Part shown: piece after piece, positions 1 through 64,000 of the stretch
Position numbering within the stretch: the stretch's first letter is position 1
How the letters are laid out: each line of letters begins with the position of its first letter
From: Komagataeibacter swingsii
Lineage (GTDB): Bacteria > Pseudomonadota > Alphaproteobacteria > Acetobacterales > Acetobacteraceae
Direction: 5' to 3'
DNA: 64,000 nucleotides
NCBI RefSeq assembly: GCF_003207895.1
Contig: NZ_NKUB01000006.1
Location: 62,001-126,000 of the forward strand
The notes under the pieces: model-generated
Seen by the model: the letters and a program-made list of their open reading frames with translations, nothing else
Database searches by the model: none
Told to the model about the DNA's origin: nothing
Made by a program: the position numbers and the translations under genes

Positions 1-628
1 GGTATCGACCTTCCAGGCGGCCATCAGGGCCGGCAAACATGACCTCAGGCATAGGTATCCCGCATTTGCATTTCCCCGCGCATTCCAGGCATTGCAGCGG
101 GAAAGGTTGCTGTTACAGCCTGCCCGACCGGCGATGCCCCGTCAGGTCGGCAGGCAGAGAAAAATGCTGTCCTTCGGTGTCATCCATGCCGGAAGCAGGA
201 ATACGCCGTGTATTCAACCGGTGGTGGCGGCACGAAAGACAGAATTGATCCGGTCTGGTCAGCCAGGCCGAAAGTATACCAACCCGCCAGATAATGGGCC
301 TGTTGCCTACCGGACATAAAGTGCGTCTTTGGCAGGCGTGCCCTGCGCGGGGGGCAGATATGGTAATGCGTCGTAATCCATCCGGCGGGGGAAAGGTTTT
401 TTCCGTCTCGGGCCGGATGTGTCGTGTCGGTTCGCTCTCCTTGCCATGGCCCGGATGACGGGCGGGCGACATTGAGGCAGCGGTATGGAAAAGGTGCGGA
501 CACCCACCATAACACGTTGCAATAAATATTATGTTGCGCTGCCTTATAGCGGTGTGGATTCACAAAATGCCAGATAAATCGTAATCCACCTCGCAAAACG
601 ACGTGGCGTAACCATATGGCTGGACAGC
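1..628. other. Left-edge non-coding stretch, no gene supported
   Basis: About 630 bases with lower GC than the genes to the right. Several short open frames exist on both strands (for example minus-strand frames near 113-472 and 180-596), but their translations are rich in Arg, Pro and His, show no recognisable domain and have no convincing ribosome binding site. The last 120 bases contain an A/T-rich patch (around 511-560) that could hold the promoter of the desulfurase cluster; I cannot define -35 and -10 boxes with confidence. An upstream gene could lie just outside the window. Confidence 0.5.
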
Positions 629-1765
629 ATGAACACCCGACGCGACAGTTTTACCTACCTTGACGCCAACGCGTCCGAACCGCTCCGGGCCGAGGCGCTG
701 GCGGCCATGGTTTCGGCGGCTGGCGTGGTGGGCAATCCGTCATCCGTCCACCGCGCGGGACGCGCCGCGCGCGCCGTGCTGGAAACCGCGCGGGAGGATC
801 TGGCCACCCTGTTTGGCGTGTCGGCTGAAAACTGTGTCCTGACATCGGGCGGGACGGAGGCGAACGTGCTGGCCATTACCGGGCAGGCACGGGGCCGGCG
901 CGTGCTGGCGGGGGCTACCGAACACGATGCCGTGCGTGGTGCGGCACAGGGGCAGGTGGTGCCTGTCCGCCCCGATGGCGTGCTGGACCATGGGGCGCTG
1001 GAACGCATGCTGGCGGCCGGTGGGGGCACGCCCGCGCTGGTCTGTGTCATGCTGGCCAATAACGAAACCGGCGTCATCAACCCTGTGCGGGACATCGTGG
1101 CGCTGTGCCATGCCCATGGCGCGCTGGTGCATGTGGACGCGGTGCAGGCGGCGGGCCGCATTCCCTTCACCATAGGGGAACTGGGCGCGGACAGCGTTGC
1201 GATCTCGGGCCATAAATTCGGCGGCCCGAAGGGGGCGGGCGCATTGCTGCTGGCGGGCGCGCGCTTCCATGCCATCACCCCGCTTCTGGCCGGGGGCGGG
1301 CAGGAACAGGGACGGCGCGGCGGAACCCCGGCGCTGCCAGCCATCGCGGGCATGGCCGCGGCCGCCACGGTGGCGGTGGCAGGCATGGCGCAGCAGGCCG
1401 ACAGGCTTGGCGCATGGCGTGACCGGATCGAGGCGGCGGCGGTGGCCGCCGGCGCGCGGGTGTGCGGTGGCACGGCCCCGCGTCTGGCGAATACGACCAG
1501 CCTCGTGCTGCCCGGGCGGCGGGCGCAGACGCAATTGATCGCGCTGGACATGGCGGGATACTGCGTCTCGGCCGGGTCGGCATGTTCATCGGGCAAGGTC
1601 ACGCGCTCGCACGTGCTGGACGCCATGGGGTTCGGGGATGACGCGGGCTGCGCCATCCGCGTGTCCCTGCCATGGTCGGTGACGCAGGCGCAGGTGGATG
1701 GCTTCATTGCGGCCTATACCGCCATGGCCGGGCGGTTGCCCGCATTGCAGGCGGGGGCGGCATGA
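629..1765 (+). CDS. Cysteine desulfurase (NifS/IscS family), first of a tandem pair
   Basis: A 378-residue class V, PLP-dependent aminotransferase-fold enzyme. The family removes sulfur from L-cysteine as an enzyme-bound persulfide for Fe-S clusters or thio-modified tRNA. The PLP lysine is K196 in SGHKFGGPKG, the HVDAVQAAG stretch precedes it, and the persulfide cysteine is C319 in SAGSACSSGK, so both key residues are present. Length fits the family. The stop overlaps the start of the next desulfurase (ATGA), and a ferredoxin and mnmA follow. It is clearly divergent from its neighbour, so the pair is not a recent duplication. No iscU, iscA or suf gene is next to it, which favours a role in tRNA thiolation or a general sulfur supply. 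I cannot assign IscS versus NifS by eye. Confidence 0.9.
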   Translation: MNTRRDSFTYLDANASEPLRAEALAAMVSAAGVVGNPSSVHRAGRAARAVLETAREDLATLFGVSAENCVLTSGGTEANVLAITGQARGRRVLAGATEHDAVRGAAQGQVVPVRPDGVLDHGALERMLAAGGGTPALVCVMLANNETGVINPVRDIVALCHAHGALVHVDAVQAAGRIPFTIGELGADSVAISGHKFGGPKGAGALLLAGARFHAITPLLAGGGQEQGRRGGTPALPAIAGMAAAATVAVAGMAQQADRLGAWRDRIEAAAVAAGARVCGGTAPRLANTTSLVLPGRRAQTQLIALDMAGYCVSAGSACSSGKVTRSHVLDAMGFGDDAGCAIRVSLPWSVTQAQVDGFIAAYTAMAGRLPALQAGAA

Positions 1766-2949
1766 ACGCGCTTTCCGACCTGATCTACCTTGACTATCAG
1801 GCCACCACGCCGTGCGATCCGCGCGTGGTGGCGGAGATGATGCCATGGTTTACCGAAAGCTTCGCCAATCCCCACAGCCTTGACCACGCGGCGGGGCGTG
1901 CAGCCCATGACGCGGTGGAGCAGGCCCGTGCCGAAGTGGCCGCGATACTGGGGGCGGAGGCGCGCGAAATCGTGCTGACATCCGGCGCGACGGAGGCCAA
2001 CAACATCGCCATCAAGGGCGCGGTGCGCCACCTGCTGGGGCGCGGGGACGCGCGCAGGCGTGTCATCACGATTGCGACCGAGCATAAATGCGTGCTGGAA
2101 TCGGTGCGTGACCTTGCGCGCGAAGGCTGCGAGCCGGTGATCCTGCCGGTCCGGCCCGATGGCACGCTGGACCCTGCCGTTCTGGCCGAGGCACTGTCCG
2201 TGCCGACCCTGCTGGTCAGCATCATGGCCGCCAATAACGAAACCGGGGTGGTGCAGGACATCGCGGCCCTTGCGCCGATTGTCCGTAAAGCGGGCGCGCT
2301 GCTGCACAGCGACCTGGCGCAGGCGGTGGGCAAGGTGGATGTGGACGTGCGGGCGTGGGATCTCGACCTTGCATCCGTGTCCGGGCACAAGCTGTACGGG
2401 CCGAAGGGGGTGGGGGCGCTGTTCGTGCGCCGCAGGCCGCGCGTGCGGCTGACCCCGCTGTTTTCCGGCGGCGGGCAGGAACGCGGCCTGCGCTCGGGCA
2501 CGCTGCCCGCGCCACTGGTGATCGGATTCGGGGCGGCATGCCGCATCGCGCGCGCCGAAGGGCGGGCCGAGCGCGCGCGGGTCGCGGCGCTGCGGGACCG
2601 GCTGCTGGCGGCGTTAAGGGCGGGATGCGATGGCGTGCATGTCCATGGCGCCATGGCGGAAGGGGGGCGGCTGGCGGGCAACCTCAACCTGCGCTTTGAC
2701 GGCGTGCGCGCGCTGGACCTGATGGCGGCCGCGCCACGGCTGTGCCTGTCCACCGGATCGGCCTGTTCCTCGGCCGAGGTGACGCCATCCTACGTGCTGA
2801 CGGCCATGGGGCTGGACGGGGATCAGGCCGCCGGAGGCTTGCGTCTGGCCGTCGGACGCTATACCTCAGCCGCCGATGTGGATCGCGCGGCGGCGATCCT
2901 GTGCCAGGCTGTGGCACGCTGCCGCGCGGAGGGCAGTTCTTCGCCATGA
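1762..2949 (+). CDS. Cysteine desulfurase (IscS-like), second of a tandem pair
   Basis: A 395-residue PLP enzyme. The start ATG at 1762 overlaps the preceding stop as ATGA, which indicates translational coupling; a longer frame reaching back to 1672 only reads through the neighbour. It begins with [14 protein letters not shown], typical of IscS-like proteins. The PLP lysine is K210 in [10 protein letters not shown] and the persulfide cysteine is C335 in [11 protein letters not shown]. The LYGPKG and [13 protein letters not shown] motifs are closer to classical IscS than those of the first copy. Together with the ferredoxin and mnmA downstream it suggests an IscS-to-MnmA sulfur relay, which is an inference from context. 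Confidence 0.9.
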
Positions 2950-2983
2950 TAACGGGCGAATGGTAACAGGCAGGATGACAAAG

Positions 2984-3298
2984 ATGGCGCATATAACATT
3001 CATCGAGCGTGACGGCACCCGCCGCGAGGTCGCGGCCCCGCTGGGTCTGTCGGTTCTGGAAATCGCCCACAAGAACGGGATCGACCTTGAGGGCGCATGC
3101 GAAGGCTCGCTGGCCTGCGCCACCTGCCATGTGGTGGTGGACCCCGAATGGGCGCCCAAGCTGACGCCACCGACCGAGGATGAGGAAGACATGCTCGACC
3201 TGGCCTTCGGTCTGGAAAAGACATCGCGCCTGGGCTGCCAGATCGTGATGACCGAGGCGCTTGACGGCCTTGTGGTGCGCCTGCCGCGCACGTCCTGA
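2984..3298 (+). CDS. 2Fe-2S ferredoxin, adrenodoxin type
   Basis: A 104-residue electron carrier with the pattern C39-x5-C45-x2-C48-x36-C85 ([10 protein letters not shown] ... LGCQ), which binds one [2Fe-2S] cluster. The [17 protein letters not shown] stretch is typical of Isc-type (Fdx) and adrenodoxin-like ferredoxins that supply electrons during Fe-S assembly. I chose the ATG at 2984 because AGGA lies 8 bases upstream; an in-frame ATG at 2975 has its only AGG directly against it. The frame remains open further upstream into the desulfurase gene, but that part is not ferredoxin-like. It lies 34 bases after the desulfurase and probably belongs to the same transcript. Confidence 0.93.
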
Positions 3299-3318
3299 CC
3301 GGCGGCCTGTCACACACC

Positions 3319-3336
3319 GCGCGTCATGGGACGCGC
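3319..3336 (+). other. Short perfect hairpin upstream of mnmA
   Basis: GCGCGTC (3319-3325) and GACGCGC (3330-3336) form a 7-bp stem with a 4-base loop in the 117-base gap between the ferredoxin gene and mnmA. No T-run follows, so it is not a canonical terminator. It may simply be an mRNA-stabilising hairpin. Confidence 0.4.
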
Positions 3337-3415
3337 AACATGATGTTTGACGTGCGATGCCCGGGGGCGGATAGTCCTGCGGGCATTGCCTGTCATAGGG
3401 AAGTGGAACCAAGCC

Positions 3416-4525
3416 ATGCGCATTCTTGTGGCCATGTCCGGCGGGGTGGACAGTTCCGTCGTCGCCGCCCGCCTGGTGGACGAGGGGCACGAGGTGATCG
3501 GCGCGACCCTCCAGCTTTATGATTCACGCGAAAGCACGAAAAAGGGCGCATGCTGCGCGGGGCGTGACATTCATGACGCCCGTCGCGTGGCCGACCGGCT
3601 GGGCATCCCCCATTACGTCATTGATGCCGAACGCCGCTTCCATGACAGCGTGATCGGCACGTTCGCCGATGCCTATGCGGCGGGCGAGACGCCGGTGCCG
3701 TGCGTTGCGTGCAACCAGGGCGTGAAGTTTACCGACCTTCTGGGCATGGCGCGTGACCTTGGGGTGGACGCCATGGCCACCGGCCATTACGTCCGCCGCG
3801 TGGACGGGCCGGATGGGGTGGAAATGCACCGCCCCGTTGACGCCGGGCGTGACCAGTCATGGTTCCTGTTCGCCACGACCCGCGACCAGCTTGATTTCCT
3901 GCGCTTCCCGCTGGGCGACATGCCCGACAAGGCCGCCGTCCGGGCGGAAGCCGAACGCTTTGGCCTGGCGGTGGCAGCCAAGCCTGACAGCCAGGACCTC
4001 TGTTTCGTGACCGATGGCTCGTACGCGGGTCTGGTGGAAAAGCTGCGCCCCGATGTGACGGGGGCCGGCGAAATCGTGGACCAGTCCGGCCATGTGGTGG
4101 GCCGGCATGAAGGTGTCACCCGCTACACCGTGGGGCAGAGCAAGCGGCTGGGCAACGCCGCCATGCGCGATGGCGCGCGCCAGATGGTGGTGGGAATCGA
4201 ACCCGCCAGTCGGCGCGTGGTGATCGGCCCGCGCGCCCACGCCGTGGCCCGCACGCTGATGCTGCGCGACATGAACTGGCTTATCCCCCCGCCGGGGCCT
4301 GATGGCCTGCGTTGCGCGGTGCAGATCCGCGCGCGTGAGGCCGCCCGGCCCGCCACGGTATGGCAGGCGGATGGCAATGGCGCGCGGGTGGAACTGGATG
4401 ACGGTGCCGTGCCCGCGCCAGGGCAGGCCTGCGTGATGTATGATGGCACACGGGTGCTGGGCGGTGGTTTCATCCGCCGGGCGGAAGCTGTACAGGCCGG
4501 AAGCGAAGGGAAGGCGGCGTCATGA
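3416..4525 (+). CDS. mnmA: tRNA-specific 2-thiouridylase MnmA
   Basis: A 369-residue enzyme that adds sulfur to U34 of tRNA-Lys, tRNA-Glu and tRNA-Gln using ATP and a persulfide donor. The PP-loop SGGVDSS is at residues 8-14. The catalytic cysteine pair is C96 (in VPCVACN, with C99) and C196 (in SQDLCFV), and the GHYVR motif follows as expected. I chose ATG 3416 because the protein then begins MRILVAMSGGVDSS, as in homologues; the frame is open back to 3347 without family similarity. Its place after two desulfurases and a ferredoxin suggests a local sulfur relay. The stop overlaps the next start (ATGA). Confidence 0.96.
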   Translation: MRILVAMSGGVDSSVVAARLVDEGHEVIGATLQLYDSRESTKKGACCAGRDIHDARRVADRLGIPHYVIDAERRFHDSVIGTFADAYAAGETPVPCVACNQGVKFTDLLGMARDLGVDAMATGHYVRRVDGPDGVEMHRPVDAGRDQSWFLFATTRDQLDFLRFPLGDMPDKAAVRAEAERFGLAVAAKPDSQDLCFVTDGSYAGLVEKLRPDVTGAGEIVDQSGHVVGRHEGVTRYTVGQSKRLGNAAMRDGARQMVVGIEPASRRVVIGPRAHAVARTLMLRDMNWLIPPPGPDGLRCAVQIRAREAARPATVWQADGNGARVELDDGAVPAPGQACVMYDGTRVLGGGFIRRAEAVQAGSEGKAAS

Positions 4526-5190
4526 GTGATGGGATTCTGGTCATTGGCACGCGGCGGTATTCGTCATGGTCGCTGCGCGGGTGGCTGGCGGTGCGCCTGG
4601 CCGGGCTGGATGTGCGCGAACAGATGATCCCGCTGGCCGATAACGGGGAAACCCCGGCCATCCGCACCATTTCGCCCAATGGCAAGGTGCCCTATCTGGA
4701 ACATGACGGCGTTGCGGTGTGGGAAAGCATCGCGATCTGTGAATACTGCGCCGAACAGGCCCCCGGCCTGTGGCCCGGCGATGTGCGCCAGCGTGCCTAT
4801 GCCCGCAGCATCTCGGCCGAAATGCATGCAGGCTTCCGCGCCGTGCGGCAGGCCATGCCGATGAATATCGGGCGCGACAACCGCCCGCTGGCGGCAGGCA
4901 CCACGCCGGATATTGATGCGGACATCGCCCGGATCGACGCCATCTGGACCGAGGCCCGGCTGGATTTTGGCAAGGACGGTCCCTTCCTGTTCGGCGCGAC
5001 GTTCGGCATGGCGGACGCCATGTTCGCGCCCATCGTCTCGCGCTTCCTGTCCTATGGCATCAGCCCGTCGCCGGAATCGCGGGCCTACATGACCGCCGTG
5101 CGCGCCCATCCGCTGGTGGATGATTGGTACCAGAAGGCCCTGCAGGAACCAAAGGAATGGCAGCAGGCCCGTTTTGAGGACATAGCCTGA
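4522..5190 (+). CDS. Glutathione S-transferase family protein
   Basis: A 222-residue protein with an N-terminal thioredoxin-like half (residues 1-80; SPNGKVPYLEHDG contains the cis-Pro, and ESIAICEY is the usual glutathione-binding Glu-Ser pair) and an all-helical C-terminal half. The N-terminal RRYSSWSLRGWLAVRLAG is typical of bacterial zeta/maleylacetoacetate isomerase-like or YfcF-like GSTs. The substrate cannot be read from sequence. It starts inside the mnmA stop (ATGA) and is probably co-translated, although a functional link to thiolation is not evident. Confidence 0.85.
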   Translation: MSDGILVIGTRRYSSWSLRGWLAVRLAGLDVREQMIPLADNGETPAIRTISPNGKVPYLEHDGVAVWESIAICEYCAEQAPGLWPGDVRQRAYARSISAEMHAGFRAVRQAMPMNIGRDNRPLAAGTTPDIDADIARIDAIWTEARLDFGKDGPFLFGATFGMADAMFAPIVSRFLSYGISPSPESRAYMTAVRAHPLVDDWYQKALQEPKEWQQARFEDIA

Positions 5191-5202
5191 GGGAAGTCGC
5201 CC

Positions 5203-6306
5203 GTGAGCATGCCATGGCGCGTGGCGGTGGTGCTGCCCGCGCGTGAGGGATTTTCCCCCCGCGCCGTGGGGGCGATCGGGTTGCAGGTGGCCGCTCTCGC
5301 GGGGCGGCAGGATGTGATCGTAGGGCCGCCGCTGGACGGGCCATCCCTGCTGCCGGACCATGAATACCGTGCCGTGCAGCCCGGCCTGTGGCCACCGGGG
5401 CGGCGCAGCCTGCGTTATGCCGCAGCCATCGCGCGCGCGGTGGCCGGGACGGGCGCCGCCGTGGTGGAAGTCCATAACCGCCCCGATACCGCCGATTATG
5501 TTGCCCGTCACCGTCCCGGCCAGCGCGTGCTGCTGGTGCTGCATAACGACCCGCAGGGCATGCGCGGGGCGGAAACGCCTGGCCAGCGCCGTGACCTGCT
5601 GCGGTTGATGGACGTGGCCTGCGTCTCGGGCTGGGTGCGGCAACGCTTCCTTGATGGCCTGCCGGATTCCTGCGCGCGGCAGGTCGGGCTGTCTCCCAAC
5701 GGCGTGGCGTTGCCAGCAATGGCGCCGCCCATGGCGCAGCGTGCGCGCCGGGTGCTGTTTGCCGGGCGCGTGGTGGCGGACAAGGGGGCGGACCTGTTTG
5801 TCGCGGCCTGCGCGCGGCTTGCGCCGACCCGTCCCGACTGGGATTTCCGCATGATTGGCGCCGATCGCTTCCGCACCGATGCACCAGTGACACCGTTCGT
5901 ATCCGACCTGCGGCCCAAGGCCACGGCGGCGGGCGTGGACATGGCCGGATACAGGCCGCATGCGGAGGTGCTGGCGGCCATGGCGCAGGCCGCCATCGTG
6001 GTCGTGCCCAGCCGCTGGCCCGAACCCTTCGGCATGACGGCGCTGGAAGCCATGGCCGCCGGTGCGGCGCTGATCGCGTCACCTGTGGGCGGGCTGCCCG
6101 AAGTGGTGGGCAATGGCGGCCTGCTGTGCGCGCCCGACCCCGCGACGGGGCTGGCCCACGCCATGGCCGGTTTGATGGATGACCTGCCCGCGCGTGAGGA
6201 CCTTGCCGCGCGTGGCCGGGCGCAGGCCGCGCGTTTTGGCATCGAACACGCCCGCGCCTGCCGGGCGGCGATGCGCGATGCAGCCCTGCGCCGGGGCGGG
6301 GCCTGA
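5203..6306 (+). CDS. GT4-family glycosyltransferase
   Basis: A 367-residue retaining glycosyltransferase with two Rossmann-like halves. The C-terminal donor-binding half carries VLFAGRVVADKGADLF (around 183) and the family signature EPFGMTALEAMAAGAALIAS (around 270), with the conserved E-x7-E arrangement. The start is GTG at 5203, with GAGGGAAG about 6 bases upstream. It follows the GST gene by 12 bases. GT4 enzymes build polysaccharides or lipopolysaccharide from sugar nucleotides; the acceptor and sugar are unknown here. A second GT4 gene at 8618 shares the fold but is clearly a different enzyme. Confidence 0.87.
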   Translation: MSMPWRVAVVLPAREGFSPRAVGAIGLQVAALAGRQDVIVGPPLDGPSLLPDHEYRAVQPGLWPPGRRSLRYAAAIARAVAGTGAAVVEVHNRPDTADYVARHRPGQRVLLVLHNDPQGMRGAETPGQRRDLLRLMDVACVSGWVRQRFLDGLPDSCARQVGLSPNGVALPAMAPPMAQRARRVLFAGRVVADKGADLFVAACARLAPTRPDWDFRMIGADRFRTDAPVTPFVSDLRPKATAAGVDMAGYRPHAEVLAAMAQAAIVVVPSRWPEPFGMTALEAMAAGAALIASPVGGLPEVVGNGGLLCAPDPATGLAHAMAGLMDDLPAREDLAARGRAQAARFGIEHARACRAAMRDAALRRGGA

Positions 6307-6427
6307 CCCTCTTTTCCGTTTTTCTGCGCTGCCGGGTATGGGACACGCCGCCCCATGGCCCTATATCTGGGCACACAAGGCTTACGCCACGCATGATGCA
6401 GGCAATTTGACAAGGACCGGAGGCCAC

Positions 6428-7429
6428 ATGTCCGATACCGTTCAGGCGTCGCCCGACGCCGCCGCCCAGAACACCCTTGTGCCGGTTACGGTGCTGACGG
6501 GATTCCTGGGCGCGGGCAAGACGACGCTGCTCAACCATATCCTGACGGCGCAGCACGGCCGCAAATACGCCGTGGTGGTGAACGAGTTCGGTGAACTCGG
6601 CGTGGACAACGACCTCGTGGTGGATGCCGATGAGGAAGTGTTCGAGATGAACAACGGCTGCATCTGCTGCACCGTGCGCGGCGACCTGATCCGCATCCTT
6701 GGCAACCTCATGAAGCGCCGGGCGAAGTTTGACGGCATCATTGTCGAGACCACGGGCCTGGCCGATCCCGCCCCCGTCGCCCAGACCTTCTTTGTGGATG
6801 AAGACGTACGCGGCAAGACCCGGCTGGACGCCGTGGTCACGGTGGTTGACGCCTACAACGTCATCCAGACGCTGGATGAAAGCCCGGAGGCGGTGAACCA
6901 GATCGCGTTTGCCGATGTCATCATCCTCAACAAGACCGACCTTGTGGATGAAGTGGCGCTGGCCACCATCGAATCGCGCATCCGCGCCATCAACGCCGTC
7001 GCCCGCCTCCACCGCGCGCAGCGCGGCGACGTGCCGCTGTCCGATGTGCTGGACCAGGGCGGGTTCGACCTGCAGCGCGCGCTGGAACACGCGCCGCATT
7101 TCCTTGAGGACACCAGCCACTCCCACGAGGCGGACGTGACCTCCCTGTCCTATGAGGTGGAGGAACCGCTGGACGCCGCCAAGTTCCAGGCCTGGATCGG
7201 CGCGGTGCTGCAGGAACAGGGGGCCGACATCCTGCGCGCCAAGGGCATCCTGAACTATGCCGGCGAGGACCAGCGCTTCGCCTTCCAGGCCGTGCACATG
7301 ATGGCTGATGGCGGTTTCATCGGCCCGTGGAAGGCAGGCGAGCCGCGTGTCTCGCGCCTGGTCTTCATTGGCCGTAACCTCAACCGTCCGCAGCTTCGCC
7401 GCGGTTTTGAAAGCTGCCGTGCGAAATGA
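6428..7429 (+). CDS. CobW/COG0523 G3E-family GTPase, probable metallochaperone
   Basis: A 333-residue P-loop GTPase. Walker A is GFLGAGKTT (25-33), the metal-binding CxCC motif is GCICC (78-81), Walker B and switch lie in VETTGLADP, and the guanine-specificity motif is NKTD. The CobW C-terminal domain follows (AKGILNYAGEDQRFAFQAVH). Family members deliver zinc or cobalt to client enzymes. GGAGG stands 5 bases before the ATG at 6428. The stop overlaps the next gene (ATGA), a WD40 protein, so the two are translationally coupled. I saw no convincing Zur operator upstream. Without a cobalamin locus nearby a zinc role is more likely than cobalt, but this is inference. Confidence 0.92.
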   Translation: MSDTVQASPDAAAQNTLVPVTVLTGFLGAGKTTLLNHILTAQHGRKYAVVVNEFGELGVDNDLVVDADEEVFEMNNGCICCTVRGDLIRILGNLMKRRAKFDGIIVETTGLADPAPVAQTFFVDEDVRGKTRLDAVVTVVDAYNVIQTLDESPEAVNQIAFADVIILNKTDLVDEVALATIESRIRAINAVARLHRAQRGDVPLSDVLDQGGFDLQRALEHAPHFLEDTSHSHEADVTSLSYEVEEPLDAAKFQAWIGAVLQEQGADILRAKGILNYAGEDQRFAFQAVHMMADGGFIGPWKAGEPRVSRLVFIGRNLNRPQLRRGFESCRAK

Positions 7430-8490
7430 GCGATACCGTGAACGATACCATGCCCGCCACCGGACTGCTGGAACGGCGCGGGGCCATGCGCCAGATGGAA
7501 GGCCAGATCACCGGCTGCGCCATCTCGCGCGACAGCCAGCAGGTCGCCTTCGCCACGGGTGAGGGCGACATCATGGTGGCGGACCGGGCCGACTGGGGCC
7601 AGTCTGATGCATGGAACGCCATGACCGTGCATGACGGCGCGATCCTTGCCCTTGCGCCCGATGCCGCGCCCACCGGCTTCCTGACCGGCGGCGACGATAA
7701 CGCCCTGCGTCGTGTGGCGGCCGATGGCGGCGTCAGCGACCTTGCAAAAGGCCGCCGCTGGATCGAGCACATCACGACATGGAGCAACGGCAAGGGCGGC
7801 GTGATCGCCTTTGCATCGGGCAAGCAGGTCGAGCTGCGCGACGCCGACGGGCACACGACCCTGAAGGTGCTGGAGCATCCCTCCACCGTCAGCGGCATCG
7901 TGTTCGACGCCAAGGGCAAGCGCATCGCGGCATCGCACTATAATGGCGCGTCGATGTGGTTCGTGCAGGCCAGGGTGGATACCGTGCGCCCGCTGGAATG
8001 GAAGGGCAGCCACATCGGCATCGCCATCCACCCGGCGGGCGAGGCGCTGGTGACTTCCATGCAGGAATCGGAACTGCATGGCTGGCGGCTGTCGGACGGG
8101 CATAACATGCGCATGAGCGGCTATCCGTCCAAGGTGCAGTCCATGGCCTTTACCCGCAACGGCAAGTGGCTGGTGACCAGCGGGGCGGATACGATCGTGA
8201 TGTGGCCGTTCTTTGGCGGTGGGCCGATGGGCAAGCCCCCGGCGGAGGCCGGTGGCCTGCCGGGTGTCATGTGCACGCGCGTCGCCTGCCATCCCGTCCA
8301 TGATATCGTGGCGGCCGGGTTTGCCGATGGGTCGGTGCTGATGGCCGATACATCGGCACAGCGTATCCTGCCGGTCTGCGTGGGCGGGTCGGGTGCGGTG
8401 ACGGCGCTGGAATTCAGCCCCGATGGCTGCTGCCTTGCCTTCGGTTCGGAAGATGGCCGCGCCTGCGTGGTTGACCTGAGCGCTAAATAA
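7426..8490 (+). CDS. WD40-repeat beta-propeller protein
   Basis: A 354-residue protein made of WD40-like blades with recurring motifs such as ITGCAISRDSQQVAFATGEGDI, VSGIVFDAKGKRIAASHYNGA, VQSMAFTRNGKWLVTSGADT and VTALEFSPDGCCLAFGSEDG. It has no signal peptide or catalytic motif, so it is probably a cytoplasmic interaction scaffold. Its start overlaps the stop of the CobW-type GTPase gene (ATGA). I recall the same pairing in other alphaproteobacteria, but the partner function is not established. A repeat element follows 15 bases downstream. Confidence 0.88.
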   Translation: MSDTVNDTMPATGLLERRGAMRQMEGQITGCAISRDSQQVAFATGEGDIMVADRADWGQSDAWNAMTVHDGAILALAPDAAPTGFLTGGDDNALRRVAADGGVSDLAKGRRWIEHITTWSNGKGGVIAFASGKQVELRDADGHTTLKVLEHPSTVSGIVFDAKGKRIAASHYNGASMWFVQARVDTVRPLEWKGSHIGIAIHPAGEALVTSMQESELHGWRLSDGHNMRMSGYPSKVQSMAFTRNGKWLVTSGADTIVMWPFFGGGPMGKPPAEAGGLPGVMCTRVACHPVHDIVAAGFADGSVLMADTSAQRILPVCVGGSGAVTALEFSPDGCCLAFGSEDGRACVVDLSAK

Positions 8491-8505
8491 AGCGGGTTAA
8501 GTCAT

Positions 8506-8587
8506 AAAAGTTTTTGGGTGCCGCCTTTTTTCAAAAAGGCGGCGTCTCTTTGAAGCTTTTGAAAAAAGCTTCACAAAAAACTTTTTT
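8506..8587 (+). repeat. Dispersed palindromic repeat, copy 1 (GCCGCC-arm first)
   Basis: About 82 bases that begin AAAAGTTTTTGGGTG and end in AAAAAACTTTTTT, forming outer inverted ends around two inner hairpins. One is GCCGCC with GGCGGC around an A/T loop, the other is GAAGCTTTT with AAAAGCTTC. It lies between the WD40 gene and the second glycosyltransferase gene, both on the plus strand. The same element recurs five more times in the window. Confidence 0.85.
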
Positions 8588-8617
8588 ATGAATCGCAGTC
8601 AGATAACAGGGCACTGC

Positions 8618-9655
8618 ATGCGCGTACTCCACATCATGGCGGCCCGGGGCAATGGTGGGGCCGAACTGTATTCCACTGATGTCATGCTCAGCCTGCATGC
8701 GGCGGGGCTTACGCAATGCGTGGTCATGCATCCTGCGGCCCCCCGGGGGAAAGAACTGCAAAAGGCAGGGGTGGCGGTGGAGACAGGACCGCTGCGCCTG
8801 CCGCTGCGTCCCCTGGTCCGCCATGCGCTGCGGGGCCTGGTTGAACGCATGCAGCCCGACCTGATCCATTGCTGGCTGCGCCGGGCGGCGGAACTGGTGC
8901 CCGCGCATACGGGTGTCCCGGTTATTGGCTGGTTTGGCAATTACAAGGACCTGCGTCCGTTTGCGCATTGTGACTGGTTTGTGGGCTGCACGCCCGACAT
9001 GGCGCAGTCCATGCGCGAACGCGGCGCGCCAGCGAACCGGGTGGCCTACGTGCCCACCTTTCCCTCCGTCACGCCGCAGCCGCCCGTTTCCCGCCGGTCG
9101 CTGGATACGCCCGCCGGCGCGCCGGTGCTGCTGGTGCTGTCGCGGCTGCATCCGGCCAAGGGGCTGGAAACGCTGCTGGATGCGCTGGCCCTGCTGCCGC
9201 GCTGCCATGTGTGGCTGGCGGGGGAAGGGGACCTGAAGGCAGCCCTTGCGGCCCAGGCGGCCCGTCTGGGCATTGCGGACCGGGTGCATTTCCTTGGCTG
9301 GCGGTCCGATCGCGGGGCGCTGCTGGCGGCGGCGGACATATGCGTGCTGCCGTCGCGTTATGAACCCTTTGGCACCGTCATCCTGGATGCGTGGTCGGCG
9401 GATGTGCCGCTGGTGGCGTGTGCCGCGGCCGGTCCGCGCGCGCATGTGCGCGATGGCGATAATGGCATGCTGGTACCGATTGATGACGCGCCTGCGCTGT
9501 CTGCCGCCATACAGCGCGTGCTGGATGACCCGGTGCTGGCCGCGCAGATCGTGGCGGGCGGCAGGCGGGATTATCAGGCGCGTTTTACCCGCCAGGCCGT
9601 AACCGCGCAGTGGCTTGCGCTGTATGAACGCGTGCTGTCAGCGCGCCACAGGTAG
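8618..9655 (+). CDS. GT4-family glycosyltransferase
   Basis: A 345-residue glycosyltransferase. The N-terminus (MRVLHIMAARGNGGAELYS) has the glycine-rich acceptor-side loop typical of GT4. The C-terminal donor half has LLVLSRLHPAKGLETLLDAL (around 168) and PSRYEPFGTVILDAW with an ADVPLVA continuation. I prefer ATG 8618, where homologues begin, because the alternative ATG at 8588 lies directly against the repeat element with no ribosome binding site. The 3' end overlaps the end of the convergent ClC gene by 18 bases. Sugar and acceptor are not predictable. Confidence 0.85.
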   Translation: MRVLHIMAARGNGGAELYSTDVMLSLHAAGLTQCVVMHPAAPRGKELQKAGVAVETGPLRLPLRPLVRHALRGLVERMQPDLIHCWLRRAAELVPAHTGVPVIGWFGNYKDLRPFAHCDWFVGCTPDMAQSMRERGAPANRVAYVPTFPSVTPQPPVSRRSLDTPAGAPVLLVLSRLHPAKGLETLLDALALLPRCHVWLAGEGDLKAALAAQAARLGIADRVHFLGWRSDRGALLAAADICVLPSRYEPFGTVILDAWSADVPLVACAAAGPRAHVRDGDNGMLVPIDDAPALSAAIQRVLDDPVLAAQIVAGGRRDYQARFTRQAVTAQWLALYERVLSARHR

Positions 9656-11029
9656 CGGCGGCGCGGGCGGCGGGCGGGGCGTTGCCACCGGCGGCTTGGG
9701 GGCGGTGGCCATGCCATCGAGGAAGGCTTCGGCCAGTGCGGCATAGAGCGGTTGCGAACAGATCATGCGCGAGACGCCATAGGCAAGGAACGACGTGGCC
9801 AGCAGCGCCAGCGTCACCTGCTGGTTGTCGCACATTTCCATCACGATGACCGATGCCGTAAGCGGCGACTGCACCACGGCGGAAAAATAGGCCACCGTGC
9901 CCAGCAGCACCACCGCCCCCGGCGTGGTGTGCGGCAGGAACTGCGCGACCCAGCCCCCGAATCCCGCCCCGATGGCGAGTGAGGGCGCAAACAGCCCCCC
10001 CGGAATGCCCGAACAGTAGGAAATGATGGTGGCGATGAACTTCAGGATGAAGAAGGACGCGGGGTAATGCGTCTTGCCTTCGATGATTTCATGCGCCTGT
10101 TCATAGCCGGTGCCGTAGGTGATCCCGTCCGACGCGATGCCGATCACCGCCAGCAGCAGCCCGCAGGCGGCGGCGAACGCCACCGGCCTGCCACGGGCAA
10201 AGCGCCCCAGCCCACCGGGCAGGCCGCGCGTGGCCCGGATGAGGATGGCGGAGAACACGCCTCCACCGATCCCGCCAAGGATGCCGCAGGTCGGCACCGC
10301 GATCCAGCTTATGCCGATCGGCACCACCACGTCCGTATGCCCGAAATAGCTGTAGTTTCCCACCAGGGCGATGGCCGTCACACCCGACAGGATCACGCCT
10401 GTCAGCATGGTGCCGCTGGTGCGCTGCTCGAAGGAGTGGCTGAGTTCCTCGATCGCGAACACGATGCCGGCCAGCGGCGTATTGAACGCCGCCGACACGC
10501 CTGATGCGCCACCGGCCAGGATCAGCCCGCGCCGCATGCTGACGGTGGACAGGTTCAGCCACCGCCCGCAGGCATGCATGATGGCGGCGCCAATCTGCAC
10601 GCTGGGTCCCTCGCGCCCGATGGAGCCGCCCGCCACCAGCCCCAGCGTGGTCAGCATGATCTTCCCCGCCGCCACCCGCAGCGAGAGCAGCCGGTCGATG
10701 ATGGCGAAGTTTTCAAGGTGCAGGGTGGCGATGGTCTGCGGGATGCCGCTGCCCTGCGCGCCCCGGAACCACGTGCGTGTCAGCCACGAGGACAGCGCCA
10801 GCCCCCCCGGCGTCAGCGCCAGCATGATCCACGGGCTGATACCGATGACATGGTTGCGCAGCGTGGCCGCTGCGTCCGCCGCCATGGCGAATCCCACCGC
10901 GACCACGCCAACCACTACCGCCGCCGCCCAGCACGCCAGCTTGCGCCGCCACTGCTCGGTGGTGATGCGGGCGGAACGGCGCAGGTGGCGCATATGCTTC
11001 CTGCGGATTTCAGTCAGGTCGGTTCGCAT
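9638..11029 (-). CDS. ClC-family chloride channel or H+/Cl- antiporter
   Basis: A 463-residue integral membrane protein with many hydrophobic helices. The ClC selectivity-filter motifs are in order: GSGIP (93-97), GREGP (138-142, with gating glutamate E140 as in antiporter-type ClCs) and GGLFAPSLAIGAG later. The C-terminus is a short Pro-rich tail with no CBS domains, so it is the simple bacterial form. It faces two cation efflux genes on the same strand with a 172-base gap. The 3' end overlaps the convergent glycosyltransferase gene by 18 bases. Confidence 0.93.
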   Translation of the reverse strand: MRTDLTEIRRKHMRHLRRSARITTEQWRRKLACWAAAVVVGVVAVGFAMAADAAATLRNHVIGISPWIMLALTPGGLALSSWLTRTWFRGAQGSGIPQTIATLHLENFAIIDRLLSLRVAAGKIMLTTLGLVAGGSIGREGPSVQIGAAIMHACGRWLNLSTVSMRRGLILAGGASGVSAAFNTPLAGIVFAIEELSHSFEQRTSGTMLTGVILSGVTAIALVGNYSYFGHTDVVVPIGISWIAVPTCGILGGIGGGVFSAILIRATRGLPGGLGRFARGRPVAFAAACGLLLAVIGIASDGITYGTGYEQAHEIIEGKTHYPASFFILKFIATIISYCSGIPGGLFAPSLAIGAGFGGWVAQFLPHTTPGAVVLLGTVAYFSAVVQSPLTASVIVMEMCDNQQVTLALLATSFLAYGVSRMICSQPLYAALAEAFLDGMATAPKPPVATPRPPPAPPLPVAR

Positions 11030-11201
11030 GACCGGTCATGTACTTTCAGCAACGGCACTGACGGTTAAAACCGGGCGGGGACAGTCCGGTTGCGGGACAA
11101 GGGCAGCATTTATCGCAACCCGGACGGCCATTGCCGGCACGTCCGGCCTGTGGTTTCCCGGCCCGTGGCCGCCCGGTCAGGCGCAGCGGGCCGGGGCGGG
11201 A

Positions 11202-12104
11202 TCAGGGCAGCACCAGCACGCCGGTATGCTTGGCCTTGCGTTCGGGTTCGACGTGGATGTTGATCAGCGCATCACCCACGCCCGCGCGCAGGCCGTCCTC
11301 GATATGGTCGCAGATATGATGGGCATCCTCTACGCTCATGCTGCCCGGCACCACAAGGTGGAATTCGATGAATGTCATGGCGCCCACGATACGCGCGCGG
11401 ATGTCATGGGCCTCGATCGCGCCGGTGGCGGTATGGGAAATGATCGAGCGGATTTCCGCCAGCGTCCCGGAATCGGGGGCTTCGTCCATAAGCCCCGCGA
11501 TGGAGGTACGCATCATGTCCCACCCCGTGCGCAGCACGTTGACCGCGATCAGCGCGGCCAGCAGCGGGTCCAGCCACAGCCATCCCGTCAGCGGGATCAG
11601 GATAAAGCCGCCAATCAGCACGGCGGATGCCCAGACATCGGACAGCACATGGTGCCCGCTGGCCACAAGGGCGGGGGAATTGTGCGCCCGCCCCATGCGC
11701 ATGAGGTACAGCCCCCACCCCAGGTTGAGCAGCCCTGCCCCGCCATTGAGGGAGATGCCCGTGAGCGAATCCTCGGGCGGGTGCATGTGCGTGAAGCCCA
11801 CCCATGCCTCATGCGCGATGGTGAAGGCGGTGATGACCACCAGCACCCCTTCCGCCACGGCGGACAGGTATTCGGCCTTGTAATGCCCATAGGTGTGGTT
11901 GTGGTCGGGCGGCAGGCTGGCCACCCGCAGCGCCCATAGCCCCGCCACGGCGGAGACCACGTTGATGATCGTCTCGATCGCATCGGAATACAGCGCGATG
12001 CTGCCCGTCACCCGCCATGCGGCGTATTTCATGCCCAGCGCGACGATGCTGACGGCGACGCTGCACCAGGCCGCGCGCATCTTGGTGTTGGTATTGGAAA
12101 ACAT
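11202..12104 (-). CDS. Cation diffusion facilitator (CDF) family transporter
   Basis: A 300-residue CDF protein with about six transmembrane helices and a C-terminal cytoplasmic domain (residues about 210-300, ending in INIHVEPERKAKHTG). The helix II metal site appears as YSDAIETIIN and the helix V site as GHHVLSDVW; the HDIRARIVGAMTFIEFHLVVPGSMSVEDAH segment is typical of the cytoplasmic domain. Family members export Zn2+, Fe2+ or related divalent ions in exchange for protons. It starts 23 bases after the stop of the His-rich CDF gene, so the two form an operon. The exact ion is unknown. Confidence 0.9.
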   Translation of the reverse strand: MFSNTNTKMRAAWCSVAVSIVALGMKYAAWRVTGSIALYSDAIETIINVVSAVAGLWALRVASLPPDHNHTYGHYKAEYLSAVAEGVLVVITAFTIAHEAWVGFTHMHPPEDSLTGISLNGGAGLLNLGWGLYLMRMGRAHNSPALVASGHHVLSDVWASAVLIGGFILIPLTGWLWLDPLLAALIAVNVLRTGWDMMRTSIAGLMDEAPDSGTLAEIRSIISHTATGAIEAHDIRARIVGAMTFIEFHLVVPGSMSVEDAHHICDHIEDGLRAGVGDALINIHVEPERKAKHTGVLVLP

Positions 12105-12127
12105 GTCGGGCAGGGGTCTCTTGAAAC

Positions 12128-13195
12128 CTAGATGGTATGGGCGTCGGCAAGGACGCAGTGACCCGCGTCGCTCAGTGTTTCGATCTGGAACGTGGGATGG
12201 ACGATGCCAAAGCGTTCATGCAGTTCACGCGCCGCGCGGTTGAGCAGCCCGTCAGGGGCATGCCCGTTTTCACTGGCGTCGCGCACAAGGTGGACCGTCA
12301 GCGCGGTTTCGGTGGTGCTGATCGGCCAGATATGCAGGTCATGCAGGTCGCACACGCCGGGCAGGGTGCGCAGGAAGGCATCCACCTGTTCGGCGTTGAT
12401 GCCGCGCGGCACGCGGTCCAGCGCCATGTCCAGCGAATCCCGCAAAAGCGACCAGGTCGCCACGATAATGGACAGCGACACGACAAGGCAGATGACGGGA
12501 TCGATTCGCAGCCATCCCGTCATCAGGATCAGCCCGCCACCTGCCACTACCGCCAGCGACATGAGCGCATCCGACACCATGTGCACGAACGCACCACGCA
12601 GGTTCAGGTCCGTCCTGCCGCCGCTTGCGAACAGCATGGCCGTCACCCCGTTGACCGCGATGCCGATGCCCGCGACCACCATGACCGCGACACCGGCGAC
12701 CGGGTGCGGGTGGATCAGGCGCAGCACGGCTTCCCACATGATGCCGCCGGTCACGACCAGCAGGGCCACCGCATTGCCCAGCGCCGCAAGGATGGATGAC
12801 CGGCGCAGCCCGTATGTGAAATCGCGGCTGGGGACGCGGCGCGAAAGGATTTCCGCCAGCCATGCGGCCCCCAAGGCGAGCACGTCCGACAGGTTGTGCC
12901 CCGCATCCGCCAGCAGCGACAGCGCATGGCTGCGCACGCCCCATGCCGCCTCCCCGGCGACATAGGCAAGGTTGAGCGCGATCCCGATGGCGAATGCCCG
13001 GCCATAGGATGCGGGCGTATGGACATGATGGTGGCCGAACAGCCCGCCATGGCCCTGCCCGCAGTCATGGTCCGCGTGGCCATCGCTGCCATGGTCGTGG
13101 CCCGCATGACTGTCGGGACCGTGGGCGTCATGGCCATGATCGTGGTTATGGTCATGGCTGTCATGGTCGCCATGGTTATGCTGGCACTCACCCAT
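12128..13195 (-). CDS. His-rich CDF transporter (CzcD/ZitB type)
   Basis: A 355-residue CDF exporter. The first 59 residues contain 19 histidines with many aspartates, a typical zinc-binding N-terminal tail of CzcD/ZitB proteins. The metal sites are LLADAGHNLSDV in helix II and FVHMVSDALMS in helix V, both with the HxxxD arrangement seen in zinc exporters. The cytoplasmic domain contains LHDLHIWPIST. It is first in a two-gene operon with the CDF gene at 11202. Zinc, possibly also cobalt or cadmium, is the likely substrate. No ribosome binding site is obvious before the ATG, and a hairpin sits 35 bases upstream. Confidence 0.92.
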   Translation of the reverse strand: MGECQHNHGDHDSHDHNHDHGHDAHGPDSHAGHDHGSDGHADHDCGQGHGGLFGHHHVHTPASYGRAFAIGIALNLAYVAGEAAWGVRSHALSLLADAGHNLSDVLALGAAWLAEILSRRVPSRDFTYGLRRSSILAALGNAVALLVVTGGIMWEAVLRLIHPHPVAGVAVMVVAGIGIAVNGVTAMLFASGGRTDLNLRGAFVHMVSDALMSLAVVAGGGLILMTGWLRIDPVICLVVSLSIIVATWSLLRDSLDMALDRVPRGINAEQVDAFLRTLPGVCDLHDLHIWPISTTETALTVHLVRDASENGHAPDGLLNRAARELHERFGIVHPTFQIETLSDAGHCVLADAHTI

Positions 13196-13229
13196 GGGGC
13201 AGCATCCGTTCAGCAGTGGGATTGAAAGC

Positions 13230-13260
13230 GTGCCGCCTTCCTAGCAGAAGGTTGCGGCAC
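13230..13260. promoter_or_regulatory. Hairpin in the divergent CDF / FAD-dehydrogenase gap
   Basis: GTGCCGC (13230-13236) pairs with GCGGCAC (13254-13260), extended by CTTC with GAAG across a bulge, with a CTAGCA loop. It lies 35 bases upstream of the zinc exporter gene and 84 bases upstream of the FAD gene. It could be a regulator-binding palindrome or a structured 5' leader of the exporter transcript. No regulator can be named. Confidence 0.35.
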
Positions 13261-13344
13261 GTCACCAGCACTTAGCGCATTTTGTGCGCGGGGCCGCCGT
13301 GATATGGCATCGCCACGGCCCCACTGCCATGGAAACGCGACCCG

Positions 13345-15030
13345 ATGATCCGACTGACCGAACTGCGCCTGCCCATCGACCATGACGACGCCGCCCTGGC
13401 GCAGGCCGTGGCCGACCGGCTGGGCGTGCCCGTCGCGGATATTACGGACATGCGCATAGTCCGCCGGGGCCATGACGCGCGCCGCAGGCGCCGTATCGTG
13501 CTGGTCTATACGGTGGACTGCGCCGTGCGGGACGAAGCCCGCGTCCTTGCCGCGCATGGCGGCGCGCGCGACATCATGCCCGCCCCCGATACGGCCTATC
13601 ATTTCGTGGTGGATGATGGCCCGGCCATGGCGCGGGCGGCGGGGTTCGTGCGCCCGGTGGTGATCGGTGCGGGGCCATGCGGGCTGATGGCGGCCCTGGT
13701 GCTGGCGCAGATGGGATTGCGCCCTGTGGTGCTGGAACGCGGCAAGGTGGTGCGTGAGCGCACCGTCGATACCTTCGCCCTGTGGCGCAAATCCATCCTG
13801 AACCCCGAAAGCAACGTGCAGTTTGGCGAAGGGGGGGCCGGAACGTTCTCGGACGGCAAGCTGTACAGCCAGGTCAGCGACCCCCGGCATTACGGGCGCA
13901 AGGTGCTGGCGGAATTCGTGCGCGCGGGCGCGCCGGAGGAAATCCTGTACCTTTCCCGGCCCCATATCGGCACCTTCCGCCTTGTCTCGATGGTGGAGCA
14001 TATCCGCGCCGAGATCGAGGCGCTGGGCGGTGAATACCGCTTTGGCGCGCATGTGACCGATTTCGTGACCCGTGATGATGGCGCGGGCGGGCGGCGCATG
14101 GCCGCCCTGCGGCTGGCGGATGGGGATGAAATCGTGGCGGATCACGTCGTGCTGGCCATAGGCCACAGCGCGCGCGACACCTTTGGGTCCCTGCACGCGG
14201 CAGGCGTGGAGATGGTGGCCAAGCCGTTTTCGATCGGCGTGCGGATCGAACACCCGCAATCCGTCATCAACACCGCCCGCTATGGCCAGCCCGAAACCGT
14301 GCCGCTGCTGGGGGCGGCGGATTACAGGCTGGTGCACCATGCGGCCAACGGGCGCGGGGTCTATTCGTTCTGCATGTGTCCCGGTGGCACGGTGGTGGCC
14401 GCCACGTCGGAGGTCGGGCAGGTGGTGACCAATGGCATGAGCCAGTATTCCCGTGCCGAACGCAACGCCAATGCGGGCATCGTGGTGGGGGTTACGCCGG
14501 AACGCGATTATCCCGGCGGCCCGCTGGCCGGTATCGCCTTTCAGCGTGAGTGGGAACGCAAGGCGTTCGAAGCCGGCGGGGGGGCCTATTTCGCCCCGGC
14601 GCAGACGGTGGGGGATTTCCTTGAGGGCAGGCCGTCGACCACATTGGGCGATGTCGTGCCGTCCTACAGGCCCGGTGTCACCCCTACCGACCTTGCGCGC
14701 TGCCTGCCGGAATTCGCGGTGGCCGCCATGCGGGAGGCATTGCCCGCGTTCGAGCGCAAGATACCGGGCTTTTCCATGCGTGATGCGGTCATGACCGGGG
14801 TGGAAACGCGCACGTCCTCCCCCCTGCGCATCCCGCGCGGGGTGGACGGGCAGGGCGTGAACATGCGCGGCCTGTTCCCCGCGGGCGAGGGGGCGGGTTA
14901 TGCCGGTGGCATCCTGTCGGCCGGGATTGATGGTATCCGCATTGCCGAGGCCGTGGCCCTGTCGCTGGCCGGTCGCCCGGTTGACGGGATCATGCAGCGC
15001 GACATGACGCAGGCGACCGACGCGCAGTGA
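13345..15030 (+). CDS. FAD-dependent dehydrogenase of the COG2509 type
   Basis: A 561-residue flavoprotein. An N-terminal domain of about 95 residues (MIRLTELRLPIDHDD ...) precedes a Rossmann FAD motif GAGPCG (108-113), followed by E/R residues typical of the family and the conserved block NPESNVQFGEGGAGTFSDGKL. The C-terminus has GLFPAGEGAGYAGGILSAGIDGIRIAEA, the second FAD contact. This matches the uncharacterised FAD-dependent dehydrogenase group COG2509; its substrate is not known to me. It is a single gene, divergent from the zinc exporter operon and followed by a repeat element. Confidence 0.88.
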   Translation: MIRLTELRLPIDHDDAALAQAVADRLGVPVADITDMRIVRRGHDARRRRRIVLVYTVDCAVRDEARVLAAHGGARDIMPAPDTAYHFVVDDGPAMARAAGFVRPVVIGAGPCGLMAALVLAQMGLRPVVLERGKVVRERTVDTFALWRKSILNPESNVQFGEGGAGTFSDGKLYSQVSDPRHYGRKVLAEFVRAGAPEEILYLSRPHIGTFRLVSMVEHIRAEIEALGGEYRFGAHVTDFVTRDDGAGGRRMAALRLADGDEIVADHVVLAIGHSARDTFGSLHAAGVEMVAKPFSIGVRIEHPQSVINTARYGQPETVPLLGAADYRLVHHAANGRGVYSFCMCPGGTVVAATSEVGQVVTNGMSQYSRAERNANAGIVVGVTPERDYPGGPLAGIAFQREWERKAFEAGGGAYFAPAQTVGDFLEGRPSTTLGDVVPSYRPGVTPTDLARCLPEFAVAAMREALPAFERKIPGFSMRDAVMTGVETRTSSPLRIPRGVDGQGVNMRGLFPAGEGAGYAGGILSAGIDGIRIAEAVALSLAGRPVDGIMQRDMTQATDAQ

Positions 15031-15041
15031 ATCAAAACGGA

Positions 15042-15122
15042 TAAAAGTTTTTGGGTGCCGCCTTTTTTCAAAAAGGCGGCGTTCTTTGAAGCTTTTTGAA
15101 AAAAGCTTCACCAAAAACTTTT
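15042..15122 (+). repeat. Dispersed palindromic repeat, copy 2 (GCCGCC-arm first)
   Basis: The best-preserved copy. It starts AAAAGTTTTTGGGTG and ends CACCAAAAACTTTT, with inner hairpins GCCGCC/GGCGGC and GAAGCTTTTT/AAAAAGCTTC. It lies between the convergent FAD-dehydrogenase gene and priA, so it could terminate transcription from either side. Confidence 0.88.
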
Positions 15123-15137
15123 ATTATTATCAGCGAT

Positions 15138-17387
15138 TTATAAAAACGAGACCGGGTCGATATCCACGTCGATCCGCGCCCCGCGCTCAGGCTTCACGCG
15201 CGATAGCCATTCGCGCATGATCGGTTGCACCGCGATGTTGCGCCGTGCGCGCAGCAGCAGGCGGAAACGGTGCCGCCCGCGCAGGATGGCCAGTGGCGCC
15301 GGTGCCGGCCCCAGCACCTGCACGCCATCCATCCGGGGCGCGTTCTGGCCCAGCGCGCGCGCCGTCAGGTCCGCCGCATCGGGTGCTTCCGCGCTGACGA
15401 TCAGGGCGGCAAGCCGGCCATAAGGGGGCCAGAAGCCGGGGCGACGCTGCTCGGCTTCCTGTTCCATGAAGCTTGCGAAATCGCCCGATACCAGCGCCTG
15501 CATGACCGGGTGGTCGGGCACGTAGCTTTGCAGCAGCACGCGGCCCGGGGCCTCGGCACGGCCCGCGCGGCCCGCCACCTGGTGCAACAGTTGCACCGTG
15601 CGCTCGGACGCGCGCAGGTCGCCACCGCCCAGGCCCAGGTCGGCATCCACGATTCCCACCAGCGTCAGGTGCGGGAAATGCCAGCCCTTGGCCACGATCT
15701 GCGTGCCGATCACAAGGTCGATCTCGCGCCGGGCTATGCGCTCGACGGCGGCGGCGGTGGCGGCGGGGCCATTGAGCGTATCGCTGGCCATGACCAGTAT
15801 CCGCGCATCGGGGAAGGTGGCGCGCGCTTCTTCGGTTATCCGTTCCACGCCGGGGCCTATGGGGGTCAGGCTGTCGGCATCGGCGCATTTGGGGCAGGTC
15901 TGGGGAATGGGTTCGTCATACCCGCAATGGTGGCAGGTCAGGATATGGCGCGCGCGGTGTTCCACCAGCCACGCGGTGCAGTTGGGGCACTGCATGCGGT
16001 GGCCACAGGTGCGGCACAGCGTCAGCGGCGCGTAGCCCCGGCGGTTGAGGAACAGCATCGCCTGTTCCCCGCGCCCGATCGCATCATTGATCGCGCCGGT
16101 CAGGGTGGGCGACAGGAACAGCCCGCGTTCGGGCGGGTCCGCGCGCATGTCCAGCGTTTCCACATCCGGCATGCTGGCGTTGCCGTGGCGTGCGCCCAGC
16201 TTCAGGTGCCGGTACCGGCCCGCGCCGACATTGGCCAGGCTTTCAAGGCTGGGCGTGGCGGAAACCAGCACCACGGGCGCGCGGCTCATGCGCGCGCGGA
16301 CCACCGCCATGTCGCGGGCGTGGTAGGTCACGCCGTCTTCCTGCTTGAAGGCGGTTTCGTGTTCCTCATCGACAATGATCAGGCCAAGCTGGTCGAACGG
16401 CAGGAACAACGCCGACCGCGCGCCAACCACGACCCGCGCCGTGCCATCGGCCACCGCCCGCCACGTCACCCGGCGCAGGCGTGATCCCAGGTCGGAATGC
16501 CACAGGGCGGGTTCCGCGCCAAAGCGGCGGGCAAACCGCCCGGTCCACTGGGCCGACAGCGCGATTTCGGGCAGCAGCACCAGCGCCTGCCGCCCCGCTT
16601 CGACACAGGCGGCTATGGCTTCCATGTAAATCTCGGTCTTGCCGGACCCGGTCACCCCTTCCAGCAGGGTGATGGAAAACCCGTTCTCCGCCACGCGGGC
16701 GCGCAGTTCGGTGGCGACTGTCGCCTGGTCGCCTTCCAGCACCGGGGGGCAATGCGCGGGATCGGGACTGGCAAAGGGCGGCGGCGGGGCGATTTCAACC
16801 GCCTGCAATGCGCCGGCCTGCGCCAGCCCGCGGATCACGGCGGCCCCCACGCCCGCGCGGCGGGCCAGTTCCGTCGTGGTCAGGGGGGCGCCACTGGCTG
16901 CGATATCCAGCACCCTGTGCCGCGCGGGCGTCAGGCGCAGGCCCGTGGGTGGCGTGGGAACCGGCTCCCAGCCGGAGGCGGGACGCGGCAGCGGGGCCAG
17001 CGCGTTGGCCCGCAACGCCATGGCCAGCACCATGCCCGGCGGCGAGAGGGTATAGGCGGCCACCCAGTCCACGAACTGCCGCAACTGCGCGGGCAACGGC
17101 GGCAGGTCAAGGCGGCTCGCTACGGGTTTGAGGCGTGCCGTCGGGACGTCCTTCTGGGGTGGGGGGGTGAATTCGGGGGGCAGGCGGGATGTCGCGTCCC
17201 AGACCACGCCCGTTTCGGTGCGGCGGCCCAGTGGCACGCTGACGATGTCACCGGGCCGCACATCGGCCAGGCGGGGCGGCAGCAGGTAGTCCAGCGGCCC
17301 GGCAAAGGGCAGGGTCAGCATGACCCGCACCCGACCATCAGCAGGGGTAGGCAGCAGGTCCGGTTGTGAAGCATTGCGATGCGGCAT
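15138..17387 (-). CDS. priA: Primosomal replication protein N', helicase PriA
   Basis: A 749-residue SF2 DNA helicase that restarts stalled replication forks. The N-terminal DNA-binding region starts VRVMLTLPFAGPLDYLLPP. Walker A is GVTGSGKTEIY (244-254) and the DEAH-type box reads IIVDEEHETAFKQ. The zinc-binding insert has paired cysteines (CRTCGHRMQCPNC, then CHHCGY and CPKC), all present. The end of helicase motif VI reads HQVAGRAGRAEAPGRVLLQS. Length is normal. It diverges from xerC across a 242-base gap that holds a repeat element. Confidence 0.97.
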   Translation of the reverse strand: MPHRNASQPDLLPTPADGRVRVMLTLPFAGPLDYLLPPRLADVRPGDIVSVPLGRRTETGVVWDATSRLPPEFTPPPQKDVPTARLKPVASRLDLPPLPAQLRQFVDWVAAYTLSPPGMVLAMALRANALAPLPRPASGWEPVPTPPTGLRLTPARHRVLDIAASGAPLTTTELARRAGVGAAVIRGLAQAGALQAVEIAPPPPFASPDPAHCPPVLEGDQATVATELRARVAENGFSITLLEGVTGSGKTEIYMEAIAACVEAGRQALVLLPEIALSAQWTGRFARRFGAEPALWHSDLGSRLRRVTWRAVADGTARVVVGARSALFLPFDQLGLIIVDEEHETAFKQEDGVTYHARDMAVVRARMSRAPVVLVSATPSLESLANVGAGRYRHLKLGARHGNASMPDVETLDMRADPPERGLFLSPTLTGAINDAIGRGEQAMLFLNRRGYAPLTLCRTCGHRMQCPNCTAWLVEHRARHILTCHHCGYDEPIPQTCPKCADADSLTPIGPGVERITEEARATFPDARILVMASDTLNGPAATAAAVERIARREIDLVIGTQIVAKGWHFPHLTLVGIVDADLGLGGGDLRASERTVQLLHQVAGRAGRAEAPGRVLLQSYVPDHPVMQALVSGDFASFMEQEAEQRRPGFWPPYGRLAALIVSAEAPDAADLTARALGQNAPRMDGVQVLGPAPAPLAILRGRHRFRLLLRARRNIAVQPIMREWLSRVKPERGARIDVDIDPVSFL

Positions 17388-17495
17388 GTGTTTTTCTACC
17401 GTCAGGCATCGCCCGTGTCTTGTCCATCATTTGCACAGGGCGCACACACCATCATTATGAAAAGCCTGCTTGTGACATATCCTGAAAAACGCAGG

Positions 17496-17574
17496 AAAGT
17501 TTTTGGTGAAGCTTTTTTCAAAAAGCTTCGAAGAACGCCGCCTTTTTGAAAAAAGGCAGCACCCAAAAACTTTT
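17496..17574 (+). repeat. Dispersed palindromic repeat, copy 3 (GAAGC-arm first)
   Basis: Opposite orientation to copies 1 and 2: it starts AAAGTTTTTGGTGAAGC and ends CACCCAAAAACTTTT, with the GAAGCTTTTTT hairpin first and the GCCGCC hairpin second (one arm base changed to GGCAGC). It sits in the divergent gap between priA and xerC, close to both promoters. Confidence 0.85.
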
Positions 17575-17629
17575 ATTATTTTTTATCAACGCGTTATTGC
17601 GAGAAAATCTTTATGAAAGGGCGCGGGAT

Positions 17630-18619
17630 ATGATGGCAACCGAAGCACGTGACGCCTTCCTGCAATGGATGGAAACCGAACGTCGCGCCGCGCCCCTGAC
17701 GCTTGCGGCCTATCGGGGGGACCTGGACCGGTTCCTTGCCTTCCTGACCACGCATCTGGGTGCGGAGCCGGACATGGGAGTGCTGGCGGGCCTGTCGCTG
17801 GCCGACCTGCGGGCATGGCTGGCCCATGAACATGCCGCCGCCCTGAGCGGCCGCCGCCCCACGACACAGGATCGCGCCGCGCGTACGCGCGCGCGCCGGG
17901 TTTCGGCGTTGCGGTCCTTCTACCGTTACCTTGCGCGCCACCACGGTGTCGATAATCCGGCGCCGGGCCTGCTGGCCACGCCGCGCACGCGCCGCCCGCT
18001 GCCCCGCCCGCTGCCACAGGCCCAGGCGCTGGAGGTGCCCGAAGGGGTATCGGACATCGCCCATACCCCCATGGCGCGGGTGCGCGACGGGGCGTTGTTC
18101 ATGCTGCTGTATGGATGTGGCCTGCGTATTTCCGAAGCCCTGACGCTGGATGTGCGTGATCTGGAGCAGGCCCGCGCCCTGGGCGATGGCGTGAAAGGCG
18201 ATGGCGTGCTGCGCATACGCGGCAAGGGCGGCAAGGAGCGCATGGTGCCCGTGCTGCCACAGGTCATGCAGGCGCTTGCGCGCTGGCTGGGCGCGCACCC
18301 GCTGCCGCAGCCCGATGCGCCGCTGTTCGTGGGCGTGCGCGGTGGCCGCCTGCAGGCCGGCATCGCCCAGCGCGCCATGCGCACATGGCGGCACATGGCG
18401 GGCCTGCCCGACCATGCCACCCCGCATGCGTTGCGGCATTCCTTCGCCACCCACCTTATGGAAGGCGGCGCCGACCTGCGGGTGATACAGGACCTGCTGG
18501 GCCATGCCAGCCTGTCCACCACGCAGCGTTATACGCTGGCGGACGAAGCCCGGCTTATGGATGTCTGGACACGTGCGCATCCCCATGCCACCGATACCCC
18601 GCCCGATACTGCACGATGA
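17630..18619 (+). CDS. xerC: Tyrosine recombinase XerC
   Basis: A 329-residue integrase-fold recombinase. An N-terminal SAM-like DNA-binding domain (residues 1-105) precedes the catalytic domain with R166 (GCGLRISEA), the GKGGKER beta-hairpin lysine (around 199), H266/R269 (TPHALRHSF), H292 (LLGHASL) and nucleophile Y301 (TTQRYT), so all catalytic residues are present. I chose ATG 17630; the 28 codons upstream in the same frame are translated from the repeat element and have no family similarity. XerC acts with XerD at dif to resolve chromosome dimers. I chose XerC over XerD because, as I recall, XerC neighbours priA in related bacteria. Confidence 0.88.
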   Translation: MMATEARDAFLQWMETERRAAPLTLAAYRGDLDRFLAFLTTHLGAEPDMGVLAGLSLADLRAWLAHEHAAALSGRRPTTQDRAARTRARRVSALRSFYRYLARHHGVDNPAPGLLATPRTRRPLPRPLPQAQALEVPEGVSDIAHTPMARVRDGALFMLLYGCGLRISEALTLDVRDLEQARALGDGVKGDGVLRIRGKGGKERMVPVLPQVMQALARWLGAHPLPQPDAPLFVGVRGGRLQAGIAQRAMRTWRHMAGLPDHATPHALRHSFATHLMEGGADLRVIQDLLGHASLSTTQRYTLADEARLMDVWTRAHPHATDTPPDTAR

Positions 18620-19587
<968 letters not shown>

Positions 19588-19588
<1 letters not shown>

Positions 19589-20568
19589 TGGCGGGAAGGC
19601 GTAACCGGCCTGCGGCATGGGGGCTTGCGGCGTGGGGCATTGCCGCCATGGGCGGGGCCGGGCTGCCGGTGGCGGCCATGGCGGCACAGGATACGGTGCC
19701 GCGCCTGTGCAACCATGAACGCGTCGCCCAGGTGCCGCTGCGTGATGATGGCGGCTACCTGTCCATTGTCGTCAGCATCGCGGGCCATGACCTCAGCGCG
19801 CTGGTGGATACGGGATCGGATGGCGGCCTGCTGACCCCGGACATGGTGGGCTACCTGCGGCTGCGGCTTGATCCCGACCATGAAACCGTCATCCATGGCA
19901 CGGGCGGGATGGCGCAGGCGACGCCGAACGCCCTGGTGCCGGACCTGCGGGTGGGCAATGTCGATTTCGGCGCGCGTTCGGTGCCGGTGGGCGAACTGCC
20001 GGGCCAGCCGATGATCCACCCACCCGTGGCGGGGCTGCTGGGGGGCGATATCCTGTCGCGCTTCGACCTGGACATGGATGTGCCCGGCGGCATGCTGACA
20101 TTGTGGAACATCCAGCATGGGTCCATGGCCTGCGCGCCGCCACCGGCATGGGACGGGCCGTATGAAACCGTGCCGCTGCGCAGGCAGGACAACCGTTTCC
20201 TGCTGGAAGTGAAACTGGATGGCAGGCCGGTCACGGCCCTGCTGGACAGTGGCGCGCGTTCGCGCATCGTCTCGCCAGAGGTCGCGCGCCGCGCCGGTGT
20301 CAGCCAGTCACAGCTTGACCGCGACCCCGGCGGCGTGACCGCCAGCGTGGACGGACACAAGGATATCTACCACTGGCACCGCTTCGACAGCCTGCAGGTC
20401 GGTCATGAGCTGGAGCGCAATGTCACGCTGACCGTGGCCCCCTTGCGCGAACATCTGGAAATGCTGCTGGGGTCGGACTGGTTCGCCACCCACCGGGTGT
20501 GGATATCCTATGCCACCAACCAGATCTTCATCCGGCCCGCGCCACGGCAGGCCCCCGGTAAGGGATGA
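19588..20568 (+). CDS. Exported two-lobed retropepsin-like aspartyl protease
   Basis: A 326-residue protein with a Tat/Sec-like hydrophobic N-terminus (positive start, then AAWGLAAWGIAAMGGAG, and a likely cleavage after AMAA around residue 33). It has two aspartyl-protease half-domains: D74-T75-G76 in LVDTGSDGG followed by LLGGDILSRFDLDMD, and D220-S221-G222 in LLDSGARSR followed by LLGSDWFATHRVW. Retropepsins usually have one half-domain and dimerise; here one chain carries both. The start is GTG at 19588, whose first base is the last base of the pip stop. It is probably periplasmic, and its substrate is unknown. Confidence 0.8.
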
Positions 20569-20580
20569 ATTGAAAAACGG

Positions 20581-20656
20581 AAGTTCCTGGTGAAGCTTTT
20601 TCCAAAAAGCTTCGGGGAACGCCGCCTGTCTGAAAGAAGGTGGTCCCGGAACTTTT
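20581..20656 (+). repeat. Dispersed palindromic repeat, copy 4 (degenerate, GAAGC-arm first)
   Basis: A diverged copy: the outer ends read AAGTTCCTGGTGAAGC and CCCGGAACTTTT, so the ends have changed together and still pair. The GAAGCTTTTTCC hairpin is intact, while the GCCGCC arm is eroded (GCCGCCTGTC ... AGGTGG). It lies between the convergent retropepsin gene and the secreted Cys-pair gene. Confidence 0.75.
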
Positions 20657-20753
20657 ATTTTTTGCACGACAGGTTGTTTTCAGGCGGTCTTGAAAAATCA
20701 GGCCCGGCATGACCTGCCGGGCCTGGGATAACCGCCGGGATGATCGGGGTGGA

Positions 20754-21236
20754 TCAGCCCTTCAGCTTGGCGTTGCATACGCTGTAATAGCCGCCGCCCT
20801 TCTGGATCCAGCGCAGGCCGCCATTGGCGTTGGTGGCCTTGTTGGCGTTGTACTGGTCAAGGCAGGTGTGCATGCGGGCCTTGCCGGCGGCTTCCTTGCT
20901 GTATTTTGGGGAAACGGCGTCAGGCAGCGTGGCGCTGGTGGACACGGGGGCCGCAGCCGGGGCGGCAGCCTTGGGGGCGGGGGCAGCCGGTGCCGCGACG
21001 GGGCTGGCCGCGGGGGCCGCGGCTTCGGTGGCCTTGGTCTCCGGGGTGGCGGCATCACCGCACTGGGCGGTCTTGAAGTCCTTGTAGCTCTGCCCGTTCA
21101 GCGTGCCCGCGGTGCGGGCTGTGGCGAACTTCTGGTGGCATGCCTTGGAGGTTTCGCGGGCGTGCGCTGCACCGGCCGACAGGGTGAGGGCGAGCACGGA
21201 CGCGGCTGCGATCTTGAAACGGAAGGATGTGGCCAT
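20754..21236 (-). CDS. Small secreted protein with two Cys-pair segments and Ala/Pro linker
   Basis: A 160-residue protein. ATG 21236 gives a clear Sec signal peptide (RFKIAAASVLALTLSAGAAHA). The mature part has a first segment KACHQKFATARTAGTLNGQ...YKDFKTAQCGD, then an Ala/Pro-rich linker of about 50 residues, then a second segment with CLDQYNANKA ... YYSVCNAKLKG. The C-x-x-K/Y ... AGTLNG ... F ... C pattern recurs in many alphaproteobacterial secreted proteins of unknown role, and I do not recognise a named function. It lies 43 bases downstream of the PII gene on the same strand, so the two may be co-transcribed. Confidence 0.7.
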   Translation of the reverse strand: MATSFRFKIAAASVLALTLSAGAAHARETSKACHQKFATARTAGTLNGQSYKDFKTAQCGDAATPETKATEAAAPAASPVAAPAAPAPKAAAPAAAPVSTSATLPDAVSPKYSKEAAGKARMHTCLDQYNANKATNANGGLRWIQKGGGYYSVCNAKLKG

Positions 21237-21279
21237 GGAGTGGATCGGTCCTGAAATGACGGTTGTAAAAAAGGTGGGG

Positions 21280-21711
<432 letters not shown>

Positions 21712-21823
21712 TCATCCGCCTTGGCGCTTCCGATGTGTTAAGCGCGCTTGTGCCCGCCCCGTGGAGGGGCGTAAATCCGGCAGGCCTGCCGTCCCTGCCA
21801 TAAGGCCCAGAACAGGAAACGAA

Positions 21824-23056
21824 ATGACCGCGAACATGCCATCCCATACAGCACCCGGACCGCTTGAGGTCGATGTCTGCATCGTGGGGGCGGGGCCGGT
21901 GGGCGCGACACTGGCCTGCCGCCTGGCCGCCGATGGCATGCGGGTCGCGATCATTGACCGCGCGGCCCTGCCGCCGATGGAGCACCCGGCTTTCGATGGG
22001 CGCGCCTATGCCATTGCCGCAGGGTCGCGCCGCCTGCTGGAGGAAGCGGGCGTATGGCAGCGCCTGCCCATGGAATCGTGCGATATCCGCGAAATCCGCG
22101 TGACTGATGGCCGGCCGGGGCAGCCGCCCTCGCGCCTGTTCCTTGAATTCGGGCGCGGCGACGCCGACCAGCCTTTCGGCGCGATGATCGAGGCGCGCGC
22201 CCTGCGCGTGGCGCTGAACGCAAGCCTGCATGCAACGCCCGGCGTGCATGTTTTCGCCCCTGACGAAGGGGTGGTGACGCGCAGCCCCGATGGCGCGGTG
22301 ATCCGCACCACCAGCGGGCGCGTGATCCACGCACGCCTGGTGGTCGCGGCGGAAGGGCGGCGCAGCCCGCTGCGGGACCAGGCCCGCATCACGGTTACGC
22401 GCCTGCCCTACAACCAGTGCGGCATTGTCTGCGCCGTGGCCCATGAGTTCCCGCATGAAGGCCGCGCGCTGGAACATTTCCTGCCCGCAGGCCCGTTTGC
22501 GCAGTTGCCCATGGCGGGAACGGCCGAGCATCCCAACCTGTCCGCCCTCGTCTGGACCGAAAGCGAGAAGGTCGCCCACCGTCTGGCCGACCTGCCGCAT
22601 GACGCCTTCGCCCACGAAATCCGCCGCCGCATGGGCGATGACTGGCTGGGCGCCATCAACCCGGTGGGGCGGCGGTGGGTCTATCCGCTTTCGGCGCAGT
22701 ACGCGCAGCGTTATATTGATACGCGCCTCGCCCTGGTGGGGGACGCCGCGCATGGCATCCACCCCATCGCGGGGCAGGGGCTGAACCTCGGCTTCCGTGA
22801 CGTGATCGCCATGGCCGACATCCTTGGTCGCGTGCATGCCGGTGGCGGGGACGTGGGGGCGGCGGACGTGCTGCGCCGGTACCAGGCGCGGTGCCGTCCC
22901 GCCAACATGCTCATGCTGGTGGCGACCGATGCGCTGGAACGCCTGTTCGGCAATGACAACCCGGTCCTGCGGCTGGCGCGCGACGTGGGGCTTGCGGCCG
23001 TCAACCGCATCACCCCGCTGCGCCGCAGCTTTGCCCGGCACGCCATGGGCCTGTAA
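21824..23056 (+). CDS. ubiH: UbiH/UbiF/COQ6-family FAD monooxygenase
   Basis: A 410-residue flavin hydroxylase of the ubiquinone pathway. The FAD Rossmann motif is GAGPVGA (22-28), the middle motif is RLVVAAEGRRSPLRDQ, and the GD motif is LVGDAAHGIHPIAGQGLNLGFRD. I chose ATG 21824 for its AGGAAA 5 bases upstream. Whether it hydroxylates ring C1, C5 or C6 cannot be decided from the sequence; ubiH is a family label. It leads a probable operon with cysE (50 bases), the YhiN-type gene and the HerA-like gene. Confidence 0.88.
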   Translation: MTANMPSHTAPGPLEVDVCIVGAGPVGATLACRLAADGMRVAIIDRAALPPMEHPAFDGRAYAIAAGSRRLLEEAGVWQRLPMESCDIREIRVTDGRPGQPPSRLFLEFGRGDADQPFGAMIEARALRVALNASLHATPGVHVFAPDEGVVTRSPDGAVIRTTSGRVIHARLVVAAEGRRSPLRDQARITVTRLPYNQCGIVCAVAHEFPHEGRALEHFLPAGPFAQLPMAGTAEHPNLSALVWTESEKVAHRLADLPHDAFAHEIRRRMGDDWLGAINPVGRRWVYPLSAQYAQRYIDTRLALVGDAAHGIHPIAGQGLNLGFRDVIAMADILGRVHAGGGDVGAADVLRRYQARCRPANMLMLVATDALERLFGNDNPVLRLARDVGLAAVNRITPLRRSFARHAMGL

Positions 23057-23106
23057 AACGGGGATCGCGACGACTAACAGGCCCCAGGGGCCGGAACGGA
23101 TGGCTT

Positions 23107-23970
23107 ATGTCTGAAAAGCAGCCTGCGGGCACTTCCATGGATACACGCACGCGTCCCGTCATGCCGCCAACGCTGGGGTATGTGGACCCCATCGCGCTGT
23201 GGCAGGAAATCGTGAATGGCGCGTGCGGGTGCAATGACCCGCTGGTCAAGGGGCTGCTGGCCACCGGCATCCGCAACCATGCGTCCTTCCGCTGCGCGCT
23301 GGCCGCCCTGATCGGGCGCAAGCTGGGGGATCGTTCGGTGGCGGATGACGCGCTGGCCGAACTGGTGAGCGAGGTATTCGACGCCGATCCCGATATCGTC
23401 AGCGCGGCGGCGGCCGACCTTGTGGCCATCCGTGAACGCGACCCGGCCACGGCCAATTACGTGACCCCCTTCCTGTTCTTCAAGGGCTATCACGCGGTGC
23501 AGAGCTACCGCGTGGCGCACTGGCTGTGGCACAACAACCGCTGTTACCTTGCCCTGCACCTGCAAAGCCGGTGTTCGGAACTGTTTGCCGTCGATATCCA
23601 TCCTGCTGCGCGGCTGGGGCGGCGTATCCTGCTGGACCATGGCACGGGCATTGTCATAGGCGAGACCTCGGTGCTGGAGGATGACGTGTCCCTGTTGCAG
23701 GGCGTGACCCTTGGGGGCACCGGCAAGAATGTGGGCGACCGCCACCCCAAGGTGCGCCGTGGCGTGCTGATCGGGGCGGGGGCCAAGATCCTGGGCAATA
23801 TCGAGATCGGCGAGGGGGCGAAGGTCGGCGCAGGCTCCATCGTGCTGGAATCCGTGCCCGCCTATACCACCGTGGTGGGCAATCCCGCCCGTATCGTGGG
23901 CACGCGGCATTCCAGCCTGCCGGCCTTCACCATGGACCAGATGCTGCCGCCGATCGATTATATCATCTGA
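23107..23970 (+). CDS. cysE: Serine O-acetyltransferase CysE
   Basis: A 287-residue enzyme making O-acetylserine from serine and acetyl-CoA, the first step of cysteine synthesis. The N-terminal helical domain (residues 20-160) precedes a left-handed beta-helix with hexapeptide repeats. Catalytic and signature motifs are DIHPAARLGRRILLDHGTGIVIGE, GVTLGGTGK and DRHPKVRRGVLIGAGAKILG. The C-terminus MDQMLPPIDYII is a typical CysE tail; a terminal Ile is required for docking with cysteine synthase in the classical complex. The stop overlaps the next start (ATGA context at 23967-23973). Confidence 0.96.
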   Translation: MSEKQPAGTSMDTRTRPVMPPTLGYVDPIALWQEIVNGACGCNDPLVKGLLATGIRNHASFRCALAALIGRKLGDRSVADDALAELVSEVFDADPDIVSAAAADLVAIRERDPATANYVTPFLFFKGYHAVQSYRVAHWLWHNNRCYLALHLQSRCSELFAVDIHPAARLGRRILLDHGTGIVIGETSVLEDDVSLLQGVTLGGTGKNVGDRHPKVRRGVLIGAGAKILGNIEIGEGAKVGAGSIVLESVPAYTTVVGNPARIVGTRHSSLPAFTMDQMLPPIDYII

Positions 23971-25226
23971 TGACCGAATTCGTGTTCAGGCCGCATGTCG
24001 CGGTGATCGGCGGTGGGCCTGCGGGCCTTGCCGCGGCCGAAATCCTGTCCGGCCACGGGTGCGGCGTCAGCGTGGTGGAACAGATGCCCACCATGGGGCG
24101 CAAGCTGCTCATGGCCGGGCGGGGTGGCCTCAACCTGACCCATTCCGAACCGGCGGATGCCTTTGCCGCCCGTTACGGTCATGCAGGCCCGATGATGGAA
24201 CGCGCCCTGCGCGCCTTTACGCCGCAGGACATGGTGCAGTGGGCCGAAGGGCTGGGCCAGCCCTGCTTTACCGGCAGCAGCGGCCGTGTCTTTCCCCGCG
24301 CCATGAAGGCGTCGCCGCTGCTGCGGGCATGGCTGGCGCGGCTTGCCGCGGGCGGCGTGCGACTGCTGACGCGCCACCGCTGGGAAGGCTGGGACACGGA
24401 GGGCAGGCTGCGGGTGACAGGTCCCGGCGGCCCGGCATCGTGGCGGGTCAACGCCACGGTGCTGGCGCTGGGTGGCGCAAGCTGGGCGCGGCTGGGATCG
24501 GATGGCGCATGGCGGACGCACCTGCTGGGCCACGATGTTGAGGTAACCCCCTTCGCCCCCGCCAATTGTGGTTTCGTGACCGGGTGGGGCGCGGCGTTCA
24601 CCACCCGTTTCGCGGGCACGCCGCTGCGGGGCATAGCACTTGCGCTGGATGGCGCTGACACTGTGCGGGGCGAGGCCGTGGTGACCGGCACGGGAATCGA
24701 AGGCGGCGCGGTCTATGCCCTGTCGGCCGCGATTCGCGACCGGATTGCGCGTGACGGCCATGCGCTGGTCCATATCGACCTGCGGCCCGCGCTGGATGTG
24801 GCGGAAATCGCGACCCGCATCGCCCGTGTGCGCGCGCGTGAAAGCCTGTCCAACACCTTGCGCAAGGCGCTGCGGCTGCCGCCCGTGGCCATTGCGCTGC
24901 TGCGCGAAGGGGGCGGGGGACCGCCGCCGCGTGACCCCATGGCCCTTGCCCGCCTGGTCAAGGCCGTGCCGGTGGTGCTGCGCGCGCCCGCAGTACTGGA
25001 CCGCGCCATTTCGGTGGCGGGGGGAATCGCGTGGCCCGCGCTGGACGAACATTTCATGCTGCGTGCGCTGCCCGGCGTTTTCGCCGCCGGTGAAATGCTG
25101 GACTGGGAGGCGCCTACCGGCGGGTACCTGCTGCAGGGCTGTGTCGCGACCGGCCGCATGGCGGGGCAGGGCGCATGGGAATGGTTGCGTGACTCGCAGC
25201 GCGGGCGGTATCCGTCAGCGCCATGA
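23970..25226 (+). CDS. YhiN/HI0933-family NAD(P)/FAD-dependent oxidoreductase
   Basis: A 418-residue flavoprotein. The FAD motif is VIGGGPAGLAAAEIL near the N-terminus, followed by KLLMAGRGGLNLTHSE, which is diagnostic of this family. The C-terminal AGEMLDWEAPTGGYLLQGCVATGRMAGQGA is the second FAD contact. Family members are widespread but have no agreed substrate. ATG 23970 overlaps the cysE stop, and the stop overlaps the next ATG (ATGA at 25223), so cysE, this gene and the ATPase gene are tightly coupled. Confidence 0.88.
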   Translation: MTEFVFRPHVAVIGGGPAGLAAAEILSGHGCGVSVVEQMPTMGRKLLMAGRGGLNLTHSEPADAFAARYGHAGPMMERALRAFTPQDMVQWAEGLGQPCFTGSSGRVFPRAMKASPLLRAWLARLAAGGVRLLTRHRWEGWDTEGRLRVTGPGGPASWRVNATVLALGGASWARLGSDGAWRTHLLGHDVEVTPFAPANCGFVTGWGAAFTTRFAGTPLRGIALALDGADTVRGEAVVTGTGIEGGAVYALSAAIRDRIARDGHALVHIDLRPALDVAEIATRIARVRARESLSNTLRKALRLPPVAIALLREGGGGPPPRDPMALARLVKAVPVVLRAPAVLDRAISVAGGIAWPALDEHFMLRALPGVFAAGEMLDWEAPTGGYLLQGCVATGRMAGQGAWEWLRDSQRGRYPSAP

Positions 25227-26728
25227 GTGTTGCGATCACGATTGGTGAACGGCGCGGGGCCATGGCGACGGATGCCCCCGTGACGATGGACCTGGCGGAA
25301 CTGCTGTCCACCCGCCTGCTGGTGCAGGGCAATTCCGGGTCGGGCAAGTCGCACCTGCTGCGCCGCCTGCTGGAGCAGTCCGCGCGCATGGTGCAGCAGG
25401 CGATCATCGACCCCGAAGGCGATTTTGTAAGCCTTGCCGAACGCTACGGCCACCTGGTCATTGACGCCGCCGAACATACCGAGGCAGCCCTGCAGGCGGC
25501 GGGGGAGCGGATGCGCATGCATCGGGCCTCCGTCGTGCTGAACCTTGAGGGCGTGGACGCGGAGGTGCAGATGCGCCGCGCCGCCGCCTTCCTCGGCGGC
25601 ATGTTCGAGGTGCCGCGTGATTACTGGTACCCCGTGCTGGTGGTGGTGGATGAAGCCCAGCTTTTTGCCCCGGCAGCGGCGGGCGAGGTGTCGGATGAGG
25701 CGCGCCGGGCCTCGCTTGGCGCCATGACCAACCTCATGTGCCGTGGGCGCAAGCGGGGGCTGGCGGGGGTGATCGCCACCCAGCGCCTGGCCAAGCTGGC
25801 GAAGAATGTCGCGGCCGAGGCCTCGAACTTCCTCATGGGCCGCACCTTCCTTGACATCGACATGATGCGGGCCGCCGACCTGCTGGGCATGGAACGGCGG
25901 CAGGCCGAAAGTTTCCGTGACCTGGAACGTGGATATTTCGTGGCCCTTGGTCCTGCCGTGTCGCGCAGGCCGCTGGCGGTCAGGATTGGCCCGGTGGAAA
26001 CCGAAAGCCGTTCGGCCGGTCCCACGCTCATGCCGTTCGAGCCGGTACCCGCGGGGGATGAGATCCGTGAACTGATCCTGACCCCCGTACCTGAACGTGA
26101 GGTTCCGGCCCGTCAGCCACGCAGTTTCAGCCCGCCGCCCGATATCCTGTCCCAGCTTGCCGCCCACGCTGAAACCGCGACGGTGGAGGCAGCGGAAGAG
26201 GAACCGGACGCGGCCCCCGTGGATGCGGCGGCCCAGCGGCTGCGCTTTATCGAGATCCTGAGCGATATCCTGCGTGACGAGGATGCGGGCTTTCGCCCCG
26301 TACATGTGCTGTATCAGGATTTTCTCGTCCGCTGCCGGATCGAGGGCATGGGGCGCGACGCGCTGGACATGCCGCGCTTCCGCCGCCTGCTGGCGGTGGC
26401 CAAGGCCGGAGTGGATGCGCAGACGGCGGAAAGCGGGCAGTGGCGGCAGGCCGAACAGATGGCGGGTGTGCTGCCTGATGATGTGCAGGGTATTTTCCTG
26501 CTGATCGCGCGTGCGGCCCTGCATGGTGAACCCTGCCCGTCCGACAGCCTGATTGCCCGCACATACGGCACCCATTCGCTGGGGCGCGCCCGGCGGCAGT
26601 TGGCCTATCTGGAGGAGCAGAACATGATCGTCCTGCGCAATGACGGGCTGGGCCGCCGTAGCGCCGCCATTATCGGCCCCGGCTGGGAAACCGCCCCCGC
26701 CATGCCGGATGGACATGGCGAGAAATAA
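25223..26728 (+). CDS. HerA-like ATPase (DUF87 type)
   Basis: A 501-residue P-loop ATPase of the HerA/FtsK superfamily. Walker A is GNSGSGKS (36-43), Walker B is VLVVVDEAQLF (around 138-148), and ATQRLAKLAKNVAAEASNFLMGR contains the sensor and arginine-finger region typical of HerA. The C-terminal 160 residues after a linker (SPPPDILSQLAAH) are helical and end in a winged-helix-like segment. HerA usually pairs with the nuclease NurA, but no nuclease gene is adjacent. Its place in a cysE operon is unexpected. The role is unknown; DNA translocation or end processing is the family expectation. Confidence 0.82.
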   Translation: MSVAITIGERRGAMATDAPVTMDLAELLSTRLLVQGNSGSGKSHLLRRLLEQSARMVQQAIIDPEGDFVSLAERYGHLVIDAAEHTEAALQAAGERMRMHRASVVLNLEGVDAEVQMRRAAAFLGGMFEVPRDYWYPVLVVVDEAQLFAPAAAGEVSDEARRASLGAMTNLMCRGRKRGLAGVIATQRLAKLAKNVAAEASNFLMGRTFLDIDMMRAADLLGMERRQAESFRDLERGYFVALGPAVSRRPLAVRIGPVETESRSAGPTLMPFEPVPAGDEIRELILTPVPEREVPARQPRSFSPPPDILSQLAAHAETATVEAAEEEPDAAPVDAAAQRLRFIEILSDILRDEDAGFRPVHVLYQDFLVRCRIEGMGRDALDMPRFRRLLAVAKAGVDAQTAESGQWRQAEQMAGVLPDDVQGIFLLIARAALHGEPCPSDSLIARTYGTHSLGRARRQLAYLEEQNMIVLRNDGLGRRSAAIIGPGWETAPAMPDGHGEK

Positions 26729-26729
26729 T

Positions 26730-26810
26730 AAAAGTCTTTGGTGAAGCTTTTTGCAAAAACTTCGAAAGAACGCCGCCTTTTTGAGAAAAAGGCGGCACCC
26801 AAAAACTTTT
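26730..26810 (+). repeat. Dispersed palindromic repeat, copy 5 (GAAGC-arm first)
   Basis: It starts AAAAGTCTTTGGTGAAGC and ends CACCCAAAAACTTTT. The first hairpin arm has lost bases (AAAACTTCG instead of AAAAGCTTCG); the GCCGCCTTTTT/AAAAAGGCGGC hairpin is intact. It begins 1 base after the HerA-like stop, in the convergent gap before rne. Confidence 0.84.
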
Positions 26811-26979
26811 ATTGTTTTTTATCAATGCACTGTTATGGGGAAACCTTATCAGCCCAGGCCTTATGCGTATCCTGCGTGTCTAAAACGATGCGTGTGAAAG
26901 AGGTATCGGGGGCAATGCACCGATGGCTTTCCCTGTCGCCGTGATCGCCCACGTTTCCGGCAGTCATGCGGGACAATAA

Positions 26980-27011
26980 AAAACCCTGCCTTCTTGCGAA
27001 GGCAGGGTTTT
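26980..27011. terminator. Intrinsic terminator for rne (bidirectional)
   Basis: AAAACCCTGCCTTC (26980-26993) and GAAGGCAGGGTTTT (26998-27011) form a perfect 14-bp stem with a TTGC loop. On the minus strand it sits 24 bases after the rne stop and reads stem then T-run; it could also work on the plus strand. Confidence 0.9.
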
Positions 27012-27035
27012 CCGTTTCTGGCGGGCCGAGGCTGC

Positions 27036-29987
27036 TCAGCGCTTCCACCATCCCGTCCGACGGTGCGTGGTCGGGGCGGCGTCCACGTCGATCGGGGCCG
27101 GGGCGGTATCCGCCGTGGTCGCCGTGGCTTCGGTACCCTCGTCGGCCTTCTTGCGGCGGCGACGGGTCGCCATCGTGGCCGTGGCCGTCTTGCGGGTCGT
27201 GGCCCGCTTTTTCGGGGCGGGCTTTTCAGCCTTTTCCGGTGCGGCTTCCGCCGTTTCGGCTACGGTTTCCACCGGGGCCGTTTCCGTCGCGGGTTCAGCC
27301 GTTTTGCGGCGCGTGGTGCGGCGACGCTTGGGGGCTTCTTCCGTGGCCGTGGTCGGGGCTTCGGCTTCGGTCGGGGCGGGTGTTTCCGCCGCCGGTTCCC
27401 CGGCCTTGTCCGCAGTCTTCGCCGCCGTGCGGGTGGTGCGGCGGCGCGTGGTGGCCGTCGTGCCCGTGCTGCGGCTGGCCGCACGCTTGCGCGTGGGCTT
27501 GGCGGGGGCGGCTTCCTCGGTTGCCTTTTCCTCCGCCGGTTTCGCCTCGGCTTCTGGCGCCGGGGTTTCCGCCTCTACGGCCTTATCAGCGGCCTTGCGG
27601 CGGGTGCTGGTGCGGCGCGTGGTGGTCGTCGTGCCGGCGCGGCGGCGGCGCGGCTTGGGGGCTTCTTCCGCTGCCGCTTCCGCAGCTGCGGGGGTGGCTT
27701 CGGGTTCGGCTTCCACTTCCACGGCAGGCGGGGTGGCTTCGGCGGCCGGTGCAGGGGGCGCCTCGGCTTCCTGTGCGGCCGGTGCCACCTCGTTTTCCAC
27801 CGGGGTGGCGCGACGGCGCGTGCGGCGGCGCGTGCGGCGTGGCCTGGCGCTTTCTTCCTCGGCCACCGGGGCGGGTTCTTCCACTTCGACCACGACCGGA
27901 TCGGCTTCCACAACCACTTCGCTGGGTGCGGTCGTCTGCTCGATCACGTCAAAGATGTCGATGATCGCATCGCCATACGGATCAGCCGGGGTGGGGCCAC
28001 GATAGGCTGGCGCGGGTGCGGGGGCGGGCACCGGGGCTGCGGCCGGGGCGGGTGCTTCCTGTGCCGTATCCTCGGCGGCCTCCGCCGGGGTGGCCTGCGC
28101 GGCAGTACCGTTGCCACGGCGGCGACGGCGGCGACGGCGGCGGCGATGGTCGGTACCCGATGCGATATCCTCGTCCTCTTCCGTGTTGGCCACGGCTTCG
28201 ACCGGGGTTTCCGCTGCGGGCGGTTCGGCCTGGATCTGGATTTCACGCACATGGCCGGTTTCAGCCGGGGCATGTTCGATGACGGGTGCGTCAAAGCGCG
28301 CCGTCTGCTGGCGCACGCGCTCGATCTTGCATTCCTGCGGCTGCAGGGTGGCGTCGGGCGCGAAGGCGACCTGCATCTTGTGCCGGGTTTCGATTTCCGA
28401 CAGCCAGTTGCGCTTGTGGTTGAGGATGTAGAAGGCGATTTCCGGCGCGACGCCCACGGAAATTTCCGCGGCCTTGCGCTGCATGCCCTCTTCCTCGATC
28501 GCGCGCAGCACATGCAGCGCCGAGCTTTCGATCCCGCGCACGATGCCGGTGCCCTGGCAGTGCGGGCAGGGCATGAAGGCGGATTCGGCAATGGAGGGAC
28601 GCAGGCGCTGGCGCGACATTTCCAGCAGGCCGAAATGCGAGATCTGGCCCACCTGGATGCGCGCGCGGTCGGTGCGCAGTGCGTCCTTGAGCTTGCGCTC
28701 GACCATGCCGTTGTGCTTGCGGCTTTCCATGTCGATGAAGTCGATGACGATCAGCCCGGCCAGGTCGCGCAGGCGCAGCTGGCGGGCGACTTCCTCGGCC
28801 GCTTCGAGGTTGGTGCGCAGCGCCGTTTCCTCGATATTGCGCTCACGCGTGGCGCGGCCCGAGTTCACGTCGATCGCGACCAGCGCCTCGGTCTGGTTGA
28901 TGACCAGGTAGCCCCCCGACTTGAGCTGCACGGACGGCGAGAGCATGGAATCCAGCAGCCCCTCCACCTTGTAGTGCGAGAACAGGGTCTGCTCGTGGTC
29001 CTGCCACAGCCGCACCTTCTGCGCGTTCTGGGGCATGAGCATGCGCATGAACTCGCGCGCGGACTTCCAGCCCGGCTCGCCATCGATCAGGATCTCGCCC
29101 ACTTCGCGCGTGTAGATGTCGCGGATGGCGCGCTTGATCAGGCTGGCTTCCTCATAGATCAGGGCGGGCGCGACCGATTCCAGCGTGTGCTGGCGGATGT
29201 CGTCCCACAGGCGCAGCAGGTATTCGCAGTCGCGCATGATTTCGGCGCGCGGGCGCTGGGCGCCGGCGGTGCGCACGATCATGGCCATGCCGCGCGGTAT
29301 CTGCAGTTCGGTAATGATGTCACGCAGGCGGCGGCGGTCGGCGACCGACGTGATCTTGCGCGAAACACCGCCGCCACGCAGCGAGTTGGGCATCAGCACG
29401 CAGTAACGCCCCGCCAGCGACACGTATGTGGTCAGCGCGGCACCCTTGTTGCCGCGTTCTTCCTTGACCACCTGCACCAGCAGGATCTGGCGGCGGCGGA
29501 TGACTTCCTGGATCTTGTAGTTGCGCAGGAAGCGCGCGATGCGGCGCTGGGCCTGTGCCTCGTCGCCGGTGTCGTTTTCACCGCCCACGGTTTCGGGTTC
29601 GTCGCCTTCCTCGCCGGCCGGGGCGTCGGTCTCGTCCTCGGCGCGGGGGGCGTCTTCTTCCTCGTCGTCACGCGCGCGGCGTTCTTCTTCCGCGCGGCGT
29701 TCCTCTTCCTGCAGCGCCAGCAGCTTTTCGCGGTCGGCTACGGGGATCTGGTAATAGTCGGGATGGATTTCACTGAAGGCGAGGAACCCGTGGCGGTTGC
29801 CGCCGTAATCCACGAACGCAGCCTGCAGGCTGGGTTCCACGCGGATAACCTTGGCCAGATAGATGTTGCCCTTGAGCTGCTTCTTGGATGCAGCTTCAAC
29901 ATCGTAATCTTCCAGGTGGTTACCATCCATCACGACCACGCGGGTTTCTTCCGCGTGGGTCGTGTCGATCAGCATGCGTTTGCTCAT
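27036..29987 (-). CDS. rne: Ribonuclease E
   Basis: A 983-residue endoribonuclease for mRNA decay and rRNA/tRNA processing. The S1 RNA-binding domain (about 36-195) is interrupted by a long acidic insert (about 94-145), as in alphaproteobacteria. Catalytic Mg2+ aspartates are D373 in AIDVNSG and D416 in VIDFIDM. The Zn-link cysteines are C474 and C477 in CPHCQGTG. From about 560 on there is a low-complexity tail rich in Ala, Pro, Glu and Thr with at least six Arg-rich blocks (such as RRTRRRTRRR and KRRRTTRRK), ending HRRTGWWKR. Such tails scaffold degradosome partners and bind RNA. I chose ATG 29987 rather than GTG 29999 because GGAG lies 11 bases upstream of the ATG but only 1 base from the GTG. 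Confidence 0.97.
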   Translation of the reverse strand: MSKRMLIDTTHAEETRVVVMDGNHLEDYDVEAASKKQLKGNIYLAKVIRVEPSLQAAFVDYGGNRHGFLAFSEIHPDYYQIPVADREKLLALQEEERRAEEERRARDDEEEDAPRAEDETDAPAGEEGDEPETVGGENDTGDEAQAQRRIARFLRNYKIQEVIRRRQILLVQVVKEERGNKGAALTTYVSLAGRYCVLMPNSLRGGGVSRKITSVADRRRLRDIITELQIPRGMAMIVRTAGAQRPRAEIMRDCEYLLRLWDDIRQHTLESVAPALIYEEASLIKRAIRDIYTREVGEILIDGEPGWKSAREFMRMLMPQNAQKVRLWQDHEQTLFSHYKVEGLLDSMLSPSVQLKSGGYLVINQTEALVAIDVNSGRATRERNIEETALRTNLEAAEEVARQLRLRDLAGLIVIDFIDMESRKHNGMVERKLKDALRTDRARIQVGQISHFGLLEMSRQRLRPSIAESAFMPCPHCQGTGIVRGIESSALHVLRAIEEEGMQRKAAEISVGVAPEIAFYILNHKRNWLSEIETRHKMQVAFAPDATLQPQECKIERVRQQTARFDAPVIEHAPAETGHVREIQIQAEPPAAETPVEAVANTEEDEDIASGTDHRRRRRRRRRRGNGTAAQATPAEAAEDTAQEAPAPAAAPVPAPAPAPAYRGPTPADPYGDAIIDIFDVIEQTTAPSEVVVEADPVVVEVEEPAPVAEEESARPRRTRRRTRRRATPVENEVAPAAQEAEAPPAPAAEATPPAVEVEAEPEATPAAAEAAAEEAPKPRRRRAGTTTTTRRTSTRRKAADKAVEAETPAPEAEAKPAEEKATEEAAPAKPTRKRAASRSTGTTATTRRRTTRTAAKTADKAGEPAAETPAPTEAEAPTTATEEAPKRRRTTRRKTAEPATETAPVETVAETAEAAPEKAEKPAPKKRATTRKTATATMATRRRRKKADEGTEATATTADTAPAPIDVDAAPTTHRRTGWWKR

Positions 29988-30648
29988 AAATAGGCGCACT
30001 CCGGTATGTCACGTTCCGGCATCCGGGCTGCGCGCGCGATCCGTGGCGGCAGGGGGAGGCGTGGGGAACGGACAGAAACATAAAAAAACAGGCGACCGGA
30101 CCCGGACGGAACACCACCGCGCGGCGCGCGGGCGGACAGGCCATGCCAGCCCTGCGGATGCGGCGTATCCGTGCCGCCCGCGGTGGGGCATGGTGTCATC
30201 GCTTGTGCGGCAGGAACCCGCGTGGTGTTCAATCCATCCTCGGTCATGGCTGGGGAGGGCGCGGCCCGGCCTGATTGCCGGGGCGGGACCTTCCGTATCG
30301 ACTGGTATGCCATCCGGTTTCCTGTCGATGGGGAACACCGGCGCGGCAGCGTCAGGTCGTGCGTGGCATGTGCCCCCACGCCGTGGCGTGGCCGGCATGG
30401 ATGGCCGGTAAGCGTATGCCGCGCATGCATGATGCATGCCGGATGGAGAAAGTCATGCCTGCTGGCATCGGGCCGTTTCGGACATGCCCGCGGGGCAGCC
30501 GGACGTGGCGTGGTCCATCACGGCTGGGCAGCATGGCGCAATGAATCCATTCCTGCAAGGGGCCTTGCGTTTATCCCGCTGACTGCCGGCCCGTACGGTG
30601 ATAAGGAAAGCGGACTGACCCGTAACTGTTTTGACCGGAACAAGATGC
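29988..30648. other. 661-base divergent gap between rne and the amidase gene
   Basis: It contains several open frames on both strands (for example plus-strand 30171-30677), but none shows a recognisable domain, good start context or typical codon pattern, so I annotate no gene. It must hold the divergent promoters. The length fits a long rne 5' untranslated region; RNase E mRNAs are autoregulated through such leaders in Escherichia coli, and I infer the possibility only by analogy. Confidence 0.5.
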
Positions 30649-31590
30649 ATGCCCAAAGGCCGGCCGGATGGAAATGATGCCCCGCAGCCAGCGCCACGGC
30701 GCGATGGTGCCGGCGTGCCCGACCTTGCGCGGCGCCTGCTGGTGGGCGGGCTGGCCGGGCTTGCGCCCGCGACGGCGCTGGCGCGGGTTGCGGCGCATGC
30801 CCCGGTTCACGCCGGGGCCACACATCATGCCGCCCGCGCGGCGCATGCGCCGCTGCATGCCCCCGCCATTACCGGCCGGGCCGCCCCGCCAAGGCCGCTG
30901 GTCATGCTGGACCCCGGCCATGGCGGCAAGGACCCCGGCGCGATCGGCATTTCCGGCACGTATGAAAAGCACGTGGCGGAAGCCGCCGCCAGCGAGCTGC
31001 AGCGCCAGCTTGAAGCCAGCGGGCGCTACCGCGTCGCGATGACCCGCGCCGATGACCGCTTCATCCCGCTGGAAGGCCGGGTGGACATCGCCCATGCCCA
31101 CAAGGCGTCGCTGTTCATATCCATGCATGCCGATGCCCTGACCAACCGCGCCGTGCGCGGGGCCAGTGTCTATACCCTGTCATCGAAGGCGTCGGACCGG
31201 CAGACCGCCATGCTGGCGCGGACGGAAAACAGCGCCGACCGCTATGGCGGCCCGCAGGTGCATGCGGATTCGCCCGAGGTACAGGAAATCCTCGCCAGCC
31301 TCGTGACCGAGGAAACGCGCCACGGCGCGGCCCACATGGCCAGCAGCATCGTCACCGCCTTCCGCCCGCGTATCGGGCTGCTGCAGCACCCGTCGCGCCA
31401 TGCCTCGTTCGTGGTGCTGAAATCGGCCGATATTCCCTCCGTGCTGGTGGAGATGGGGTTCATGTCCAACCATATGGACGAAGCGGCCTTGCGGCAGGCA
31501 GCCCACCGCATGGTGGTGGCGGGGGCGATGGTGCAGGCGATCGACCGCTATTTCGCAACCGACAGCATGGTGACCCATGCCACGGGCTGA
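30649..31590 (+). CDS. N-acetylmuramoyl-L-alanine amidase (AmiC-like, Amidase_3)
   Basis: A 313-residue peptidoglycan amidase that cuts the bond between muramic acid and the stem peptide, usually at septation. The N-terminus has a twin-arginine-like signal (ARRLLVGGLAGLAPATALA). The Amidase_3 domain runs from about 83 to the end with zinc ligands H91 (LDPGHGGKDPG), E106 (TYEKHV) and H160 (SMHAD) and catalytic E268 (VEMGFMSN). A separate N-terminal AMIN domain is absent. ATG 30649 is chosen over TTG 30631; its ribosome binding site is weak. It precedes leuA but is separated from it by a promoter and leader. Confidence 0.92.
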   Translation: MPKGRPDGNDAPQPAPRRDGAGVPDLARRLLVGGLAGLAPATALARVAAHAPVHAGATHHAARAAHAPLHAPAITGRAAPPRPLVMLDPGHGGKDPGAIGISGTYEKHVAEAAASELQRQLEASGRYRVAMTRADDRFIPLEGRVDIAHAHKASLFISMHADALTNRAVRGASVYTLSSKASDRQTAMLARTENSADRYGGPQVHADSPEVQEILASLVTEETRHGAAHMASSIVTAFRPRIGLLQHPSRHASFVVLKSADIPSVLVEMGFMSNHMDEAALRQAAHRMVVAGAMVQAIDRYFATDSMVTHATG

Positions 31591-31659
31591 CACCGCGCGC
31601 GGCGGGGCATGGCGGCCGGGCCGCCCGCCCTTGTGATGGGGCGGGGCGTGCTTTTGCGG

Positions 31660-31688
31660 TTGCAATCAGGGTTCGGGTCTGTATTGTG
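31660..31688 (+). promoter_or_regulatory. Probable sigma-70 promoter of the leu leader and leuA
   Basis: TTGCAA (31660-31665), a 17-base spacer, then TATTGT (31683-31688). The expected transcription start, about 7 bases after the -10 box, falls at or beside the AUG of the leader peptide at 31696, so the leader would be translated from a nearly leaderless mRNA. Confidence 0.55.
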
Positions 31689-31695
31689 CGCGCCA

Positions 31696-31806
31696 TGGTA
31701 ACGATCGCGCATGGTGCAGGGGCTGGAACGGGCGCATACGCGCACCTGTCCGCGCGCGCATGTGCGTGTGCCGGGCTGCTTCGTCTTCGACTTATCCGCC
31801 CCTGAG
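31696..31806 (+). CDS. Putative leu leader peptide (36 aa)
   Basis: A 36-codon frame starting at ATG 31696 and ending TGA 31804-31806. Its last ten residues are GLLRLRLIRP, with leucine codons CTG, CTT, CTT and CTT; a fifth leucine (CTG) lies earlier. A leucine-rich run just before the stop of a short frame ahead of leuA is the classic layout of transcription attenuation of leucine genes. No Shine-Dalgarno precedes it, consistent with leaderless translation from the promoter at 31660. I see it by eye; similarity to known leaders should be checked by alignment. Confidence 0.6.
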
Positions 31807-31947
31807 CGATCAGGGCCGGCCGCGTGCCGGCGCGCCCAGGGGATTGATCAGGCCGGTCCACGCCGGTCTGCGAACACGAAAGACAGGGGCACGTGACAGG
31901 CGTGCCGCCTCCCGTCACACAACAGGACCAAGTCCGAGGTTATTACC
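31807..31947 (+). promoter_or_regulatory. Structured leuA leader RNA
   Basis: After the leader-peptide stop come three stem candidates. GCCGGC (31816-31821) pairs with GCCGGC (31827-31832). A second stem lies around 31853-31868 (GCCGG with CCGGT). GGCACG (31889-31894) pairs with CGTGCC (31902-31907). The third is not followed by a T-run, so if attenuation operates, its terminator is not of the standard form, or control is at translation initiation. The leuA Shine-Dalgarno GAGG is near 31936. Confidence 0.45.
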
Positions 31948-33522
31948 ATGAGCATCGACCATCCTTCCTTTGGCCGCATCGACCCCAACCGCGTCATCAT
32001 TTTCGACACCACCCTGCGCGATGGGGAACAGTCGCCCGGTTTTTCCATGAACCTCGCGGAAAAGCTGCGCATGGCCGAAGCGCTGGAGGAGCTGGGCGTG
32101 GACGTGATGGAGGCGGGCTTTCCCGTCGCGTCGAAGGGCGATTTCGACAGTGTCCACCAGATCGCCCAGAAGGTGAAGGAGACCGTCGTGTGCGCGCTGG
32201 CGCGCAGCGGGGGCAAGAACGACATCGCCAGCGCGGGCGAGGCGATCAAACCAGCGAAGCGCGGGCGTATCCACAACTTCATCTCCACCTCGCCGCTGCA
32301 CATGAAGTACAAGCTGCGCATGGAGCCGGAAACGGTTCTGGAAGTGATCGAGGCCGGCAACCGTGCTGCCCGCCAGTTTACCGATGACGTGGAATGGTCG
32401 GCGGAAGACGGCTCGCGCACCGATCCCGACTTCCTGTGCCGCTGTGTGGAAACCGCCATCCGCGCCGGTGCCACCACCATCAATATCCCCGACACCGTCG
32501 GCTATTCCACGCCGGAGGACATGGCCCGCATCTTTGCCGACCTGCGCGCGCGCGTGCCCGGTGCGGATGGCGTCATCTTCTCCACCCACAACCACAACGA
32601 CCTGGGGCTGGGTGTCGCCAACACGATCGCGGCGCTGAAGGCGGGGGCGCGGCAGGTGGAATGCACCATCAACGGCATTGGCGAACGCGCGGGCAACGCG
32701 GCGCTGGAGGAAATCATCATGGTGCTGCGCACGCGCCATGACGTGCTGCCCTACACCACCGGCATCCATACCGAACGCCTGCTGCGCACCTCGCGCATGC
32801 TGGCCACCATCACCGGCTTTGACGTGCAGCCCAACAAGGCCATCGTGGGCCGCAACGCATTCGCGCATGAAAGCGGCATCCATCAGGACGGCATCCTGAA
32901 GAACGCCGCGACCTACGAGATCATGACGCCCGAAAGCGTGGGCTGGACCCGTTCCTCGCTGGTGCTGGGCAAGCATTCGGGCCGCGCCGCCTTCCGTGAC
33001 AAGCTGAAGGCCATGGGCTACGACAACCTGGAAGACGCGCAGTTCAACGAGGCGTTCTCGCGCTTCAAGGACCTGGCCGACCGCAAGAAGGTCATCTACG
33101 ACGAGGACCTGGTGGCGCTGGTGGATGACGAGGTGCGCGACCACGCCCGCATCCGCTTCGTCTCGCTGGACGTGACCGCCGGTTCCCGTCGCCCCGCCAC
33201 CGCCGATCTGGTGCTGGATGTCGATGGGAAGCGCGAGGAAGGCCGTGCCGAAGGGCAGGGGCCGGTAGACGCCGCGTTCAACGCCATCCGCGCCATTGTC
33301 GCCCATGACGCCACGTTGCAGCTGTATTCGGTTGGCGCCGTGACCGAAGGCAGCGATGCGCAGGCCCGTACCTCGGTTCGGCTGGAAGAGGGCGGCAAGC
33401 TGGTTGATGGCCAGGGTGCCGATGCCGATACGCTGGTTTCCGCCGTGCGGGCCTATGTCCATGCGCTGAACAAGCTGCTGGTCAAGCGCGACCGTGCCGA
33501 ACCCGTGGCGCTGGACGCCTGA
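31948..33522 (+). CDS. leuA: 2-isopropylmalate synthase LeuA
   Basis: A 524-residue enzyme catalysing the first committed step of leucine synthesis (acetyl-CoA plus 2-oxoisovalerate). The TIM-barrel domain starts [15 protein letters not shown], with metal ligand D20 and H214/H216 in [20 protein letters not shown] is the family signature, and HESGIHQDG follows. The C-terminal LeuA allosteric domain (about 390-510), which binds leucine for feedback inhibition, is present. A GAGG ribosome binding site lies 8 bases upstream. Regulation is likely through the leader at 31660-31947. A strong terminator follows. Confidence 0.98.
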
Positions 33523-33563
33523 CCCCCGGCGGTGCGCGCAGGCCCGCCGGCACTCACTGAATG

Positions 33564-33603
33564 AAAAAACCCCGCCACGGAACGGTCCGTGGCGGGGTTT
33601 TTT
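33564..33603. terminator. Bidirectional intrinsic terminator after leuA
   Basis: AAAAAACCCCGCCACGG and CCGTGGCGGGGTTTTTT form a perfect 17-bp stem around a 6-base loop (33581-33586). It serves leuA and the convergent lipoprotein gene. Confidence 0.95.
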
Positions 33604-33628
33604 CCTTTGTCCGGGAATGGCGGGCGGG

Positions 33629-34195
33629 TCAGTACCCGCCATAGCCTTCCGGATAGGCGCCTTCCTGCGGGTAGGCCCCCTGCTGCGGGTAGCCTTCCTG
33701 GCCATATCCGCCGGACTGGCCATAATACCCGCCCTGCTGCTCGCCGTAATACCCGCCCTGCTGGGGATAACCTTGCTGGGGGTAGCCCTGCTGGGGATAG
33801 CTGGGCTGGGCATAGCCATATCCGCCCTGCTGCGCGGGGTAGGCGGCGCGCTGGGGGGCGGCCTGCGGGCAGGACCGGGGCGAATAGCCCGGTGGCAGCA
33901 CGCGCCCGTCGGGGCAGATGGTGGAAGGCGCTTCGGCGCGCGGGCGGCGTGGCGGCGTCGTTGCCGCCCCGATCGCCGCCCCGCCGGCGGCGCCGGCCAG
34001 CGCGCCAATGGCCGCCCCCTGCCCGCCACCGGCCAGGCCACCGATCAGCGCCCCGCCACCAGCCCCCAGCAGGCCACCGCCAATGGCGCGCTGGCCGGGG
34101 TCACGGGTGTCCTCGCACGCGCCAAGGCCAAGGCACAGCCCCGCGGCAAGCAGGACTGCCGGGCGTAAGGTCATGCGGGGAAATGTCGTTTTCAT
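33629..34195 (-). CDS. Gly-zipper lipoprotein with Tyr/Gln/Gly-rich repeats
   Basis: A 188-residue predicted lipoprotein. ATG 34195 gives a signal peptide ending in the lipobox LGAC, lipidated at the cysteine of LGACEDTRD. Then comes a glycine-zipper segment of about 40 residues with GxxxG repeats (GGALIGGLAGGGQGAAIGALAG), then PDGRVLPPGYSPRSCP, then a tail built from near repeats such as GYPQQGYPQQG and GGYYGQSGGYG. Glycine-zipper segments often insert into membranes. The function is unknown. It is divergent from mreB across 305 bases and convergent with leuA at the strong terminator. Confidence 0.78.
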   Translation of the reverse strand: MKTTFPRMTLRPAVLLAAGLCLGLGACEDTRDPGQRAIGGGLLGAGGGALIGGLAGGGQGAAIGALAGAAGGAAIGAATTPPRRPRAEAPSTICPDGRVLPPGYSPRSCPQAAPQRAAYPAQQGGYGYAQPSYPQQGYPQQGYPQQGGYYGEQQGGYYGQSGGYGQEGYPQQGAYPQEGAYPEGYGGY

Positions 34196-35547
<1,352 letters not shown>

Positions 35548-35691
35548 CGAACGGGACAGGTGCGCTGCCTGCTGCGTAGGGAGGGCAGCGTGCGGATGGG
35601 GGAGACGCAGGACGATGCAGGTCCGGCGACCAGGCAGTATTGGACGGCCCGGCAGGCGTGACGTAACCGTTGCGCGTGGAAGGGCGGGCTG

Positions 35692-36606
35692 ATGCCTGTT
35701 TCCATCCAGTTCCGCCAGGCGCTGGGCAAGCTGGTCTTGCCCGCGCTGATCCTTGTGGCCTGTGGCGTGATCCTGCTGGGCAAGGCGGATCGCCCGCTGA
35801 TTGAAAAACTGCGCATGCAGACCGCCGACCTGCTGGCCCCGGCCTACGGGCTGGTGGCGTGGCCGCAGGCGAAGCTGCGCTGGCTGTCGGGCAACCTGCA
35901 GGACATCCGCAACCTTGAAGCCGAGAATATCCGCCTGCGCGCCGAGAACGTGTCGCTGCGGCACTGGTACGACGTGGCGGCGGCGCTGGCGGATGAAAAC
36001 GCCGCGCTGAAGTCAAACCTGCACTGGATTCCCGATAACGCGCCCGCCTTTGTCACCGGGCGCGTGGTGCGTGACACCAGCGGCCTGTACGCCCGCGCCG
36101 TGCTGCTGGCGGTCAATCCCGACACGGCGGTCCACAAAGGGGGAATCGCGCTGGACGGGTCGGGGCTGGTGGGCCGGGTGACCGAGGTGGGCAAGCGTTC
36201 GGTCCGCGTGCTGCTGATTACCGATTCGTCCAGCCGCCTGCCGGTCACGCTGGAATCCAGCCATGCGGCGGCGATCATGGCGGGGGACAATACCCCCCTG
36301 CCGCGCGTCATCTTCTATCCCCAGGATAACGTCCCGATCGAGGGGGAGCGTGTCGTGACCAATGGGGAAATCGAAAGCCTGCCGGCGGGCCTGCCCGTGG
36401 GGCATGTGCATTACCTGCGGCCAGGGCAGCCGGTGGTGGTGCCGGCGGCAGCCCTGGACCACATCGATATCCTGCGCATATTCGATTACGAGGACAGCGT
36501 GTCCCCGCCTGATGCCCCGGGCCGCGTGCCGTTGCCCAATGTCGGGCGCACCATGTCCCTGCCGTCACAGTTCCAGTCCCATCCCGACCAGGGGCTGCAT
36601 GGATGA
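35692..36606 (+). CDS. mreC: Rod shape-determining protein MreC
   Basis: A 304-residue protein with one N-terminal membrane helix (LPALILVACGVILLG), then a coiled coil with regular leucines (about 65-105, LEAENIRLRAENVSLRHW), then the periplasmic beta-barrel core (GGIALDGSGLVGRVTEVGKRSVRVLLITDSSSRLPV). MreC links MreB to PBP2 and RodA. The C-terminus overlaps the mreD start (ATGA). The last 40 residues are Pro/Ser-rich and less conserved. Confidence 0.95.
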   Translation: MPVSIQFRQALGKLVLPALILVACGVILLGKADRPLIEKLRMQTADLLAPAYGLVAWPQAKLRWLSGNLQDIRNLEAENIRLRAENVSLRHWYDVAAALADENAALKSNLHWIPDNAPAFVTGRVVRDTSGLYARAVLLAVNPDTAVHKGGIALDGSGLVGRVTEVGKRSVRVLLITDSSSRLPVTLESSHAAAIMAGDNTPLPRVIFYPQDNVPIEGERVVTNGEIESLPAGLPVGHVHYLRPGQPVVVPAAALDHIDILRIFDYEDSVSPPDAPGRVPLPNVGRTMSLPSQFQSHPDQGLHG

Positions 36607-37169
36607 AAACCTTCACGCCGCCCCCCATCCGCCCCGGCATCCACCCCCGTTCGGGGCTGGGTTACCGCATTGACCATGGCATGCGCAGCAGCGTGCCGTG
36701 CCTGTTCGTGTTTTTCGTGGCGCTGGTACTTTCCGCGCCGCTCAACCTGCCGGGGCAGGTGGAACTGATGCCCGCCGTCATCATGGCCACCGTTTTCCTG
36801 TGGTCGGTTTTCGTGCCGGTGCTCATGCCCTCCATCGCCGTGTTCATGCTGGGCATATGGGTGGATATCCTCAGCTTCGGGCCGGCGGGGGTCATGCTGC
36901 TCATGATGCTGATCGTGCACGGGATCGCGCTGTCGGGACGGTACACGCTGGCACGGGTTAATTTTTTTGTACTCTGGTTTGTGTTTGGCGTGGTGATGGT
37001 GGGCGTTACGGCGCTACAATGGGTACTGTGTTCCGCACTGGCCCTGCATATTGTGGAGTTTCTACCCTTTGTTTTCGAGACGGTCCTGGCCTTCGGCAGT
37101 TTTCCTGTCCTGTATACGGGGTTTGTCTGGACCTATCGTTTTGTCGTCAACAACGCGGACCCTTCCTGA
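36603..37169 (+). CDS. mreD: Rod shape-determining protein MreD
   Basis: A 188-residue integral membrane protein with about five hydrophobic helices, including FVFFVALVLSAPL and FVLWFVFGVVMVGVTALQW. It starts by ATGA overlap with mreC. Family identity rests on position, length, topology and the DILSFGPAGVMLLMMLI segment. It is an elongasome component of unknown biochemical activity. Confidence 0.92.
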   Translation: MKTFTPPPIRPGIHPRSGLGYRIDHGMRSSVPCLFVFFVALVLSAPLNLPGQVELMPAVIMATVFLWSVFVPVLMPSIAVFMLGIWVDILSFGPAGVMLLMMLIVHGIALSGRYTLARVNFFVLWFVFGVVMVGVTALQWVLCSALALHIVEFLPFVFETVLAFGSFPVLYTGFVWTYRFVVNNADPS

Positions 37170-37205
37170 AGCGGATGCGATCGTGCCTCCGTGCCGGATA
37201 AATGA

Positions 37206-39125
37206 ATGAAGTTTCGTAAGAAGAAATCCGGCAACCGGCTCATGTCCCGTCCCGAGGAAGGCAAGAATCCTTCCCGTGGCGTATTCACCCGTCGTGCGCT
37301 TGTGCTTATGGCGGCACAGGGCGCGGTACTGGGCGCATTGGGTGAACGCCTGTACGGGCTTCAGGTTCTCAACGGCAGCCATTATGCGAAGCTTGCGGAA
37401 AACAACCGCCTGAGCAAACGCTTCTTCGCGCCGCCGCGCGGGCGGATCACGGACCGTTTCGGCATTTCGGTCGCGTCCAACCGCATCAACTGGCGCGCGC
37501 TGCTGCTGGCGGAAGAAACCACCGACATTGCCGGGACGCTGGAACGCTTTGGCCAGCTTGTGCCGCTGGAAGCGCGTGACCTGACGCGCATTGAGCATGA
37601 ACTGCGGCACAAGCGGCGGTTCATCCCGGTCATGCTGCGCGATTTCCTGTCATGGGATGACATGGCGCGGCTGGAACTGAACATGCCCTCGCTGCCCGGC
37701 GTGCTGATCGATGTGGGCACCACGCGGGTCTATCCCTTTGGCCCGCTGCTGGCGCATGTGGTGGGTTATGTCGCGCCCCCTGCGGAAAAGGACGTGGTGC
37801 ATAATGCCGAACTGGCGCTGCCGGGCATGCGCGTCGGCCGTTCGGGGATCGAGCAGACACAGGACGGCAGCCTGCGCGGGCAGGTTGGCTCGGTCGAGAT
37901 GGAGGTCAACGCCGTGGGCCGCGTCATGGCCGAACTGGACCGTGACGAAGGCCTGGCGGGTGACGAGATCGCGCTGACCATCGACAGCGGCCTGCAGCAG
38001 CAGGTGCTCGGCCATATTGCCGACCAGTCGGCCAGTGCGGTGGTGATGGACTGCCGCAACGGCGAGGTGCTGGCCATGGTCAGCAATCCCTCCTTCGACC
38101 CATCCCTGTTCGATAGTGGCGTAAGCCAGGCCCAGTGGATCGAATGGACCAACAACAGCCAGACCCCGCTGATCAACAAGGCGGTGTCGGGGCTGTACCC
38201 GCCCGGCTCCACCTTCAAGCCCGCCGTGGCCATGGCGGCGCTGCGCGCGGGCACGCTGTCGCCATCCGACCGGATTTCCTGCCCCGGTTACATCGATGTG
38301 GGCGGTACGCGCTTCCACTGCTGGTCGCGCTACGGGCATGGCTCGATCAACCTGCGGCAGGGCCTCAAGTATTCCTGCGACGTCTTTTTTTACGAAGTCG
38401 CGCGCCGCACCGGCATGGACGCGATCGCGGCCACGTCCGAACTGTTCGGGCTGGGCGCGCACCTGCCGGAAATCGAACTGCCCCATGTGCGCCAGGGCCT
38501 GATCCCCACGCCCACGTGGCGGCGCAAGCATGGGCACCACTGGAATGGCGGTGACACCATTGTCAGCGGCATCGGGCAGGGATTCGTGCAGGTCACGCCC
38601 CTGCAACTGGCGACCTATGCCTCACGCATCGCCACGGGGCGTGACGTGCAGCCGCACCTGATCCGTTCCGTGGCAGGCCGCATGGCGGCGCTGACCGACC
38701 TTGGCCATGCATCGGGCATGGACATGCCCGACCAGTTTTTCGAGGACATCCGCGCAGGCATGTTCGCCGTGGTGAATGAGGAAGGGGGCACCGCCCCCAA
38801 GGCCCGGCTGGATATTCCGGGCGTGCAGATGGCGGGCAAGACCGGGTCGGCGCAGGTGCGCCGCGTCTCGCGCGCGATGCGTGAAAGCGGGCACTTCAAT
38901 TCCGCCAACCTGCCGTGGGAATACCGCCCGCACGCTCTGTTCATCTGCTATGCCCCGTATGACGCGCCGCGCTACGCCACGGCGGTGGTGATCGAGCATG
39001 GCAATGCGGGCGCGGATGTCGCCGCCCCCCTTGCGCGTGATATCATGACCGATACCCTGCGCCGCGACCCGGTCAACCATCGCGAGCCGCCGGGGCAGGA
39101 AGTGGCGCAGGCCGAGGTGGACTGA
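37206..39125 (+). CDS. mrdA: Penicillin-binding protein 2, transpeptidase
   Basis: A 639-residue class B PBP that crosslinks peptidoglycan in elongation. An N-terminal membrane anchor lies around 29-45, followed by the non-catalytic dimerisation region (PPRGRITDRFG). The transpeptidase motifs are S335-x-x-K338 in YPPGSTFKPA, SCD in LKYSCDVFFYEVA, and KTG in AGKTGSAQV. Length is normal. It lies 36 bases after mreD and is probably co-transcribed with the mre genes. In the complex it is partner to the RodA polymerase downstream. Confidence 0.97.
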   Translation: MKFRKKKSGNRLMSRPEEGKNPSRGVFTRRALVLMAAQGAVLGALGERLYGLQVLNGSHYAKLAENNRLSKRFFAPPRGRITDRFGISVASNRINWRALLLAEETTDIAGTLERFGQLVPLEARDLTRIEHELRHKRRFIPVMLRDFLSWDDMARLELNMPSLPGVLIDVGTTRVYPFGPLLAHVVGYVAPPAEKDVVHNAELALPGMRVGRSGIEQTQDGSLRGQVGSVEMEVNAVGRVMAELDRDEGLAGDEIALTIDSGLQQQVLGHIADQSASAVVMDCRNGEVLAMVSNPSFDPSLFDSGVSQAQWIEWTNNSQTPLINKAVSGLYPPGSTFKPAVAMAALRAGTLSPSDRISCPGYIDVGGTRFHCWSRYGHGSINLRQGLKYSCDVFFYEVARRTGMDAIAATSELFGLGAHLPEIELPHVRQGLIPTPTWRRKHGHHWNGGDTIVSGIGQGFVQVTPLQLATYASRIATGRDVQPHLIRSVAGRMAALTDLGHASGMDMPDQFFEDIRAGMFAVVNEEGGTAPKARLDIPGVQMAGKTGSAQVRRVSRAMRESGHFNSANLPWEYRPHALFICYAPYDAPRYATAVVIEHGNAGADVAAPLARDIMTDTLRRDPVNHREPPGQEVAQAEVD

Positions 39126-39186
39126 CCCGCCCGCCGGTGATCCCGCCCGGGGCCATGCCATCGCCGTGCCTGTTGTGGAGAATGGA

Positions 39187-40341
39187 ATGAAATTCCAGAA
39201 GCGCCTGCTGCGCGCCGAACCCAACTTCCAGATCCTGACCAAGCTGTGGCAGGTCAACTGGCTGTATGTGCTGCTGATCTGCGCGCTGGCGGTCGTGGGC
39301 TATGGGGCGCTGTATTCCGCGGGCGGTGGCACGTCGCGCCCGTTCGCGGGGCCGCAGTCCATCCGCTTCTGCTTTGGCGTGGTCATGATGCTGGGCATTT
39401 CACTGATGAGTCCGGGCATACTGGTGCGCATGGCATGGCCGCTTTACATCTTCTCGCTCATCCTGCTCGTCGCCGTGCTGCGCATGGGGCATGTGGGCAA
39501 GGGGGCGGAGCGATGGCTCATGCTGGGGGGGCTGCAGGTGCAGCCATCGGAACTGGCCAAGATCGCCCTTGTCCTCATGCTGGCGGCATGGTTCCACAAG
39601 ATCAGCTACCGCCGCATGGGCAATCCGCTGTTCCTGCTGCCGCCCGCCATCATGGTGCTTGTGCCGGTCGCCCTTGTGCTCAAGGAACCCAACCTTGGCA
39701 CCGCCGTCATCATCGGCACGGTGGGGGCCAGCATGTTCTTTGCCGCAGGCATGCGGCTGTGGCAGATCGCGCTGCTGATCCTGCCCGTGCCGTTCCTGGC
39801 CAAGGTCGCCTACAGCCACCTGCATGACTACCAGAAGGCGCGGGTCACGACCTTCCTGCACCCCGAAAGCGACCCGCTGGGGGCGGGCTACAACATCATC
39901 CAGTCCAAGATCGCGTTGGGGTCGGGTGGCATGTGGGGGCAGGGCTACCTGCATGGCACGCAGGGACAGCTGAACTTCCTGCCTGAAAAGCAGACCGACT
40001 TCATCTTCACCATGATTGCCGAGGAATGGGGTTATGTCGGTGGCGTTACCGTCATTGGCATGCTGCTGCTGCTGGTCTTTGGCGGCATGCTGATCGCCAT
40101 ACGCAGCCGCAACCAGTTCGGGCGGCTGCTGGGGCTGGGCATTTCGGTCAACTTCTTCCTGTACTGCGCGGTCAACCTGTCCATGGTGATGGGGGCGATC
40201 CCGGTGGGGGGCGTGCCGCTACCGCTGATTTCCTATGGCGGGTCGGCCATGCTGATGGTCATGTTCGGTTTCGGGCTGCTGATGTCGGCATGGGTGCATC
40301 GCAACGATACCTTTGGTGAAACGGTGGAAAACAGGGACTGA
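39187..40341 (+). CDS. rodA: Rod shape-determining protein RodA, SEDS glycosyltransferase
   Basis: A 384-residue SEDS-family membrane protein with about ten helices that polymerises lipid II. Conserved motifs are GAERWL near the middle, QPSELAKIA, KEPNLGTA, and the C-terminal GGVPLPLISYGGSAML. The start ATG 39187 has GGAG about 6 bases upstream; a GTG at 39166 is an unlikely alternative. It follows mrdA, its usual partner. The stop overlaps the ATG of the DUF3293 gene. Confidence 0.96.
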   Translation: MKFQKRLLRAEPNFQILTKLWQVNWLYVLLICALAVVGYGALYSAGGGTSRPFAGPQSIRFCFGVVMMLGISLMSPGILVRMAWPLYIFSLILLVAVLRMGHVGKGAERWLMLGGLQVQPSELAKIALVLMLAAWFHKISYRRMGNPLFLLPPAIMVLVPVALVLKEPNLGTAVIIGTVGASMFFAAGMRLWQIALLILPVPFLAKVAYSHLHDYQKARVTTFLHPESDPLGAGYNIIQSKIALGSGGMWGQGYLHGTQGQLNFLPEKQTDFIFTMIAEEWGYVGGVTVIGMLLLLVFGGMLIAIRSRNQFGRLLGLGISVNFFLYCAVNLSMVMGAIPVGGVPLPLISYGGSAMLMVMFGFGLLMSAWVHRNDTFGETVENRD

Positions 40342-40733
40342 TGGCGGGTATTGTCCCGCCCACGGCCGCCGTCCGCCGCGCCTATCGGCTGAGCCGCTAT
40401 CACGTGCCCGGCCTGCCGGTCATCCGCATCGGCCAGCCGCCGCGCTGGCCCGGCAGGGCGCCGGAAGGCGATATCGTGCTGCTGAGCGCGTGTAATCCCG
40501 GTGGCCGGCTGCATGCGGATGGCTGGAACCGGCGGATGATGCGCGCACTGGCCTGCCATCTGCATGGCGTACCGCATGTATTGGGTGAGGGACGGCTGGG
40601 CCGATGGGCCGAACCGCTTTACGCGGTGCGCGTGCCGCTGGCGCGTGGCCTGCGGCTTGCGCGCCTGTTCGGGCAGAATGCGGTGGTCGTGCTGCACGGC
40701 ACGCAGCCCGCGCGGCTGGTGTATCTGGCGTAA
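40341..40733 (+). CDS. DUF3293-like hypothetical protein
   Basis: A 130-residue soluble protein. The pattern IRIGQPPRWPG ... LLSACNPGGRLHADGWNRRMM ... GEGRLGRWAEPLYAVRVPL ... LFGQNAVVVL matches the DUF3293 layout as I remember it (NP...N..R, then GQNA near the end). It has no signal peptide, helix or catalytic motif. Its ATG overlaps the rodA stop, so it is translationally coupled to the elongasome operon, although DUF3293 is not known to me as a wall protein. A repeat follows at once. Confidence 0.7.
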   Translation: MAGIVPPTAAVRRAYRLSRYHVPGLPVIRIGQPPRWPGRAPEGDIVLLSACNPGGRLHADGWNRRMMRALACHLHGVPHVLGEGRLGRWAEPLYAVRVPLARGLRLARLFGQNAVVVLHGTQPARLVYLA

Positions 40734-40738
40734 GGAAA

Positions 40739-40817
40739 GAAGTTTTTGGTCAAGCTTTTTGCAAAAGCTTGAAAAGAATGCCGCCTTTTTGAAAAAAGGC
40801 GGCACCTGAAAACGTTT
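40739..40817 (+). repeat. Dispersed palindromic repeat, copy 6 (AAGC-arm first)
   Basis: It starts GAAGTTTTTGGTCAAGC and ends CACCTGAAAACGTTT. The inner stems are CAAGCTTTTTGC...AAAAGCTTG (compensated at the C-G closing pair) and GCCGCCTTTTT/AAAAAGGCGGC. It lies between the convergent DUF3293 gene and glyS. Confidence 0.83.
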
Positions 40818-40842
40818 GTTACTTTATTTTTATCAGTTGGTA

Positions 40843-42966
40843 TCAGCCTTCGATCTGGCTGAAATCGGCGATCAGCACCGTCATGCGGCACAGTTCCGAC
40901 AGCAGGCGCAGGCGGTTGGCGCGCACGGCGGGATCGGTGTCGTTCACCGTGACCTTGTCAAAGAACTGGTCAAGGGCCGGGCGCAGGGCGGCGACATCCC
41001 GCATCGCGTCCGCGTAGCGTTCCTGCGCGATGGCCTGTTCGACCGCCGGGATGGTCTTCTGCAACTGTTCGGCCAGCGCCTTTTCCTCGGGCTGGGTGTA
41101 CAGCGCCGGGTTGGGCGTGCCCTCATGCGGGCCGTCCTTGCGATCCTCGATGCGCAGGATATTGGCCGCGCGCTTGGTCGCCGCCAGCATGTTGCGCCCG
41201 TCCCCGGTCTCCAGCATGTCGGCAATGGCCTTCGCGCGCGCCAGCAGGCGCACGATGTCGGTATCCGTATTGCCAACCGATACGGCGGCCAGGATATCAT
41301 GCCGCGCGCCTTCGCCACGCAACTGCACGCGCAGGCGGTCGGCCACGAATTCCGGCAGCACGTCAAGGTCGGGGGCAAGGCGCAGGGATTCGGGCAGGCC
41401 CTGTGCCGCTTTCCAGAACACCCTGGCCAGATCCAGCCGCAGCCCGTTTTCACGGATGATGCGGATGACCCCCAGTGCCGCGCGACGCAGGGCGTACGGA
41501 TCGCCCGACCCGCCCGGCTTTTCACCCACGGCGAAGAAGGCGACCAGCATGTCGATCTTGTCCGCCAGCGCCACGGCAATGGATACCGGAGCGGTGGGCA
41601 CCTCATCTTGCGGGCCACGCGGCATGTAATGCGCGCCAATGGCGTCCGCCACGGAGGCTGGCTCCCCATCATGACGGGCATAATAGGCGCCCATGACGCC
41701 CTGTAGTTCAGGGAACTCACCTACCATGCCGGTTGTCAGGTCAGCCTTACATAATAGGGCAGCCCGTTGTGCAAGTGCCTGAAAGTTCGCCACTGTTTCC
41801 GGTTGGAGATTGGCAATATCCTCTGGCGTTCTATCGAACCATGTCATGCCCGCAGGCATGCCTGCCAGGATGCCTGCAAGTCGTACGATACGTTTGACCC
41901 GTTCTCCTTGGCTACCAAGGGCGGCGTGGAAAACGATCCGGTCAAGTTCCGGCACACGGCTTTCCAGCGTACGGGTGCGGTCAAGGTCCCAGAAATGGCG
42001 GGCATCGGCAAAGCGCGCGCGCAGCACGCGTTCATTGCCCGCAATCGTCAGCGCGCCGCCATCACGCGGCAGCAGGTTGGCGACGAAGGCAAAGCGGGGG
42101 GCGGCCGAGCCATCGGCGTTGCGCAGCGCGAAGTAGCGCTGGTTCACGCGCATGGATACCTGCATCACCTCGGGCGGCAGGGTCATGAATTCGTCGTCGA
42201 TCTGGCCAAGGAAGGGCACCGGCCATTCGGTCAGGCCCGCGACCTCGTCAATCAGGCCGGGATCGGCCACGACGCTCAGCCCTTCCTCGGCGGCAAGGCT
42301 GGCCACGCCTTCGGCAATGATGGTGCGCCGCGCGGCGGCATCGGGTTCGACCTCGCGTGCGCGCAGGCCATCCAGCCAGTCCTTCGTGCCGCCGACCGCG
42401 AACGCGCCGGGGGCGGTGAAGCGGTGGCCTTCGGTCAGGTTGCCAGCCTTCAGGCCGTGGCCGTTATCCTCTCCTTCCGCCAGCGTGAAGTCCACGACCG
42501 CGCCATCAAGGATGCACACGATCCGGCGCAGCGGGCGCACCCACGTAAAGGCGCTGCCCACGCCCCAGCGCATGGATTTGGGCCATGGGAAGCGGCGCAG
42601 CAGGCCGGGCAGGACGCGGGCCACCTGCTGGCCGGCCGGGATGGGCGCGATTTCGCGGTGCAGCACCCAGAAGCCGTTTTCCGCCACCAGCGCGTCCCGG
42701 TCCACCCCATGCTTGCGCATGAAGCCGGCCAGCGCCTTGTCCGGCGCGCTTTCACGCGGGCCGCGTTCGTTCACCGTGCCGCCGGGCACCGTTGCATCGA
42801 CCGTCAGCGACAGCGCGATGCGGCGCGGCCCGGCAAACGCCGCGGCGTCGCGCGGGTTGAGGGGGCCGAGCGCCTCGCACACCAGGCGTTCGAGGTCGGC
42901 CGCCGCGCGCGCCTGCATGCGGGCGGGGATTTCCTCGGAAAAGAGTTCGATAAGGAGTTCGGGCAT
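40843..42966 (-). CDS. glyS: Glycyl-tRNA synthetase beta subunit
   Basis: A 707-residue subunit of the alpha2beta2 bacterial GlyRS. It begins MPELLIELFSEEIPARM, a family signature, and contains CKADLTTGMVGEFPELQGVMG, an HD-domain-like segment, and the C-terminal tRNA-binding helical domain (anticodon-binding-like, about 580-700). It starts 6 bases after the glyQ stop. Within the gene, 41701-41820 has about 52% GC against about 68% just downstream, with codon use unlike its neighbours (for example runs of ATT, TTA and AAG). The protein stays in frame, so this is not a break. Confidence 0.97.
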   Translation of the reverse strand: MPELLIELFSEEIPARMQARAAADLERLVCEALGPLNPRDAAAFAGPRRIALSLTVDATVPGGTVNERGPRESAPDKALAGFMRKHGVDRDALVAENGFWVLHREIAPIPAGQQVARVLPGLLRRFPWPKSMRWGVGSAFTWVRPLRRIVCILDGAVVDFTLAEGEDNGHGLKAGNLTEGHRFTAPGAFAVGGTKDWLDGLRAREVEPDAAARRTIIAEGVASLAAEEGLSVVADPGLIDEVAGLTEWPVPFLGQIDDEFMTLPPEVMQVSMRVNQRYFALRNADGSAAPRFAFVANLLPRDGGALTIAGNERVLRARFADARHFWDLDRTRTLESRVPELDRIVFHAALGSQGERVKRIVRLAGILAGMPAGMTWFDRTPEDIANLQPETVANFQALAQRAALLCKADLTTGMVGEFPELQGVMGAYYARHDGEPASVADAIGAHYMPRGPQDEVPTAPVSIAVALADKIDMLVAFFAVGEKPGGSGDPYALRRAALGVIRIIRENGLRLDLARVFWKAAQGLPESLRLAPDLDVLPEFVADRLRVQLRGEGARHDILAAVSVGNTDTDIVRLLARAKAIADMLETGDGRNMLAATKRAANILRIEDRKDGPHEGTPNPALYTQPEEKALAEQLQKTIPAVEQAIAQERYADAMRDVAALRPALDQFFDKVTVNDTDPAVRANRLRLLSELCRMTVLIADFSQIEG

Positions 42967-42972
42967 GATCTC

Positions 42973-43863
42973 TTATTCCTCGCCCGCCAGCCACGTTTCG
43001 CAGCAACGTTTGGCCAGCGCGCGTACGCGGCCGATATAGGATGCACGCTCGCTGACGCTGATCACGCCGCGTGCGTCGAGCAGGTTGAACAGGTGGCTGG
43101 CCTTCAGGCACTGGTCATAGGCGGGCTGGGCCAGCCCCGCTTCGGCAAGGGCGGTGGATTCGCGCTCGGCGTCGATGAAGTGGCGGTGCAGCATCTCCAC
43201 ATCCGCGACTTCAAAGTTGTGGCGGGAATAGTCCTGCTCCGCGCGCAGGAACACATCGCCGTATTTCAGGCCCTGCCCGTTGAAATCGAGGTCATAGACA
43301 TTCTCGATTCCCTGCACGTACATCGCCAGCCGCTCCAGCCCGTAGGTCAGTTCGGTCGAGGGCATGACGGTGGGAATGCCGCCCACCTGCTGGAAATAGG
43401 TGAACTGCGTCACCTCCATCCCGTCGCACCAGACTTCCCACCCCAGGCCCCAGGCACCGATGGTGGGGTTTTCCCAGTCATCTTCCACAAAGCGGATGTC
43501 GTGTTCCAGCGGGTCGATGCCGATGGCGCGGTAGCTGTCCAGCAGCAGTTTCTGGCTGTCTTCCGGCGTGGGCTTGAGCAGGACCTGATACTGGTAATAG
43601 TGCTGCAGCCGATTCGGGTTTTCGCCATAGCGGCCATCGGACGGGCGGCGGCAGGGCTGGACATAGGCCGCCTTCCACGGTTTCGGGCCGAGTGCGCGCA
43701 GCGTGGTATGCGGCGACAGCGTGCCCGCGCCCACTTCGGTGTCGTAGGGCTGGAGGATGGCGCAGCCCTGATCGGACCAGAACTGGTGCAGTTTCAGGAT
43801 CAGTCCCTGAAACGACAGCGGGCGCGGGGTGGTGGGTGATCGGGGCACGGGGGCCGGGTCCAT
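42973..43863 (-). CDS. glyQ: Glycyl-tRNA synthetase alpha subunit
   Basis: A 296-residue class II catalytic subunit that activates glycine. Motifs include [25 protein letters not shown] at the start, [26 protein letters not shown], and [23 protein letters not shown] chose ATG 43863 over a TTG two codons upstream; GGAG lies about 10 bases upstream. It heads the glyQ-glyS operon. Confidence 0.97.
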
Positions 43864-44073
43864 GAACAAGATGCTCCGGTAAACGGGGAGAGGTCTGCAC
43901 CATCTGGCGCAAAATCGCCGGGCAGCATACCGTTATGCGGCCCCGACCGGAAGATCGGGCGTGCCATACGCCCAAAGCGGCCCCTACATGGCGGGTTTGG
44001 GCCTTGTTTATTGCGCCCGCACGGCCCACATCGGCAGGGATACGGTATCCCAGCCCAAGGCAGGACAGACAGG

Positions 44074-44841
44074 ATGAATGACCAGGAACGCCAACTGATC
44101 ACACAGTTTTTTGCCCGCGTCGGGGGCAGTGCCCCCGGCAGCGTGCCGCAGACGGCAAACGCCCTTCCGCCCATCGACCCGCAGGCTGACCAGTATATCG
44201 GGGAGATGTTCCAGAAATATCCTGAAGCCCGCTACCGCATCACCCAGACCGCCGTGGTGCAGGAAGCCGCCCTGGCGGAGGCGCAGAACCAGATCCGCCA
44301 GCTCCAGTGGCAGTTGCAGCAGGCGCAGCAGCAGATCCAGCAGTTGCAGCAGCAGGCCCAGTCCCGGCCGGCATCGGGCGGCGGCGGGTTCCTCAGCGGC
44401 ATGTTCGGTGGTGGGCAGCGCGCACAGCAGGCTGCCCCCCCGCCGGGCTGGGGTGGGGCCGCGCCGTCCGCCCCGCCGCCGCAGCCGGTCTATCCGCCGG
44501 GCATGCAGCCGGGCATGTTCCCCGCGCGTGGTTCGGGATTCCTTGGTTCGGCCCTGACCACGGCGGCAGGCGTTGCCGGCGGCATGATGGTGGGCAATGC
44601 GCTGACGGACCTGTTCAGCGGGCACCATGACGCGGGCGGATTCGCCAGTGGCGTGCCGCAGCCGGGTGGCGAGACGATCATCAACAACAACTACGGTGAC
44701 AGCACGGCCGGCACTGGCGGCGCCGATCCGTTCGCCGGCGGCGGCACCAGCGCCGATTCCGGATTTGACGCCGGTGGCGGCGATGGTGGCGGTGGATTCG
44801 ACGGCGGCGGTTTCGACGCGGGCGACGATAACAGCTTCTGA
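44074..44841 (+). CDS. DUF2076 domain protein
   Basis: A 255-residue protein. Residues 1-90 form the DUF2076 region (MNDQERQLITQFFARV ... RITQTAVVQEAALAEAQNQI), then a Gln-rich coiled coil (QLQWQLQQAQQQIQQLQQQ, about 74-95), then a Gly/Pro-rich linker, then a hydrophobic Gly-zipper segment (FLGSALTTAAGVAGGMMVGNAL) and a Gly/Asp-rich tail ending in NSF. Family function is unknown; periplasmic or membrane-associated localisation has been proposed in general. It has no signal peptide. A terminator follows 23 bases after the stop. Confidence 0.82.
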   Translation: MNDQERQLITQFFARVGGSAPGSVPQTANALPPIDPQADQYIGEMFQKYPEARYRITQTAVVQEAALAEAQNQIRQLQWQLQQAQQQIQQLQQQAQSRPASGGGGFLSGMFGGGQRAQQAAPPPGWGGAAPSAPPPQPVYPPGMQPGMFPARGSGFLGSALTTAAGVAGGMMVGNALTDLFSGHHDAGGFASGVPQPGGETIINNNYGDSTAGTGGADPFAGGGTSADSGFDAGGGDGGGGFDGGGFDAGDDNSF

Positions 44842-44864
44842 GCTGCCATCTGGTGACGACAGGG

Positions 44865-44895
44865 AAAGGGCATCCGTTACGGGTGCCCTTTCTGG
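44865..44895 (+). terminator. Intrinsic terminator after the DUF2076 gene
   Basis: AAAGGGCATCC (44865-44875) pairs with GGGTGCCCTTT (44881-44891), with one T-G wobble and a GTTAC loop. The T-run is short (CTTTCTGG). Confidence 0.72.
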
Positions 44896-45183
44896 TTCAG
44901 GCAGTGCTGCGAGCCGTTGCGCGTCCCTCCCTGCCTTCAGGTCCGATCCGGCATGCCCGCGGGCATCGTATCCGGGCCTGCATCGGGCCGGGTGTGATGG
45001 CGTCAAGGCCGACGCGCCGGGCGACATGATCGTGATGCAGTCATGTGTGTGCCGTACGGGGGCATGGCCTGTATGCAGGAACGGCATACCGGAAGCGCGT
45101 CGTGCCGGGCAGGCGGATGGCCCGGGGGCATGAACGCATATGGCCGACACGGCGCGGCCTGTAACAGCGGGGAGGATGATGTG

Positions 45184-45840
45184 ATGATGCAGCAGGAATT
45201 CTCCCTCGACCCGCCCGCGACGGCCACGCCCCGGCATGAAAGGCTGGGCGAGGGGGCATCCGTCCTGCGCGGTCATGCCGCAGGGCTGGCAGGTGACATG
45301 ATTGCGCAGATAAGGCGGATTGCCGCCCTGTCCCCTTTTCGGCGCATGACGACAGCAGGCGGGGGCATGACGTCGGTTGCCATGACCTGCTGCGGGGCGG
45401 CCGGATGGTGCAGCGATGCCCGGGGTCACCGTTATGAACGCCGTGATCCCATGACAGGCCGGCCATGGCCCCCCTTGCCACCGGCATGGCGGGCATGGGC
45501 CATCGGGACCGCGCGGCTGGCGGGTTATGATGGTTTCGCGCCGGATACCTGCCTGATAAACGGCTATCGGCCCGGCACCCGCATGGGATTGCATCAGGAT
45601 GGCGATGAACGGACGGATGCGCCGGTTGTATCCCTCTCCTTCGGGCTGCCCGCCCTGTTCCAGTGGGGCGGGTTGCGGCGGACCGACCCGGTCAGGCGCA
45701 TTCCCCTGCTGCATGGCGACGTGGTGGTGTGGGGTGGCCCGTCACGGCTGGTGTTCCACGGTATCGCCGCGTTGCGCGCGGGCCAGCACCCGGTGACGGG
45801 GCCGTGCCGTTACAACCTGACCTTCCGGCAGGTGTGGTAG
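45184..45840 (+). CDS. alkB: AlkB-like 2OG/Fe(II) DNA dealkylase
   Basis: A 218-residue dioxygenase that oxidatively removes methyl groups from 1-methyladenine and 3-methylcytosine. The Fe(II) triad is H and D in MGLHQDGDER plus H in RLVFHGI, and the 2OG arginine is in the C-terminal CRYNLTFRQVW. VSLSFGLPALFQWGG is typical AlkB. I chose ATG 45184 with GGAGG 8 bases upstream; the frame stays open upstream to 45043, including an ATG at 45130, but without family similarity. A role in alkylation repair is inferred from family. Confidence 0.9.
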   Translation: MMQQEFSLDPPATATPRHERLGEGASVLRGHAAGLAGDMIAQIRRIAALSPFRRMTTAGGGMTSVAMTCCGAAGWCSDARGHRYERRDPMTGRPWPPLPPAWRAWAIGTARLAGYDGFAPDTCLINGYRPGTRMGLHQDGDERTDAPVVSLSFGLPALFQWGGLRRTDPVRRIPLLHGDVVVWGGPSRLVFHGIAALRAGQHPVTGPCRYNLTFRQVW

Positions 45841-45858
45841 GGGACGGCCCCAGGCGTA

Positions 45859-46473
45859 TCAGACCTTGAGCGCCGCCGCCTGCTTCGCGCGTGCCGTAAT
45901 GGCCGCGACATCGGGCGTGCCCGCGGGCACCAGCCACGACCCACCCACGCACAGGACGGAAGGCAGGCCCAGCCAGTCCGCTGCCGTATCGGCCTTGATG
46001 CCGCCGGTGGGGCAGAAACGCGCCTGGCCGAACGGCGCGGACAGGGCCTTCAGCGCCGGGATGCCGCCTGCGGCGGTGGCGGGGAAGAACTTGAAATGCG
46101 TAAGCCCCAGGTCCAGCCCGCGCATGATGTCGCTGGCATTGGCCGTGCCGGGCAGCAGCGGGACGTCGCACGCATTCGCGGCATGGGCCACGTTGGCGGT
46201 CAGGCCGGGGCTGACGATGAAGCGCGCACCCGCGTCCACCGAACTTTTCAGGTCATCGCCATTCAGCACGGTGCCCGCGCCTACGACAGCGCCTTCCACC
46301 TTCGCCATTTCGGCAATGACCTCCAGCGCGCATTCGGTGCGCAGGGTGACTTCCAGCGCGCGCAGGCCACCGGCCACCAGGGCTTCGGCCACCGGGCGGG
46401 CATGGGCGGGATCGTGGATGACCAGTACCGGGATAACCGGGGCAAGGGTCATGATGTCTTCAATGCGGGCCAT
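45859..46473 (-). CDS. eda: KDPG aldolase (2-dehydro-3-deoxyphosphogluconate aldolase)
   Basis: A 204-residue class I aldolase that splits KDPG to pyruvate and glyceraldehyde 3-phosphate in the Entner-Doudoroff pathway. The N-terminal PVIPVLVIHDPAHARPVAEALVAGG and LEVTLRT (catalytic Glu region), GAGTVLN, and the Schiff-base lysine in THFKFFPA are all present; the phosphate-binding GGIKADTA follows. It starts 60 bases after the edd stop on the same strand, so edd and eda are one unit. Confidence 0.95.
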   Translation of the reverse strand: MARIEDIMTLAPVIPVLVIHDPAHARPVAEALVAGGLRALEVTLRTECALEVIAEMAKVEGAVVGAGTVLNGDDLKSSVDAGARFIVSPGLTANVAHAANACDVPLLPGTANASDIMRGLDLGLTHFKFFPATAAGGIPALKALSAPFGQARFCPTGGIKADTAADWLGLPSVLCVGGSWLVPAGTPDVAAITARAKQAAALKV

Positions 46474-46533
46474 GTCGGCTTCCCTTTTTTTACAACGGTT
46501 CGCGGCGCGTGCGCCGGGGTTCAGCGCCGGGGT

Positions 46534-48372
<1,839 letters not shown>

Positions 48373-48840
48373 GGGATCTCACAGACATTGATAGGCCTGC
48401 CCACAAGCGGGGCGGGCAGGTTCGCCATCCATTGCACCGGCAACGACAGCGGGTTTAAAAGCGGTCGGAATGTGCGAATATCCTGTGACCGCATGGCGAA
48501 AGGTCATTTATTTGAAAAAATATGGGAAGTTCAAGACATAAAATTATAAAAATAATCACAAATACATAACTTAATTATTAAATCGAACATCCATATGCCT
48601 GCGGGCGCGCAAAATCCCCCAGTGTCCCGCCTTTTATGGGCTGGATGCAGGCCATGGCCGTCCCCCGCGCCAAACGGGTGGATGGCACATAAAGTATTGT
48701 ATTCCAGTAAATCGGGCCATGGGGCCATGGGTTCGCGTCACGGCGCGCGAATGTATCCCGTAACAGGCCCGAACGCCCGGAAATGGCGTACGGCCCGAAG
48801 GGACAGGCAGCATGGCATGGAAAAAGGGGAAGGCAGGGAA
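48373..48840. other. 468-base gap with a strongly A/T-rich core
   Basis: No gene is supported. Bases about 48508-48596 are extremely A/T-rich compared with the chromosome around them and lie upstream of edd. The rest (48600-48840) is ordinary GC-rich sequence leading to the tRNA-Lys 3' end, with short frames but no domain. Confidence 0.6.
48506..48534 (-). promoter_or_regulatory. Candidate edd promoter
   Basis: On the minus strand, TTGAAC (48529-48534) is followed by a 17-base spacer and ATAAAT (48506-48511), pointing at edd. The transcript would have a leader of about 125 bases. The boxes lie inside the A/T-rich core. Confidence 0.48.
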
Positions 48841-48916
48841 TGGTGAGCCGGGTGGGATTCGAACCCACGACCATTCGATTAAAAGTCGAATGCTCTACCG
48901 ACTGAGCTACCGGCTC
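48841..48916 (-). tRNA. tRNA-Lys(TTT)
   Basis: 76 bases on the minus strand. The acceptor stem is GAGCCGG with CCGGCTC, the anticodon loop is CTTTTAA (anticodon TTT, decoding AAA/AAG), the T-loop is TTCGAAT and the D-arm reads AGCTCAGTCGGTAGAGC. CCA is encoded in the genome (TGG at 48841-48843). This tRNA is a substrate of MnmA, encoded earlier in the window. Confidence 0.97.
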
Positions 48917-49147
48917 ACATCACCTGTATGAAGGGGCTGCCCATGGTCAAAAACCGAGGCGTCACACCTTGGGCAGGTCTCTAAACATCCCCGGCGGGGG
49001 TGTCAACCTGTGCGTGGCCGCATAAGGCGGGCAAAAACAGGCTGTGGCGCCGGTGGCGCGCCATGGGCATCAGGCCACCGGCCATACGGGCTGCTGGCCG
49101 GGCGGCCGCGCCGCGTGGGCGGTGCCGCCCGGTCGTGTCCGGGTCAA

Positions 49148-49639
49148 TCAGGCTTCGGCGTCAGCCGGGCGCATCTTGATGATGCGGTCGGGGTCCTGGA
49201 CCATGCCGCTCTGGCCCGCGCCACGCTTGACCTTGTCAATGTGGTCCATGCCTTCGATCACCTGACCCACGATGGTGTACTGGCCATCAAGGTGCGGGGA
49301 GGGTTCGAACATGATGAAGAACTGGCTGTTCGCGCTGTCGGGGTTCATGGTGCGGGCCATGCCGACCGTGCCGCGTTCGAACTTGGCCTTGTTGGTGAAC
49401 TCGGCCTTCAGGTCCGGCAGCTTGCTGCCCGATGTGCCGGTGCCCGTCGGGTCGCCGCCCTGCGCCATGAAGCCGTGGATCACGCGGTGGAAGGGGGTGT
49501 TGTCATAAAACCCTTCCGCCGCCAGCGTGCGGATCCGTTCGGCGGCCAGCGGGGCCAAGTCGGGACGCAGGCGGATCACCACCCGTCCTGTCTTGAGATC
49601 CATGTTGATCAGGTCGGACTTGTTTTCTGTAGCAGACAT
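49148..49639 (-). CDS. Cyclophilin-type peptidyl-prolyl isomerase (PpiB-like)
   Basis: A 163-residue cyclophilin. The hallmark residues are FHRVIHGFMAQGGDPTGTGTSG (catalytic Arg and Phe), GTVGMARTMNPDSANSQFFIMF and LDGQYTIVGQVIEGM. There is no signal peptide, so it is cytoplasmic. ATG 49639 gives the usual start, with GGA 6 bases upstream. It lies 59 bases after the coaD stop and is probably in the same transcript as gyrA and coaD. It assists protein folding by cis-trans proline isomerisation. Confidence 0.94.
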   Translation of the reverse strand: MSATENKSDLINMDLKTGRVVIRLRPDLAPLAAERIRTLAAEGFYDNTPFHRVIHGFMAQGGDPTGTGTSGSKLPDLKAEFTNKAKFERGTVGMARTMNPDSANSQFFIMFEPSPHLDGQYTIVGQVIEGMDHIDKVKRGAGQSGMVQDPDRIIKMRPADAEA

Positions 49640-49698
49640 CGTGATCCGTTTCGTAAAATGAAGGGTGGGGGAGAGGGACCGCGCGCGGCCCCGCTCCA

Positions 49699-50203
49699 TC
49701 AGCCACGCAGGCGGCTGAGGATGTGCCTGCGGGTAAAGGGTGGGACAAAACCGGAAATGTCCCCATCCAGCCGGGCGATTTCCTTGACCAGCCGGGAGGA
49801 GATGTACTGGTGCCCCTCCCGCGCCATCAGGTACAGCGCGTCAATGTCCGGTGCCATGTGCTGGTTCATACCAAACATCTGGTTCTCATATTCGAAATCC
49901 GCAACCGCCCGCAGCCCGCGAATGATTGCATGCGCCCCATGCGTACGCGCCGCATGCACCACCAGCCCGGTAAACCCGACCACGGTGATGGGGATGGCGC
50001 GCCCGGCATTCAGCGGTTCGATATCGGTGCGCAGGCACAAAAGCCGTTCCTCCAGCGGGAGGAGGGGGTGCTTGTCCCGGTTTTCCGCAACCCCGATCAC
50101 CAGCCGGTCCACCAGGGCCGCCGCACGTCCGATGATATCCATGTGCCCGCTGGTCACGGGATCGAACGTGCCGGGGTAGAACCCGGTGCGGATGGTCGTG
50201 GCC

Positions 50204-50211
<8 letters not shown>
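49699..50211 (-). CDS. coaD: Phosphopantetheine adenylyltransferase CoaD
   Basis: A 170-residue nucleotidyltransferase for the fourth step of coenzyme A synthesis. It begins [26 protein letters not shown] is the conserved histidine motif. The C-terminal [17 protein letters not shown] is the second signature. The start at ATG 50211 overlaps the gyrA stop by 8 bases; a longer start at 50241 would overlap gyrA by 38 bases and is less likely. The pairing suggests translational coupling of gyrA and coaD. Confidence 0.95.
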
Positions 50212-53002
<2,791 letters not shown>

Positions 53003-53165
53003 GGCAGTTCCGTCATGTCAGGGTTATCCACCCCCGTGGCCGTGCGGGCGCGCGGGTGGAACGGAAGGCAGGGCCAGCGGCCGGGGCGCGGCCGTCATGT
53101 CCCTGCGTGTGTATAGCATGTCCTGTCCCCCGCCGCGAAGCGCCGCGCGGGGGATAAGTGCGGGC

Positions 53166-53699
53166 CTAGAACGGGATTTCGTCGTCCAGGTCGCTGCCGC
53201 CGGCGGGCGCGTCCCAGCCGCCACCGCCGCCCGTGGCGGGGCGTTCGTTACGCTGGGGCTGCTGGCGCGCGGGCGCGCTGTAGCCGCCACCACCGCCACC
53301 GCCATAGCCGCCGCCCATGTCATCGCCACCACCGGCGTCACCGCCACGGTTGCTGTCCAGCAGCACAAGGTCGCCACGGAAGCGGTCCACCACCACCTCG
53401 GTGGTGTAGCGGTCCTGGCCGCTCTGGTCGGTCCATTTGCGGGTCTGGAGCGAGCCTTCCAGATACACCTTGCGGCCCTTGCGCAGGAAACGCTCGGCCA
53501 CGTCGCCAATGCGTTCGTTGAAGATGACGACACGGTGCCATTCCGTCCGTTCACGCCGCTCGCCCGATGCGCGGTCATTCCATGTGTCGCTTGTGGCCAA
53601 TGTCAGCGAGACGATCTTCGCCCCGCTCTGGCTGTTGCGGACTTCGGGGTCCTTGCCCAGGTTACCGACCAGAATGACCTTGTTGACGCTGCCCGCCAT
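53166..53699 (-). CDS. ssb: Single-stranded DNA-binding protein SSB
   Basis: A 177-residue SSB. The OB-fold (residues 1-110) begins [21 protein letters not shown], with WHRVVIFN and [17 protein letters not shown] Gly-rich linker of about 50 residues leads to the acidic tip DLDDEIPF that binds partner proteins. The start is ATG 53699; the frame is open upstream without SSB similarity. It is divergent from uvrA. I found no alphaproteobacterial LexA box (GTTC-N7-GTTC) between them. Confidence 0.97.
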
Positions 53700-54013
53700 A
53701 TGCTGTCCTGCTGCAGTTCGAGTATGGGACCGGCAGGGGATGAACCGCTGCCGACGTGCCACCATGGGCCGCCAGATGGCGGGGGTGGCGAATGGATGCG
53801 GCGATCTTACTGTATCGTCCCATAAATTGCGAGTGTGAGGACGCCGCCGCCGCCAATCCCGGAGCAGGCCGCCAGAAGGGGCGGATAAGCGGCATTGTTG
53901 CGGTCGGTGCATTGCCGCCCTTGTGGTAATGGACCGCCGGGACCAGATATGGGATGGCCCGGAATGGCGGCCGGCATCCGCTTTCCCGCACGGGAACGGA
54001 ACAGGGAGAGTTC
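53700..54013. other. Divergent ssb / uvrA gap, no gene
   Basis: 314 bases that must carry the promoters of ssb and uvrA. I saw no gene and no direct-repeat SOS box. A GAAC-N7-GTTC inverted motif overlaps the uvrA ribosome binding site (53999-54013). Confidence 0.5.
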
Positions 54014-57052
<3,039 letters not shown>

Positions 57053-57083
57053 ACGTCTGTTTTCGCAGGCGCTGCGGGGTGGG

Positions 57084-57212
57084 GTGAAAAAAACTTTGGC
57101 GGGGGTGCGAAAAACACTTGCGCCACAAGGCCCGCAGGCCCTATCAGCGCCTCTCTTGGCCCAAGGGGGCAATCTTGCCCAACAGGCTGTCTACTGGTTT
57201 GGGGGTACGTGA
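57084..57212 (+). CDS. Possible upstream ORF coupled to speD (42 aa)
   Basis: A GTG-start frame of 42 codons plus stop, beginning VKKTLAGVRKTLAPQ (the GTG is read as Met) and ending AVYWFGGT. Its TGA (57210-57212) shares the A of the speD ATG (TGATG), a coupled layout. No strong Shine-Dalgarno precedes it (only G-rich sequence). In GC-rich DNA such frames occur by chance, so I call it only as a candidate. Uncharacterised. Confidence 0.3.
   Translation: MKKTLAGVRKTLAPQGPQALSAPLLAQGGNLAQQAVYWFGGT
57155..57180 (+). other. Palindromes upstream of speD
   Basis: CTTGGCCCAAG (57155-57165) and GGGCAATCTTGCCC (57167-57180) are adjacent short inverted repeats 32 bases upstream of speD. They could be an operator or an mRNA structure. 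No regulator can be named. Confidence 0.35.
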
Positions 57213-57676
57213 TGAACGCACTTGCTCAACTGGGGATGGTCTCGGAACACCCGAGCGATAACCAGATCTCTTCAGCGCCGTTTTCGTCCGAGGACGACCG
57301 GAAGGATTATTTCGTCGAAAAAGACGGAATGAAGTTTGCGGGAACGCACCTTCTTGTCGATCTTTGGGATGCCCGGAATCTTGATGATCCCGAGCAGATC
57401 GACCGTACCCTGTGTGAAGCCGCCGTGACGGCCGGGGCTACGATCCTGCACAGTCACTTCCACCACTTCACGCCCAATGGCGGCGTGTCGGGCGTGGTCG
57501 TGCTGGCGGAAAGCCATATCTCGATCCACACATGGCCCGAGCGGAATTTCGCCGCCGTGGATATCTTCATGTGTGGGGCATGCGATCCGCATCTTGCGAT
57601 CCCGGTCATGCAGCGCCTGTTCCAGGCCGGCCGGATCGAGGTGGATGAGCAGCGCCGCGGGCGCGTGCAGCTTTAA
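57212..57676 (+). CDS. speD: S-adenosylmethionine decarboxylase proenzyme SpeD
   Basis: A 154-residue pyruvoyl enzyme that decarboxylates SAM for spermidine synthesis. Self-cleavage is expected between E100 and S101 in VLAESHISIHTWPE, forming the pyruvoyl group on the new alpha chain. HSHFHHFTPNGGVSG and CGACDP are family motifs. ATG 57212 is chosen over a GTG one codon upstream. It lies 130 bases before speE and is separated from it by a hairpin with a T-run, an unusual arrangement for two genes of one pathway. Confidence 0.96.
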   Translation: MNALAQLGMVSEHPSDNQISSAPFSSEDDRKDYFVEKDGMKFAGTHLLVDLWDARNLDDPEQIDRTLCEAAVTAGATILHSHFHHFTPNGGVSGVVVLAESHISIHTWPERNFAAVDIFMCGACDPHLAIPVMQRLFQAGRIEVDEQRRGRVQL

Positions 57677-57738
57677 CCGGCTGTGGCCGGGGCAGGCTCC
57701 GCCATGCCCCGGTGCGATTTTCACGAAAAAACGGAAAT

Positions 57739-57773
57739 GCCGGGCCGGATTGATTTCCGGCCCGTGCTTTTTC
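57739..57773 (+). terminator. Hairpin with T-run between speD and speE
   Basis: CGGGCCGGA (57741-57749) and TCCGGCCCG (57756-57764) form a perfect 9-bp stem with a 6-base loop, followed by TGCTTTTTC. It is a likely intrinsic terminator that would lower speE relative to speD, unless speE has its own promoter. Confidence 0.75.
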
Positions 57774-57806
57774 ATGTGCATCAATTAGGACGAAAGGGGG
57801 ATCGCA

Positions 57807-58667
57807 ATGTCCCGTGAGTGGATCAGCGAGGGCCTGTACGAGGGCTGGCGGCAGGAACTGCGTGTGGACCGGATGCTGGCGCGCAAAAAAAGCGCGTTCC
57901 AGGATATCGCCGTGTTCGAGAACGTCGACCTTGGCCGCGTGCTGATGCTTGATGGCGTGGTCCAGATCACGGAACGCGATGAATTCGTCTATCAGGAAAT
58001 GCTGACCCATGTGCCGCTGCTGGAACATGGCGATGCGAAGCGCGTGCTGATCATTGGCGCGGGTGATGGCGGCGTGCTGCGCCGCGTGCTGGAACACGGC
58101 ACCGTGGAAAAGGCCGTGATGGTCGAGATCGACGGTGACGTGATCGCGCTGTCCAGGGAATTCCTGCCCTCCATCGCCGGGAATGCCTGGAACGACCCGC
58201 GCGCCGAGGTGATCGTGGGTGACGGGATCGAGTATGTCACCAACGCGGCTGACGGGTCGTTTGACGTGATCATCGTGGACAGCACCGACCCGATCGGGGT
58301 TGGCGAAGTGCTGTTTACCGATTCGTTCTACAAGCACTGCGCCCGTATCCTGACGGCCAACGGCATTATCGTGAACCAGTGCGGCGTGCCGTTCATGCAG
58401 GCGGATGAACTGCGTGACACCAGCGCGCGGCGGGCGCAGTTCTTCGACCACGTATCAGCCTATGTCGCGGCGGTGCCGACCTATGTCGGTGGGTTCATGA
58501 CGCTGGGCGTCGCGGCCAAGGGCCGTGTGCCGGGCCAGACGCCGGCCGATGTGATCCGCGCGCGCGCGCAGAAGGCAGGCATTGCGGATACCCGGTACTG
58601 GACGCCGGAAATGCACGTCGCATCCTTCACCCTGCCGCCCTATATCGCGCGGAACCTGCCGCGCTGA
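57807..58667 (+). CDS. speE: Spermidine synthase SpeE
   Basis: A 286-residue aminopropyltransferase using decarboxylated SAM and putrescine. The N-terminal beta-strand domain is followed by the Rossmann domain with VLIIGAGDGGVLR (around 80-92), the proton-acceptor aspartate in DSTDPIGVGEVLF, and VEIDGDVIALSREF for dcSAM. AAVPTYVGGFMTLG is typical of the substrate pocket. It is preceded by GGGGG and followed by a strong terminator. Confidence 0.96.
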   Translation: MSREWISEGLYEGWRQELRVDRMLARKKSAFQDIAVFENVDLGRVLMLDGVVQITERDEFVYQEMLTHVPLLEHGDAKRVLIIGAGDGGVLRRVLEHGTVEKAVMVEIDGDVIALSREFLPSIAGNAWNDPRAEVIVGDGIEYVTNAADGSFDVIIVDSTDPIGVGEVLFTDSFYKHCARILTANGIIVNQCGVPFMQADELRDTSARRAQFFDHVSAYVAAVPTYVGGFMTLGVAAKGRVPGQTPADVIRARAQKAGIADTRYWTPEMHVASFTLPPYIARNLPR

Positions 58668-58688
58668 CCCCATGGTGCGGATGCCATG

Positions 58689-58724
58689 AAAAAAGGCCGG
58701 AGGGGATGTCCCTCCGGCCTTTTT
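58689..58724. terminator. Bidirectional intrinsic terminator after speE
   Basis: AAAAAGGCCGGAGGG and CCCTCCGGCCTTTTT form a 15-bp stem around a 5-base loop. It serves speE and the convergent monooxygenase-like gene. Confidence 0.93.
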
Positions 58725-58746
58725 CGTTGCGGTGTCAGGCTGGTTA

Positions 58747-59058
58747 TCAGGCTTTGGGCGCAATGCGGGCGGTCTTGCGCAGGCTGACCAGCTCCGCGCC
58801 CAGTTCCTTCACGGCCACTTCAAAGACCTTGAAGTGGGGGGTGGCGAGGTGGGTCTCGAATGCGGCTTCATCATCATAGACTTCCACCAGGATGACGGTC
58901 TGCGGGTCGTCCATCGGGCTGACCGCTTCAAATCGCTGGCAGCCGTCTTCATCGGCTACGGAATGCGCGCTGTCATAGGCGCACAGTTCGAGGAAGTGCT
59001 CACGATGTTCGGCAGGGATGCGGAATTCGGCCACGATGGTCAGCGGGCTTGTGGTCAT
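58747..59058 (-). CDS. ABM-domain (YgiN-like) monooxygenase-fold protein
   Basis: A 103-residue dimeric ferredoxin-like-fold protein. It begins TIVAEFRIPAEHREHFLELCAYDSAHSVADEDGCQRFEA, the antibiotic-biosynthesis-monooxygenase (ABM) pattern, and continues LVEVYDDEAAFETHLATPHF with the conserved His. Such small proteins act as quinol monooxygenases or dehydrogenase companions, and the substrate is unknown here. It is a single gene, convergent with speE and divergent from the gcv locus. Confidence 0.82.
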   Translation of the reverse strand: MTTSPLTIVAEFRIPAEHREHFLELCAYDSAHSVADEDGCQRFEAVSPMDDPQTVILVEVYDDEAAFETHLATPHFKVFEVAVKELGAELVSLRKTARIAPKA

Positions 59059-59150
59059 GCGGGGATATCCTTTCTACATTGCGTATCCAGAACGTAATGC
59101 CTGAATGCGGTGGCGCCACGGCGTCCTGAAGCCGCGATGGTTTTCATGGA

Positions 59151-59181
59151 TTGACTTGGCGCATCCGGTCATGTCAAGTCA
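59151..59181 (+). promoter_or_regulatory. Inverted repeat and possible -35 box before the glycine riboswitch
   Basis: TGACTTG (59152-59158) and CAAGTCA (59175-59181) are a perfect inverted repeat just ahead of the riboswitch. TTGACT (59151-59156) could be a -35 box, but the -10 position (TCAAGT, 17-base spacer) is weak. An operator for a gcv regulator, or a promoter, is possible; neither is shown. Confidence 0.35.
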
Positions 59182-59182
59182 G

Positions 59183-59352
59183 TCTGGTCGACACGGGAGA
59201 GACCGGCTTCGCGCCGGCGCCGAAGGAGCAACCGCCCCGGAAACTCTCAGGCCAAAGGACCGGTCGACCAGGAATTCTGGAAAGAGGTATCCCTGACCCG
59301 GATACCCGCCGACGGGATAACGATCTCAGGCACATGCGACAGAAGGGGCACG
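59183..59352 (+). ncRNA. Tandem glycine riboswitch
   Basis: Two glycine aptamers in a row. The first has CGGGAGAGACCGG, CGCCGAAGGAGCAA and AAACTCTCAGGCCAAAGGAC. The second has TCTGGAAAGAGG, CCGCCGACGGGATAA, ATCTCAGGCAC and CGACAGAAGGGG. This is the conserved GcvB-type (gcvT) element; in most bacteria glycine binding turns on the glycine cleavage genes. It lies 180 bases upstream of gcvT, with a 49-codon ORF in between. The expression platform is not a clear terminator; a GAATCC/GGATTC hairpin lies at 59356-59371. Confidence 0.95.
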
Positions 59353-59355
59353 TTT

Positions 59356-59371
59356 GAATCCATCCGGATTC
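59356..59371 (+). promoter_or_regulatory. Hairpin between the riboswitch and the small ORF
   Basis: GAATCC (59356-59361), a 4-base loop, and GGATTC (59366-59371) form a perfect 6-bp stem. It ends 3 bases before the AGGAG of the small ORF (59375), so it may be part of the expression platform acting on translation. No T-run follows. Confidence 0.4.
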
Positions 59372-59385
59372 GACAGGAGTGCCGC

Positions 59386-59535
59386 ATGTCCACGCCGTTG
59401 CCTGCCCGTGTTTTCCGCCTGTCCCCGTTTCCCATTCCCCGTTCCGCTGGCGCGTATCGTGCCACGTCGCCCGCATGCCGTGCATGTGGGGCTGCCTGCG
59501 CGCATGCGGACCCGCACAAGGCCCAGCCCGCATGA
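59386..59535 (+). CDS. Putative 49-aa upstream ORF of gcvT
   Basis: ATG 59386 has a perfect AGGAG 6 bases upstream (59375-59379), the best ribosome site in this part of the window. The frame runs 49 codons to TGA 59533-59535, which overlaps the gcvT ATG (ATGA at 59532-59535). The peptide begins MSTPLPARVFRLSPFPIPRS, has three close cysteines plus one more (CRACGAAC) and ends DPHKAQPA. gcvT itself has only a weak ribosome binding site, so the small ORF may be translated first and hand ribosomes to gcvT. I know no homologue; chance cannot be excluded. Confidence 0.55.
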   Translation: MSTPLPARVFRLSPFPIPRSAGAYRATSPACRACGAACAHADPHKAQPA

Positions 59536-60665
59536 ACCAGCCCCTGCTACGCACCCCCCTTTACGATCTTCACCTTGAACTCGGCGCGCGGATGGTGCCG
59601 TTCGCGGGCTATGACATGCCGGTGCAGTATCCCGCAGGCGTCATGGCCGAACACCTGCATACCCGCACAAAGGCGGGGCTGTTCGATGTCTCGCATATGG
59701 GGCAGGTCCGCATCCGCCCGAAATCCGGCAAGATCGTGGATGCCGCCCATGCGCTGGAGGCCCTGGTGCCCGCCGATATCGTCAGCCTGAAACCCGGTCG
59801 CCAGCGTTACGCCGTGTTCACCACGGCCGATGGCGGCATAAGCGATGACCTGATGGTCACCAACATGGGCGACTGGCTGCTGCTGGTGGTCAATGCCGCG
59901 TGCAAGGATGCCGATTTCGCCCATGTGCATGATGCGCTGCATGCCACCTGCGACGTGGACATGCTGGCCGATCGCGCCCTGATCGCGGTGCAGGGACCAG
60001 CGGCGGAGGCGGCCCTCGCGGCCCTCAACCCCGCAGCCACCGGAATGCGCTTCATGGATGTGGCGCAAATGGTGCTGGCGGGCGTGCCCTGCATCGTCTC
60101 GCGTTCCGGCTACACGGGTGAGGACGGGTTTGAGATTGGCATGGCGCATGACGGGGCGCTTGCCGTGGCCCGCGCCCTGCTGGCCCAGCCCGATGTGGCG
60201 CCCGTGGGCCTTGGCGCGCGGGACAGCCTGCGGCTGGAAGCGGGGCTGTGCCTGTATGGTTCCGATATCGACCTGACCACGACCCCGGTCGAGGCCGCCC
60301 TTGAATGGTCCATCCAGAAAAGCCGCAGGCCCGGTGGCGCGCGGGCCGGTGGCTACCCGGGGGCGCAGGTCGTGGCCGACCAGCTGGCCGATGGCACGAC
60401 GCGCCGCCGCGTGGGCCTGCGTGCGCAGGGGCGGGCACCGGTGCGTGGCGGGGCCGAACTGTTTGCCGATGAAGCGGGCACGCAGCCCGCGGGCCGCGTG
60501 ACATCGGGCGCGTTTGGCCCCAGCGTGGGTGGTCCCGTCGCCATGGGCTACGTGGCGGCCGACCATGCCGGCATCGGCACGCCGCTGTTCGCCAGCGTGC
60601 GTGGCCGCCTGCTGCCGGTGGCGGTGACGGCGCTGCCCTTTGTGGCGGCGACGTTCAAGCGCTAG
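59532..60665 (+). CDS. gcvT: Glycine cleavage system T protein (aminomethyltransferase)
   Basis: A 377-residue tetrahydrofolate-dependent aminomethyltransferase. It begins LRTPLYDLHLELGARMVPFAGYDMPVQYP; family motifs are GLFDVSHMGQ, SRSGYTGEDGFEI, LGARDSLRLEAGLCLYG and the C-terminal VALPFV-like ending. ATG 59532 lies in the ATGA overlap with the 49-codon ORF; the weak purine run upstream suggests coupling. It transfers the methylene unit from the lipoyl-bound intermediate on GcvH. First of the gcvTHP set. Confidence 0.96.
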   Translation: MNQPLLRTPLYDLHLELGARMVPFAGYDMPVQYPAGVMAEHLHTRTKAGLFDVSHMGQVRIRPKSGKIVDAAHALEALVPADIVSLKPGRQRYAVFTTADGGISDDLMVTNMGDWLLLVVNAACKDADFAHVHDALHATCDVDMLADRALIAVQGPAAEAALAALNPAATGMRFMDVAQMVLAGVPCIVSRSGYTGEDGFEIGMAHDGALAVARALLAQPDVAPVGLGARDSLRLEAGLCLYGSDIDLTTTPVEAALEWSIQKSRRPGGARAGGYPGAQVVADQLADGTTRRRVGLRAQGRAPVRGGAELFADEAGTQPAGRVTSGAFGPSVGGPVAMGYVAADHAGIGTPLFASVRGRLLPVAVTALPFVAATFKR

Positions 60666-60713
60666 GTTTTCCCCTGTTTTTTCAAACATATTTCAGATCA
60701 ATGGAGCATGGAC

Positions 60714-61079
60714 ATGACCGTTTATTACACCAGGGAACATGAATGGCTGCGCGTCGAGGGCGATGTTGCGGTTGTCGGCATTACCGCCCATGCGGCGAAT
60801 GAACTGGGCGAACTGGTGTTTGCCGAAGCCCGCGACCCCGGCACGACGGTGGAGCAGGGCGACAGCGTGGCCGTGGTGGAATCGGTCAAGGCCGCGTCCG
60901 ACATCTACGCGCCGGTCACGGGTGACGTGCTGGCGTTCAACGATGCGCTGACCGATGACGCCGCCCTGGTCAACCGCGACCCCGAAGGGGAGGGCTGGAT
61001 CGTGCGCATGACCATCGCGGATGCATCCCAGCTTGAGGGCCTGATGGACAGGGCCACCTATACCGCGCTGGTTGGCTGA
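60714..61079 (+). CDS. gcvH: Glycine cleavage system H protein
   Basis: A 121-residue lipoyl carrier. The lipoylated lysine is K59 in VVESVKAASDIYAP. I chose ATG 60714 because GGAG is 7 bases upstream; an in-frame ATG at 60708 has GGAG only 1 base away. It begins MTVYYTREHEWL, as in homologues. It shuttles the aminomethyl group between GcvP and GcvT. It is 42 bases after gcvT if the ATG at 60708 is used, 48 if this one is used. Confidence 0.96.
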   Translation: MTVYYTREHEWLRVEGDVAVVGITAHAANELGELVFAEARDPGTTVEQGDSVAVVESVKAASDIYAPVTGDVLAFNDALTDDAALVNRDPEGEGWIVRMTIADASQLEGLMDRATYTALVG

Positions 61080-61112
61080 TCTTCCCGACCGTTCCCCCTA
61101 TCTTTACGGAGT

Positions 61113-64000
61113 ATGCTGGCCGTGACGTCTTCCCCCTGTGGTTCTTCTTCCCTGTGGCATGGTCTGGGTGATGATGCCGGTGCGTTCTGCACCCGTCATG
61201 TCGGGCCGGACGCCAGTGACGTGGCCGACATGCTGCGTGTGGTGGGGGCGGACAGCCTCGATGCGCTCATGGCGCAGACAGTGCCGGGCAATATCCGCCT
61301 GTCGGGCGCCATGGGCCTTGGCGCGGGTGTGCCCGAACATGTCGCGCTGGCCCGCCTGCGCGCGATCGCGGCGGAAAACCGGGTCCTGACATCGCTGATC
61401 GGACAGGGATATTACGATACGATCCTGCCCGGCGTGATCCAGCGCAACGTGCTGGAAAACCCGGCCTGGTACACGGCCTATACCCCGTACCAGCCTGAAA
61501 TCAGCCAGGGGCGGCTGGAAGCGCTGCTGAACTTCCAGACGCTGGTGATCGAACTGACCGGGTTGGCCGTGGCCAATGCCTCGCTGCTGGACGAGGGGAC
61601 AGCGGCAGCCGAGGCCATGGCCATGGCCCGCCGCGTGTCCAGAAGCAAGGCCAGTGCCTTCTTTGTCGATGCCGACTGCCACCCGCAGACCATCGCGGTC
61701 GTGCGCACCCGCGCCGAACCGATGGGCTGGCAGGTCGTGGTGGGTGATCCCGCCACCGATCTGGACCCGCAGGCGGTGTTTGGCGCGCTGTTCCAGTATC
61801 CGGGGTCATCGGGTGCAATCCGTGACCCGCGCGCATGGATCGAAAGCCTGCATGCGACGGGTGCGATTGCCAGTATGGCAGCAGACCCCATGGCGCTGAT
61901 GCTGCTGGAAAGCCCCGGCGCGCTGGGGGCGGATATCGCCATCGGGTCCATGCAGCGTTACGGCATGCCCATGGGGGCGGGCGGCCCGCATGCGGCCTAT
62001 ATGGCGACGCGCGATGCGTTCCGCCGCAATATTCCCGGTCGGATCGTGGGCGTATCCATCGATTCGCGCGGCAATCCCGCCTACCGTCTGGCGCTGCAGA
62101 CGCGCGAGCAGCATATCCGCCGTGAAAAGGCGACATCGAACATCTGCACCGCACAGGCGCTGCCCGCCATCGTATCGTCCATGTACGCGCTGTATCATGG
62201 GCCGGCGGGGCTGAAGGCCATCGCCACGCGCATCCACCGGCTGGCCACGATCATGGCGGCTGGCCTGCGCGCGCTGGGTGCCAAAGTGGTGACAACGGCG
62301 TTCTTTGACACGGTCATGGTTGAAACCGGCACGGATACGGACGGCGTGATGGCGCGCGCGCTGGATGCGGGCATGAACCTGCGCCGGGTTGACGCGACGC
62401 ATGTGGGCATAAGCCTTGATGAGACCACCACGCCGGACACGGTGCGCGCGGTATGGGCCAGTGTCAGTGGCGACGCGGCAAAGGTGGCGCAGGTCGAAGC
62501 CGGCCTTGCCGATATCGCCAGCCCCATCCCCGCGGGCCTTGTCCGCACGGGTACGATGCTGACGCAGCCCATCTTCTCCGCCTGCCGGTCGGAAACCGAC
62601 ATGCTGCGCTACCTGCGCCGCCTTGCTGATCGCGACCTGGCGCTGGACCGGTCCATGATCCCGCTGGGGTCATGCACCATGAAGCTGAACGCCACGGCGG
62701 AAATGCTGCCGATCACATGGCCGGAATTCTGCAATATCCATCCCTTTGCGCCAGCGGACCAGATGCGCGGCTATGCCCGCCTGTTTGCCGACCTGGAACG
62801 GATGCTGTGCCGGGTCAGCGGTTATGACGCCGTCTCGCTCCAGCCCAATTCCGGCGCGCAGGGGGAATTCGCGGGGCTTATGGCCATACGTGGCTACCAC
62901 CATGCCCGTGGCGACACGGGGCGGGACGTGTGCCTGATCCCGGCATCGGCGCATGGCACCAATCCCGCATCGGCCCAGATGGCGGGCATGCGCATTGTGG
63001 TGGTGGCGTGCGATTCGCAGGGCAATGTCGATATTGACGACCTGAAGGCCAGGATCGCGAAGCATGCCGACCAGCTTGCCGCGATCATGATTACCTATCC
63101 CTCCACCCATGGCGTGTTCGAGGACAACGTGCGCGAGATCTGCGCGCTGGTGCATGCGGCGGGCGGGCAGGTCTATGTCGATGGCGCGAACCTGAACGCG
63201 CAGGTGGGCCTTGCGCAGCCCGGCGTGTATGGCGGGGATGTCAGCCATTTCAACCTGCACAAGACCTTCTGCATACCGCATGGCGGCGGCGGTCCCGGCA
63301 TGGGGCCGATCGGGGTGGGCGCGCATCTTGCCCCCTACCTGCCCGCTGCGCCGCAGGAGGGGAAAGGCATCGCCATTTCCGCAGCCCCCTTCGGGTCCGC
63401 CGATGTGCTGCCCATTTCGTGGATGTACATGGTCATGATGGGCGATGCGGGGCTGAAGCGCGCAACCGAGGTCGCGATCCTGAACTCCAACTACATCGCA
63501 ACGCGGCTTTCGGCGCATTATCCGGTGCTGTACCGCGGCGTGAACGGGCGGGTCGCGCATGAATGCATCATCGACCTGCGCCCGCTGAAGGACAGGGTCG
63601 GCGTTACGGTGGACGACATCGCCAAACGCCTGATCGACCATGGCTTCCATGCGCCCACGGTCAGCTTTCCCGTCGCGGGCACCTTCATGATCGAACCCAC
63701 CGAATCCGAAAGCCGGGCCGAGCTGGACCGCTTCTGTGATGCGATGATCGCCATCCGCGCCGAAATCACGGCGGTTGAGAATGGCGAACTGACCATCGAC
63801 GACAGCCCCCTGCGCCACGCCCCGCATACCGTGCGCGACGTGACCGACCCGGACTGGTCCCATGTCTATGACCGCGCGCAGGCCTGCCTGCCGGGTGCCG
63901 TGGTGGCGGCCAGCAAATACTGGTCCCCGGTCAACCGGCTGGATAACGCCTATGGCGACCGCAACCTTGTCTGTTCGTGCCCCGATATCAGCGCCTATGC
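61113..64000 (+). CDS. gcvP: Glycine dehydrogenase (decarboxylating) GcvP, cut by the window edge
   Basis: A PLP enzyme that decarboxylates glycine and passes the aminomethyl group to GcvH. 962 codons are visible and the last residues read [15 protein letters not shown], matching the extreme C-terminus of the family, so only a few codons are missing. It is the single-chain form. It begins [38 protein letters not shown], and [45 protein letters not shown] is the N-terminal signature. The PLP lysine is K717 in [22 protein letters not shown] lies 1 base before ATG 61113; GTG 61122 at 10 bases is an alternative start. Confidence 0.96.

Follow-up and report, generated by a model that had tools for sequence, protein, structure and literature searches.

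Riboswitches that act together with an upstream open reading frame (uORF) have been described in Mycobacterium tuberculosis. There, uPPE2, the uORF of the ppe2 B12 riboswitch, was shown experimentally to be a landing pad from which ribosomes reach the downstream gene mainly by termination–reinitiation at an AUGA overlap (PMC11260477). The pe20 Mbox directly controls a uORF, and premature Rho-dependent termination takes place in its leader (PMC12810186). Searches of the open-licence literature, Acetobacteraceae included, brought up no glycine riboswitch described with a uORF, nor do passages of PMC11109978 and PMC6429828 mention one. An earlier, sequence-only reading of the DNA studied here had likewise known of no such ORF on this riboswitch; the statement stands for the glycine class, but an equivalent on a B12 riboswitch had already been published (PMC11260477).

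The window, which is the whole 64,000-nucleotide stretch of Komagataeibacter swingsii DNA that was analysed, contains a tandem glycine riboswitch (59184–59352) with a small frame and then gcvT on its 3′ side. Glycine riboswitches on gcv operons usually activate. Both aptamers exceed the RF00504 gathering score of 32, and they are the only two hits to this family among those listed genome-wide at E ≤ 0.001. Because the second aptamer ends at 59352, the segment with the small frame begins directly behind it. The features of the locus are:

59184–59271, forward strand: glycine riboswitch aptamer 1 (RF00504; cmscan 65.1 bits, E = 3.3e-12)
59267–59352, forward strand: glycine riboswitch aptamer 2 (RF00504), a weaker match (34.8 bits)
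59356–59371, forward strand: expression-platform hairpin just 5′ of the Shine–Dalgarno site, stem 59356–59361 with 59366–59371
59375–59379, forward strand: AGGAG, Shine–Dalgarno site of the small frame, spacing of 6 bases to the ATG
59386–59535, forward strand: 49-codon open reading frame with an ATG start, the candidate relay uORF
59389–59442, forward strand: pyrimidine-rich (78%), purine-poor tract within the uORF, a possible Rho-binding site
59443–59463, forward strand: nearly invariant nucleotide block within the uORF, third codon positions included, from the Komagataeibacter comparison
59506–59510, forward strand: conserved GCGGA that could pair with TCCGC at 59443–59447, from sequence comparison
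59518–59521, forward strand: AAGG, weak gcvT Shine–Dalgarno site within the last uORF codons, read from the sequence
59532–59535, forward strand: ATGA, overlap of the gcvT start with the uORF stop, in 19/19 Komagataeibacter
59532–60665, forward strand: gcvT, aminomethyltransferase, 377 aa (Pfam GCV_T and GCV_T_C)
60708–61079, forward strand: gcvH, the next gene on the same strand (Pfam GCV_H)

The TGA stop of the uORF occupies 59533–59535 and the gcvT ATG begins at 59532. The 49-codon ATG frame, its AGGAG at 6 bases and its ATGA overlap with gcvT, all pointed out in the sequence-only reading, are present in the sequence; the small peptide, which had been credited with four cysteines, has three in translation. 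On the upstream side of the riboswitch, Pfam identifies an ABM-domain monooxygenase (58747–59058, reverse strand) and a spermidine synthase (57807–58667, forward strand).

Comparison with relatives had been set beforehand as a test of the small frame, and the frame was retained in all 19 Komagataeibacter genomes, the K. swingsii genome itself being one of them. Each has the AGGAG at 6 bases (16 genomes) or 7 bases (3) from a start codon that is ATG in 18 and GTG in 1, a frame of 46–50 codons, and an ATGA at gcvT. Wider counts were made by one rule, which was anchored on a sequence motif at the aptamer end rather than on a scored riboswitch and called for a start 24–49 bases behind the aptamer end, a Shine–Dalgarno-like run of 3 bases and an NTGA in the gcvT frame; most of the genomes compared stand one per species. 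By this rule the overlap was found in 19/19 Komagataeibacter, 14/14 Gluconacetobacter and 4/4 members of the genus g73. Acetobacter was mixed: 15 of its 48 loci carried an overlap (12 ATGA, 2 GTGA and 1 TTGA, several offering a choice of starts), 32 had neither an overlap nor a direct start, and 1 lacked the aptamer motif. A further 41 family loci, drawn from 142 matching family genomes as the best 30 of 142 by score minus the named genera plus 20 chosen by hand, comprised 2 overlaps, 24 direct gcvT starts, 7 with neither, 6 without the aptamer motif and 2 without the gcvT motif. Outside Acetobacteraceae, the overlap occurred in 0/74 loci (80 matched loci minus 6 from Acetobacteraceae), 13 of which had a direct start and 61 neither. 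The small frame is a real, recurrent feature; on sequence comparison, the recurrence of start, Shine–Dalgarno site and overlap across genera, and the frame-keeping length changes described below, exceed chance expectation.

The uORF peptides are unlike between genera and span 10–62 residues across the family, with 22–31 in Gluconacetobacter, 61–62 in g73, 14–24 in the 15 Acetobacter overlaps, and 16 and 10 in the two further family loci. The g73 frames (L086, L087, L145 and L146) have a common C-terminus, VG(T/S)YRNDEVVFA, just before gcvT. At nine Acetobacter loci (L101, L147, L150, L157, L158, L161, L163, L176 and L181), a small frame overlaps gcvT by 11 bases rather than 4; these frames start 28–33 bases behind the aptamer, without a clear Shine–Dalgarno site. 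The Komagataeibacter genome G155 (L132) has a second riboswitch-region match at 1501–1660 (query bases 36–192, 79% identity), and the frame behind it, at 1681–3099, is a putative L-serine ammonia-lyase, judged by its motifs.

Changes in uORF length preserved its reading frame. On the gcvT tree, the Komagataeibacter uORF underwent at least 6 length changes, every one a multiple of 3, whereas the adjoining upstream leader (35, 36 or 37 bases) underwent at least 8, none a multiple of 3. The six distinct uORF lengths of Gluconacetobacter require at least 5 changes, all in frame, and the two of g73 at least 1, also in frame. Across the three genera, 12/12 minimum length changes were in frame, a result with a probability of about 2e-6 at a one-in-three chance each, independence assumed. 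Codon analysis of the 19 Komagataeibacter sequences found no purifying selection on the uORF amino acids: omega of the frame was 1.16, and fixing it at 1 cost 0.39 lnL, so that 1 was not rejected, compared with an omega of 0.035 for 43 matched gcvT codons, where fixing at 1 cost 110.7 lnL. By codon position, 27/22/26 of 43 columns were variable in the uORF versus 9/2/35 in the matched gcvT codons. The other two frames over the uORF stretch also gave omega values near 1 (0.87 and 1.08), so the codon data speak neither for nor against translation of the uORF frame. That the frame is open counts for little by itself, since stops are also absent from the other two forward frames in 16 and 15 of the 19 species. 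By these comparisons, what is conserved is the frame and the overlap, not the peptide.

Since frame and overlap are conserved and the peptide is not, the small frame is most likely a relay, or landing-pad, uORF: under riboswitch control, it probably hands ribosomes to gcvT by termination–reinitiation and encodes a peptide that is functionless. The glycine riboswitch would control the entry of ribosomes at a start some 36 bases past aptamer 2, and in Komagataeibacter and its nearest relatives this controlled site would open a short uORF rather than gcvT. Having read the uORF and stopped at the TGA, ribosomes would start afresh on the gcvT AUG that overlaps it, and regulation of the uORF would in this way become regulation of gcvT. 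The peptide would have no function of its own, and selection would be confined to the start, the frame and the AUGA overlap, together with parts of the RNA. We infer uORF translation, the glycine response and re-initiation at gcvT from sequence; the sequence-only reading, in which the riboswitch acts on the small ORF and gcvT is translated by re-initiation, seems right in outline and is the reading best supported by the comparisons. Counting against the relay are the 32 of 48 Acetobacter loci that carry the aptamer motif with neither arrangement.

The strengths of the two ribosome sites suggest that dependence on the uORF could differ among genera. In Komagataeibacter, the mean Shine–Dalgarno duplex energy was −2.9 kcal/mol at gcvT versus −7.5 kcal/mol at the uORF, gcvT being the weaker in 19/19, and the longest Shine–Dalgarno match at the gcvT of the window is 3 bases. 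The poor gcvT ribosome site that had been remarked on in K. swingsii thus holds throughout its genus, whereas in Gluconacetobacter and g73 the gcvT site is a good one (mean −9.4 and −7.3 kcal/mol, respectively). Because these gcvT genes own a good site, coupling to the uORF need not be obligatory there; gcvT may depend strongly on the uORF in Komagataeibacter and only in part in Gluconacetobacter and g73. The predicted gcvT initiation region was not extra occluded (mean 11.0 versus 15.7 kcal/mol at 12 background ORF starts), so no masking structure accounts for a dependence on the uORF.

Candidate RNA structures lie on both sides of the uORF start. The hairpin at 59356–59371 was paired in 96/96 cells of 16 distinct Komagataeibacter rows, with modest covariation support (2/6 pairs changed on both sides; 14/500 shuffles as high); the count was limited to the 19 rows from Komagataeibacter, as a joint alignment with Gluconacetobacter was one base out of register. 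This hairpin sits 5′ of the AGGAG, and a search for an alternative pairing that masks the AGGAG of the uORF found none. Within the uORF, the invariant block at 59443–59463 could form a local 6-bp hairpin (59449–59454 with 59458–59463) or the 5′ side of a longer stem (59443–59455 with 59498–59510). Each alternative was paired in 99% of 209 cells and neither covaried in the Komagataeibacter rows, so the two are indistinguishable. The leader as a whole folds no better than shuffled sequences (z = −0.18; 39/100 at least as good).

The position of the controlled start is similar whether it opens a uORF or gcvT itself. The uORF start lies 35–37 bases past the end of the aptamer motif in Komagataeibacter, 36–37 in Gluconacetobacter and 37 in g73, with a looser range of 26–43 in Acetobacter. 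The distance to gcvT among the ATGA-overlap loci is 71 to 222 bases, in a survey that failed to recognise the gcvT motif at 18 loci (4 Acetobacter and 14 others) and a start at 3. At the 24 direct family loci, gcvT itself starts 34–45 bases behind the aptamer end, in the context NTGTCC in 9/24, as at many uORF starts, and mostly GTGGCC or similar in the remainder. These loci share with K. swingsii the same switch and range of aptamer-to-start distance; unlike here, gcvT takes the controlled start and there is no uORF. When mapped on a 95-row GcvT tree, the uORF label, with nine loci reassigned by hand, needed 5 changes (shuffled mean 31.9; 0/500 as low). Komagataeibacter plus g73 (23 rows) were uniform for the label, as was Gluconacetobacter (15 rows), and 7/9 direct rows grouped in a single clade. 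More remote members of the family, outside this tree, have direct starts as well, and on these sequence distributions direct control is plausibly ancestral in the family.

An extension of the relay would add a gate at the level of transcription: the pyrimidine-rich half of the uORF would bind Rho, with a GC-rich pause hairpin behind it, so that a uORF blocked by the riboswitch would let Rho stop transcription ahead of gcvT, whereas translating ribosomes would shield the site. As pyrimidine-rich a composition as that of 59389–59442 is found in 0.024% of 54-base windows and at 0/24 background ORF starts; the C/G ratio reaches 1.94 over 78 bases (top 1%), with C regularly spaced; and immediately downstream lies the conserved, nearly invariant, GC-rich block with its potential stems. 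The first 45 nt of the uORF are 73–80% pyrimidine in 19/19 Komagataeibacter and the tract is 69–82% pyrimidine in 14/14 Gluconacetobacter, compared with a mean of 59% (40–73%) after the 24 direct gcvT starts. A combination of riboswitch, uORF and Rho also has a precedent in the M. tuberculosis Mbox, although there the authors place the main termination site upstream of the uORF (PMC12810186). However, the segment was picked after inspection, 194 separate runs reach the same C/G ratio in 2 × 64 kb, the C-over-G excess ranges between the top 0.1% and 8% across the 19 Komagataeibacter species, and the tract is weak in g73 (58–60%) and in many Acetobacter. Because the segment is post hoc, its C-over-G excess is not always extreme and g73 and many Acetobacter are without the tract, we regard the Rho gate as possible but doubtful. 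The fuller scenario, in which a direct riboswitch turned relay in acetic acid bacteria, its controlled start being taken over by a uORF unconstrained in sequence and length, and the uORF doubles as a shielded Rho site in Komagataeibacter and Gluconacetobacter, is a tentative conjecture; if the double gate is true, one switch would govern the glycine-cleavage operon at both levels, transcription and translation.

The remaining explanations dispense with the relay. An untranslated frame, open by chance in a GC- and pyrimidine-rich leader RNA with gcvT initiated directly, would fit the mostly open alternative frames (stops in 3 and 4 of 19) and the lack of peptide selection, but it sits poorly with the absence of the overlap from all 74 outside loci, with in-frame uORF changes next to an adjoining leader that changes out of frame, and with a strong Shine–Dalgarno site at the uORF against a weak one at gcvT in Komagataeibacter; we consider it unlikely. 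A small functional protein, metal-binding through CxxCxxxC for example and co-regulated with glycine cleavage, would also explain the in-frame length changes and two conserved-looking stretches in Komagataeibacter, SAGA(Y/F)RA and HKAQPA. Third codon positions of the 7-codon SAGAYRA block are as conserved as the others, however, which indicates that the constraint there acts on RNA; related genera have unlike peptides, and a Pfam search with the uORF peptide gave no match. The cysteine group, which had earlier been read as pointing to a functional peptide, is present as CxxCxxxC in just 13/19 Komagataeibacter peptides and omega is not below 1, results on which function through this group was rejected and which leave a functional protein very improbable. 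The gcvT frame is open from a GTG at 59379 in the window, which would allow an N-terminal extension of gcvT in its own frame, but the GTG is found in 6/19 species only (GTC in the rest) and 4/19 have gcvT-frame stops inside the stretch; this candidate was rejected as having hardly any likelihood. A small frame ahead of an amino-acid gene also recalls a classical attenuator leader peptide that senses glycine codons. Its 46–50 codons include only 1–3 for glycine, and 59060–59700 holds no terminator-like site, so a glycine-codon attenuator with an intrinsic terminator was discarded and attenuation of this kind is scarcely credible.

If the relay reading is true, landing-pad uORFs, of which the descriptions we found concern M. 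tuberculosis switches with other ligands, would extend to the glycine riboswitch, and riboswitch-controlled landing-pad uORFs would also occur in Alphaproteobacteria. The family would then offer a natural series, in which a similar controlled site serves either gcvT directly or a uORF of 10 to 62 residues, and selection on the frame could be told apart from selection on the peptide. Two cautions would follow: a gcvT start far from its riboswitch does not imply a non-translational switch, and conservation of a small frame is no guarantee that its peptide is useful.

Set beside the M. tuberculosis systems, the locus resembles each in part. The pe20 Mbox is likewise a riboswitch with a uORF, but its uORF peptide is highly conserved with a homologue elsewhere, unlike the peptide here, its authors place the main termination site upstream of the uORF, while its place in the leader is established for that switch by PMC12810186; in K. 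swingsii a role for Rho is possible but doubtful. uPPE2 differs in ligand class, phylum and gene, and its function was proved with reporters, whereas the glycine-switch case is read from sequence; in arrangement the two are alike, each with a riboswitch, a uORF with a Shine–Dalgarno site, an AUGA overlap and, as far as Komagataeibacter is concerned, a downstream gene without a clear site (PMC11260477). Those landing-pad features recur here as a uORF with its own Shine–Dalgarno site behind the aptamer in 19/19 Komagataeibacter and as an AUGA overlap in three genera.
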